Shown here in pieces: positions 1 through 40,384 of a stretch of DNA of 40,384 nucleotides. Position 1 is the stretch's first letter, and every line of letters starts with the position of its first letter. A model generated the notes under the pieces. It was given only the letters and a program-made list of their open reading frames with translations, ran no database searches and had not been told where the DNA came from. A program made the translations under genes and the position numbers. Location: NCBI GenBank assembly GCA_934591745.1, contig CAKTPQ010000017.1, positions 1-40,384 on the forward strand, read 5' to 3'. This DNA comes from an uncultured Oscillospiraceae bacterium (GTDB lineage Bacteria > Bacillota > Clostridia > Oscillospirales > Oscillospiraceae).

Positions 1-65
1 ACCGGTACGCTGTCGCCAGCGGTGGATTTTGAGTCCACTACGTCTACCAATTCCATCACACCGGC
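1..65 (-). tRNA. tRNA-Leu (anticodon CAA), 3' end cut off by window edge
   Basis: Reading the minus strand from 65 down gives the 5' acceptor strand GCCGGTG, a D-arm containing GGAATTGGTAGAC, an anticodon stem GTGGA/TCCAC around the loop CTCAAAA (anticodon CAA, reads UUG), and a long variable arm (CGCTGGCGACAGCG). The long variable arm is typical of class II tRNAs such as Leu. The T arm and 3' acceptor strand lie outside the window. A promoter is visible just upstream (79-107). Confidence 0.93.
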
Positions 66-78
66 ACATAACGGGGAT

Positions 79-107
79 ATTATACCGTAGACGGCGCACA
101 AATTCAA
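79..107 (-). promoter_or_regulatory. Promoter of the tRNA-Leu gene
   Basis: On the minus strand TTGAAT (107-102) and TATAAT (84-79) are separated by exactly 17 bases, 14 bases upstream of the tRNA 5' end at 65. The -10 is a perfect consensus. The distance fits a short leader removed by RNase P. Confidence 0.8.
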
Positions 108-166
108 GGGGAAATTTCAAAGCCGGAAAGCCGGGAAAACCGCGGGATCGACAGGCAGTGCGGCTC

Positions 167-195
167 TTGCGCGAACAGAGAGGATGTGGTACAAT
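167..195 (+). promoter_or_regulatory. Promoter of the ABC exporter operon
   Basis: TTGCGC (167-172), 17-base spacer, TACAAT (190-195). Transcription should start near 202. An in-frame ATG at 184 overlaps this promoter and cannot be the start codon, which moves the start of the ABC gene to 232. Confidence 0.7.
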
Positions 196-231
196 ATACA
201 GCTGAATATGCAAGATCGAGCGAGGATGAAC

Positions 232-1995
232 ATGACAACGAAAGATTTCCAGACCCGCAGCCTGCTGCGGATCTTCCTGTCCTATTTCAAGCCCCACCGG
301 CGGCTGTTCGCGCTGGACATGACCTGCGCGTTCCTCATTGCCGTGGTGGATCTGGCATTTCCGCTGGTGTCCCGCACCGCGATGTACACATGGCTGCCGG
401 AAAAGCAGTTCCGGGTGTTCTTCATCGTGATGGCGGCGGTGGTGGCGGCGTATGTGGTGCGCTCCGGGCTGTACTTCGTGGTGGCCTACTGGGGCCACAC
501 ATTCGGCATCCGGGTGGAGGCCGATATCCGGCGGGACCTGTACCACCATATGCAGGAACTGGGCTTTGATTTCTACGACAAGAACCGTACCGGCCAGCTG
601 ATGAGCCGCCTGACCAGCGACCTGTTCGAGGTGACGGAGCTGGCCCACCACGGGCCGGAGGATCTGTTCATCTCGCTGGTGACCATCGTGGGCGCGCTGG
701 TGGTGATGTTCTGCATCCGGTGGGAGCTGGCGCTGGTGCTGCTGGTGATGCTGCCGGTGCTGCTGCTGGCGGCGTTTCGCCGCCGGAAGCAGATGAGCGC
801 CGCTTCCCGCGCCGCCAAGCAGAAGACCGGCGTCATCAACGCCGCTATCGAGTCCGGCCTGTCCGGCGTCCGCACCACCAAGGCCTTTGCCAACGAGGAG
901 GCCCAGCAGGAGCGGTTCGATGAGGCCAACGAGGTGTTCAAGACCGCCAAGCGCGGGTTCCATAAGGAGATGGGCTTCTTCACCGCCGTCATGGAGTTTT
1001 TCACCAACATCCTGCCGGTGGCAGTGATCGCCGTGGGCGGCTGGCTCATCATGCGGGAGCGCATGGACTACGTGGATCTGATCACGTTTTCCCTGTACGT
1101 TACGTCTTTTGTCAGCCCCATCCGGAAGCTGGCCAACTTCGCGGAGATGTTCTCCAACGGCTTCGCGGGGCTGAACCGCTTTGTGGAGCTGATGCGCACG
1201 GAGCCGACGATCCAGGATGCCCCCGACGCCGTGGAGCTGACGGATGTGCGGGGCGCGGTGGACGTGGAGCATGTGTCCTTTGCCTATGCCGGGGAGACGG
1301 AGGTACTCCACGATGTGTCGCTGTCCGTTCCCGCCGGGGAGACGGTGGCGCTGGTGGGACCATCCGGCGGCGGCAAGAGCACCCTGTGCCAGCTGCTGCC
1401 CCGGTTCTACGACGTGGACGAGGGAAGCATCCGGGTGGACGGGCTGGACGTGCGGCAGGTGACCCAGGGTTCCCTGCGCCGGGCCATCGGCATCGTGCAG
1501 CAGGATGTGTTCCTGTTCGCCGACACCATCCGGGAGAACATCCGCTACGGGCGGCCCGGCGCCTCCGACGAGGAGGTGGAGGCCGCGGCGAAGCGGGCGG
1601 AGATCTACGACGATATCATGGCCATGCCCGACGGGTTCGACACCTATGTGGGCGAGCGGGGCACGCTGCTGTCCGGCGGTCAGAAGCAGCGGGTGTCCAT
1701 CGCCCGCATCTTCCTGAAGGACCCGCCCATCCTCATTCTGGACGAGGCCACCTCCGCGCTGGACAGCGTGACGGAGGCGAAGATACAGGGGGCCTTTGAT
1801 GAGCTGTCCCAGGGGCGCACCACTCTCATCATCGCCCACCGGCTGTCCACCATCCGGGCGGCGAACCGTATTCTGGTCATCCAGAACGGCCGCATCGCCG
1901 AGGAGGGCAGCCACCGGCAGCTGCTGGCGCTGAACGGCGCGTATGCAAGGCTGTACCGCACACAGGATCTGGGAGGTGCCTATGGACAGGCGTGA
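232..1995 (+). CDS. ABC exporter half-transporter, fused permease and ATPase
   Basis: The 587-residue protein has an N-terminal six-helix ABC exporter membrane domain (about residues 10-310) fused to a C-terminal nucleotide-binding domain. Visible motifs are Walker A GPSGGGKS (376-383), signature LSGGQ (480-484), Walker B ending in LDEAT (about 503-507) and the H-loop IAHR. It is expected to act as a dimer in the cytoplasmic membrane and to export a lipid, drug or peptide; the substrate cannot be read from sequence. The start at 232 has a GAGG Shine-Dalgarno six bases upstream; in-frame ATGs at 184, 208 and 226 are less likely, the first lying inside the promoter. The 3' end overlaps the next gene by 14 bases, so the two are co-transcribed and probably translationally coupled. 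Confidence 0.93.
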   Translation: MTTKDFQTRSLLRIFLSYFKPHRRLFALDMTCAFLIAVVDLAFPLVSRTAMYTWLPEKQFRVFFIVMAAVVAAYVVRSGLYFVVAYWGHTFGIRVEADIRRDLYHHMQELGFDFYDKNRTGQLMSRLTSDLFEVTELAHHGPEDLFISLVTIVGALVVMFCIRWELALVLLVMLPVLLLAAFRRRKQMSAASRAAKQKTGVINAAIESGLSGVRTTKAFANEEAQQERFDEANEVFKTAKRGFHKEMGFFTAVMEFFTNILPVAVIAVGGWLIMRERMDYVDLITFSLYVTSFVSPIRKLANFAEMFSNGFAGLNRFVELMRTEPTIQDAPDAVELTDVRGAVDVEHVSFAYAGETEVLHDVSLSVPAGETVALVGPSGGGKSTLCQLLPRFYDVDEGSIRVDGLDVRQVTQGSLRRAIGIVQQDVFLFADTIRENIRYGRPGASDEEVEAAAKRAEIYDDIMAMPDGFDTYVGERGTLLSGGQKQRVSIARIFLKDPPILILDEATSALDSVTEAKIQGAFDELSQGRTTLIIAHRLSTIRAANRILVIQNGRIAEEGSHRQLLALNGAYARLYRTQDLGGAYGQA

Positions 1996-2767
1996 GCTGC
2001 TGGACCGGGCGGCCCGGGACGAGGACGAGCGTCTGCTGCTGGGCCGCGTGTGGGATAAGTGGGAGCAGTGCCGCCAGCGGAACATCCCTACGGCCACGGA
2101 TTTCCTGTCGCCCCAGGAGCAGGCGGCGGCCCAGCGGCTGCTGCACATGCTGGGCGCGCAGGACGGCTATGTGTTCTCCGGCGGCTTCGGCGGTGCGGAG
2201 CGGCAGCGGCTGTTCTTCCTGCCCGACTGGGCGGAGGAGCCGGGGCCGGACGCCGCTGCGGCGGTGGCGGCATCGTGGTACGGCGGAGAGAGCCTGACCC
2301 ACCGGGATATTCTGGGCAGTCTGATGGGCTTGGGATTGACCCGGGGCACCATTGGCGATATACTGATGACAGAGGGCCGGTGCCAGGTGCTGGCCCTGCC
2401 GAAAACGGCGGCGTTCCTGCTGTCGGAATGGGAGTCGGCGGGGCGGGTGAAGCTGAAAACGGCACCCCTGCCGCTGGAGGAACTGGAGATACCCGTTCAG
2501 GCGTGCAAGGAGATACGGGACACCGTGTCGTCCCTGCGGCTGGACAATGTGCTGGCGGCAGGGTTCTCCATCAGCCGGGGCAGGGCGGCGGAGGCCGTGG
2601 AAAAGGGCGCGGTGCAGGTAAACTGGACGGTGTGCCAGAAGCCGGATAAGCCGGTGGCGGCGGGGGATACCATCACCTGCCGGGGAATGGGAAAATGTGT
2701 GCTGGACAGTGTGGGAGGCCCCACGAAAAAGGGGCGTCTGCCCGTGGTCATCCGGCGCTTTGTATAA
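1982..2767 (+). CDS. YlmH-like S4-domain RNA-binding protein
   Basis: The 261-residue protein resembles the YlmH family: an N-terminal helical domain, a central domain containing the HRDILGSLMGLGL segment, and a C-terminal S4 RNA-binding domain (about residues 180-245, with the motif around LRLDNVLAAGFSISRGRAAEA). Family members bind ribosomal RNA or stalled 50S subunits; in Bacillus subtilis YlmH acts in ribosome-associated quality control. The start at 1982 is preceded by GGGAGGTG and lies inside the end of the ABC gene. YlmH usually sits in the division cluster next to sepF/ylmG/divIVA, but here it follows an exporter. No internal break is visible. Confidence 0.85.
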   Translation: MDRRELLDRAARDEDERLLLGRVWDKWEQCRQRNIPTATDFLSPQEQAAAQRLLHMLGAQDGYVFSGGFGGAERQRLFFLPDWAEEPGPDAAAAVAASWYGGESLTHRDILGSLMGLGLTRGTIGDILMTEGRCQVLALPKTAAFLLSEWESAGRVKLKTAPLPLEELEIPVQACKEIRDTVSSLRLDNVLAAGFSISRGRAAEAVEKGAVQVNWTVCQKPDKPVAAGDTITCRGMGKCVLDSVGGPTKKGRLPVVIRRFV

Positions 2768-2779
2768 GGGAGAGCATAT

Positions 2780-2992
2780 ATGGATCAGAAAAAGATCGAC
2801 CGCATCAACGAACTGGCCCACAAGGCCAAGGCCGAGGGCCTGACGGAGGAGGAGCAGAAGGAGCGGGAGGCGCTGCGCCAGGAGTATCTGGACGCCATCA
2901 TGGGCAACCTCCGGCGGGAGCTGGACAACACCTACATCGTGGATGAAAAGGGCAACAAGCGGAAGCTGCAGGGAAAGGGGTTCAAGACCTGA
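2780..2992 (+). CDS. DUF896 family protein (YnzC-like)
   Basis: A 70-residue soluble, highly charged protein. The pattern INELAHKAKAEGLTEEE, then LRQEYLDA and a basic C-terminus ending KGFKT, is characteristic of DUF896 (B. subtilis YnzC/YneJ-like two-helix proteins). The family is common in Firmicutes and its biochemical function is not established; in B. subtilis a member lies in a LexA-controlled locus, but no LexA box is seen here. A GGGAGA Shine-Dalgarno precedes the ATG. The stop overlaps the next start by one base (TGATG). Confidence 0.9.
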   Translation: MDQKKIDRINELAHKAKAEGLTEEEQKEREALRQEYLDAIMGNLRRELDNTYIVDEKGNKRKLQGKGFKT

Positions 2993-4230
2993 TGGCATAC
3001 GAATACGACAACGAAAACGGCTTCCAGCCGGAGCAGCCCAAGCCGCCGCGGCAGCAGCCGCCCAAAAAGGACAATGACATCGGCTCGTGGATCTTCATCG
3101 CCATCATGTTTGCGGTGGCATGGCCCATCGGCCTGATCATGCTGCTGAGCAAGCTCAGTGAGGGAAACGGAAAAAAGAAGACCGTCCGCACCTATGCGCC
3201 GGCCCAGACTGGGCAGCGCACCTCCCAGCGGGTGGGCCAGTCCGCCCAGGCGGAGAAGGCCCGCAGCGCCGTGCAGCAGGTGACGCGGACGCCGGAATAT
3301 ACCGACAAGGGCGGCAGGACCATGCGGATCATCGGGGCCATACTGGGCATCGTGGGGTGCATGGCGCTGTTTTCCGCCGTGGGGGATAACCTGTCCTATG
3401 CGTACCACCACAACGAGTGGTGGTATTTCCTGCGGCAGATGTTCTATCCGCTGGGCATGCTGGCCGGCGGCGCGTCGCTGCTGCTGGGCAGCGGTGCCAT
3501 GAAGCGCCGCCAGCGCCGGTTCGCTACCTATCTCCGCACCGCCGGGCAGAAGCCCGCCGTGCCCCTGGACTATCTGGCCCGGGCGGCCAATGTGTCCCGC
3601 CGCAAGGTGGAGAAGGATGTGGGCCTCATGCTGGAGAAGGGGCTGTGGGGCGACGAGGCTTATATCGACATGGGCAGCGGCATGCTGTTCCGCTCGCAGG
3701 CCGCCGCCACGGCGTACTTTGACAAGGCCCGCCAGATGCAGCAGCCGGAGGAGCCGGCGGTGCAGCCTCAGGCGGCGGAGGGCTATGCCGGCATCCTGCG
3801 GCAGATCCGGGAGCTGAACGACCGCATCGCCGACGAGGCGTTGAGCGCCAAGATCGACCGGATCGAGCAGGTGTCGGGCCGTATCTTTAAGGCCATCGAG
3901 GACACACCGGCCAAGAAGAACGCCGCCGGCACGTTCCTGAACTACTACCTGCCTACCACCCTGAAGCTGCTGGAGAACTACGCGGCCTTTGAGGAGGCGG
4001 GGGTCAGCGGCGAGAACCTGTCGCAGGCCAAGGGACGCATCGAGGCCACCATGGACAGCATCGTGGCGGGCTTCGAGCATCAGCTGGACGAGCTGTACCG
4101 CACCGATGCCATGGACATCGACAGCGATATTCGGGTGATGGAGACCATGCTGCGCCGGGACACGGCCAGCGTGGCCGACGACTTCGGCCTGGGCGGCGCC
4201 GCCGTGCAGCATCAACCGGAGGAGGAATAG
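2992..4230 (+). CDS. XpaC-family (5-bromo-4-chloroindolyl phosphate hydrolysis) membrane protein
   Basis: 412 residues. The proline- and lysine-rich N-terminus is followed by a membrane segment at about residues 32-53, a basic linker, and two further hydrophobic segments around 110-130 and 143-165. A short region around DYLARAANVSRRKVEKDVGLMLEKG looks like a winged-helix or PCI-type fold. The last 150 residues (from YAGILRQIRELNDRI to FGLG) are helical and match the XpaC family, in which a repeated helical bundle follows membrane anchors. The name of the family comes from a hydrolysis phenotype; no phosphatase motif is visible, and the function is unknown. It is the last gene of the operon, with a hairpin just downstream. 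Confidence 0.75.
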   Translation: MAYEYDNENGFQPEQPKPPRQQPPKKDNDIGSWIFIAIMFAVAWPIGLIMLLSKLSEGNGKKKTVRTYAPAQTGQRTSQRVGQSAQAEKARSAVQQVTRTPEYTDKGGRTMRIIGAILGIVGCMALFSAVGDNLSYAYHHNEWWYFLRQMFYPLGMLAGGASLLLGSGAMKRRQRRFATYLRTAGQKPAVPLDYLARAANVSRRKVEKDVGLMLEKGLWGDEAYIDMGSGMLFRSQAAATAYFDKARQMQQPEEPAVQPQAAEGYAGILRQIRELNDRIADEALSAKIDRIEQVSGRIFKAIEDTPAKKNAAGTFLNYYLPTTLKLLENYAAFEEAGVSGENLSQAKGRIEATMDSIVAGFEHQLDELYRTDAMDIDSDIRVMETMLRRDTASVADDFGLGGAAVQHQPEEE

Positions 4231-4235
4231 CATAC

Positions 4236-4268
4236 AAGGGAGACGCGGCCCACAGGCCGCGCTCCCTT
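4236..4268 (+). terminator. Rho-independent-like hairpin after the XpaC-family gene
   Basis: AAGGGAG and CGCGGCC (with a bulged A at 4243) pair with GGCCGCG and CTCCCTT around the loop CACA, giving 14 base pairs. The following T tract is interrupted (TCGCGCTTTT), so the terminator is less clean than others in the window. Confidence 0.65.
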
Positions 4269-4328
4269 TCGCGCTTTTCCGGAGGACGTTACCGGTAACG
4301 GGTTTCGCCAAAAGGCGAGCCGTGTTTA

Positions 4329-4357
4329 TTGACGGAGAAACACAAAAAGGATACAAT
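4329..4357 (+). promoter_or_regulatory. Promoter of the glycogen operon
   Basis: TTGACG (4329-4334), 17-base spacer, TACAAT (4352-4357). Transcription should begin near 4364, leaving a leader of about 77 bases before glgB. This is one of the closest matches to the sigma-A consensus in the window. No operator is obvious. Confidence 0.85.
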
Positions 4358-4440
4358 ACAGGCAAAAGACAGGCGTACCGCCCGGTTTCGCCGCCATCGG
4401 CGCGGCGGATGTGGTATGGTGCTGCAAAAGGAGAGAGGTC

Positions 4441-6333
4441 ATGACCAAGGAGATGGAGCTGTACCGCGGCGGGAGCTGGGACAGCGCGTATACATATCTG
4501 GGCGCACACCCCGCCCCGCAGGGGTATACGTTCCGCGTCTGGGCGCCCCACGCACGGCATGTGGCGCTGGCCGGTGACTTCAACGGCTGGCAGAGCGCGG
4601 ACATGCACCGGGATGCGGACGGCGTATGGTCGTATACGGCGGAGAACGCCGCCGTATACGACAGCTACAAGTACATCGTTACCGGCGCGGACGGCCGCAC
4701 GGTATGGAAAGCGGATCCCTTTGCGTTCCACGCACAGACCCGTCCCGGCTCCGACAGCAAGGTGTACGACCTGTCGGGCTATGTCTGGCGTGATGAGGCG
4801 TGGCGGGAGAAGTGTGCCGCGGAGCCGCCGGTGAACGGCCCGCTGCTGATCTACGAGGTGCATCTCGGCTCATGGCGGCGGCATGAGGACGGCACCAGTC
4901 TCAGCTACCGGGAGCTGGCGCGGGAGCTGCCCACCTACGTCAAAAGCATGGGCTACAATTTCGTGGAGCTGCTGCCGGTGACGGAGTATCCGCTGGACGA
5001 CAGCTGGGGCTATCAGTGTACCGGCTATTTCGCGCCCACCAGCCGCTACGGCACGCCCCACGATTTCATGGCACTGGTGGACGCCCTGCATCAGGCGGGG
5101 CTGGGGGTCATTCTGGACTGGGTGCCCGCCCACTTCTGCAAGGACAGCCACGGACTTATCGAATTCGACGGCACCTGTCTGTACGAGTACGGCGACCCGC
5201 TGAAGTGGGAGCATGCCGGCTGGGGCACGCGGGTGTTCGACTTCGGCAAGCCGGAGGTGTGCAGCTTTCTGCTGTCCTCCGCGGCCTACTGGCTGCGGGA
5301 GTACCATATCGACGGGCTGCGGGTGGACGCGGTGGCGTCTATGCTGTATCTGGACTATGACCGGCAGGGCGGTGCGTGGCGGCCCAACCGGGACGGCGGA
5401 CGGGAGAATCTGGAGGCCATCGAGTTCCTGCGCACCCTGAACCGGACGGCCTTTGCCGTCAACGGCAGCGCCCTGATGGTGGCGGAGGAATCCACGGCGT
5501 GGCCGCTGGTGACGTATCCACCGGAACAGGGGGGACTGGGCTTCAACCTGAAGTGGAACATGGGATGGATGAACGACCTGTGCCACTACCTGAAGATGGA
5601 CCCCTATTTCCGGCAGTTCCATCACAAGGACGTGACGTTCTCCATGATCTACGCCTTTTCCGAGAACTATGTGCTGCCCCTGTCCCACGACGAGGTGGTG
5701 CATATGAAGGGCAGCCTGCGGGGCAAAATGCCCGGCGACGACTGGCGGCAGCTGGCGGGCGTCCGGGGATTCTACGCCTATATGCTGTGCCACCCCGGCA
5801 AGAAGCTGCTGTTCATGGGGGCGGAGCTGGGCCAGTGGCACGAGTGGGCGTTTGAAGGCCAGCTGGACTGGTATCTGCTGGACGATCCCACCTGCCGCGC
5901 CACCCACGAGTGCATCCGTCAGCTGAACCGGCTGTACCGCCGGAACCGCAGCCTCTGGGAGAACGACCGGGACTGGGACGGCTTCGAGTGGCTGGTGGCC
6001 GACGACAACCACAACAATGTGCTGGTGTTCCTGCGCCGCGACCGGAAGGGCCATGAGTTGATCTGCGCGGTGAACTTCGCCCCGGTGCCCTGGGAGGGCT
6101 ACCGCTTCGGCGTACCGGAGCGCGCCAGCTATGAGGAGATATTCAACACGGACGATACGCAGTGGGGCGGCAGCGGTGTCTGCGCCGCAGGCCCCATCCC
6201 CGTGGAGCCTGTGCCGTCCCATGGGCGGCAGCAGTCCATCGCACTGACCATCCCGCCCCTGGGCGCGGTGATCCTGCGGGGCCGCGGGAAGCTGAAACGG
6301 AAAAAAGAGGAAGCAGGAGGTACGCAAGCATGA
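4441..6333 (+). CDS. glgB: 1,4-alpha-glucan branching enzyme
   Basis: Creates alpha-1,6 branches in glycogen by cutting and transferring alpha-1,4 chains. The 630-residue GH13 protein has an N-terminal CBM48 (about residues 20-110, with [13 protein letters not shown]), a catalytic barrel and a C-terminal all-beta domain. The catalytic triad is visible: nucleophile Asp296 in GLRVDAVAS, acid/base Glu349 in MVAEES and Asp417 in LSHDEVVH. The spacings (53 and 68 residues) equal those of E. coli GlgB. The start at 4441 follows AAAGGAGAGAGG; an in-frame ATG at 4411 has no Shine-Dalgarno. It overlaps glgC by four bases (ATGA). The N-terminus lacks the extra N1 domain of the E. coli enzyme, as usual in short-form GlgB. 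Confidence 0.97.
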
Positions 6334-7538
6334 AGAAAGAATGTGTGGCCATGCTGCTGGCCGGCGGACAGGGAAGCAGACTCTACGTCCTCACCGGCAA
6401 TATGGCCAAGCCCGCCGTTCCCTTCGGCGGCAAGTTCCGCATCATCGACTTTCCCCTGTCCAACTGCACCAACTCCGGCATCGACACCGTGGGCGTACTC
6501 ACCCAGTACCGCCCGCTGGAGCTGAACGGCTACATCGGCAACGGCCAGCCCTGGGAGCTGGACCGCATGTCCGGCGGCGTACACATCCTGCCGCCCTACC
6601 AGTCGGCCACCGGCGCCGTGTGGTACAAGGGCACCGCCAACGCCATCTACCAGAACATGGGCTTCGTAGACCTGTATGATCCGGAGTATGTGCTGGTGCT
6701 GTCCGGCGACCACATCTACAAGATGGATTACTCCGATATGCTCCGCCGCCATAAGGAGGCCGGGGCCGCCTGCACCATCTCCGTCATGGAGGTGCCGTGG
6801 GAGGAGGCCAGCCGCTTCGGCATCATGTCCGTGGACGGCAGCGGCCGCATCACGGAATTCGCGGAGAAGCCCAAGGAGCCGAAGAGCAACCTGGCGTCCA
6901 TGGGCATCTATATTTTCACATGGAGCAAGCTGAAGGCATATCTCACCGCCGACGAGGCCGATCCCAACAGCGACAACGATTTCGGCAAGAACATCATTCC
7001 CACCATGCTGGCGGCGGGGGAAGTCATGGCGGCCTACCGCTTCGAGGGCTACTGGAAGGACGTGGGTACGCTGGACTCCCTGTGGGACGCCAATATGGAT
7101 ATGCTGTCACCCGGCTCGGGACTGAACCTGCTGGACAAGAAGTGGCCCATCTACGGGCGCACGCCCAACTGCCCGCCCACGTTCGTGGGGCCGGACGGCG
7201 ACATCGGCAACAGCGCCGTGGCCAAGGGCTGCACCATCCTGGGCGAGGTGAAGAACACCGTGCTGAGCTACGGCTCCTCCGTGGGGGAGGGGGCAGAGGT
7301 GTCCTACTCCGTGGTGATGCCCAACGCCGTCATTGAGGCCGGGGCCAGGGTGTCCTACGCCATTGTGGGCGAGGGCTGCCATGTGGGGAAGAACGCGGTG
7401 GTCGGCGGCGCGCCGGGCAGCGTGGATTTCGACCACTGGGGCATCGCGGTGCTGGGGCCGCACACCGCCGTTCCCGACGGCGGCGTGGTGGAACCGAAAA
7501 TGATGCTGGGAGCCAGCGGTAAGGAGGTACGGCCATGA
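6330..7538 (+). CDS. glgC: Glucose-1-phosphate adenylyltransferase, catalytic subunit
   Basis: Makes ADP-glucose from glucose-1-phosphate and ATP, the committed step of glycogen synthesis. The 402-residue protein has the nucleotidyltransferase motif GGQGSRL (residues 12-18), KPAVPFGG (27-34) and RIIDFPLSN, the sugar-binding region GDHIYKMDY, and a C-terminal left-handed beta-helix with hexapeptide repeats. The intact GGQGSRL loop marks this as the catalytic partner, in contrast to the next gene. Start preceded by GGAGG nine bases upstream. Both ends overlap neighbours by ATGA, so glgB-glgC-glgD translation is coupled. Confidence 0.97.
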
Positions 7539-8647
7539 AAGGCATGCACGGGATCATCTTCTCCTACGAAAAGCAGACGGACCTGCGGGAGCTTATCGCC
7601 AACCGCGTCCACGGCTCCATCCCCTTCGGCGGGGATTACCGGGTCATCGACTTTGTGCTGTCCGCCATGGTCAACGCCGGCGTCACCGATGTGGGCGTTA
7701 TCATGCATGGCAAGTGCCAGTCCATGCTGGATCATCTCGGCTCCGGCAAGAGCTGGGATCTCAGCCGCAACCACGGCGGCCTGACGCTGCTGCCCGCCTT
7801 CGCGTACAACGAGAGCCGGGGCGCCGGCGGCCAGTACCGGGGCAAGGTGGAGGCGCTGGCCGGCGTCATGAACTATCTCAAGGGCATCAGGCAGGACTAT
7901 GTGGTGCTGTCGGACAGCGATATCGTCATCAACCTGCCGCTGGAGGACGTGCTGCGCCGCCATATCGAAAGCGGCGCGGACATGACGGCGGTGTGCACCG
8001 CCGTGCCCGGCGATGTGTCGGACACCTACTTTACACTGGATGAGACGGGCCGCATCACCGACACCGCCTACGACGTGTTCGCGCCGGCGGGGTACCGCTG
8101 CCTGAACATGTTCATCCTCAGCAAGGAGCTGCTGCTGCGGATGGTGACGGAGTGCGCCAGCCGCAACCAGTTCAGCTTCCGTCACAACATTTTGCAGGAC
8201 ATGGGGAAGAAGTACCATTTCCACGCCTACATCTACGACGGCTACGCCGCCCGTATCAACAGCGTGCAGAGCTACTATCAGCGCAGCATGGAGCTGCTGG
8301 ACCCGGCCCTGCGGCAGGCGCTGTTCTGCCGGGAGCGGCCGGTGTACGGCAAGGAGAACGACTCCCCCTCCAGCTATATTGATCCCAGCGGCCCCTGCGT
8401 CAATTCCCTGATCGCGGACGGCTGCAATATCCAGGGCAGCGTGAAAAACTGCATCCTGTTCCGCAATGTGCGCATTGAAAAGGGCGCCAGCGTGGAAAAC
8501 TGTATCCTGTTCAAGGACACGGTGGTGAAAAAGGGCGCCGTGCTGCGCAACGTCATCACCGATAAGTACGTGACCGTCGGCGAGAATGTGACGCTGATGG
8601 GCCACGAGCACTATCCCATCGTCATCGCCAAGGGCAGCGCCGTCTGA
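7535..8647 (+). CDS. glgD: GlgD, regulatory subunit of ADP-glucose pyrophosphorylase
   Basis: A 370-residue homologue of GlgC from Firmicutes. The N-terminus reads [17 protein letters not shown]: the GGxGxRL nucleotide loop of active enzymes is absent, while the downstream [18 protein letters not shown] and the C-terminal beta-helix are kept. In Firmicutes studied biochemically, GlgD is inactive alone and forms a heterotetramer with GlgC, altering its activity and allosteric response. Four-base overlap with glgC fits subunits of one complex made in fixed ratio. A 26-base gap separates it from glgA. Confidence 0.95.
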
Positions 8648-8673
8648 GGGCTGCCGGAGAAAGGAGCTGCGGT

Positions 8674-10107
8674 ATGAAGATCCTGTATGTGTCCAGTGAG
8701 GCGTTCCCCTTCTGCAAGACCGGCGGGTTGGCCGACGTGGCGGGCAGCCTGCCCCCGGCGCTGGCCCGGAACGGCGACGAGGTGTCGGTGATCCTGCCGC
8801 TGTACGGCCAGATCGGCCAGCAGTGGCGGCAGCAGATGACGTTCCGCCGCTATATCTATGTGGATCTGGGCTGGCGCCACCAGTACTGCGGCCTGTTCTC
8901 GCTGGAGAAGGACGGCGTGACGTGGTACTTCGTGGACAACGAGCACTATTTCTGCCGCAGCGCGCTGTACGGCGAGTTCGACGACGGTGAGCGCTTCGCC
9001 TTCTTCTGCAAGGCGGTCATCGACCTGCTGCCCAGTCTGGACTGGATGCCCGACATCCTCCACTGCAACGACTGGCAGACGGCGCTGGTACCCATCTATC
9101 TCAAGGATGTGTGTACCCGGTGGGAGGCGGTACGCCGCATCCGGACGGTGTTCACCATCCACAACATCGAGTATCAGGGGCGCTACGGTGAGGACACCGT
9201 GGATCAGCTGTTCGGACTTGACAGAGGGTGGTATAATGACGGCACACTGCAAATGGACGGCGATGTGAACCTGATGAAGGGCGCCATGCTGGTGTCCGAC
9301 GCCGTTACCACCGTCAGTCCCACCTATGCCGCCCAGCTCCACGACGCGGCCTATGCCGAGGGGATGGAGAGCGTGGTGCGCATGATCGACTGGAAGTTCT
9401 CCGGCGTGGTGAACGGTCTGGATGTGGCGGGGTACGACCCCGCCCGTGACCCGGCCCTGCCGGAGCGCTACGATGTGGACCACATGGCCGGTAAGGCCGC
9501 GTGCAAAGCGTCATTGCAGGCGTCGCTGGGGCTTGCCCAGGAGCCGGACACGCCTCTGATGGGCATCGTCAGCCGCCTGGTGGGCCACAAGGGCCTGGAC
9601 ATCGTGGAGCAGGGACTGGACGGCATCATGGCCACCGGCTGCCAGCTGGTGGTGCTGGGCAAGGGCGACAGCCGGTTCGAGGACTTCTTCCGGGGCAAGG
9701 CGTGGCAGTACGGCGGCCGTTTGTCGGCGCAGATCACCTACGCCGAGGATCTGGCCCGCCGGGTCTACGCCGGGTGCGACCTGTTTCTGATGCCCTCCCG
9801 CAGCGAGCCATGCGGCCTGAGCCAGATGATCGCCATGCGCTACGGCGCGGTGCCCATCGTCCGCCGCACCGGCGGGCTGGCCGACACGGTGCGTTCCTGC
9901 CAGGTGGGGCAGGAGGACGGCACCGGCTATCTGTTTGAAAACTACGACGCCGGGGCCATGCTGGACGTGATCGGGCAGGCCACCGGCTTGTACCGCGGCG
10001 ACCGGCAGGGTTTCAACACCGTGCGGCGCCGGGGCATGACGGCGGACTTCAGTTGGGCGCGGAGCGCCGGCGAATACCGCCGCATCTATGGAAATCTGCT
10101 GGGCTGA
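8674..10107 (+). CDS. glgA: Glycogen synthase (ADP-glucose)
   Basis: Elongates glycogen from ADP-glucose; a GT5-family GT-B enzyme of 477 residues, the standard bacterial length. The N-terminal ADP-glucose binding motif KTGGLADV starts at Lys15. The C-terminal domain carries a KGLD segment, FLMPSRSEPCGLSQM (containing the conserved Glu and Cys) and RRTGGLADTV. Shine-Dalgarno AAAGGAG precedes the ATG. It is fourth in the operon, 32 bases ahead of glgP. Confidence 0.97.
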   Translation: MKILYVSSEAFPFCKTGGLADVAGSLPPALARNGDEVSVILPLYGQIGQQWRQQMTFRRYIYVDLGWRHQYCGLFSLEKDGVTWYFVDNEHYFCRSALYGEFDDGERFAFFCKAVIDLLPSLDWMPDILHCNDWQTALVPIYLKDVCTRWEAVRRIRTVFTIHNIEYQGRYGEDTVDQLFGLDRGWYNDGTLQMDGDVNLMKGAMLVSDAVTTVSPTYAAQLHDAAYAEGMESVVRMIDWKFSGVVNGLDVAGYDPARDPALPERYDVDHMAGKAACKASLQASLGLAQEPDTPLMGIVSRLVGHKGLDIVEQGLDGIMATGCQLVVLGKGDSRFEDFFRGKAWQYGGRLSAQITYAEDLARRVYAGCDLFLMPSRSEPCGLSQMIAMRYGAVPIVRRTGGLADTVRSCQVGQEDGTGYLFENYDAGAMLDVIGQATGLYRGDRQGFNTVRRRGMTADFSWARSAGEYRRIYGNLLG

Positions 10108-10139
10108 TACCCGGCTTTTCATACGGAGGATTTTAGCAT

Positions 10140-12557
10140 ATGACCTATACCAAGGACACACTGAAAGAAGCCATCGTGCAGAAGCTGCGGCTGAACTACG
10201 GCTGTACCGAAAAGCAGGCCACCGACGGCGAGATGATGAAGGCCTGCGCCATGGTGCTGCGGGACATTATGGCCGAGCACGGCGTGCAGACCAGAGAGAA
10301 GGCCGCCCATGAGGGACAAAGGAAGGTGCATTACCTGTCCATGGAGTTCCTGATGGGCCGCAGCCTCATGAAAAACGCCTACAACCTGGAGCTGCTGGAT
10401 GAGCTGACCGCCGCCATCGGCGAGCTGGGCTTCAAGGCCGCCGACATTTTCGAGATCGAGCCGGATGCCGGCCTGGGCAACGGCGGTCTGGGCCGTCTGG
10501 CCGCCTGCTATCTGGACAGCATGACCACGCTGGAGATCCCCGCCGCCGGCTATTCCATCTGCTACGAGCTGGGCATCTTCAAGCAGAAGATCGTGGAGGG
10601 CCAGCAGGTGGAGCTGCCGGACGATTGGATGCAGCTGGGCGACGCATGGCTGCTGCCCAAGCTGCAGGAGGCCGAGGAGGTCCATTTCGGCGGCAAGGTC
10701 CGCACCCGCTGGGACAACGGACACCTGATGGTGGTCCATGAGGACTACACCCGTGTCATGGCCGTGCCCTGCGACATGGAGATCGCCGGATACGACACCG
10801 ATCACGTCAACACGCTGCGGCTGTGGCAGGCCCGGAGCCCCAAGCCCATCGACATGAAGCTGTTCAGCCAGGGCCAGTACCTGCAGGCGTCGGAGGAGCG
10901 GGCCATGGCGGATGCCATCAGCCAGGTGCTCTATCCCGAGGACAACCACTACGAGGGCAAGTCCCTGCGGCTGAAGCAGCAGTATTTCTTCGTCTCCGCA
11001 ACCATGCAGTCCATCACCCGCAAGCACATCGAGGTGTACGGCACCCTGAAGAACTTCCACGAGAAGAACGTCATCCAGATCAACGACACCCATCCCACGC
11101 TGGTGATCCCGGAGCTGATGCGCATTCTGGTGGATGACGCGGGCCTTGACTGGGACGAGGCGTGGCACATCGTCACCCACTGTGTGGCTTACACCAACCA
11201 CACGGTGATGGCCGAGGCGCTGGAGGTCTGGCCGCAGCAGCTGTTTGAGACGCTGCTGCCCCGCATCTGGCAGATCCTGCAGGAGATCGCTCACCGTTGG
11301 CAGAAGCAGGTGGAGGAATACTTCCACGACCCCGCCAAGACCGCCAAGCTGGCCATCATCTGGGACAACCATGTGCGCATGGCCAACCTGTGCCTCGCCG
11401 GGTCCATGGCCGTCAACGGCGTGTCGGCGCTGCACTCCGAGATCCTGCGTAAGGACGTGTTCAAGGAAGCCTGCCAGATGATGCCCGACAAGTTCAAGAA
11501 CGTCACCAACGGCATCGACCACCGCCGCTGGGTGCCCCAGATCAACCGGGGCCTCAACGACCTGATCTGCGACCTCACCGGCGACGGATATCTCACCCGG
11601 CCGCAGGAACTGAAGAAACTGGAGGCCTACGCCGATGACGCATCGGTACTGAAGCGGCTGGAGGAGATCAAGCACCAGAACAAGCTGGCCTTTGCCGCCT
11701 ATGCCAAAAAGCAGCAGGGCGTGGTGCTGAACCCGGACGCCATCTTCGACGTGCAGGTGAAGCGGCTCCATGAGTACAAGCGCCAGCTGCTGAACGTGCT
11801 GCACATCATCTATCTCTATCAGCGGCTGCAGGACGATCCCAACATGGACATGCGGCCACAGACGTTCCTGTTCGGCGCCAAGGCTGCGCCGGGCTACGCC
11901 GTGGCCAAGCGCATCATCCACCTCATCAACTCCCTGGCCGCACAGATCGACCGCGACCCCATCTGCAGGGACAAGCTGCAGGTGGTATTCCTGGAGAACT
12001 ACCGCGTCTCTCTGGCGGAGATGCTGATGCCCGCCAGCGAGGTGAGCCAGCAGATCTCCACCGCCGGCAAGGAGGCCAGCGGCACCGGCAACATGAAGTT
12101 CATGATGAATGGTGCCCTGACCGTGGGTACGCTGGACGGCGCCAACGTGGAGATGCACGAGGTGCTGGGAGACGAGAACATGTTCCTGTTCGGCCTGAAG
12201 GCTGACGAGGTGGCCCATCTGCGCCACACCTACGATCCCCAGCTGCTGTACCAGCGGGATCCCGTGCTGCGCCGGGTGGTGGACCAGCTGAAGACCGGCT
12301 TCGGCGACGGCGTCACCTATGAGGACATCTGGCAGAGGCTGGTGATGGGCGGGGACGGCCCCGCCGACCAGTATATGGTGCTGGCAGACTTTGCCGCTTA
12401 CTGTGACGCCGAGGAGCGGATGAGCCGCACCTACGGAGACAGGACGCAGTGGAACCGCATGAGCCTGCTGAACATTGCCCGCAGCGGTATCTTTGCCGCT
12501 GACCGGGCCATCGCCCAGTATGCCGATACCATCTGGCACGTGCCGTATAAGAAATAA
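10140..12557 (+). CDS. glgP: Glycogen/starch/alpha-glucan phosphorylase
   Basis: Releases glucose-1-phosphate from chain ends of glycogen using phosphate and PLP; GT35, 805 residues. Landmarks are RKVHYLSMEFLMGRSL near residue 60, the nucleotide-independent glycine-rich DAGLGNGGLGRLAACY, and the PLP lysine Lys653 in SGTGNMKFMMNG followed by GTLDGANVEM. Start preceded by GGAGG. Last gene of the operon, followed at once by a strong terminator. Placing a degrading enzyme with four synthetic ones implies that turnover is controlled at protein level rather than by separate transcription. Confidence 0.97.
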   Translation: MTYTKDTLKEAIVQKLRLNYGCTEKQATDGEMMKACAMVLRDIMAEHGVQTREKAAHEGQRKVHYLSMEFLMGRSLMKNAYNLELLDELTAAIGELGFKAADIFEIEPDAGLGNGGLGRLAACYLDSMTTLEIPAAGYSICYELGIFKQKIVEGQQVELPDDWMQLGDAWLLPKLQEAEEVHFGGKVRTRWDNGHLMVVHEDYTRVMAVPCDMEIAGYDTDHVNTLRLWQARSPKPIDMKLFSQGQYLQASEERAMADAISQVLYPEDNHYEGKSLRLKQQYFFVSATMQSITRKHIEVYGTLKNFHEKNVIQINDTHPTLVIPELMRILVDDAGLDWDEAWHIVTHCVAYTNHTVMAEALEVWPQQLFETLLPRIWQILQEIAHRWQKQVEEYFHDPAKTAKLAIIWDNHVRMANLCLAGSMAVNGVSALHSEILRKDVFKEACQMMPDKFKNVTNGIDHRRWVPQINRGLNDLICDLTGDGYLTRPQELKKLEAYADDASVLKRLEEIKHQNKLAFAAYAKKQQGVVLNPDAIFDVQVKRLHEYKRQLLNVLHIIYLYQRLQDDPNMDMRPQTFLFGAKAAPGYAVAKRIIHLINSLAAQIDRDPICRDKLQVVFLENYRVSLAEMLMPASEVSQQISTAGKEASGTGNMKFMMNGALTVGTLDGANVEMHEVLGDENMFLFGLKADEVAHLRHTYDPQLLYQRDPVLRRVVDQLKTGFGDGVTYEDIWQRLVMGGDGPADQYMVLADFAAYCDAEERMSRTYGDRTQWNRMSLLNIARSGIFAADRAIAQYADTIWHVPYKK

Positions 12558-12560
12558 GGG

Positions 12561-12593
12561 AAAAGGAGGGGCCGCGGGGCGGTCCCTCCTTTT
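12561..12593 (+). terminator. Terminator of the glycogen operon
   Basis: AAAAGGAGGGGCC pairs with GGTCCCTCCTTTT (13 pairs, one G-T) around GCGGGGC, starting four bases after the glgP stop. The 3' arm supplies the U run. Confidence 0.9.
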
Positions 12594-12620
12594 ATGCGGC
12601 CTTGACAGATATGGTATACT
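12591..12620 (+). promoter_or_regulatory. Possible promoter of the DEAD-box helicase gene
   Basis: TATACT at 12615-12620 is a good -10 (preceded by ATGG), with TTTATG 18 bases upstream (12591-12596) as a poor -35 inside the previous terminator. A perfect TTGACA at 12602 is present but its distance to any -10 is wrong, so the exact promoter is uncertain. Confidence 0.4.
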
Positions 12621-12656
12621 ATCATAGGAATCATATGAAACGATGAGGATACGGAT

Positions 12657-13820
12657 ATGGAAGTGACACAGGGCGCACCGTTTGAGAGCTTTGGCCTGTC
12701 GGAGGCCACCATGCGCGCCGTCCGCAACAAGCATTACACCATCAGCACGCCGGTGCAGGCCGGCTGCATTCCGCCTATGCTGGCGGGGAAGGACGTCATC
12801 GCCAAGGCCCCTACCGGCACCGGCAAGACCATGGCCTTCGGCATCCCCATTATCGAGCGCATTGACCCGGAGAGCGAGGCGGTGCAGGCCGTCATTCTGG
12901 CCCCCACGCGGGAGCTGGCCATGCAGATCACCGACGAGATGCGGGACATCGCCGTGTGCCATGAGGGCGTGCGGCTGGTGTGCCTGTACGGCGGCCAGCC
13001 CATCGGCAAGCAGATCGACGCCCTGAAGCGCCGGCCCCAGATCGTGGTAGCCACGCCGGGGCGGCTTAGCGACCATATGAAGCGCCGCACCGTGGTGCTC
13101 AAGGACGTCAGCACCGTGGTGCTGGACGAGGCCGACCGGATGCTGGACATGGGCTTTATCCACGATGTCACCCGCATTCTGGACAAGATCCCCAACCGCA
13201 AGAATCTGGGGATGTTTTCCGCCACCATCTCCCGGGAGGTCATGGACATCTCCTGGGTCTACCAGCGCGACCCGGAGGAGATCACGGTGCAGGCCACCAA
13301 GGAGAACAAGCCCGATATCCTCCAGTACCGGCTGGAGGTGCCGTCCGACGGCAAGGTAGACGCTATTGTGCGCATCCTGAACTGCGAAAATTACGAAAGA
13401 GTCATCTGCTTCTGCAACACCAAGGGCAGCACCGAGCGGCTCACCAAGTTCCTGCAGATGCGGGGCGTGGACGCCCAGTGCATCCACGGCGACATCCCCC
13501 AGCGCAAGCGGGAGGAGGTCATGCAGCGATTCCGGGACGGCAAGCTGCGGGTGTTCGTGGCCACTGACGTGGCCAGCCGCGGCATCGACGTGGACGATGT
13601 GGACGCCGTGTTCAACTTCGAGGTTCCGGAGGAGAACGAGTACTACGTCCACCGCATCGGCCGGACGGGCCGCGCCAAAAAGCACGGCGTGGCGTACACG
13701 CTGCTCAGCGATTTCCCCAGCCGCATGCGGCTGGACGACATCGCCCGCAACACCCGGAGCCAGATCATCCCCGCTGCGGTGGATGAGAACGGCCATGTGA
13801 CGCCGACGGAGAAAAAGTAA
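12657..13820 (+). CDS. DEAD/DEAH-box ATP-dependent RNA helicase
   Basis: 387 residues, the minimal two-domain helicase core with no long C-terminal RNA-binding extension. Motifs in order: the Q-motif region FESFGLSEATMRAV with TPVQ, motif I APTGTGKT, motif Ia PTRELA, Ib TPGR, motif II DEAD, motif III SAT, IV ICFCNT, V ATDVASRGID and VI HRIGRTGR. It should unwind short RNA duplexes in ribosome assembly or mRNA turnover; closest functional analogues are RhlE/CshA-type enzymes. It is a single-gene unit between two terminators. Confidence 0.95.
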   Translation: MEVTQGAPFESFGLSEATMRAVRNKHYTISTPVQAGCIPPMLAGKDVIAKAPTGTGKTMAFGIPIIERIDPESEAVQAVILAPTRELAMQITDEMRDIAVCHEGVRLVCLYGGQPIGKQIDALKRRPQIVVATPGRLSDHMKRRTVVLKDVSTVVLDEADRMLDMGFIHDVTRILDKIPNRKNLGMFSATISREVMDISWVYQRDPEEITVQATKENKPDILQYRLEVPSDGKVDAIVRILNCENYERVICFCNTKGSTERLTKFLQMRGVDAQCIHGDIPQRKREEVMQRFRDGKLRVFVATDVASRGIDVDDVDAVFNFEVPEENEYYVHRIGRTGRAKKHGVAYTLLSDFPSRMRLDDIARNTRSQIIPAAVDENGHVTPTEKK

Positions 13821-13830
13821 CAGAGACAGC

Positions 13831-13875
13831 AAAAGTCCCGCGCCTTATGCCAGGTGGCTAAGGCGCGGGACTTTT
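13831..13875. terminator. Bidirectional terminator between helicase and thrH
   Basis: A perfect 17-bp stem, AAAAGTCCCGCGCCTTA against TAAGGCGCGGGACTTTT, with an 11-base loop that can pair further (GCC/GGC). T runs on both sides serve the convergent genes. Confidence 0.93.
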
Positions 13876-13884
13876 TGTGCCAAT

Positions 13885-14484
13885 TTACAGAGCGGCCTTG
13901 ATGGCGGCCAGCAGGTCATCGTAGCGCTCAAAGGCGGGCAGCTGGGGATAGTCGGCCTTGATCTTGTCCGTGGTGCGGAACAGAAAACCGGCCTTGCTGT
14001 GGAGGATCATCTCCAGATCGTTATAGCTGTCGCCGCTGGCAATGGTGTCGTAGCCGATGGACTGGAGGGCCTTGACAGTGGTGAGCTTGGAGTGCTGGCA
14101 CCGCATGACGTGGCGGGCGATGTAGCCGTCGCTGTCGATCTCCAGCGTGTTACACAGCAGGGTGGGGTATCCCAGCTTTTTCATCAGGGGCATGCCGAAC
14201 TGGTCGAAGGTGTCGCTGAGGATCACCACCTGCGCCACGCTGCGCAGCTCGTCCAGAAATTCCCTGGCACCGGGCAGCGGGTCGATACGGGCAATAACGT
14301 CCTGGATCTGCTGCAGCTTCAGGCCCTTCTCCCGCAGGAGGTCGATGCGCCAGCGCATGAGCTTGTCGTAGTCCGGCTCGTCGCGGGTGGTGCGGCGCAG
14401 CGAGGGGATGCCGCTCTCCTCGGCAAAGGCGATCCAGATCTCGGGGACGAGGACACCCTCCATATCCAAACAAACAATATTCAT
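13885..14484 (-). CDS. thrH: ThrH: phosphoserine phosphatase/homoserine phosphotransferase
   Basis: HAD-superfamily protein of 199 residues. Motif I is CLDMEGVLVPE with the nucleophile Asp7; motif II is ILSDTFDQF; motif IV is SGDSYNDLEM. The DMEGVL variant of the usual DxDxT motif is the hallmark of ThrH. In Pseudomonas, ThrH moves phosphate from phosphoserine to homoserine, giving O-phosphohomoserine, the substrate of threonine synthase. Here it lies 16 bases downstream of thrC in the same direction, and no thrB is in the window, so it probably supplies ThrC. The ATG at 14484 follows AGGAG; a TTG codon just upstream is a less likely start. Confidence 0.9.
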   Translation of the reverse strand: MNIVCLDMEGVLVPEIWIAFAEESGIPSLRRTTRDEPDYDKLMRWRIDLLREKGLKLQQIQDVIARIDPLPGAREFLDELRSVAQVVILSDTFDQFGMPLMKKLGYPTLLCNTLEIDSDGYIARHVMRCQHSKLTTVKALQSIGYDTIASGDSYNDLEMILHSKAGFLFRTTDKIKADYPQLPAFERYDDLLAAIKAAL

Positions 14485-14500
14485 CAAAGCGGCTCCTTTC

Positions 14501-15967
14501 TCACTTTTTCAGCACTTCCGCCAGCACATAGTCCAGCATGGCGTCCTTGTCGATAACGTCCTTATGCAGCACGGGGCGGCCCTCCAGCCCGGACAGGTTG
14601 CCGGGGATGGGGACGCCGGAGATCCGCGCCAGCTCGTTCATCATGTGGAACTCGTTGTCGCTGCCCGGCTGGCCCAGCGCGGACAGCACCGCTGCGGGGA
14701 ACTTATACGGCGAGGCGGTGGACAGCACCACCGTGGGTGCGCCGGTGCCGCGCAGCTCACCGTCCAGCTGCTCCGCCACGGACCACGCCACGGCAGTGTG
14801 GGGGTCGCAGAGGTAGTGCTGCTCCGACCACAGGCGGCCGATAACGTCGGCGGCGCCCTTATCATCGCAGCAGCCGCAGGAGAAGTCCTGCCGCAGCTTT
14901 TCCAGCAGCTCACCGGACAGCTGGTAGGCACCGTCCTCGCTGAGCTGGCGCATCAGTTCGGCTACATAGGCACTGTCGCGGGACAGCAGGAACAACAGGC
15001 GTTCCAGATTGCTGGACACCAGAATGTCCATAGAGGGGGAGGTGGTCTTGTAGAACGGGCGGCGGCGGTCGTAGCGGCCGGTGGAGATGAACTCCGTCAG
15101 CACGTCGTTGGCATTGCTGGCGCAGACCAGACGGCCCACGGGCAGGCCCATCTCCTTGGCAAAGTAGCCCGCCAGGATATCGCCGAAGTTGCCGGTGGGC
15201 ACCACGAAATTCACCTTGTCGCCCAGTGCGATGCGGCCTACCTTCACCAGATCGCCGTAGGCCCGGAAGTAGTACACCACCTGGGGAGCCAGACGGCCGA
15301 TGTTGATGGAGTTGGCCGAGGACAGCACGGCGCCGTGAAGGTCACGGCCCTTACAGGCGGCGAACACCTGCTTGACGCCGGTCTGGGCGTCGTCAAAGTT
15401 GCCCCGGACGGCGCAGACCTTCACGTTATCGCCGGTCTGGGTGGCCATCTGGGCCTGCTGGACGGCGGACACGCCGCCGTAGGGGTAGAACACGATGATG
15501 CGGGTGCCCTTTACATCATGGAAGCCCTCCAGCGCGGCCTTGCCGGTGTCGCCGGAGGTGGCGGTGAGGATGACCACGTCGCCCTGCAAGCCCTCGGCTC
15601 TGGCGGCAGCGCCGATAAGACGGGGCAGCACCGACAGGGCCACGTCCTTGAAAGCAGAGGTGGGGCCGTGGTACAGCTCCAGCACATATTTGTCGCCCAC
15701 GGGTACCAGCGGCGTCAGGTCGGCGGTGGGGAACTTGTCGGCGTAGCTTTTGCGGACGAGATCCTCCATGTCGGGGAAGTCCGGCAGCAGCGCGGAGAGG
15801 ATCTTTGCGGCCATGGACAGGGTATCCAGCCGCAGCGCACCCTGCCAGTCGAAGTCCAGCCGGGCGGGATCGCAGATATACAGACCGCCGTCAGGGGCAA
15901 TGCCCTCCAGCACCGCACGGGTGGAGGGGGCGGTGAGGCGGATGTCGCGTGTGCTATGGTACAGCAT
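14501..15967 (-). CDS. thrC: Threonine synthase
   Basis: PLP enzyme that converts O-phosphohomoserine to threonine. The 488-residue length and the N-terminus MLYHSTRD with EGIAPDGGLY fit the longer (yeast/E. coli-like) class. The PLP lysine is Lys107 in GPTSAFKDVAL; the phosphate-binding TSGDTGKAAL and PTGNFGDILAGY segments follow. Start preceded by GGAGG. It is the first gene of the thrC-thrH unit and divergent from the aspartokinase gene. Confidence 0.96.
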   Translation of the reverse strand: MLYHSTRDIRLTAPSTRAVLEGIAPDGGLYICDPARLDFDWQGALRLDTLSMAAKILSALLPDFPDMEDLVRKSYADKFPTADLTPLVPVGDKYVLELYHGPTSAFKDVALSVLPRLIGAAARAEGLQGDVVILTATSGDTGKAALEGFHDVKGTRIIVFYPYGGVSAVQQAQMATQTGDNVKVCAVRGNFDDAQTGVKQVFAACKGRDLHGAVLSSANSINIGRLAPQVVYYFRAYGDLVKVGRIALGDKVNFVVPTGNFGDILAGYFAKEMGLPVGRLVCASNANDVLTEFISTGRYDRRRPFYKTTSPSMDILVSSNLERLLFLLSRDSAYVAELMRQLSEDGAYQLSGELLEKLRQDFSCGCCDDKGAADVIGRLWSEQHYLCDPHTAVAWSVAEQLDGELRGTGAPTVVLSTASPYKFPAAVLSALGQPGSDNEFHMMNELARISGVPIPGNLSGLEGRPVLHKDVIDKDAMLDYVLAEVLKK

Positions 15968-16011
15968 AGGAAAAGTCCTCCAAAAATTTCTCTTGCATTT
16001 CTGATGACGCT

Positions 16012-16040
16012 ATGATACACTGTCGCCAACAAAAAAGCAA
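16012..16040 (-). promoter_or_regulatory. Promoter of thrC-thrH
   Basis: On the minus strand TTGCTT (16040-16035), 17-base spacer, TATCAT (16017-16012). The start of transcription near 16005 leaves a leader of about 38 bases, too short for a riboswitch. The 159-base divergent gap (15968-16126) is AT-rich with T and A runs; I found no convincing promoter for the plus-strand aspartokinase gene in it and no lysine riboswitch. Confidence 0.65.
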
Positions 16041-16126
16041 GTGTTTTTATCTCGAGGACAAATGCGATTTTTTTGTCGCCATGATAAAAGTGCTGCGCAA
16101 AAAATCCGAAGGTAAGAGGCAGAAAT

Positions 16127-17449
16127 ATGTTGAAAGTATTGAAATTCGGCGGCTCGTCCATGGCGGACGCGAAGCAGTTCGCCAAGGTGCGGGATATCGT
16201 GCGGGCGGACGACAGCCGCCGCGTGGTGGTGGTCAGTGCCGCCGGCAAGCGGGATAAGAACGACCACAAGCTCACCGACCTGCTGTATCTGTGCCACGCG
16301 CATCTGCAGTACGGCGTCAGCTGCGACGCCATTTTTGAGATGATCCGGTCCCGGTATGTGGACATTCGGGACGAGCTGGGGCTGAAGACGCCGCTGGAGG
16401 CGGAGTTTGACGCCCTGCGCCAGAAAATGGACAAGGGCATCAGCGCCGACGAGCTGGTGTCCAGGGGCGAGTACTTCGCGGCGGAGCTGATGGCGGACTA
16501 TCTAGGCTACGGCTTTCTGGACAGTTCCCTGTGGCTGAAGTTCCGGCTGGACGGCACGGTGGATCAGGAGGCCAGCTATGAGAACCTGCGCCGGGCCGCG
16601 TCGGGGCGGCGGGTGGTGATCCCCGGCTTCTACGGGGCCATGCCCGACGGCAGCATCCATACGTTCTCCCGGGGCGGCAGCGACATCACCGGCGCGCTGG
16701 CCGCGGCGGCGCTGGATGCCGACGTGTACGAGAACTGGACGGATGTGTCCGGCTTCCTGATGGCCGACCCCAAGATCGTGAAGGACCCCAAGCCCATCGA
16801 GCGCATTACCTACGCCGAGCTGCGGGAGCTGAGCTACATCGGGGCGCAGGTGCTCCACGAGGGCACGGTGTCGCCGGTGCGGGAGAAGAACATCCCGCTG
16901 AACATCCGCAACACCAACCAGCCGGAGCATCCGGGCACCATGATCCGGGAGAGCTTCGACGAGTCGGAGACGGAGCGTTCCTCCGGCAGCATGATCACCG
17001 GCATCGCCGGGAAGAAGGGCTTTTCCGTCATTACCATCACTAAGAACGGCATGTCCTCCGAGCTGGGGGCGGTGCGCCGCATTCTGGAGGTGCTGGAGCG
17101 GTACAATATCAACGTGGAGTACCTGCCCTCCGGTATCGACAGTGTGTCGCTGGTAGTGGAGTCCGGCAAGTCATCGCCCTATCTCTATCAGGCTATGGGC
17201 GATCTGGAAAAGGAGATACGGCCCGACAGCCTGCACATCACCGACGGCATGGCCATTGTGGCGGCGGTAGGCCGGAAGATGGCGTTCCAGCCCGGTTCCT
17301 CCGGCAAGATCTTCGGCAAGCTGGGTGAGAATGGCATCAACATCCGTATGATCACCCAGGGCCCGGAGGAGCTGAACATCATCGTGGGCGTGGACGGCCC
17401 GGACTTCGAGAAAGCCATCCGCGTGCTGTACGACAGCTTTGTGAAATAA
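16127..17449 (+). CDS. Aspartate kinase
   Basis: Phosphorylates aspartate, the first step to lysine, threonine and methionine. The 440-residue monofunctional enzyme starts with the kinase motif KFGGSSMADA (about residues 6-15), has FSRGGSDITGA in the active site, and ends with two ACT domains (from about residue 290; SVITITKNGMSSELGAV and IVAAVGRKMAFQPG), the usual site of feedback inhibition by lysine or threonine. Start preceded by AAGAGG. It lies 15 bases before asd and opposite thrC, so this locus holds four steps of the aspartate family. Confidence 0.96.
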   Translation: MLKVLKFGGSSMADAKQFAKVRDIVRADDSRRVVVVSAAGKRDKNDHKLTDLLYLCHAHLQYGVSCDAIFEMIRSRYVDIRDELGLKTPLEAEFDALRQKMDKGISADELVSRGEYFAAELMADYLGYGFLDSSLWLKFRLDGTVDQEASYENLRRAASGRRVVIPGFYGAMPDGSIHTFSRGGSDITGALAAAALDADVYENWTDVSGFLMADPKIVKDPKPIERITYAELRELSYIGAQVLHEGTVSPVREKNIPLNIRNTNQPEHPGTMIRESFDESETERSSGSMITGIAGKKGFSVITITKNGMSSELGAVRRILEVLERYNINVEYLPSGIDSVSLVVESGKSSPYLYQAMGDLEKEIRPDSLHITDGMAIVAAVGRKMAFQPGSSGKIFGKLGENGINIRMITQGPEELNIIVGVDGPDFEKAIRVLYDSFVK

Positions 17450-17464
17450 TAAGGAGGAGCATCC

Positions 17465-18466
17465 ATGAAACAGTATAAAGTTGCGATATTGGGCGCCACC
17501 GGCGCGGTGGGCCGTGAGATGATGAAGGTGCTGGCGGAGCGGGACTTCCCGGTGGGGGAGCTGCACCTGCTGGCGTCGGAGCGTTCTGTGGGGCAGGTGC
17601 TGCCGTGGAAGGGGCAGGACATTGCCGTGGAGCTGGCCTGCGACAAGGCCTTTGAGGGTATGGACATCGTGCTGGGCGCGGCGGAGAACGACATCGCCAA
17701 GAAATTTGCACCGGCCATCGTCAAGGCGGGTGCCGTGTTCGTGGATAACTCCAGCGCGTTCCGCATGGACCCCGATGTGCCGCTGGTCATCCCGGAGATC
17801 AATCCGGAGGACGCCAAAAAGCACAAGGGCATCATTGCCAACCCCAACTGCACCACCATCGTGTCGCTGGTGGCCATCAACGCCCTGAATCAGGACAGCC
17901 CCATCGAGAGCATCATCGCCTCCAGCTATCAGGCGGTGTCCGGCGCCGGCGCCGGCGGCCCCATCGAGCTGATGAACGAGGTGGAGCAGCTGGGCCTCGG
18001 GCAGAAGGTGGAGCCGAAGGTGTTCCAGTACCAGATCGCCTACAACGTTATCCCCCAGATCGGCGGCGAGGCCTTTGAAGGCTATACCTCCGAGGAGATG
18101 AAGATGCAGAACGAGGGACGCAAGATCATGCACCTGCCGGAGCTGAAGGTCAGCTGCACCTGCGTGCGTGTGCCGGTGGTGCGGAGCCACAGCGTGTCCA
18201 TTGTGGTGCGGACCAAGGAGAAGATCTCCGTGGAGCGGGCACAGCAGCTCATTGCGGCGGCGCCGGGGTGCCGTCTGGTGGACGATCTGGCCAACAGGCG
18301 TTATCCCATGCCGCTGGAGACCAGCGACCAGGATCTGGTATTCGTGGGCCGCATCCGCGATGACCTGACCAGCAGCAACGGCCTGAATATCTGGTGCTGC
18401 GGCGACCAGGTACGCAAGGGAGCGGCCACCAATGCCGTGCAGATCGCGCAGCTGCTGGTGGAATAA
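17465..18466 (+). CDS. asd: Aspartate-semialdehyde dehydrogenase
   Basis: Reduces aspartyl phosphate to aspartate semialdehyde with NADPH. 333 residues, with the Rossmann motif GATGAVGREM at residues 10-19 and the catalytic Cys129 in NPNCTT. SSYQAVSGAGAGG and RVPVVRSHS (substrate-binding His) are also typical. A strong AAGGAGG Shine-Dalgarno precedes the ATG. Co-transcribed with aspartate kinase; a perfect hairpin follows the stop. Confidence 0.97.
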   Translation: MKQYKVAILGATGAVGREMMKVLAERDFPVGELHLLASERSVGQVLPWKGQDIAVELACDKAFEGMDIVLGAAENDIAKKFAPAIVKAGAVFVDNSSAFRMDPDVPLVIPEINPEDAKKHKGIIANPNCTTIVSLVAINALNQDSPIESIIASSYQAVSGAGAGGPIELMNEVEQLGLGQKVEPKVFQYQIAYNVIPQIGGEAFEGYTSEEMKMQNEGRKIMHLPELKVSCTCVRVPVVRSHSVSIVVRTKEKISVERAQQLIAAAPGCRLVDDLANRRYPMPLETSDQDLVFVGRIRDDLTSSNGLNIWCCGDQVRKGAATNAVQIAQLLVE

Positions 18467-18477
18467 AGGAAATGAAC

Positions 18478-18512
18478 AAAAAGTAAAGCCGCCTATGGCG
18501 GCTTTACTTTTT
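18478..18512 (+). terminator. Terminator of the aspartokinase-asd operon
   Basis: Perfect 16-bp stem AAAAAGTAAAGCCGCC/GGCGGCTTTACTTTTT with the 3-base loop TAT. The T-rich 3' arm also contains the -35 box of the next gene. Confidence 0.93.
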
Positions 18513-18531
18513 GCCCAAAACCATATATAAT
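18503..18531 (+). promoter_or_regulatory. Promoter of the family-5 binding protein gene
   Basis: TTTACT (18503-18508), 17-base spacer, perfect TATAAT (18526-18531). The -35 lies in the 3' arm of the preceding terminator. An ATG at 18530 overlaps the -10 and is excluded as a start. Confidence 0.78.
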
Positions 18532-18562
18532 GGCAGAAAACGATCCCACGGAGGAGTGGCTT

Positions 18563-20152
18563 ATGAGAATTTGGAGACGGGCGGCGGCGCTGCTGCTGGC
18601 CCTGTGCATGACGGTGCTGCTGGCGGCCTGCGGCGAGGACCCCAATGATGAAAAGAAGCTGTCGGTGGTCATGACCGGCACGGTGCGGACCATGGACCCG
18701 GCCAAGGTGTCCACGGCGGCGGAGCGCACCGTGGTACAGCATGTGTTTGAGAACCTGATGCGGCTGAACGCGGACGGCACGGCGGCCCACGCCATGGCCC
18801 GCAGCTATACGCAGGAGACGGCGCTGGACGGCTCGGTGACGTATACGTTCCAACTGCGCACCGATGCCAGATGGTCTGACGGCACCACCGTCACGGCCCA
18901 CGATTTCGTGTACGCATGGCGGCGGCTGGTGGACCCGGAGACGGACAGTCCTAACGCTGATGCCCTATCCATGGTGGCCGGGTACGAGCAGGCGGTGCTG
19001 GGCGATACAGAAGCGCTGCAGGTGACGGCACCGGACGATCACACGCTGCAGGTAGTGCTCAGCGGCAGCTGCCCCTATTTCATCGGCAGCGTCTGCACGG
19101 CGGCGGCTACCATGCCGGTGCAGGAAAAGGCGGTGGCGGCCCACAGCAACTGGTCGGGCAGCAGCCTGTGGTTCGTGGGCAACGGACCCTATGAGCGCAC
19201 CGGCGACTGGAGCGATACGGCACGGCTGACGCTGCACACACGGGCAGCCTACCACGATGTGAAACGGCTGGGGCCGGACCGCATCGACCTGCTGCTGAAA
19301 GGGCGGCAGGAGGCGGATGCCAGCGCCGGCAAGGTGGACATCGTCATCGGCGCCGGCGGCGAGGATGCTGCGCAGGGCGGCGACCCCACGGTGGGGATTC
19401 TGTTGGTGAACCAGATGGCCACCAGCATGGGGCATCCGGAGCTGCGGCGTGCGCTGAGTCTGGTCATCGACCGGGAAACGGCGGCACAGACCGTGGGACA
19501 GGACTGCCGGGCAGCGGAGGGACTGGTGCCCTACGGCATCCGTACCGATGAGGGCGAGGAGTTCCGCACCGCCAACGGGGCGCTGATCGACAACGACCCC
19601 AGCACTTACAGCGAGCGGTGCCAGGGGGCGCAGGCGCTGCTGCGGCAGGCGGGATACACCAACGCGGTGACCCTCAGTGCACTGAATACGGTGACGCTGC
19701 TGTACGACAAGAGCATGGCGCAGGTGGCGCGGCAGCTCCAGCAGAGCTGGGAGTCGAAGCTGGGCATCAAGGTGCAGCTGGAGGGCGTGGAGAGCTATGA
19801 ACTGACGGCGCGGCTGGAGAACGGTGAGTTCGTGCTGGCGCTGATGGAGCTGACAGGCCATTACAACGATGCATCAGCCTATCTGGACCCGTGGCGCAGC
19901 AGCGATATGCGGAACTACGGCATGCAGTACCTCAACGCCTACGACATCCTGATGAAGATCGCGGCGGGCAGCAGCTCGCTGGACGCCCGGGATGCCTACC
20001 TGAAGGACGCAGAGCGGCTGCTGGTGGAGAACAGCAACATCATCCCGCTGTACAGCCGGGTGCAGCCCTACGTGATCCGGGATGAGGTGATGGGCGCCGT
20101 GTCCGACGGGATGGGCGCGTGGTACTTCGGAGGCGTCAACCGGGTATCATAA
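18563..20152 (+). CDS. Peptide ABC transporter substrate-binding lipoprotein (SBP family 5)
   Basis: 529 residues. A lipoprotein signal peptide (RIWRRAAALLLALCMTVLLAAC) gives a lipobox LLAAC with Cys23, so the mature protein is anchored outside the membrane. The body is that of OppA/DppA-type proteins: TMDPAKVSTAAE, VYAWRRLVDPETDSP, the NGPY motif, and a C-terminal IIPLYSRVQPYVIRD. These proteins bind oligopeptides. GGAGGAG precedes the ATG at 18563. No opp permease or ATPase gene is next to it, so it either works with a transporter encoded elsewhere or acts as a sensor. Confidence 0.92.
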   Translation: MRIWRRAAALLLALCMTVLLAACGEDPNDEKKLSVVMTGTVRTMDPAKVSTAAERTVVQHVFENLMRLNADGTAAHAMARSYTQETALDGSVTYTFQLRTDARWSDGTTVTAHDFVYAWRRLVDPETDSPNADALSMVAGYEQAVLGDTEALQVTAPDDHTLQVVLSGSCPYFIGSVCTAAATMPVQEKAVAAHSNWSGSSLWFVGNGPYERTGDWSDTARLTLHTRAAYHDVKRLGPDRIDLLLKGRQEADASAGKVDIVIGAGGEDAAQGGDPTVGILLVNQMATSMGHPELRRALSLVIDRETAAQTVGQDCRAAEGLVPYGIRTDEGEEFRTANGALIDNDPSTYSERCQGAQALLRQAGYTNAVTLSALNTVTLLYDKSMAQVARQLQQSWESKLGIKVQLEGVESYELTARLENGEFVLALMELTGHYNDASAYLDPWRSSDMRNYGMQYLNAYDILMKIAAGSSSLDARDAYLKDAERLLVENSNIIPLYSRVQPYVIRDEVMGAVSDGMGAWYFGGVNRVS

Positions 20153-20177
20153 GAGACGCACGATACAAGCATAATAA

Positions 20178-20203
20178 GACCGCCGGGGATATCCCCGGCG
20201 GTC
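20178..20203. terminator. Bidirectional terminator between binding protein and trigger factor
   Basis: A 26-base perfect palindrome, GACCGCCGGGGAT repeated as its complement. T tracts are weak on the plus side (CTGCTGT) and moderate on the minus side (TTATTATG). It lies between two convergent stops. Confidence 0.85.
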
Positions 20204-20219
20204 CTGCTGTATGCGGACG

Positions 20220-21476
20220 TTATTTGCGGCGGGCGGTGTCCACAACGACGGCCTGCGCCCGGGCCAGCTTCAGGTCGTGGCGCAGGCGCATGGGCGGAAG
20301 CTGCTGGCGCAGCAGATCGCGGGACAACTGGTACTGGGCGGACAGCTCGCCGTACTTCTGCTCCACATCCTCGTCCGTCACGTCGATGCCCTCCAGACGG
20401 GCGATCTCCGTCATGGCCAGCTCGAAGCGGGCGGCGGAGACAGCCTGCTCCCGGGCGTGGGCGCGGAGATCCTCCATGGATGCGCCGCTGGCCTCCAGGT
20501 ACTGCTCCAACTGTACGCCCTGACTTTCCAGATGGCCGCGCAGCTCCTGGATCAGGCCGTCCAGCTGGTTCTCCACCATGGCGTCGGGCAGCTGCACCTC
20601 CATGCCCTCCAGCACCTGACGGATCAGGTCGTTGGCGAACTGCTCGGCGGCCCCGGCCTGCTTTTTGGCCACAGCCTGCTCCATGACGGTGCGGCGCAGG
20701 CGGGACAGGTCCTCAAAGCCCTGAGCTCTGGCAAAGGCATCGTCCAGCGCGGGCATGGCGCGGCGGGTGATCTCGTGGACCGTGATGCGGAACGTGGCGT
20801 CCTTGCCGGCCAGTTCCGCCGTGTAGGCGGTGGGGAAGGTCACGTGGATGTCCCGTTCCTCGCCGACGCGGGCACCGGCCACCTGCTCCTCGAAGCCAGG
20901 GATGAAGTAGCCGCTGCCCAGCAACAGGGGATAGTGCTCACCCTTGCCGCCCTCAAAGGCCACGCCGTCCACAAAGCCCTCAAAGTCCAGCACCACCTCG
21001 TCACCCATGGCGGCGCGGTCGGGATGCTCGGCGGTCATGTGGGCGCGGGCGTATTCCTCCAGCGCGGCCTGGGTGTCCTCCTCGGACAGCTCCGCCTCCG
21101 GGTACACGGCACTGAGGCCCTTGTACTGGCCCAGCTTCACCTCGGGATACAGGTCGATGAGGGCGGTGAAGGTGAAGCCGTCGGGGCCGATATCCTCCAC
21201 CGTCAGGGTGGGGGTGCCGGCAATGGCGATGTCCTCCTGGCCGATGGCCTCCACCAGTGCCTGGGGATACGTTTCGTTTACGGCTTCCTGATAGAGAAAA
21301 TCAGAACCGTAGGCGGCTTCGATCTTTTCGCGGGTGGGCTCACCCTCCACGGGGCAGAGAGACCTGATGCCGTTGTAGCAGTGCATCAGCGCGTCCTGCC
21401 ATGTGCCGCGGTCTACGGTGACGGTCAGGCGCACCTGACGGTTTTCCGGGATGTCTTCACGCTTTTTGATCTCCAT
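20220..21476 (-). CDS. tig: Trigger factor, ribosome-associated chaperone and peptidyl-prolyl isomerase
   Basis: 418 residues in three domains: the N-terminal ribosome-binding domain (residues 1-130), a central FKBP-type PPIase domain (about 140-220, GDEVVLDFEGFVDGVAFEGG and GSGYFIPGFEEQVAGARVGEE) and a helical C-terminal arm. It meets nascent chains at the exit tunnel. The strict GFRKGK-type ribosome signature is not evident: the corresponding stretch reads CPVEGEPTREKIEAAYG, which keeps the spacing but is divergent, so this may be a paralogous trigger factor. Shine-Dalgarno AAGGAGG. It is not followed by clpP/clpX, unlike many Firmicutes. Confidence 0.92.
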   Translation of the reverse strand: MEIKKREDIPENRQVRLTVTVDRGTWQDALMHCYNGIRSLCPVEGEPTREKIEAAYGSDFLYQEAVNETYPQALVEAIGQEDIAIAGTPTLTVEDIGPDGFTFTALIDLYPEVKLGQYKGLSAVYPEAELSEEDTQAALEEYARAHMTAEHPDRAAMGDEVVLDFEGFVDGVAFEGGKGEHYPLLLGSGYFIPGFEEQVAGARVGEERDIHVTFPTAYTAELAGKDATFRITVHEITRRAMPALDDAFARAQGFEDLSRLRRTVMEQAVAKKQAGAAEQFANDLIRQVLEGMEVQLPDAMVENQLDGLIQELRGHLESQGVQLEQYLEASGASMEDLRAHAREQAVSAARFELAMTEIARLEGIDVTDEDVEQKYGELSAQYQLSRDLLRQQLPPMRLRHDLKLARAQAVVVDTARRK

Positions 21477-21524
21477 GAGGGAGCTCCTCCTTGTTTCGGC
21501 ACAAACTGCCAGTATATTATGGTA

Positions 21525-21553
21525 AGTATACTATACCCGCGGGCGGATGGCAA
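21525..21553 (-). promoter_or_regulatory. Promoter of the trigger factor gene
   Basis: On the minus strand TTGCCA (21553-21548), 17 bases, TATACT (21530-21525). A second TATACT lies about 13 bases downstream. Leader of about 40 bases. Confidence 0.68.
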
Positions 21554-21620
21554 GTCTGTCAGGCACTTTCGGCGGAGTGACTGAGTTGTAAAATTATTGT
21601 GACATATACAACAAAAGGGG

Positions 21621-21649
21621 TTGTTCTCCGGAGACGGATTTGCTACAAT
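21621..21649 (+). promoter_or_regulatory. Promoter of the PAP2-Crp operon
   Basis: TTGTTC (21621-21626), 17 bases, TACAAT (21644-21649). It excludes upstream in-frame start candidates and puts the start at 21685. Confidence 0.75.
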
Positions 21650-21684
21650 ACGGGGTACTATTTTTCATCTCACCGGAGGTATTT

Positions 21685-22341
21685 ATGCAGCGCATCAAGG
21701 CATTTATCCACGACCACCCGCACATGTGGTGGGGACTGTTCCTGCCGGCCTATCTGGCACTGTTCTTCACCATCGAGCACTTCATCACCGATAACTACTG
21801 GGCTACCCAGCTGCCCATCGACTACAAGATCCCGTTTCTGGAGGGGTTTGCCCCGATCTACGCCAGTTGGAGCCCGCTGCTGCTCGTGCTGGGTCTCCAC
21901 CTGATCCTCTGCGACGGCGAGGGCTTCCGCCGGTATATGTGGAGCATTATGGCGACGTTCCTCATCAGCACCCTGATCTGCGTGCTGATCCCCAACGGAC
22001 AGGATCTGCGGCCCGCCGTGATGCCCCGGGACAACATCTTCTGCGATCTGGTGGCCTACACCTACTCGCTGGACACCAACACCAACGTGTTTCCCAGCGT
22101 CCATGTGGTGGGCGTCATCGATGCATGGTTCGCCATCTGGCATTCCAAGCGGCTGAAAAAGTGGACGTGGCGCTGGAGTACCGGGCTTTACGGTCTGGCG
22201 GTCATCGCCTCCACCGTGTTCATCAAGCAGCACGCCATCATCGACGTGCTGGCGGGGCTGGTGCTGGGCTTTGCCTGCAATTTCGTGGTGTACAACATCA
22301 TCGGCAAGCGGCGTGACTGCCGGCTGTGCAGGGAGGCGTAA
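21685..22341 (+). CDS. PAP2-family membrane phosphatase or phosphotransferase
   Basis: 218 residues with about six membrane helices. The PAP2 signature is present in the variant form of inositol-phosphotransferase-like members: NVFPSVHVVGVIDAW (second motif, with its His) and STVFIKQHAIIDVLAG (third motif, with the catalytic His and Asp). It probably removes or transfers phosphate on a lipid such as undecaprenyl pyrophosphate or phosphatidate at the outer membrane face; the substrate is unknown. Start at 21685 has GGAGG seven bases upstream. It is followed three bases later by the Crp/Fnr gene. Confidence 0.85.
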   Translation: MQRIKAFIHDHPHMWWGLFLPAYLALFFTIEHFITDNYWATQLPIDYKIPFLEGFAPIYASWSPLLLVLGLHLILCDGEGFRRYMWSIMATFLISTLICVLIPNGQDLRPAVMPRDNIFCDLVAYTYSLDTNTNVFPSVHVVGVIDAWFAIWHSKRLKKWTWRWSTGLYGLAVIASTVFIKQHAIIDVLAGLVLGFACNFVVYNIIGKRRDCRLCREA

Positions 22342-22344
22342 GGT

Positions 22345-22995
22345 ATGGAGATCGGCGTATCCCCGTTGTTCCGGGATGTCAGTGAGGAATCCCAGCAGGC
22401 CATGCGCACCTGCTTCGACATGCGGGAGTACACGTTCCACGCCGGCGAGGTCATCTACGACTTTTCCGAGGGGCGCAACATGGTGGGCGTTCTGACGCAG
22501 GGCACCGCCGTCATCGAGCGCATCGACCATCAGGGCAGCCGGACGATCCTGGAGCGGCTGGAGCGCGGCGGCGTTTTCGGCGAGATGCTGATGTTCGAGA
22601 ACGTGGCCGGAGACAGCATCACTGTGGTGGCGGAGGAGCCGTGCCGCGTATGGCTCATGGCGGCGGATCAGGTGACGAAGCGGTGCGAGAATGCCTGCGC
22701 CCACCATACACGGGTGGTGGAGAACATGTTCCGGCTGGTGGCGGAGAAGGCCACCTCCCTCTACGAGCGGGTGGAGGTGCTGAGCCGCCGGAGCATCCGG
22801 GACAAGTTGCTGTGCTATTTCTCGCTGCTGGCGGCCAAGAGCGGCGGCGAGTTCCAGCTGCCCTTTTCCCTCAGCGCGCTGGCGGACTATATCTCCACCG
22901 ACCGCAGCGCCATGATGCGGGAGCTGAAAAAAATGCGGGACGAGAGGCTGGTAGATATTACCGGCCGCCGCGTCCTGCTGCATCAGGGCATTTGA
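22345..22995 (+). CDS. Crp/Fnr-family transcriptional regulator
   Basis: 216 residues: a cyclic-nucleotide-binding type beta-roll (about 10-125, with GVFGEMLMF), a long dimer helix, and a C-terminal winged helix (LPFSLSALADYISTDRSAMMRELKKM). The four-cysteine cluster of Fnr is absent; cysteines are scattered (residues 23, 91, 107, 112 approximately), so oxygen sensing by an Fe-S cluster is not indicated. Ligand and targets are unknown. Co-transcribed with PAP2; the NfnAB operon lies directly downstream with its own promoter. Confidence 0.9.
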   Translation: MEIGVSPLFRDVSEESQQAMRTCFDMREYTFHAGEVIYDFSEGRNMVGVLTQGTAVIERIDHQGSRTILERLERGGVFGEMLMFENVAGDSITVVAEEPCRVWLMAADQVTKRCENACAHHTRVVENMFRLVAEKATSLYERVEVLSRRSIRDKLLCYFSLLAAKSGGEFQLPFSLSALADYISTDRSAMMRELKKMRDERLVDITGRRVLLHQGI

Positions 22996-23018
22996 ACTGT
23001 TTTTGCCGCAAGTGAAGA

Positions 23019-23047
23019 TTGACGGGTCTGCCCGTTGGTGTTACAAT
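23019..23047 (+). promoter_or_regulatory. Promoter of the nfnAB operon
   Basis: TTGACG (23019-23024), 17 bases, TACAAT (23042-23047), the same boxes as the glycogen promoter. Leader of about 70 bases. No dyad resembling a Crp/Fnr site was obvious. Confidence 0.85.
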
Positions 23048-23122
23048 GATACGGAAAGCGGATACGCCGCGAATTTGATCCTATGGCGGACACCGAACTT
23101 AAAAGAGAAGGAGCCGTGATGT

Positions 23123-23965
23123 ATGTACCGCATCGTTAGAAAAGAAGCGCTGAAGCCCACCGTGATCCTGTATGAGATCGAGGCGCCCATGGTCGCCAAG
23201 AAGGCGGAGCCGGGCCAGTTTATCATCCTGCGCGTGGATGAGAAGGGTGAGCGTATCCCCATTACGATCCACGACTACGACCGGGAGAAGGGCACTGTGA
23301 CCATCATTGTCCAGACCGTCGGCGCCACCACCGAGAAGCTGAGCCATAAGCAGCAGGGCGAGTGCCTGCATGATTTTGTCGGCCCCTTGGGCCGTCCCAC
23401 CGAGACGGAGGGCAAGAAGAAGGTCTGCGTCGTCGGCGGCGGCGTGGGCTGCGCCATTGCCTATCCCGTACTGAAGAAGTTCCATGACTGCGGCGCCGAG
23501 GTGCATGCGGTGGTGGGCTTCAAGAGCAAGGACGTTGTTATTCTGGAGGACAAGTTCAAGGCAGTCTCCTCCGTGCTGAAGGTCTGCACCGACGACGGCT
23601 CCTACGGCCAGAAGGGCCTTGTCACCGAGGCGCTGAAGCAGCTGCTGGACGACGGCAACCAGTACGACGAGATCTTCGCCATCGGCCCCATGGTCATGAT
23701 GAAGTTCGTCTGTAAGACCACCGAGCCTTACGGCGTGCCTACCACCGTGTCCATGAGCCCCATCATGATCGACGGCACCGGCATGTGCGGCGGCTGCCGC
23801 CTTACCGTGGGCGGCGAGACGAAGTTCGCCTGCGTGGATGGCCCCGACTTCGACGGCCACAAGGTGGACTGGGATCTGGCCGTGAAGCGCAACCAGATGT
23901 ACCACGACTTCGAGGTGCACAAGCACGAGGAAGTCTGCAATCTGTTCAAGCAGGAGGTAAAGTAA
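23123..23965 (+). CDS. nfnA: NfnA: NADH-binding flavoprotein subunit of the ferredoxin:NADP oxidoreductase
   Basis: 280 residues related to dihydroorotate dehydrogenase electron-transfer subunit PyrK. An FAD-binding beta-barrel (RIPITIHDYD region), an NAD-binding domain (VCVVGGGVGCAIAYPV) and a C-terminal 2Fe-2S motif in GTGMCGGCRLTVGG with a later FACVDGP are visible. With NfnB it forms the electron-bifurcating enzyme that couples NADH, reduced ferredoxin and NADP. Annotated in many genomes as sulfide/dihydroorotate dehydrogenase-like. AAGGAG precedes the start; only one base separates its stop from nfnB. Confidence 0.93.
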   Translation: MYRIVRKEALKPTVILYEIEAPMVAKKAEPGQFIILRVDEKGERIPITIHDYDREKGTVTIIVQTVGATTEKLSHKQQGECLHDFVGPLGRPTETEGKKKVCVVGGGVGCAIAYPVLKKFHDCGAEVHAVVGFKSKDVVILEDKFKAVSSVLKVCTDDGSYGQKGLVTEALKQLLDDGNQYDEIFAIGPMVMMKFVCKTTEPYGVPTTVSMSPIMIDGTGMCGGCRLTVGGETKFACVDGPDFDGHKVDWDLAVKRNQMYHDFEVHKHEEVCNLFKQEVK

Positions 23966-23966
23966 G

Positions 23967-25367
23967 ATGGCTGCCAAGATCAACATGCGTTTGGATAAGA
24001 ACGAGATGCCCTCTCAGGATCCGCAGGTCCGCAACAAGAACTTCCTGGAGGTGGCTCTGGGCTACACCGAGGAGCAGGCGCTGGACGAGGCCGCCCGCTG
24101 CCTGAACTGCAAGAACCATCCCTGCGTGGACGGCTGTCCCGTCAACGTGCGCATTCCCGAGTTCATCCAGAAGATCGTGGAGAAGGACTACGAGGGCGCC
24201 TATCAGGTGATCCATCAGACCAGCTCCCTGCCCGCCGTGTGCGGCCGTGTGTGCCCCCAGGAGAGCCAGTGCGAAATGCACTGTGTCCGCGGCAAGAAGG
24301 GCGATCCCGTGGGTATCGGCCGTCTGGAGCGCTTTGTGGCCGACTGGCACAACGCCCACAGCACCGAAGCCGCTGCCAAGCCCGCACCCAACGGCCACAA
24401 GGTGGCTGTCATCGGCTCCGGCCCCGCAGGCCTGACCTGCGCCGGCGACCTGGCCAAGAAGGGCTATGAGGTCACGGTGTTCGAGGCACTGCATCTGGCC
24501 GGCGGCGTACTGGTGTACGGTATCCCCGAGTTCCGTCTGCCCAAGGCCATTGTCCAGAAGGAAGTGGACGGCCTGAAGGCCATGGGCGTGAAGGTGGAGA
24601 CCAACACCGTGGTGGGCCGCACCATCACCATCGACGAGCTTATGGAGGAGAACGGGTTCGAGGCCGTGTTTATCGGCTCCGGCGCCGGTCTGCCCATGTT
24701 TATGAACATCCCCGGCGAGAACCTGAAGGGCGTCTACTCCGCCAACGAGTTCCTGACCCGCATCAACCTGATGAAGGCGTATCTGCCTGACAGCGACACG
24801 CCCATCATGGATCTGAAGGGCAAGACCGTTGCCGTGGTGGGCGGCGGCAACGTGGCCATGGATGCCGCACGCTGCTCCAAGCGCCTGGGCGCCGAGGTGT
24901 ACGTCGTGTACCGCCGCGGCATGGAGGAGCTGCCCGCCCGTCATGAAGAGGTGGAGCACGCCATCGAGGAGGGCGTCATCTTCAAGACGCTGAACAACCC
25001 CGTGAAGATCAACGGCGATGAGCAGGACTGCGTAAAGTCTATGACCTGCATCGAGATGGAACTGGGTGAGCCGGATGCCTCCGGCCGCCGCCGTCCCGTG
25101 GAGAAGAAGGGCAGCGAATTCGACCTGCCTGTGGACGCGGTCATCATGTCTCTGGGCACCAGCCCCAACCCCCTGATCAAGTCCACCACCAAGGGTCTGG
25201 AGGTCAACAAGAAGGGCGGCATCATCGTCAATGAGGAGGGCCTTACCTCCCGTCAGGCGGTGTACGCCGGCGGTGACGCCGTCACCGGCGCGGCTACCGT
25301 CATTCTGGCCATGGGCGCCGGCAAGCTGGGCGCCAAGTCCATCGACGAGTATCTGAGCGCTAAGTAA
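23967..25367 (+). CDS. nfnB: NfnB: glutamate synthase small-subunit-like flavoprotein
   Basis: 466 residues. The N-terminal 4Fe-4S domain has ARCLNCKNHPCVDGCPVNV and CGRVCPQESQCEMHC. An FAD motif (VAVIGSGPAGLTCAGDLA) and an NADPH motif (VAVVGGGNVAMDAAR) follow. Often called gltA (NADPH-dependent glutamate synthase, small chain), but the pairing with NfnA and the absence of a large GltB subunit here support the transhydrogenase role. Its Shine-Dalgarno, AGGAGG, lies in the end of nfnA. Confidence 0.93.
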   Translation: MAAKINMRLDKNEMPSQDPQVRNKNFLEVALGYTEEQALDEAARCLNCKNHPCVDGCPVNVRIPEFIQKIVEKDYEGAYQVIHQTSSLPAVCGRVCPQESQCEMHCVRGKKGDPVGIGRLERFVADWHNAHSTEAAAKPAPNGHKVAVIGSGPAGLTCAGDLAKKGYEVTVFEALHLAGGVLVYGIPEFRLPKAIVQKEVDGLKAMGVKVETNTVVGRTITIDELMEENGFEAVFIGSGAGLPMFMNIPGENLKGVYSANEFLTRINLMKAYLPDSDTPIMDLKGKTVAVVGGGNVAMDAARCSKRLGAEVYVVYRRGMEELPARHEEVEHAIEEGVIFKTLNNPVKINGDEQDCVKSMTCIEMELGEPDASGRRRPVEKKGSEFDLPVDAVIMSLGTSPNPLIKSTTKGLEVNKKGGIIVNEEGLTSRQAVYAGGDAVTGAATVILAMGAGKLGAKSIDEYLSAK

Positions 25368-25381
25368 GAGGTCTACATACG

Positions 25382-25414
25382 GCCCGCCCTGCGGTGATAC
25401 GCCGCAGGGCGGGC
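25382..25414 (+). terminator. Terminator of nfnAB
   Basis: GCCCGCCCTGCGG pairs with CCGCAGGGCGGGC (13 bp, loop of about seven bases). Only a short TTT follows. Confidence 0.8.
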
Positions 25415-25443
25415 TTTCCACCACAGAAAACAGGAGGATCACC

Positions 25444-26004
25444 GTGGCGAACTTTACGAAGCAGGCCATCAAGGCGTCGTTCATGAAGCTGCTGAGCCAG
25501 AAGCCGCTGAACAAGATCAGCGTCCGGGACATCGTAGAGGACTGCGGCATCAACCGCAATTCGTTCTACTACCATTTTCAGGACATCCCGTCCTTGTTGG
25601 GCGAGATCGTGACGGAGCAGACGGATGCACTGATCCGGCAGTATCCGTCCATCTCCTCCATGGAGGAGTGCTTCTCCGTGGCGTTCCGCACGGCCCGGGA
25701 GAACCGGCGGGCCGTCATGCACATCTTCAACTCTGCCAACCGGGATATGTTTTTGCAGGATACGCTGCGGCTGTGCGAGTATGTGGTCAGTACCTATATC
25801 GCCACCGCGTTCTCCGGCGAGAGCATCAGCGTGGATGACCAGCGGGTGGTGGTGCAGTTCATGAAGTGCCAGTTGTTCGGCATGTGGATCGACTGGGTCA
25901 GCGGCGGCATGAAGGAGGAGTCCTTTGCCGACCTGCAGCGGATGATCCAGCTGTGCCGCGGTGTACCGGAGCTGATCGTGGCCCACAGCAGCGGGCAGGC
26001 GTAA
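25444..26004 (+). CDS. TetR/AcrR-family transcriptional regulator
   Basis: 186 residues. The N-terminal TetR helix-turn-helix covers about residues 5-55, with INKISV-like NKISVRDIVEDCGINRNSFYYHFQDI. The C-terminal ligand domain is unassigned. It begins with GTG after CAGGAGG; no ATG start would keep the DNA-binding domain whole. It stands alone between two terminators, with the DUF308 gene next downstream as a possible target. The ligand is unknown. Confidence 0.9.
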   Translation: MANFTKQAIKASFMKLLSQKPLNKISVRDIVEDCGINRNSFYYHFQDIPSLLGEIVTEQTDALIRQYPSISSMEECFSVAFRTARENRRAVMHIFNSANRDMFLQDTLRLCEYVVSTYIATAFSGESISVDDQRVVVQFMKCQLFGMWIDWVSGGMKEESFADLQRMIQLCRGVPELIVAHSSGQA

Positions 26005-26053
26005 GCGCGGTAGACAAACCGGCAAAAATGTTTGAAAATCAGACGCATACAGA

Positions 26054-26084
26054 CAGATGTCCGGATTTCGGGCATCTGTTTTTT
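26054..26084 (+). terminator. Terminator of the TetR gene
   Basis: CAGATGTCCG pairs with CGGGCATCTG (one T-G) around GATTT and is followed by six Ts (26079-26084). Confidence 0.92.
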
Positions 26085-26165
26085 CTGCCTGTACCGCCCT
26101 GCGCCCCGCTGCGCTATGATACGGAAGATAAAAGACGCTGCGGCGTGGAAGGGAGACGCAGGTGT

Positions 26166-26765
26166 ATGCGTAATGTGAGGTCTACCGGTCCCTTGTGGGC
26201 GGTGAAAACGGGGTATATCGTGGTATCGGTACTGTTCTGTGTGCTGGGCGTGGTGCTGTTCATCATGGCGGAGCGGTGCGTGCCGTGGATCGGACGGGCA
26301 CTGGGCGTCGGTATGCTGGTCTGCGGGGCCATCAAGCTGGGCGGGTACTTTTCCAAGGACTTGTTCCGGCTGGCGTTTCAGTACGATCTGGCCTTCGGTA
26401 TTCTGCTGATGGCCGTGGGCATCATCACGCTGTGTCATCCGGGGGAGGCCATGACATTCCTGTGCGTCATGTTTGGCATCCCGGTGCTGGCGGACGGCCT
26501 GTTCAAGATCCAGGTGGCCGTGGACGCCCGGCGGTTCGGCATCTCCCAGTGGTGGCTGGTGCTGCTGCTGGCCGTGCTGACAGGCGTGATCGGGCTGCTG
26601 CTGGTGCTGCGGCCCACGGAGGGCGCTCAGGCTCTGGTGATGCTGATGGGCGCGTCGCTGTTTCTGGACGGCGCGCTGAACCTCAGTGTGGCGCTGTGCG
26701 CCGTGAAGGTAGTGGGCCACCAGCAGCCGGATGTCATTGAAACGGATGATTACGAGATCGAGTGA
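26166..26765 (+). CDS. DUF308 (HdeD-like) membrane protein
   Basis: 199 residues with six hydrophobic helices in three hairpins, each of the type GVxLFIMAE...GxGMLVCGAIKL, the repeated pattern of the DUF308/HdeD family. HdeD in enterobacteria is linked to acid resistance, but the role of Clostridial members is not known. The acidic tail VIETDDYEIE is probably cytoplasmic. Start at 26166 is preceded by AAGGGAGA. TATGAT at 26115-26120 could be its -10, without a good -35. Confidence 0.82.
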   Translation: MRNVRSTGPLWAVKTGYIVVSVLFCVLGVVLFIMAERCVPWIGRALGVGMLVCGAIKLGGYFSKDLFRLAFQYDLAFGILLMAVGIITLCHPGEAMTFLCVMFGIPVLADGLFKIQVAVDARRFGISQWWLVLLLAVLTGVIGLLLVLRPTEGAQALVMLMGASLFLDGALNLSVALCAVKVVGHQQPDVIETDDYEIE

Positions 26766-26770
26766 GAGAG

Positions 26771-26816
26771 AAGAAGGAGGGCGGTGCGCCAGCGGCGCGC
26801 CGCCCTCCTTCTTTTT
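26771..26816 (+). terminator. Terminator of the DUF308 gene
   Basis: AAGAAGGAGGGCGG and GCGCC pair with GGCGC and CCGCCCTCCTTCTT, followed by TTTT. Roughly 19 pairs. The interval from here to 26895 holds no further recognisable signal. Confidence 0.92.
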
Positions 26817-26895
26817 GCGGGCCTTTACGGGGTCTGCGACAGGAGAAAAACTGCGGCGCCCAGCTCCTTACGAGCGGCGCGTAGGAAGTATGCGG

Positions 26896-26930
26896 AAACG
26901 CCCCCGGCGCGCTGCACCGGGGGCGTTTTT
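26896..26930 (-). terminator. Terminator downstream of the spore protein gene
   Basis: AAACGCCCCCGG pairs with CCGGGGGCGTTT (12 bp, 9-base loop). It lies just past the minus-strand spore protein stop, and has T runs on the plus side and AAAAA on the other, so it can act in either direction. Confidence 0.85.
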
Positions 26931-26947
26931 CCGTGCGGGAAGGATCG

Positions 26948-27145
26948 TTACAGGTTCTTCTCGTAGGACTCGATCATCTTCTTGACCATCTGGCCGCCGA
27001 CAGAGCCGGCCTCGCGGCTGGTCAGGTCGCCATTGTAGCCGTTCTTCAGGTTGACGCCCACCTCGCTGGCAGCCTCCATCTTAAACTTATCCATCGCGGC
27101 CTTGGCCTCGGGGATGTTCAGCTTGTTGGTATTCTTACTGGACAT
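26948..27145 (-). CDS. Alpha/beta-type small acid-soluble spore protein
   Basis: 65 residues, basic-amphipathic, with the two SASP motifs: an N-terminal helix with AKAAMDKFKMEAASEVGV and the C-terminal LTSREAGSVGGQMVKKMIE. These proteins coat and protect spore DNA from UV and heat. The presence of the gene is the best direct evidence that the organism sporulates. Shine-Dalgarno AAAGGAG lies about nine bases before ATG. SASP genes are normally read by sigma-G; GCATA occurs upstream (minus strand, about 27,232) but no matching -10 was found at the right distance. Confidence 0.95.
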   Translation of the reverse strand: MSSKNTNKLNIPEAKAAMDKFKMEAASEVGVNLKNGYNGDLTSREAGSVGGQMVKKMIESYEKNL

Positions 27146-27270
27146 ATTGAAAAATCTCCTTTCCTGTTGTTGAGCGATAAGCTCTGATTGGGTATCGCAA
27201 TCATAGCTTTTCCCGGCGTTCCGCGAATATGCGGCGTTGGAACTGGTAATATCTGCTGATGTTGCATCGG

Positions 27271-27337
27271 CATTTCATACCGAAAAAATATACATTTCAG
27301 GAAGGGCCTGTGCCGACGGAGTGAAACGTGCTATACT
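27271..27337 (+). promoter_or_regulatory. LytTR-type direct-repeat operator and promoter of the peptide-protease operon
   Basis: Two CATTTC repeats start 22 bases apart (27271 and 27293), separated by an A-rich stretch; TATACT (27332-27337) follows 39 bases after the second repeat. The -35 region (about 27309-27314, TGTGCC) is poor, as expected of an activator-dependent promoter. Over 31 bases (27271-27301) the element matches the one at 31624-31654 with only three differences. Two direct repeats about two helical turns apart are the usual LytTR-domain recognition pattern (AgrA, VirR). The 349-base gap 27146-27494 holds this element, the spore gene leader and the small reading frame at 27401. 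Confidence 0.72.
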
Positions 27338-27400
27338 GACGGAAACGGAGAGCTGCGGCGCACCGCGCCAAAAATCACATGTATGATGCGGGAGGAAATC

Positions 27401-27484
27401 ATGGGATCGCTCATTTACAACAAAAAGTTCTGTCCCGGCGGCAGCTTTGCATGGTGTCTGCCGGTCGGAGAAAGGGAGATGTGA
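27401..27484 (+). CDS. Possible 27-residue Cys-containing peptide upstream of the protease
   Basis: ATG at 27401 with a strong GGGAGG Shine-Dalgarno five to six bases upstream, reading 27 codons to TGA at 27482-27484. The peptide has basic residues KK at 8-9, the core [12 protein letters not shown] with cysteines at 11 and 19, and GERE near the end. The protease start lies 10 bases after its stop, so translation could be coupled. The Shine-Dalgarno is about 100 bases from the protease start and serves no other gene. It could be a signal peptide for the nearby kinase, a protease substrate or inhibitor, or a non-functional leader. No known family was recognised, and no modifying enzyme is adjacent. 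Confidence 0.45.
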
Positions 27485-27494
27485 GGTGCGTGAT

Positions 27495-29450
27495 ATGAAG
27501 AAAGGACGTTTTTTTGCGCTGCTTCTGGCGTTGGTGATGGCCCTGGGCCTGACGGCCTGCGGCAATGAGCCGCTGGACGCGCCCGACGGTGTGTTGGACG
27601 GCAGCTGGGCGGTATACTGGTATCTCTGCGGCAGCGATCTGGAGTCGGAGGGAGGCTTCGCTACGGATGACCTGAACGAACTGCTGGAGGCGGAACTGCC
27701 GGAGAACGTGACGGTGGTCATTGAGACAGGCGGCGCGGCGGAGTGGTGGAACGAGACGGTGGACGCCTCGGTGCTCCAGCGCTACGTGTACAACAGCGAC
27801 GGGCTGACGCTGGTGGATGAGCAGCCCTCCGCCAGCATGGGAGACAGCGGGACGCTGGCGGACTTCCTGCGCTTTGCAAAGGAAAACTACCCCGCCGACA
27901 AAACGGCGGTGGTGTTCTGGAACCACGGCGGCGGCTCGGTGTCCGGCGCGTCCTTTGATGAGCTGTATGACTATGATTCCCTGACGTTGGACGAGATGTA
28001 CACCGCCTTTACAGAGGTGTGGGAGCCTTCACTGGAGGCGGGACAGCAGCCGCTGGAACTGGTGGGTTTTGACACCTGCCTGATGGCCACGGTGGACGTG
28101 GCCTATACCTTCTGCGATCTGAGCCGCTATCTGGTGGCGTCAGAGGAGACAGAGCCGGCCAACGGCTGGTATTACTCCAAATGGGTGGGCGCACTGGCGG
28201 AGGATCCGTCCATGGACGGCGCGGCACTGGGCAGCGTCATCTGCGATGCCTACTACGAGGGCTGCCGGGAGGCAGGCACGGAGGACGACGTCACCCTGTC
28301 CGTCACCGATCTGTCCCGGCTGGAGGGACTGATGAACGCCTATGAGCGTTTCGGCACGGAGGCACTGACCGCCGCCTGTAACGATCCGGCGTTCTTCACC
28401 CGGTTTGCCCGGGTGGCGGCGCAGAGCGAGAACTACGGCGGCAATACCCGTGAGCAGGGCTACACCAACATGGTGGATCTGGGGCACATGGCCCGGCAGA
28501 GCGGCGATTTGCTGCCGTCGGCGCAGGAGGTACTGGACGCGCTGGACGACTGCGTGCTGTATCAGGTCAAGGGACCTTACCGCGGCGAGGCCACGGGGCT
28601 TTCCTGCTACTACTCCTATAACGGGGATGTGGATGATCTGAGGGGATATGCCGGCATCGGTGCCGGGCAGGCGTTCAAATACTTCTACGAGTACGAGCTG
28701 ACCGGGGAACTGACGGAGGACGGCGCTGCCTTTTTGGCCGACATGGACATCGACGCGTCGGCGCTGCCGCCGGTGCAGAGCCTGTCCGACAGCGGCTGGG
28801 ACAACGCACCGCTGACTCTCAGCGATGACGGCTGCGCCGTGCTGACACTGGGGCCGGAGGCAGAGGAACTGCTGGCATCCGTGGATTTCTCCCTGTACTA
28901 CGCGGACGAGGAGAGTGACATCCTGCTGATGCTGGGCATCGACAACGACATCATCGCAGACTGGGACACTGGTGTGTTCACCGACAACTTCCGGGGTGTG
29001 TGGGGTGCCATTGACGGCCACATGGTCTACATGGAGCTGAGCTATGAGGGCGACGACTACAACCTCTACGCCGTGCCGGTCCTGTTGGACGGCGAGGCCT
29101 ATTATCTGCAGGTGGTCTACGACTTCGCGGAGGAGGCCTGGAGCATCCTGGGCGCCCGGCAGGGCATCGACGACAGCGGCATGGCCGACAAGGAGCTGCG
29201 GCTGCTGCGGGAGGGCGATGAGCTGACCACCGTGTGGTATGTGTCCAGCATTTCCGGCGATGACGACTTCGCGCCCTATGAGATCGACACCTTCACCGTG
29301 ACGGCGGATACCTGTTTTGACGAGATGGAGCTGCCGGACGGGCAGTATTTCATGATGTTTGAGCTGCGGGACGCCATGGACAACTGCGCCTATTCTCAGG
29401 CGGCGGTATTTACCTGCGAGGGCGGGGAGATCACCACCACCGTGGGCTGA
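27495..29450 (+). CDS. Clostripain-family (C11) cysteine peptidase, lipoprotein
   Basis: 651 residues. The signal peptide ends in a lipobox LTAC (Cys22), so the enzyme should be anchored on the outer face of the membrane. The C11 catalytic dyad is visible: His144 in FWNHGGG and Cys195 in GFDTCLMA, 51 residues apart. [12 protein letters not shown] near residue 40 is also typical. Characterised C11 enzymes cut after Arg or Lys and often self-activate. The C-terminal 220 residues (from about residue 430) form an acidic beta-rich region with no recognised domain. GAGGTG precedes ATG 27495. The gene is controlled from the direct-repeat promoter at 27271-27337 and ends at a very strong terminator. 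Confidence 0.9.
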
Positions 29451-29463
29451 TGGGTGCAGATCG

Positions 29464-29516
29464 ACACATAAAAAGGAGGCCCTGCGGCACAGCCGCAGGG
29501 CCTCCTTTTTATGTGT
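29464..29516. terminator. Very strong bidirectional terminator between protease and histidine kinase
   Basis: A perfect 24-bp stem (29464-29487 with 29493-29516) and the 5-base loop CACAG. It includes the first base of the kinase stop codon. Both arms carry a run of five A or T, so it can stop transcription from both convergent operons. Confidence 0.95.
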
Positions 29517-30832
29517 TATCCGCCTGCTGTGCCGCCTTTGACCGGCAGCATCACCCGCAGGAGGAACGTGCCGTCCTCCGTCAGGAACTGACACAGACCG
29601 CCGCGCCGCTGGGCGATGGCCTGTATGCTGCGGCATCCATAGCCGTGCCCGGCCTCATCGGTGACAGGCACACCGTTCCGCAGTACCGGCGGCGTGTCGT
29701 AGGGATTGCGCACCTCAATGAGCAGCTTCCCCAGGCGGATACCGCAGTACAGCGCCACCACCCGGCGCGCCGGCGGTTCCAGCCCGCCGGCCACCCGCAG
29801 CGCATTCTCCAGCGCGTTGGACAGCAGGGAGCACAGCTCCGTATCGCTGATGGGAAGATCGCCCGGCACCCGGGCGTCCACCTGCAGCTGCACGCCGGCG
29901 CGCTCCGCCCGCTGTGCAAAGGCGGAGCACAGCAGGTTCACCGTGTCATTTTCGCAGAACCGGCGGGTGGTGATGGACTCCACATCGGACTGTACCCGCT
30001 GGATATAGTCCTGTGCCTGCTGGGATTGCCCGGCGGCCAGCAGACCGCCGATCATGTTCAGATGGTGGCGCATATCGTGCTGGTACACCGCCGTCTGCAT
30101 TTCGGATGCCCGCATGGCGTCCATTTCCTGCTGGGACTGCTTCAGCTCCACCTCCAGCAGGGAGCGCTGCACCTCCGCGCTGGAGCGCTTCTGCGTTTCA
30201 ATGTGGAAAGCAGGCAGGAACAGGATATAGAACGTGATGAGCGCCGTGGGCAGAAACTCGTTCAGCGCCTGGATACCGGAATACAGCGCGTCGGAGTACA
30301 CCGTGGTGGCGTAATCGAAGATGTAATAGGTACACGGCAGACTGCCGAAAAGCAGCAGTGCCCACCGCGAGTAGGTCATGGTGCTGTACGCCGCCGCCAC
30401 AAAGTACTGCCGGAGCAGGCAGAAGATCCCGCAGATCAGCAGGATATACACGATGTCGGCGGCCACGGCGTTATGGGTCAGAGCCTCCATGGCGATGCTG
30501 CCCCACCGGGGCGGCTGGCAGCACAGATAGGCCGTGCAGGTGCTGACGATGGCCACGCCCCATGACCGCTTCAGCACCGTTACCAGGATCAGTACCAGCG
30601 GCAGGTGTACGATGATGGGGTAGATCCGCTTGACGCCGGCCTCACCCAGAGTCAGCCAGCCCAGCGACTGTATCAGCAGGAATACCGGACACAGGCACAG
30701 GATCACCCGCTTCTGCTTCGCCGTTTCGCAGCCGCCGGCCAGGGCCACGTCCAGCACCAGCCCGTAGATCAGCACCAGCCCGTAGTTGAAGATGTCCAGC
30801 GCAGAGGCGATGTTCATATCAGATGCGGTCAT
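29516..30832 (-). CDS. GHKL-domain sensor histidine kinase (AgrC/VirS-like)
   Basis: 438 residues. The N-terminal half (about 1-215) has six or seven hydrophobic segments and no extracellular domain of size, as in peptide-sensing AgrC-type kinases. The cytoplasmic half has a coiled coil, the phospho-acceptor His252 in YQHDMRHHLNMI, the N-box LLSNALENAL and the G-box GHGYGCRSI. It overlaps the response regulator gene by ATGA, showing coupled translation. No agrB, agrD or peptide exporter sits in this block. Its signal is unknown; the small reading frame at 27401 is one candidate. Confidence 0.92.
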   Translation of the reverse strand: MTASDMNIASALDIFNYGLVLIYGLVLDVALAGGCETAKQKRVILCLCPVFLLIQSLGWLTLGEAGVKRIYPIIVHLPLVLILVTVLKRSWGVAIVSTCTAYLCCQPPRWGSIAMEALTHNAVAADIVYILLICGIFCLLRQYFVAAAYSTMTYSRWALLLFGSLPCTYYIFDYATTVYSDALYSGIQALNEFLPTALITFYILFLPAFHIETQKRSSAEVQRSLLEVELKQSQQEMDAMRASEMQTAVYQHDMRHHLNMIGGLLAAGQSQQAQDYIQRVQSDVESITTRRFCENDTVNLLCSAFAQRAERAGVQLQVDARVPGDLPISDTELCSLLSNALENALRVAGGLEPPARRVVALYCGIRLGKLLIEVRNPYDTPPVLRNGVPVTDEAGHGYGCRSIQAIAQRRGGLCQFLTEDGTFLLRVMLPVKGGTAGG

Positions 30833-31551
30833 GCGTCCTCCCTCTCCGCGAACAGCAGCTTCATATAGTCCTTCTGCAGCTGGGGATACAGCAGCCGCGA
30901 TACCGGCAGACTGACGCCGGAGAACGTGTGAACCCCGGCGGGGGATAATTCGTCGATCTGCAGCATGTTCACGATGTATGACCGGTGGATGCGCATGAAT
31001 TCCGGCCGCGCCAGCAGCAGCGCCTCGTAGTCCTTCAGGGAGCCTACCACCTCCCGCACCTGTCCGTCGGTCATGTTGAAGTACAGGTGCTTGCCGCTGA
31101 CCTCCACATAGGCCAGCTGGGAGAACGGCACCCGCACCAGCGTGGCACCGGCCTTCAGCGTCAGACCGTCCTGGGGCCGCTGCTCACGCAGGGACAGTCT
31201 GTCCAGCACCGGGAACAGCAGCTTGCCGCTGATAGGCTTCAGCAGGTACTCCAGCGTCCGCACGCCGTAGCTCTCGTAGGCAAAGCCGGGGGAGGAGGTG
31301 AGGAACACGATGTCGGCGGCGGCGTCGAAGGTACGGATCTCCCGTGCGGCCTCCATGCCGTCGATGCCGGGCATCATCACGTCCAGCAGGTACAGGGTGA
31401 ACCGCTCGTGCCGGGCGGCGTCCAGCATATCGCCTGCGCTGCGGAACGCCCGGCAGCGCAGGGGGATGCGCCGCTCCGTCTGCCATTGCTCCAGCAGCGC
31501 GGTCAGCGCGGTCAGCTCTTCGACCTGGTCATCACAGACGGCGATATACAT
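30829..31551 (-). CDS. LytTR-family response regulator
   Basis: 240 residues. The receiver domain (1-120) has the acidic pair Asp7-Asp8, the phosphorylation site Asp57 in LLDVMMPG and the KP motif in YLLKPIS. The C-terminal LytTR DNA-binding domain (about 140-238) has VEVSGKHLYFNM, FMRIHRSYIVNM and LPVSRLLYPQL. The start at 31551 (MYIAVCDDQ) has an AAAGGAGG Shine-Dalgarno; a longer in-frame extension would run through the operator region and is rejected. LytTR proteins bind pairs of direct repeats, and two near-identical pairs flank this locus. Confidence 0.94.
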   Translation of the reverse strand: MYIAVCDDQVEELTALTALLEQWQTERRIPLRCRAFRSAGDMLDAARHERFTLYLLDVMMPGIDGMEAAREIRTFDAAADIVFLTSSPGFAYESYGVRTLEYLLKPISGKLLFPVLDRLSLREQRPQDGLTLKAGATLVRVPFSQLAYVEVSGKHLYFNMTDGQVREVVGSLKDYEALLLARPEFMRIHRSYIVNMLQIDELSPAGVHTFSGVSLPVSRLLYPQLQKDYMKLLFAEREDA

Positions 31552-31582
31552 GGGCGGCACCTCCTTTTCCTCGTCTGCACTG

Positions 31583-31610
31583 ATATTACCATATCCGCCA
31601 CGGCTTGAAA
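31583..31610 (-). promoter_or_regulatory. Possible promoter of the response regulator-kinase operon
   Basis: On the minus strand TTTCAA (31610-31605), 16 bases, TAATAT (31588-31583). The direct-repeat operator of the divergent operon begins 14 bases upstream of this -35, so the regulator could control its own synthesis. Confidence 0.45.
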
Positions 31611-31623
31611 AGTCGCAATATGA

Positions 31624-31691
31624 CATTTCGTGTCGAAAAAATATACATTTCAGGGCGGCGGTGTCCAACGCTGCCAAAAAGCGGTTATACT
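31624..31691 (+). promoter_or_regulatory. Second LytTR-type operator and promoter (mini-LemA/bactofilin operon)
   Basis: CATTTC repeats start at 31624 and 31646, 22 bases apart, and TATACT (31686-31691) lies 40 bases after the second. The last 20 bases of the element, GAAAAAATATACATTTCAGG, are identical to the first copy at 27282-27301. The surrounding sequence is not similar, so the conserved piece is the operator itself. The -35 region is again far from consensus. Confidence 0.75.
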
Positions 31692-31722
31692 GACACTATC
31701 AAAGATCGGGGAGAGGGGGAAG

Positions 31723-32064
31723 ATGAGTTCGATGTCGCCATGGATCGCATGGCTGATCGCTGCGATCAGTACCGCCGCCTTCGTGACCCTCTGGTTCTGG
31801 GAGGTGCGCCGTATCCTCAACGACAGAAAAAGCACCGTGGACAGCGCCGCCGGACAACTGGACGCCTTTCGCCGCCGTGCGGCGGGGACGTGCTGTGACG
31901 GAGAATTGACGCAGGTGCTGCGGCGCAGCGAAAGCATTTACTATCAGGCGGTACACAATTACGACCGTACACTCAGCCGCCCGTGGATCTATCTACCGGC
32001 ACGACTCATGGGCTTCCGCAGGATACCGCAGCCGGCGGACGAAAATTATCAGACGACCATGTAA
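31723..32064 (+). CDS. Small membrane protein with a LemA-like C-terminus
   Basis: 113 residues: one membrane helix at about 6-26 (PWIAWLIAAISTAAFVTLWF), then a charged helical region and the C-terminal stretch YYQAVHNYDRTLSRPWIYLPARLMGF. That stretch resembles the end of LemA proteins, where RDYN...FP...LFGF is conserved; the first long helices of LemA are missing. It looks like a truncated or miniature LemA-like protein, but assignment rests on one motif. Start after GGGAGAGGGGG. It is the first gene after the second operator and lies 19 bases before the bactofilin gene. Confidence 0.65.
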   Translation: MSSMSPWIAWLIAAISTAAFVTLWFWEVRRILNDRKSTVDSAAGQLDAFRRRAAGTCCDGELTQVLRRSESIYYQAVHNYDRTLSRPWIYLPARLMGFRRIPQPADENYQTTM

Positions 32065-32083
32065 GAAGGAGAGGGACAATATT

Positions 32084-32686
32084 ATGGACAACAAGATCAT
32101 CAAGCAGACCGCATATGAGCTGTTCGGCATCGGGGCCGGACCGGAGGATGCCAAGTCCGGCAAGCGCGCCGCGCAGCCCGCGCCGCAGCCCGCAAAGCCC
32201 GTCCAGTCCGCGCCTGTGGCCGCGCCGGCTCCTGTCAAACCCGCTGCCAGCTATCTGGCACCCGGCACCGTGCTGGAGGGCCAGCTCCGCTCCGAGGGCG
32301 ATCTGGAGCTTGCCGGCAGCTTCAAGGGCAGCATCACCACCAACGGCAGCGTCATGCTCCGTGCCAACACCAAGAGCACCGTCAGCGCCGGCAACCTGAA
32401 CCTGTCCGGCTGCACGCTGGATGGTGACGTCACCGTTACCGGCACCGTCACCATCAGCGAAGATTCCCGCATCAACGGCAATGTCACCGCCCGCGAGCTG
32501 CAGTGCGCCGGCGAGATTACCGGCGATCTGAGCATCTCTGGCAACACTACGCTGGAGGAGAAGGCCCGCATCAACGGCAGCGTCGTCACCGGCACCATGT
32601 CCGTGGCCAGGGGCGCCGCCATCTGCGGCAGCGTGGAGATGGGCAAGAAGCCCGCCAAGAAGCAGCAGGACGCCCAGCAGGCGTAA
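32084..32686 (+). CDS. Bactofilin-family polymer-forming protein
   Basis: 200 residues. A short N-terminal segment and a Pro/Ala-rich linker (about 28-55) lead to a beta-helix (about 57-185) made of repeated turns such as LEGQLRSEGDLELAGSFKGSITTNGSVML and GDVTVTGTVTISEDSRINGNVTA, then a basic tail. Bactofilins self-assemble into nucleotide-free filaments at the membrane and shape cells or anchor proteins. AGAAGGAGAGGG precedes the ATG. Under the LytTR-type promoter with the mini-LemA protein, which could be its membrane partner. Confidence 0.9.
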   Translation: MDNKIIKQTAYELFGIGAGPEDAKSGKRAAQPAPQPAKPVQSAPVAAPAPVKPAASYLAPGTVLEGQLRSEGDLELAGSFKGSITTNGSVMLRANTKSTVSAGNLNLSGCTLDGDVTVTGTVTISEDSRINGNVTARELQCAGEITGDLSISGNTTLEEKARINGSVVTGTMSVARGAAICGSVEMGKKPAKKQQDAQQA

Positions 32687-32758
32687 GGAACGCAATTTTC
32701 TGCTCTGTCCATTGGGGGAAATATCATGGAACAGAGTTTTGTCCCGTGGGGGAGGAAG

Positions 32759-32790
32759 AAAGAGGCGCAGCCGAAAGGCTGCGTCTCTTT
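32759..32790 (+). terminator. Terminator after the bactofilin gene
   Basis: AAAGAGGCGCAGCC pairs with GGCTGCGTCTCTTT (14 pairs, one G-T) around the tetraloop GAAA. Short T run. Confidence 0.85.
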
Positions 32791-32801
32791 GCGTCCGACG
32801 G

Positions 32802-32830
32802 TTGAAACCTGCCGGAATATGTGGTATCAT
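32802..32830 (+). promoter_or_regulatory. Promoter of the MscS operon
   Basis: TTGAAA (32802-32807), 17 bases, TATCAT (32825-32830). Transcription start near 32837, 28 bases before the start codon. Confidence 0.75.
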
Positions 32831-32864
32831 GACCGCAGAAATATCGGGAAAAGGAGAGCCTCCT

Positions 32865-33758
32865 ATGAAAGACGGAAACAGGAAAAGCACACCTCGGCGG
32901 GTAGTGGTATATGCATTGCTGCTGGCGGCGGCCATTGCGGCGGGTATCGCCGCCAAGGCCTTTGATTTCAAGGAGCTGGCCGCCGTGTTCACCGTGAACG
33001 GCGCGGCCCTGCTGAAGTTGGCGCTGCTGGTGTTCGGCGTTCTGCTGGCGGAGAACCTGATCGTGCTGGTGCTGGGCCTTATCAAGCCCGCCAGCCACCG
33101 GGCACGCTCCGTGCTGAGCCTGACGGCCAGCCTGGTGCGGTATGTGGCGGTCATTGCCATTTTGTGCGGCGGCTTGAGCATTCTGGGCGTCAGCATCGGC
33201 ACCGTCATCGCCAGTGTCGGCGTGCTGGCTCTGATCGTGGGCTTCAGCGCCGAGAGCCTTATCGCCGACGTGGTCATCGGCACGTTCATGCTGCTGGAGA
33301 ACCAGTACAACGTGGGAGACATCGTAGAGGTCAATGGCTTCCGGGGCACCGTTACCAGCATCGGCATCCGCACCACCTGCATCACCGATTCCGGCGACAA
33401 CGTGAAGATCATCAACAATTCGGAGATGAAGAACATCCTCAATCGTTCCGACAACTCCTCCAAGGCGGTGTGTGATATCTCCATTCCCTACGAAACGGAC
33501 ATCGAGGCACTGGAGGCCCGGCTTCCCGCTCTGCTGGAGGAGATCTACCGGAACCACACCGACACCATGGAGGGCGTGCCCGTATATCTGGGCGTACAGG
33601 CGCTGGAGGCCTCCGGCATTCTGCTGCGCTTTCTGGTGAACGTGTCCGAGCGGAACGTATATTCCACGGCCCGCATCCTGAACCATGACCTGCTGCTGGG
33701 TTTCCGCCGCCTGGGCGTGGAGTGCCCGTACCCACAGCTGGACGTACACAGCAAGTAA
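32865..33758 (+). CDS. Mechanosensitive ion channel of the MscS family
   Basis: 297 residues: about three membrane helices in the first 150 residues and the typical pore helix and beta-domain (VLALIVGFSAESLIADVVIGTFMLLE, then QYNVGDIVEVNGFRGTVTSIGIRTT). The channel opens under membrane tension and releases solutes during hypo-osmotic shock. Start at 32865 with AAGGAG about nine bases upstream; the promoter rules out longer in-frame forms. Six bases separate its stop from the next gene. Confidence 0.93.
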   Translation: MKDGNRKSTPRRVVVYALLLAAAIAAGIAAKAFDFKELAAVFTVNGAALLKLALLVFGVLLAENLIVLVLGLIKPASHRARSVLSLTASLVRYVAVIAILCGGLSILGVSIGTVIASVGVLALIVGFSAESLIADVVIGTFMLLENQYNVGDIVEVNGFRGTVTSIGIRTTCITDSGDNVKIINNSEMKNILNRSDNSSKAVCDISIPYETDIEALEARLPALLEEIYRNHTDTMEGVPVYLGVQALEASGILLRFLVNVSERNVYSTARILNHDLLLGFRRLGVECPYPQLDVHSK

Positions 33759-33764
33759 ACGGTC

Positions 33765-34622
33765 ATGGACGAGAAGAAAGAATTTTCCCCGCTGCCGCCG
33801 GAGTTTTCCGCTGCCGCGGAGTTCACGCCGCTGCCTGACGAGTTTGGGCAGACCGGCGGCGCACTGCAGCCGGTGAAAAGCGGCAGGCGCTGGTGGAAAA
33901 AGGCGCTGTACGCGCTGGCGGGTCTGGCGGTGCTGGCTGCGGCGGCCTTTTCCGGCGGCGCGGCCCCAAGTGTGCCGGGGACACCGGACGCACCGGTGGT
34001 GCCGGACACACCGCCGACGCAGGAGGAGACGTATCCCCTTACCGGGACGCTGTACTGCACGGCCTATAACGACACCTTCGGCCCGGATGGACGGCCGCTG
34101 CTGCTGTGGGACGGCCTGACGGTAGAACTGTCCCGGCTGGCGGACACGCCGCTGGCCCTGCCGCAGCCCCAGCAGCCGGAGCTTGCCGGCGCGGTGTTCC
34201 TGGGCTGGGTGGGACGGTACGACACCGCCGGCGGCAAGGTGTACCGCCTGATGAGCGACCCGCTGACAGCGGAGGACGCTGCCGCCATTCGTCCGGATGA
34301 GGATGGTGACCGCCATCTGGTGCTCCGCGCCGCGTGGCGTGGCGACGGTACGGGGCGTCACCCGTGGCAGCTGACGCTGGACGACGGCGAAAGCGCCGTG
34401 GAGTACGACGCCTCCGTGCCCATGTATTCCGGCGGGATGGTGTATCTCTGCGCCTATCCGGTGCCGGAGCGGGCGGGACAGCGGTTCGCGGGCTGGTGCG
34501 ATGCGGATGGCGCCCCGGTGGAGACGCTGCCGGCTGCGGCGTTCTTCCAGGAAAAGAACGGCGAGACGGACTGGTCAGCGCCCCGGGCGGTGACGCTCTA
34601 CGCCATTTGGGAAACTGCATGA
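33765..34622 (+). CDS. Membrane-anchored protein with InlB B-repeat-like modules
   Basis: 285 residues, family not firmly recognised. An N-terminal cytoplasmic segment rich in Pro and acidic residues is followed by one membrane helix (about 46-66), a Pro/Thr-rich linker, and an extracellular region with two repeats ending in FLGWVGRYD / LRAAW and RFAGWCDADG / VTLYAIWE. The GWxxxDG...LYAxW pattern is that of the InlB B-repeat (Listeria-Bacteroides repeat), found in Firmicutes surface proteins. No sortase motif. The Shine-Dalgarno is weak and it follows mscS by six bases, so translation is likely coupled. Confidence 0.65.
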   Translation: MDEKKEFSPLPPEFSAAAEFTPLPDEFGQTGGALQPVKSGRRWWKKALYALAGLAVLAAAAFSGGAAPSVPGTPDAPVVPDTPPTQEETYPLTGTLYCTAYNDTFGPDGRPLLLWDGLTVELSRLADTPLALPQPQQPELAGAVFLGWVGRYDTAGGKVYRLMSDPLTAEDAAAIRPDEDGDRHLVLRAAWRGDGTGRHPWQLTLDDGESAVEYDASVPMYSGGMVYLCAYPVPERAGQRFAGWCDADGAPVETLPAAAFFQEKNGETDWSAPRAVTLYAIWETA

Positions 34623-34624
34623 TG

Positions 34625-34660
34625 AAAAGGGAAGGACGGCGTGAGCCGTCCTTCCCTTTT
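34625..34660. terminator. Bidirectional terminator between MscS operon and MATE operon
   Basis: Perfect 16-bp stem AAAAGGGAAGGACGGC/GCCGTCCTTCCCTTTT with the tetraloop GTGA, one base before the minus-strand stop at 34662. Confidence 0.94.
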
Positions 34661-34661
34661 G

Positions 34662-34832
34662 TCATTGCTTCCGCGCGGTGAGATAGTCATCTCCGGGCCG
34701 CCAGAACGGGCAGTTCCCCGTATCCGAGGCCAGGAACCGGGCCATCTCGTCCTCGTCCAGGTCCATGTCGCACACATAGTCATCGTATTCCTCGTCATAG
34801 AGGTAAAACACGCAGGATTCGCACTTGTCCAT
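34662..34832 (-). CDS. Small DUF6472-like protein with four cysteines
   Basis: 56 residues, soluble and very acidic. The sequence begins MDKCESCVFYLYDEEYDD, continues with CDMDLDEDEMARF, and ends CPFWRPGDDYLTARKQ. Cysteines at 4, 7, 21 and 41 suggest a small zinc-binding fold. The pattern fits the DUF6472 family of Clostridia, whose function is unknown; the assignment is from memory of the pattern. The ATG directly abuts the MATE stop (TAAATG), with GGAGG upstream in the end of the MATE gene, so translation is coupled. Reading frames of other phase over this stretch are not genes. Confidence 0.8.
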   Translation of the reverse strand: MDKCESCVFYLYDEEYDDYVCDMDLDEDEMARFLASDTGNCPFWRPGDDYLTARKQ

Positions 34833-36233
34833 TTATACGTCCTCCACCAGCCGGTGGCTGTCGAATTTGCAGCGGGAGTAGTAGAGCAGCGTGGCCGCGC
34901 TGCACACGAACCACCCGGCGGGGTAGCTCAGAGCGATGGGCACGATCTCGTTGGAAATGAAGTTGGCCATCACATAGAGGTAGATCTGGCGGAACACCAC
35001 AAAGGAACCCAGCATGATGAACATGGGCACCTGGCTGTTGCCCGCGCCGCGCAGGGCGCCAGAGTATACCTGGTTGATGCAGAAGAAGAAATAGAACGGC
35101 GACAGCAGCCGCAGCAGCAGCGCACCGTAGGACACCACCTCGGCCTTGCTGTTGAAGAACGCGGTGAGGTCGGGAGCCAGCAGCAGGACGGGCACCAGCA
35201 GCACGGCGGTGACAGCCACGGACAGGTACAGCGCCTGCCGCACGCCGCCCTTGGCCCGCTCCACATTGCCCACACCCAGGTTCTGGCCCACGAAGGTGGT
35301 GGATGCCAGCGCCAGCGACTGCACCGGCAGGATCACCAACTGGTCGATCTTGGTGTAGGCCGTCCAACCGGACATGCAGTCTGCGCCGAAGTGGTTGATA
35401 TAGCCCTGCACGAACACATTGGAAAACGCGGTGATGGCCATCTGCAGCGCGGCGGGGATACCCACCGCCACGATCTTTTTCAGCATGTCCCAGTGGATGC
35501 GCAGCTTTTGCGGCGACAGCTTCACGCTGCCGTCGTAGCGCATCAGCACCGCAATGGTCAGCACAGCGGATACCGCCTGGGCGATGATAGTAGCGTAGGC
35601 CACGCCCTCTACGCCCATGCCGAATTTCAGCACGAACAGCAGATCCAGTGCCGTGTTGATCACGGCGGACACTACCAGGAAGTAAAACGGCCTTCTGGAA
35701 TCGCCCACCGCCCGCAGGATGCCGGAACCCATGTTGTACAGCAGCAGACCCATGATCCCGGCAAAATAGATGGTGAGATACGCCGTCTGGTCGGGAGCCA
35801 CCTCCGCCGGGGTCTTCATCAGCCGCAGCATCAGCGGCGTCATGGCAATGCCCGCGCCGGTGAACACCACGCCCATGACGACAGTGAGCAGCATGGCGGT
35901 GTGGACGGCCTCATGGACCTTTTCAGGCCGGTGGGCGCCGTAATACTGGCTAATGACCACGCCGGCGCCGCTGGACATGCCCAGGAAGAAGCCGATGAGC
36001 ATATTGATGATGGGACCTACGGTGCCCACAGCGGAAAAGGCTTCGTTGCTGACGAAGTTGCCCACCACCCAGGTATCCACCATGTTGTACAGCTGCTGGA
36101 ACAGGTTGCCCGCCAGCAGCGGCAGGGCAAAGTTGATAAGGTGCCGCGTGGTGCTGCCCTGGGTCATATCCACGTCGTATCGGGCGCGGCGGGGCGCATG
36201 GTGATGCAGATGGAAATGGAAGTGATGCTGCAT
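34833..36233 (-). CDS. MATE-family multidrug/cation exporter
   Basis: 466 residues with about twelve membrane helices. Landmarks are LPLLAGNLFQQLYNMVDTWVVGNFVS in helix 1, GVVISQYYGA, MGSGILRAVGDSRRP, and in the second half FVGQNLGVGNVERAK. MATE proteins use Na+ or H+ gradients to export drugs, metabolites or flavins. The N-terminus MQHHFHFHLHHH is unusually rich in His (eight of the first 12 residues) and could bind metal. Start at 36233 is placed after the promoter; only a weak GAGAG lies upstream. A DUF6472-like gene follows without a gap. Confidence 0.93.
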   Translation of the reverse strand: MQHHFHFHLHHHAPRRARYDVDMTQGSTTRHLINFALPLLAGNLFQQLYNMVDTWVVGNFVSNEAFSAVGTVGPIINMLIGFFLGMSSGAGVVISQYYGAHRPEKVHEAVHTAMLLTVVMGVVFTGAGIAMTPLMLRLMKTPAEVAPDQTAYLTIYFAGIMGLLLYNMGSGILRAVGDSRRPFYFLVVSAVINTALDLLFVLKFGMGVEGVAYATIIAQAVSAVLTIAVLMRYDGSVKLSPQKLRIHWDMLKKIVAVGIPAALQMAITAFSNVFVQGYINHFGADCMSGWTAYTKIDQLVILPVQSLALASTTFVGQNLGVGNVERAKGGVRQALYLSVAVTAVLLVPVLLLAPDLTAFFNSKAEVVSYGALLLRLLSPFYFFFCINQVYSGALRGAGNSQVPMFIMLGSFVVFRQIYLYVMANFISNEIVPIALSYPAGWFVCSAATLLYYSRCKFDSHRLVEDV

Positions 36234-36269
36234 GCACTGTCTCTCTTTCGTAAAATTTCTATTTATAGT

Positions 36270-36298
36270 ATCATAACATCCATATTCCGCATTTTCAA
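36270..36298 (-). promoter_or_regulatory. Promoter of the MATE operon
   Basis: On the minus strand TTGAAA (36298-36293), 17 bases, TATGAT (36275-36270). The -35 overlaps the stop of the upstream SSB-like gene. Confidence 0.75.
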
Positions 36299-36921
36299 CG
36301 GGGAATATGTACAAGAAATTCCTCAAGCTCCGCCGGGCGCATGATGGACACCTCGTAGGCCGTGCGCTCTGTCAGTACGCCGCCGTCGTTTTTCGTGTAG
36401 GTGCGGCTCTGGACGCGGCCCTCCACGGTAAGGCGCTGGCCGGTGTGCATGTCCGCCGCCTGCGCCGCCACAGCGCCCCATGCAATGCACGGCAGATAGT
36501 CCGCCCGTCCGTACCGCCGGTTCACCGCCAGGATGATGTCGCAGATCTCACGGCCCAGCGGCGTGCGCCGCAGCACCGGCGTCTTGCACAGTACGCCGGA
36601 CAGCTGGATCTGGTTGAAGGGACTTTCCCCGCCGGGAGCGAGCTGATGGGCGAACACGGAGATCACCAGACGGCTGCCCTGCCCGCTTTTGTTGTTGAAG
36701 GAACGTAGCTGGCCGATGACCGTCACGGTGGCACCGACCGTTACCGGCACCGTATCCAGCAGCGTTTTGGGTACGATGACAGGCAGCTCGTCCGCCTGTC
36801 CGGACAGACGCAGCACCGACAGCGTGAACCGGTAGAAGGCGCAGCCATGGTTGACATGGGACAGGGTGGGGACGTCTGCGGCCTGTCCGCACAGATGGAC
36901 GCGGTTGTAATTCAGTTCCAT
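36295..36921 (-). CDS. Tandem OB-fold single-stranded DNA-binding-like protein
   Basis: 208 residues that appear to hold two OB-fold domains of SSB type: residues 1-95 (ELNYNRVHLCGQAADVP, HGCAFYRFTLSVLRLSG, VTVIGQLRSFNNK) and 100-205 (NQIQLSGVLCKTPVLRRTPLGREICDIILAVNRRYGRADYLPCIAWG, LTVEGRVQSRTY). The second half has the RxTPxGxxxCDxxLAVNR pattern of PriB/SSB proteins. The acidic C-terminal tip of replicative SSB is absent, so this is probably an accessory SSB. Start at 36921 with GAGG about eight bases upstream; an upstream ATG at 37008 lacks a Shine-Dalgarno. Confidence 0.75.
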   Translation of the reverse strand: MELNYNRVHLCGQAADVPTLSHVNHGCAFYRFTLSVLRLSGQADELPVIVPKTLLDTVPVTVGATVTVIGQLRSFNNKSGQGSRLVISVFAHQLAPGGESPFNQIQLSGVLCKTPVLRRTPLGREICDIILAVNRRYGRADYLPCIAWGAVAAQAADMHTGQRLTVEGRVQSRTYTKNDGGVLTERTAYEVSIMRPAELEEFLVHIPR

Positions 36922-36982
36922 ATCGAACACCTCGTTTGTTGAGATGTCCCACCCTATGCCGGCACCGGCAGAAACATACCAC

Positions 36983-37011
36983 TTTTCAAATGACGGAAAC
37001 TGTGTCATAAT
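36983..37011 (+). promoter_or_regulatory. Possible promoter of the radical SAM gene
   Basis: TTTTCA (36983-36988), 17 bases, CATAAT (37006-37011), ending 22 bases before the start codon. Confidence 0.5.
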
Positions 37012-37033
37012 ACTGCCAAAGGAGAGTGATCCT

Positions 37034-37903
37034 ATGCGCTACAAAGGAAAGGTCTACCGTCCCCCCAGCGAGGCGTACAGCCTCATCGTGCAGGTGACCT
37101 ACGGGTGCAGCCACAACCGCTGCGCCTTCTGCGATATGTATGATGACAAGCATTTTTCCATGCGTCCCATGGACGAGATCCGGGAGGACTTCGAGCTGGC
37201 CCGCCGGGTCTACCGCCGGGTGGACCGTGTCTTTCTGGCCGACGGTGACGCCCTGATGCGCCGCACGGAGGAACTGGTGGAGATACTGGGGCTGGTGTAC
37301 GGCCTGTTTCCGGAGTGTGAGCGCGTTACCTGCTATGCCTCCCCGGCCAGCCTGCAGGTCAAGAGCGAGGACGACCTGCGCCTGCTGCGGGCGCGGGGGC
37401 TGAAGATGGTGTACATGGGGCTGGAATCCGGCTGCGACGCGGTGCTGACGCGGATGCGGAAGGGGCACGACGCAGCCGCCATCGTGGCGGCGGGGCAGAA
37501 GACCCGGCGCTGCGGACTGGCGCTGTCGGTGACGGCGATCTCGGGCCTTGGCAGCGTGGAGCTGTGGCGGGAGCACGCCGTGGACACCGCCGAGGCCGTC
37601 AGCGAGATGAAGCCCGACTATCTGGGCCTGCTGACGCTGATGGTGGAACCGGGCACGCCGCTGGAGACATGGGTAAAGGATGGCAGCTTTACGCTCCTCA
37701 GCCCGCTGGAGGTGCTGAAGGAGACGGAGCTTTTCCTGCGGCATGTGGACAGCGAGGGCACGGTGTTCCGGGCCAACCACGCCAGCAATTACCTGACGCT
37801 GAAGGGCACCCTCAACGGCGACCGGGATATCCTGCTGGGGCAGATCGGCGCCGCACTGGAGGGCCGCCGGGACCTGAAGCCGGAGTTCCTGCGGGCGCTG
37901 TGA
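37034..37903 (+). CDS. Radical SAM protein of unknown substrate
   Basis: 289 residues forming a partial TIM barrel. The Fe-S cluster motif is GCSHNRCAFC (Cys25, Cys30, Cys33), a CX4CX2C spacing instead of the usual CX3CX2C. FLADGDALMR, MGLESGCDAVLTRM (SAM-binding GxE type) and NHASNYLTLKG follow. Similar compact proteins are widespread in Clostridia and are often annotated only as radical SAM or Elp3-like; no SPASM or B12 domain is present. Start at 37034 after GGAGAG. A strong promoter for the next operon begins 12 bases after the stop. Confidence 0.85.
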   Translation: MRYKGKVYRPPSEAYSLIVQVTYGCSHNRCAFCDMYDDKHFSMRPMDEIREDFELARRVYRRVDRVFLADGDALMRRTEELVEILGLVYGLFPECERVTCYASPASLQVKSEDDLRLLRARGLKMVYMGLESGCDAVLTRMRKGHDAAAIVAAGQKTRRCGLALSVTAISGLGSVELWREHAVDTAEAVSEMKPDYLGLLTLMVEPGTPLETWVKDGSFTLLSPLEVLKETELFLRHVDSEGTVFRANHASNYLTLKGTLNGDRDILLGQIGAALEGRRDLKPEFLRAL

Positions 37904-37914
37904 CGAAAAAATTC

Positions 37915-37942
37915 TTGACATCCCGGAAAAAGGTGCTACAAT
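37915..37942 (+). promoter_or_regulatory. Promoter of the trp T-box operon
   Basis: Perfect TTGACA (37915-37920), 16 bases, TACAAT (37937-37942). Transcription should start near 37949. Confidence 0.88.
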
Positions 37943-37948
37943 GACACC

Positions 37949-38227
37949 ATATTCAAAAACCGTTGAGTAAGAGAAGTACCCGTACAGGAAACTTTCAGAG
38001 AGCGGCGCATTGGTGGGAGCGCGGCAGCGGAATGTACGGTGAATGGCCTTACGAGGGCGGGGAGAAAGCCTGTACAGGCGAGTAATACCCGACGGCAGCC
38101 GCGGCCGTTATCCCGGCGGAGCGCATGATCGTGCGTGCAGAGCGGGCATTTTGCCAATTTGGGTGGTACCGCAGGTTCGTATACACAGCCTGTCCCATGG
38201 AAGATTCCATGGGACAGGCTTTTTTTG
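37949..38227 (+). promoter_or_regulatory. T-box riboswitch specific for tRNA-Trp
   Basis: The T-box sequence AATTTGGGTGGTACCGC is at 38156-38172. Stem I can be built: GTAAG (37967-37971) pairs with CTTAC (38048-38052), and CCGTAC (37980-37985) with GTACGG (38034-38039). Between them the internal loop has AGTA on the 5' side and GAA on the 3' side, the loop-E signature, followed by the specifier TGG (38044-38046), the Trp codon. The terminator is a perfect 14-bp stem (38187-38200 with 38207-38220) and seven Ts. Uncharged tRNA-Trp should stabilise the antiterminator and switch on trpS and the TrpB gene. Confidence 0.95.
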
Positions 38228-38267
38228 TTGTCTCAAAATATTTGTCATACAGAAAGGAAACATCATC

Positions 38268-39311
38268 ATGGGTAAGATCATCCTCACCGGCGACCGTCCT
38301 ACCGGACGTCTCCACGTCGGCCACTACGTCGGCTCCCTGCGCAACCGCGTCATGCTGCAGAACAACGGCAGATTCGAGAAGCTGTTCTTCATGATCGCCG
38401 ACGCACAGGCCCTCACCGACAACTTCGACCATCCCCAGAAGGTGCGCGACAACATCATGGAGGTGGCGCTGGATTACCTGTCCTGCGGTATCGACCCCGC
38501 CAAGTCCACCATTCTGGTGCAGTCCCACGTCAGCGAGCTGACGGAGTTGACGTTCTACTACATGAATCTGGTGACGCTGGCCCGGTTGGAGCGGAACCCT
38601 ACCGTCAAGGCGGAGATCCAGCTGCGAGGCTTCAACCACAGCATCCCTATGGGATTTTTGACCTATCCCGTCAGCCAGACGGCGGACATCACCGCCTTCA
38701 TGGCCGACACCGTACCCGTGGGTGAGGATCAGCTTCCCATGCTGGAGCAGGCCCGCGAGATCGTCCGCCGTTTCAACGAGCTGTACGGCGAGACGCTGGT
38801 GGAGCCTACGGCCCTGCTGCCTGACAACGCCGCCTGCCTGCGTCTGCCCGGCACCGACGGAAAGGCCAAGATGAGCAAGTCCCTGGGCAACTGCATCTAT
38901 CTGGCCGACGAGCCGGACGACATCCGCACCAAGATCATGGGCATGTACACCGACCCCAACCACCTGCTGGTGTCCGACCCCGGCAACACCAAGGACAACC
39001 CGGTGTTTATGTATCTGGACGCCTTCTGCACCGACGAGCACTTTGCCCGTTATCTGCCGGATTACGCCAATCTGGACGAGCTGAAGGCCCACTACGAGCG
39101 GGGCGGCCTGGGCGACGTGAAGGTGAAGAAGTTCCTGAACAATGTGCTGCAGGAGACGCTGGAGCCTATCCGTATCCGCCGTCAGGAGCTGGCCAAGGAC
39201 CCCGGCGCCATTATGGACATCCTGCGCGCAGGCAGCAACGCGGCCAAGGACGCGGCGGCCCAGACGCTGGACAAGGTGAAGCACGCCATGATGATCGACT
39301 ATTTTGCGTAA
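38268..39311 (+). CDS. trpS: Tryptophanyl-tRNA synthetase
   Basis: 347 residues, class I synthetase. HIGH-type motif HVGH (16-19) in [12 protein letters not shown] and the KMSKS motif at 201-205. Charges tRNA-Trp. It starts 41 bases after the T-box terminator with AAAGGAAA as Shine-Dalgarno; the T-box fixes the start and excludes longer in-frame forms. Feedback control by its own uncharged tRNA is expected. Confidence 0.97.
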
Positions 39312-39341
39312 CACGGTATTTTACTTCAGGAGGCGATTTCC

Positions 39342-40384
39342 ATGAAAGACAAGACTACCATCCCCTATAAGATATACCTTACCGAGGACGAAATGCCCCG
39401 GAATTGGTACAATGTGCGGGCGGACATGACCAACAAGCCCGCGCCCCTGCTGAACCCCGGCACGCTCCAGCCCATGACGGCGGAGGAGCTGGGCCATGTG
39501 TTCTGCGACGAGCTGGTGAAGCAGGAGCTGGACGATACCACCGCGTATATCCCTATCCCTCAGGAGATACGGGATTTCTACAAGATGTACCGTCCGTCCC
39601 CGCTGGTGCGCGCCTACTGTCTGGAGGAGAAACTGGACACCCCTGCCCATATCTACTATAAGTTCGAGGGCAACAACACCTCCGGCAGTCACAAGCTGAA
39701 TTCCGCTATCGCCCAGGCGTATTACGCCAAGGAGCAGGGGCTGCGGGGCGTTACCACCGAGACGGGCGCCGGGCAGTGGGGTACGGCGCTGAGCATGGCC
39801 TGTGCCTATCTGGGGCTGGACTGCCGTGTGTTCATGGTCAAGTGCTCCTATGAGCAAAAGCCCTTCCGCCGGGAGGTCATGCGTACCTACGGCGCCAACG
39901 TGACGCCGTCCCCCTCGAACACCACGGAGGTGGGCCGCAAGATCCTGGCGGAGTTCCCGGAGACCACCGGCTCTCTGGGCTGCGCCATCAGTGAGGCAGT
40001 GGAGGCTGCCGCCAGCCGGGAGGGGTACCGCTATGTGCTGGGCAGCGTCCTCAATCAGGTGCTGCTGCACCAGTCCATCATCGGTCTGGAGACCATGGCG
40101 GCGCTGGAGAAGTACCGCATCAAGCCCGATACCATCATCGGCTGCGCCGGCGGCGGCTCCAATCTGGGCGGCCTCATCTCCCCCTTTGTGGGGCAGATGC
40201 TCCGGGGCGAGGCGGATTACCGCATCATCGCCGTGGAGCCGGCCTCCTGCCCCAGCCTGACCCGAGGCGTGTTCCGCTACGACTTCTGCGACACCGGCAA
40301 GATCTGTCCCATGGCCAAGATGTACACCCTGGGCAACGGCTTCATCCCCTCCGCCAACCACGCCGGCGGCCTGCGCTACCACGG
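39342..40384 (+). CDS. TrpB2-type tryptophan synthase beta chain (partial, runs off the end)
   Basis: 347 codons are present before the window ends, with no stop. PLP-dependent fold; the PLP lysine is Lys118 in GSHKLNSA, followed by ETGAGQWGTALS and the phosphate-binding CAGGGSNLGG. The longer N-terminus with LTEDEMPRNWYNVRADM and the GSHKLN form mark the TrpB2 (TrpB-like) class rather than the TrpA-partnered TrpB1. TrpB2 enzymes can make tryptophan from indole and serine without TrpA. AGGAGG precedes the ATG, 30 bases after trpS, so it shares the Trp T-box. Confidence 0.92.
   Translation, partial: MKDKTTIPYKIYLTEDEMPRNWYNVRADMTNKPAPLLNPGTLQPMTAEELGHVFCDELVKQELDDTTAYIPIPQEIRDFYKMYRPSPLVRAYCLEEKLDTPAHIYYKFEGNNTSGSHKLNSAIAQAYYAKEQGLRGVTTETGAGQWGTALSMACAYLGLDCRVFMVKCSYEQKPFRREVMRTYGANVTPSPSNTTEVGRKILAEFPETTGSLGCAISEAVEAAASREGYRYVLGSVLNQVLLHQSIIGLETMAALEKYRIKPDTIIGCAGGGSNLGGLISPFVGQMLRGEADYRIIAVEPASCPSLTRGVFRYDFCDTGKICPMAKMYTLGNGFIPSANHAGGLRYH

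Follow-up and report, generated by a model that had tools for sequence, protein, structure and literature searches.

In a 40,384-nucleotide stretch of an uncultured Oscillospiraceae bacterium (contig CAKTPQ010000017.1; hereafter the window), we find two near-identical elements that, judging from their sequence and context, are very probably direct-repeat operators of the LytTR type, which the LytTR response regulator encoded beside them would bind. Sequence comparison establishes the repeats themselves, their conserved spacing to −10-like hexamers, their conservation beside orthologs of the regulator and their recurrence at cell-envelope genes in related genomes that carry a regulator homolog. 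As we picture the system, the linked GHKL kinase would sense a signal and phosphorylate the regulator, two molecules of which would bind the repeats head to tail and recruit RNA polymerase to a weak downstream promoter, switching on a clostripain from operator 1 and a small LemA-like protein together with a bactofilin from operator 2; in relatives, its targets would extend to S-layer-homology proteins, an L,D-transpeptidase and a SHOCT protein, with a second response regulator added in some cases.

The repeat pair and its locus

The 31-base elements at 27271–27301 and 31624–31654 are identical at 28 positions, and each contains CATTTC-N16-CATTTC, a direct repeat with a 22 bp period (by pattern scan, operator 1 at 27271..27298, upstream of the clostripain gene, and operator 2 at 31624..31651, pointing away from the regulator gene; both on the + strand). 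The first repeat in the window is GGCATTTCATACCG. The exact pattern occurs across the window just at these two elements, against a mean of 0.003 and a maximum of 1 in 300 Markov-1 controls; with up to three mismatches allowed, 30 matches compare with 18.7 expected, so that only the exact matches stand out. A same-strand search with a 12-nt seed likewise returned the two elements as the top 31-mer pair of the window (28 identities, compared with 22–24 in 20 controls). The paired repeats are confirmed as real, and the initial annotation was right in describing them as near-identical with three differences, as holding CATTTC twice at a distance of 22 bases and as set in unrelated surroundings.

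Each operator is followed by the −10-like hexamer TATACT on the + strand, 33 nt past operator 1 (27332..27337) and 34 nt past operator 2 (31686..31691); the 39–40 bases first given for this distance include the second CATTTC itself, being counted from its first base. Across the window and its relatives, the gap from the second CATTTC to a −10-like hexamer is 33–35 nt in 25 of 27 sites, or in 22 of 24 once three sites chosen partly for their promoter-like appearance (L117, L140 and L145) are removed. The elements thus show the fixed placement upstream of a promoter expected of LytTR operators, the promoters being predicted from sequence, and their 21 or 22 bp period, read as 9 + 12/13, agrees with the rule of two 9–11 nt direct repeats with 11–13 nt between them that is given in PMC4847170 and PMC6193735.

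Beyond operator 1, a 27-codon open reading frame (ORF; 27401..27484, +) resembles the start of a SHOCT/DUF4428-like gene that precedes the clostripain gene in several relatives, and is probably a remnant of it: the alignment to that gene start was equalled by 11 of 5,000 shuffles, and single tblastn matches at gene starts were weak (E 0.4 and above). Because of this resemblance, a reading of the ORF as a peptide signal was set aside. The clostripain-family (Peptidase_C11) protease itself (27495..29450, +; PF03415, E 4.8e-43, in a Pfam run covering 27483–29450) has a lipoprotein-like N-terminus, its lipobox judged by eye and its start assigned by reading. Its gene and the kinase gene converge over a perfect 20-pair hairpin with a T run (29469..29511), probably a shared terminator. 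The sensor kinase (29516..30832, −) scores above the PF14501 cut-off, with five hydrophobic segments in a simple scan and QHDMRHHLN at the likely phospho-histidine; it is thus an adjacent multi-pass membrane kinase with a GHKL ATPase domain and an HDMRHH motif, as in GHKL two-component systems. The regulator (30829..31551, −; ATG at 31551 chosen by reading) combines PF00072 (E 6.8e-13) with PF04397 (E 1.1e-13) in a Pfam run on 30829–31554, the composition of a LytTR-type response regulator, and the extended −10 TGGTAATAT (31583..31591, −) is its candidate promoter.

The divergent operon opens with a small protein (31723..32064, +) whose N-terminus is hydrophobic by eye. The name “mini-LemA” initially given to it is borne out to the extent of a weak C-terminal likeness (2etd at E 0.034, C-terminus only), but the protein matches no Pfam family at E ≤ 0.001 and is not assigned to LemA; among 11 homologs, LemA appears in one (E 0.01) and DUF4381 in five (best 0.00053). 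Next come a bactofilin (32084..32686, +; PF04519, E 3.4e-23) and an MscS-type mechanosensitive channel (32865..33758, +; PF00924 in a run on 32871–33758; start by reading), the latter possibly in the same transcription unit. While Pfam upholds the regulator, kinase, protease and bactofilin of the initial annotation, the two operons do not face outward as it had proposed, since both elements read along the + strand and the clostripain gene sits between element 1 and the kinase gene, converging on it.

Recurrence in related genomes

Under a rule of at most one mismatch and a period of 21 or 22 bp (spacing 15 or 16), a CATTTC pair lies upstream of the regulator gene, pointing away from it, in 15 of 20 close orthologs, a conservation that supports the LytTR-operator reading already offered in the initial annotation. 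The element looks degenerate in two of the remaining orthologs, and no such element is present directly upstream of the regulator in the other three (L002, L014 and L016). Pairs at spacing 14 or 17 number zero, those at each other spacing from 4 to 30 occur in at most one of the 20, and none in the 20 upstream regions is oriented toward the regulator. Two further genomes found through the pattern alone, G079 and G226, encode regulator homologs 42% and 69% identical; in G079 the element is linked to the homolog, and directly upstream of the G226 regulator there is no such element.

A scan of 20 genomes for CATTTC-N8–28-CATTTC gave matches well above the reversed control in most genomes. The bare core is not specific, and longer patterns and a model were therefore used. 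With two mismatches allowed, the pattern matched 30 times and its control 11 times; three of the 30 (L121, L122 and L131) were inspected and dropped as chance. A one-mismatch pattern matched at 17 places in 12 of 400 family genomes, against 3 control matches; several of these fall inside coding sequence, and those in G019, G226, G079 and also G005 have promoter spacing. Inspection of the one-mismatch matches, except those in G315 and G248, left six unconvincing (L141, L142, L143, L146, L147 and L148), which were likewise discarded as chance.

The model, R1, comprises 24 sites, with three degenerate ones (L006, L015 and L018) kept out. It scores operators 1 and 2, themselves among its sites, at 42.1 bits (E 1.8e-12) and 51 bits (E 2.8e-15). 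At E ≤ 1e-3 in the 20 genomes it returns 30 matches, 20 of them training sites and 10 new; nine of the new ones precede a same-strand ORF of at least 135 aa (three of these ORFs are cut by the end of the locus), and the tenth, in G014, has no clear neighbouring gene. A site in G595, a genome that holds no training site, lies directly upstream of a 45% identical regulator and points away from it (E 4.6e-10). In relatives, most of the predicted targets are genes of the cell envelope, encoding S-layer-homology proteins, bactofilin, L,D-transpeptidase and clostripain. Seven sites are predicted in Oscillibacter sp. MSJ-31, and sites in relatives are dispersed over the genome rather than confined to the regulator locus, so that the “one complete cassette” originally envisaged is too narrow.

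Co-occurrence was assessed in two sets of 200 genomes, 11 of the 400 carrying a regulator homolog. At E < 1e-6, a line set once the results had been seen, R1 matches occur in six genomes, all within these 11 (hypergeometric 8e-11); four of the six (G001, G005, G010 and G019) had been picked for having the regulator, and without them both strong-site genomes still fall among the 7 of 396 that are regulator-positive (about 3e-4 by hand). The five regulator-positive genomes without a strong site are G002 (best 2.2e-4), G149, G190, G472 and G550. At E < 1e-3, the regulator-negative genomes G552 and G542 also give R1 matches, and at E ≤ 0.01 the two samples contain 9 (E 0.002–0.009) and 14 (E 4e-4 to 0.0095) such genomes. 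Weak R1 matches in genomes that lack a regulator match at threshold were counted as background, their E-values being rough because calibration was shortened; two of the nine (G033 and G043) have weaker regulator matches, at 1.9e-33 and 2.1e-40. The element does stand at several promoters unlinked to the regulator, but the strong sites found were in genomes with a regulator homolog.

Other readings of the elements

The elements might be LytTR operators bound mainly by a paralogous regulator rather than by the linked one, which we consider unlikely. A second response regulator does lie 3′ of the element in three loci (L008, L012 and G004:C102), regulator paralogs are nearby in L010 and, by eye, a weak match in G556 (E 0.00135) and the G595 site adjoin a further regulator-like ORF; yet the element is linked to this regulator in the 15 of 20 orthologs and beside the more distant homologs of G595 and G079, and every strong-site genome carries a homolog of the linked regulator. 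Far less credible still is the idea that a promoter segment was recently duplicated on the spot, leaving two copies with no common regulator. The inner spacer GAAAAAATATACATTTCAGG, the same in both copies, would fit such an event, but the sequence flanking the cores bears no relation between the two, and the presence of the element at corresponding positions in relatives led us to reject duplication.

Binding by the linked regulator is compatible with a further role, in which the element would also act backwards and autoregulate the regulator gene from the same site, a suggestion we hold tentatively and lean against. Of 17 loci where the distance could be measured, the window included, 14 have the regulator-side extended −10 at 31–37 nt from the element; in the other three it lies 46–47 nt away, farther by roughly one helical turn. 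In L006, L019 and L020, this −10 was picked from two candidates. Against this role, the repeat has a polarity, L014 and L016 have comparable −10s at the regulator although the element is not seen there, and the regulator-side distances spread wider than those on the operator's other side.

Relation to known LytTR systems

The operator pair in the window is a new example of a kind of regulation that is already known. Along residues 3–226, its regulator matches ComE (4cbv; E 6.6e-9). AgrA and ComE consist of a receiver and a LytTR domain, as the window regulator does, and have a GHKL kinase partner; in contrast to these systems, no peptide-signal genes were recognised beside the window pair in the general annotation of the locus. 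Clostridium perfringens VirSR is similar in its kinase and in a regulator acting on paired direct repeats, and alpha-clostripain is named in PMC2838878 as the one VirR target conserved across all strains compared. VirR boxes, however, are described in PMC2688746 and PMC2838878 as 12 bp repeats (the former) lying 7–8 nt apart (the latter), unlike the 22 bp period found here, and the remaining known targets named in PMC2838878 encode toxins or regulatory RNAs. LytTR Regulatory Systems (LRS) such as HdrRM and BrsRM have, according to PMC6193735, 9 bp direct repeats with 12 (11–13) bp between them, often 10 bp upstream of the −35. In HdrRM and BrsRM, the regulator is paired with an inhibitory membrane protein, whereas the window regulator contains a receiver domain and is encoded next to a GHKL kinase, for which reason we rejected LRS membership.

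Judged by titles and the opening lines of abstracts, the papers found on LytTR, bactofilin, SLH/S-layer and Oscillibacter topics contain no description of this regulon. For a two-component system of little-studied Clostridia, the analysis supplies an operator code together with a set of cell-envelope genes predicted to be under its control, which makes signal and output testable in a relative such as Oscillibacter sp. MSJ-31, with its seven predicted sites. Many Clostridia carrying this system are known only from gut metagenomes.

For binding to DNA, the nearest evidence comes from the Escherichia coli regulator YpdB. PMC4847170 reports that this protein binds repeats of GGCATTTCAT at yhjX, and the first repeat of the window agrees with that sequence in every letter; the same paper states that LytTR domains lack a common consensus. 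The E. coli yhjX promoter has the CATTTC core too (half-sites CATTTCATTCCG and CATTTCATGCCG, 21 bp period), with TATGGT, taken as the −10, 35 nt past the second repeat; model R1 fails to detect this site. Both proteins are LytTR regulators, yet they share 25% identity over 204 aligned columns, and YpdA/YpdB, annotated PyrS/PyrR in E. coli, is described in PMC4847170 as a LytS/LytTR-type pair, whereas the window kinase is GHKL; the YpdB target discussed there is yhjX, with no envelope regulon. With a little less than even confidence, we propose that, despite this divergence, a CATTTC-core LytTR operator code is common to proteobacterial YpdB and the clostridial GHKL/LytTR system, and that the latter would be a master cell-surface activator in mostly gut-associated Clostridia, governing S-layer-homology proteins, bactofilin, clostripain and L,D-transpeptidase and feeding a second response regulator in some genomes. 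A core shared with YpdB would bear on how LytTR domains choose their DNA.

Two paired elements and their gene neighbourhood

The window contains two plus-strand direct repeats of the form CATTTC-N16-CATTTC, at 27271–27298 (operator 1) and 31624–31651 (operator 2), the only exact matches to this pattern along its whole length. The observation of paired elements is confirmed: as initially annotated, the two 31-base elements differ at three positions, and with a 12-nt seed they form the top same-strand 31-mer pair in the window (28 identities, versus 22–24 in 20 Markov-1 randomised controls). TATACT starts 33 nt past the second CATTTC in one element and 34 nt in the other, so that the gap of 39–40 bases first given holds when counted from the start of that repeat but not from its end; we agree that the −35 is poor, with no good one evident by eye.

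Pfam searches identify a LytTR response regulator (Response_reg and LytTR domains; 30829–31551, minus strand), a GHKL kinase (29516–30832, minus), a Peptidase_C11 clostripain (27495–29450, plus), a bactofilin (32084–32686) and an MscS protein (about 32865–33758), together with a small acid-soluble spore protein encoded upstream of operator 1 on the opposite strand (26948–27145), from which the organism probably sporulates. The initial annotation had placed the regulator and kinase between outward-facing operons; this arrangement is not borne out, because both operators lie on the plus strand and the clostripain gene sits between operator 1 and the kinase, converging with the latter on a perfect 20-pair hairpin. 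The operon divergent from the regulator begins with a gene, originally called a mini-LemA, that is conserved in relatives (10 homologs, 30–53% identity) and has some LemA likeness, but a weak one: the match to 2etd (E 0.034) covers the C-terminus, and Pfam matches LemA in one of 11 members (E 0.01) and DUF4381 in five (best E 0.00053). With these corrections, the reading of the elements as LytTR operators is supported; we infer that the regulator binds them, that the kinase responds to a signal and that control is by activation.

Conservation upstream of regulator orthologs

Relatives were taken from the best 80 of 139 matches in a genome-contig scan, representing 79 distinct loci, 20 of which hold close regulator orthologs (62–79% identity). 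Within 250 nt upstream of these 20, pairs with at most one mismatch occur at spacing 16 in nine and spacing 15 in six, at neither spacing 14 nor 17, and at each remaining spacing between 4 and 30 in no more than one; no pair faces the regulator. The pair is thus carried by 15 of the 20 orthologs, bearing out the conservation in relatives that the initial annotation had raised as a check. Degenerate pairs are visible by eye at L015 and L018, L002, L014 and L016 have no pair upstream of the regulator, and the 59 other loci (0.97 Mb) contain no exact match at spacing 16. A TA[TC]NN[TC] hexamer starts 33–35 nt past the second repeat at 25 of 27 sites (exceptions L018 and L020), or at 22 of 24 without L117, L140 and L145, which were picked partly for their promoter-like look. 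The period is 21 bp rather than 22 bp in six orthologs (L001, L003, L006, L013, L017 and L020), the −10 spacing being nearly unchanged in all of these except L020.

On the regulator side, most orthologs have an extended −10 that follows TGNTANNNT, among them L014 and L016, in which an element was not seen. This −10 lies 31–37 nt from the element in 14 of 17 loci and 46–47 nt in three (16 orthologs plus the window, L004 having no such extended −10; for L006, L019 and L020 the figure reflects a choice between two candidates), a placement that allows autoregulation.

Sites, targets and the regulator across genomes

A stricter pattern allowing two mismatches matched 30 times in 13 of 20 genomes; part of these matches is chance, because the reversed control gives 11. 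CATTTC pairs at arbitrary spacing also outnumber their reversed control in most of the 20 genomes. Oscillibacter sp. MSJ-31 (G019) has six matches to this pattern, against none for the control; the genes after them encode a bactofilin, the regulator-divergent SLH protein, two SLH-type proteins that resemble each other (one of them scanned with Pfam), a SHOCT/DUF4428-like protein and a small protein with LemA likeness. R1, a sequence model built from 24 operator sites, yields 30 matches at E<=1e-3 in 20 genomes, of which 20 are training sites and 10 are new. The new sites lie ahead of two tandem SLH-type proteins (G002; one of them scanned with Pfam), a YkuD-SLH protein (G013:C95), a SHOCT protein followed by clostripain (G001), a second response regulator (G004), a small protein resembling a lipoprotein (G016), secreted-looking proteins of no family (G019:C1, G013:C89) and an ORF of 157 aa that has no Pfam family (G010), and one has no clear gene after it (G014); a weaker match, G010:C139 (E 0.038), lies upstream of an SPFH protein. 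Pfam scans covered 19 of 22 target proteins from relatives (all but L187, L173 and L013) and gave SLH domains in nine; some of the 19 are truncated by the locus end, and the L011 protein comes from the second gene past its site. Signal peptides and lipoboxes are assignments by eye.

Locus L163 (G014:C50) has two operator-like sites (E 4.4e-5 and 0.015) separated by ~560 bp; one precedes a small protein that looks Arc-like by eye, and the other has no obvious same-strand gene. In L008 (3719–4420), L012 (61–717) and L229 (1929–2333) the element is followed by a second response regulator, which resembles the LytTR regulator over most of its length in the first two and is cut off after the receiver domain in L229; this placement suggests a cascade in some relatives.

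Among 200 genomes of the family of G019, the regulator (E<=1e-55) occurs in seven, and R1 matches at E<1e-6, a cut-off set after the results were seen, in four of these alone (G001, G005, G019, G079); among 200 of the family of G010, the regulator (E<=1e-45) occurs in four and strong R1 matches in two of these alone (G010, G595), part of the candidates having been scored in these searches. All six strong-site genomes thus have the regulator (hypergeometric 8e-11), a co-occurrence that is partly circular, since G001, G005, G010 and G019 were chosen for having it; five of the six also supplied training sites (that of G079 found by pattern alone), and G595 supplied none. Without the four chosen genomes, both strong-site genomes still fall among the seven regulator-positive genomes of 396 (~3e-4 by hand). 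Relaxing the cut-off to E<1e-3 adds G002, which is regulator-positive, and G552 and G542, which are regulator-negative, and weak matches at E<=0.01 occur in nine and 14 regulator-negative genomes of the two samples. G226, reached by pattern alone, encodes a 69% identical regulator, and the sites of G595 and G079 are immediately upstream of a regulator (45% and 42% identical, respectively), reading away from it. In G190 (L193), the corresponding position upstream of a 45% identical regulator holds, by eye, an ACCGTTC-type repeat with a period of 22 bp, which is closer to the classical LytTR consensus.

Clostripain and known LytTR systems

Of 22 genomes, 11 have clostripain homologs (E<=1e-10), with 14 matches in all, of which four are distant (34–39% identity). 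The gene follows a SHOCT/DUF4428-like gene in G001, G004, G226 and G008 and a small LemA-like gene in G005, and G016 shows a similar SHOCT-like start. An operator precedes the clostripain group in G001, G005 and G016, and none was found near clostripain in G226 or G010; in G004 the contig ends at that point. The window itself has, at 27401–27484, an ORF of 27 codons whose beginning resembles that of the SHOCT gene, with equally good alignments in 11 of 5000 shuffles. Its ribosome site looks good by eye, and, judged from sequence, it is likely a remnant of a SHOCT/DUF4428-like gene. Because the window keeps this start, operator 1 probably once drove a SHOCT–clostripain operon.

LytTR sites are described as two repeats of 9–11 nt each, 11–13 nt apart and without a common consensus (PMC4847170), and the repeats of LytTR Regulatory Systems (LRS) are said to be often located 10 bp upstream of the −35 (PMC6193735). 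The former source also reports YpdB binding at yhjX to GGCATTTCAT, present there as a direct repeat (PMC4847170). In MG1655 this repeat reads GGCATTTCATTCCGTTCTGATGGCATTTCATGCCG, with a 21 bp period and, 35 nt later, a TATGGT that we read as a putative −10; the first repeat in the window reads GGCATTTCATACCG. YpdB is 25% identical to the window's regulator over 204 aligned columns, and R1 did not detect the YpdB site at yhjX. In Clostridium perfringens, alpha-clostripain is reported as the one VirR target conserved in all strains compared (PMC2838878), a parallel output in another system of this kind.
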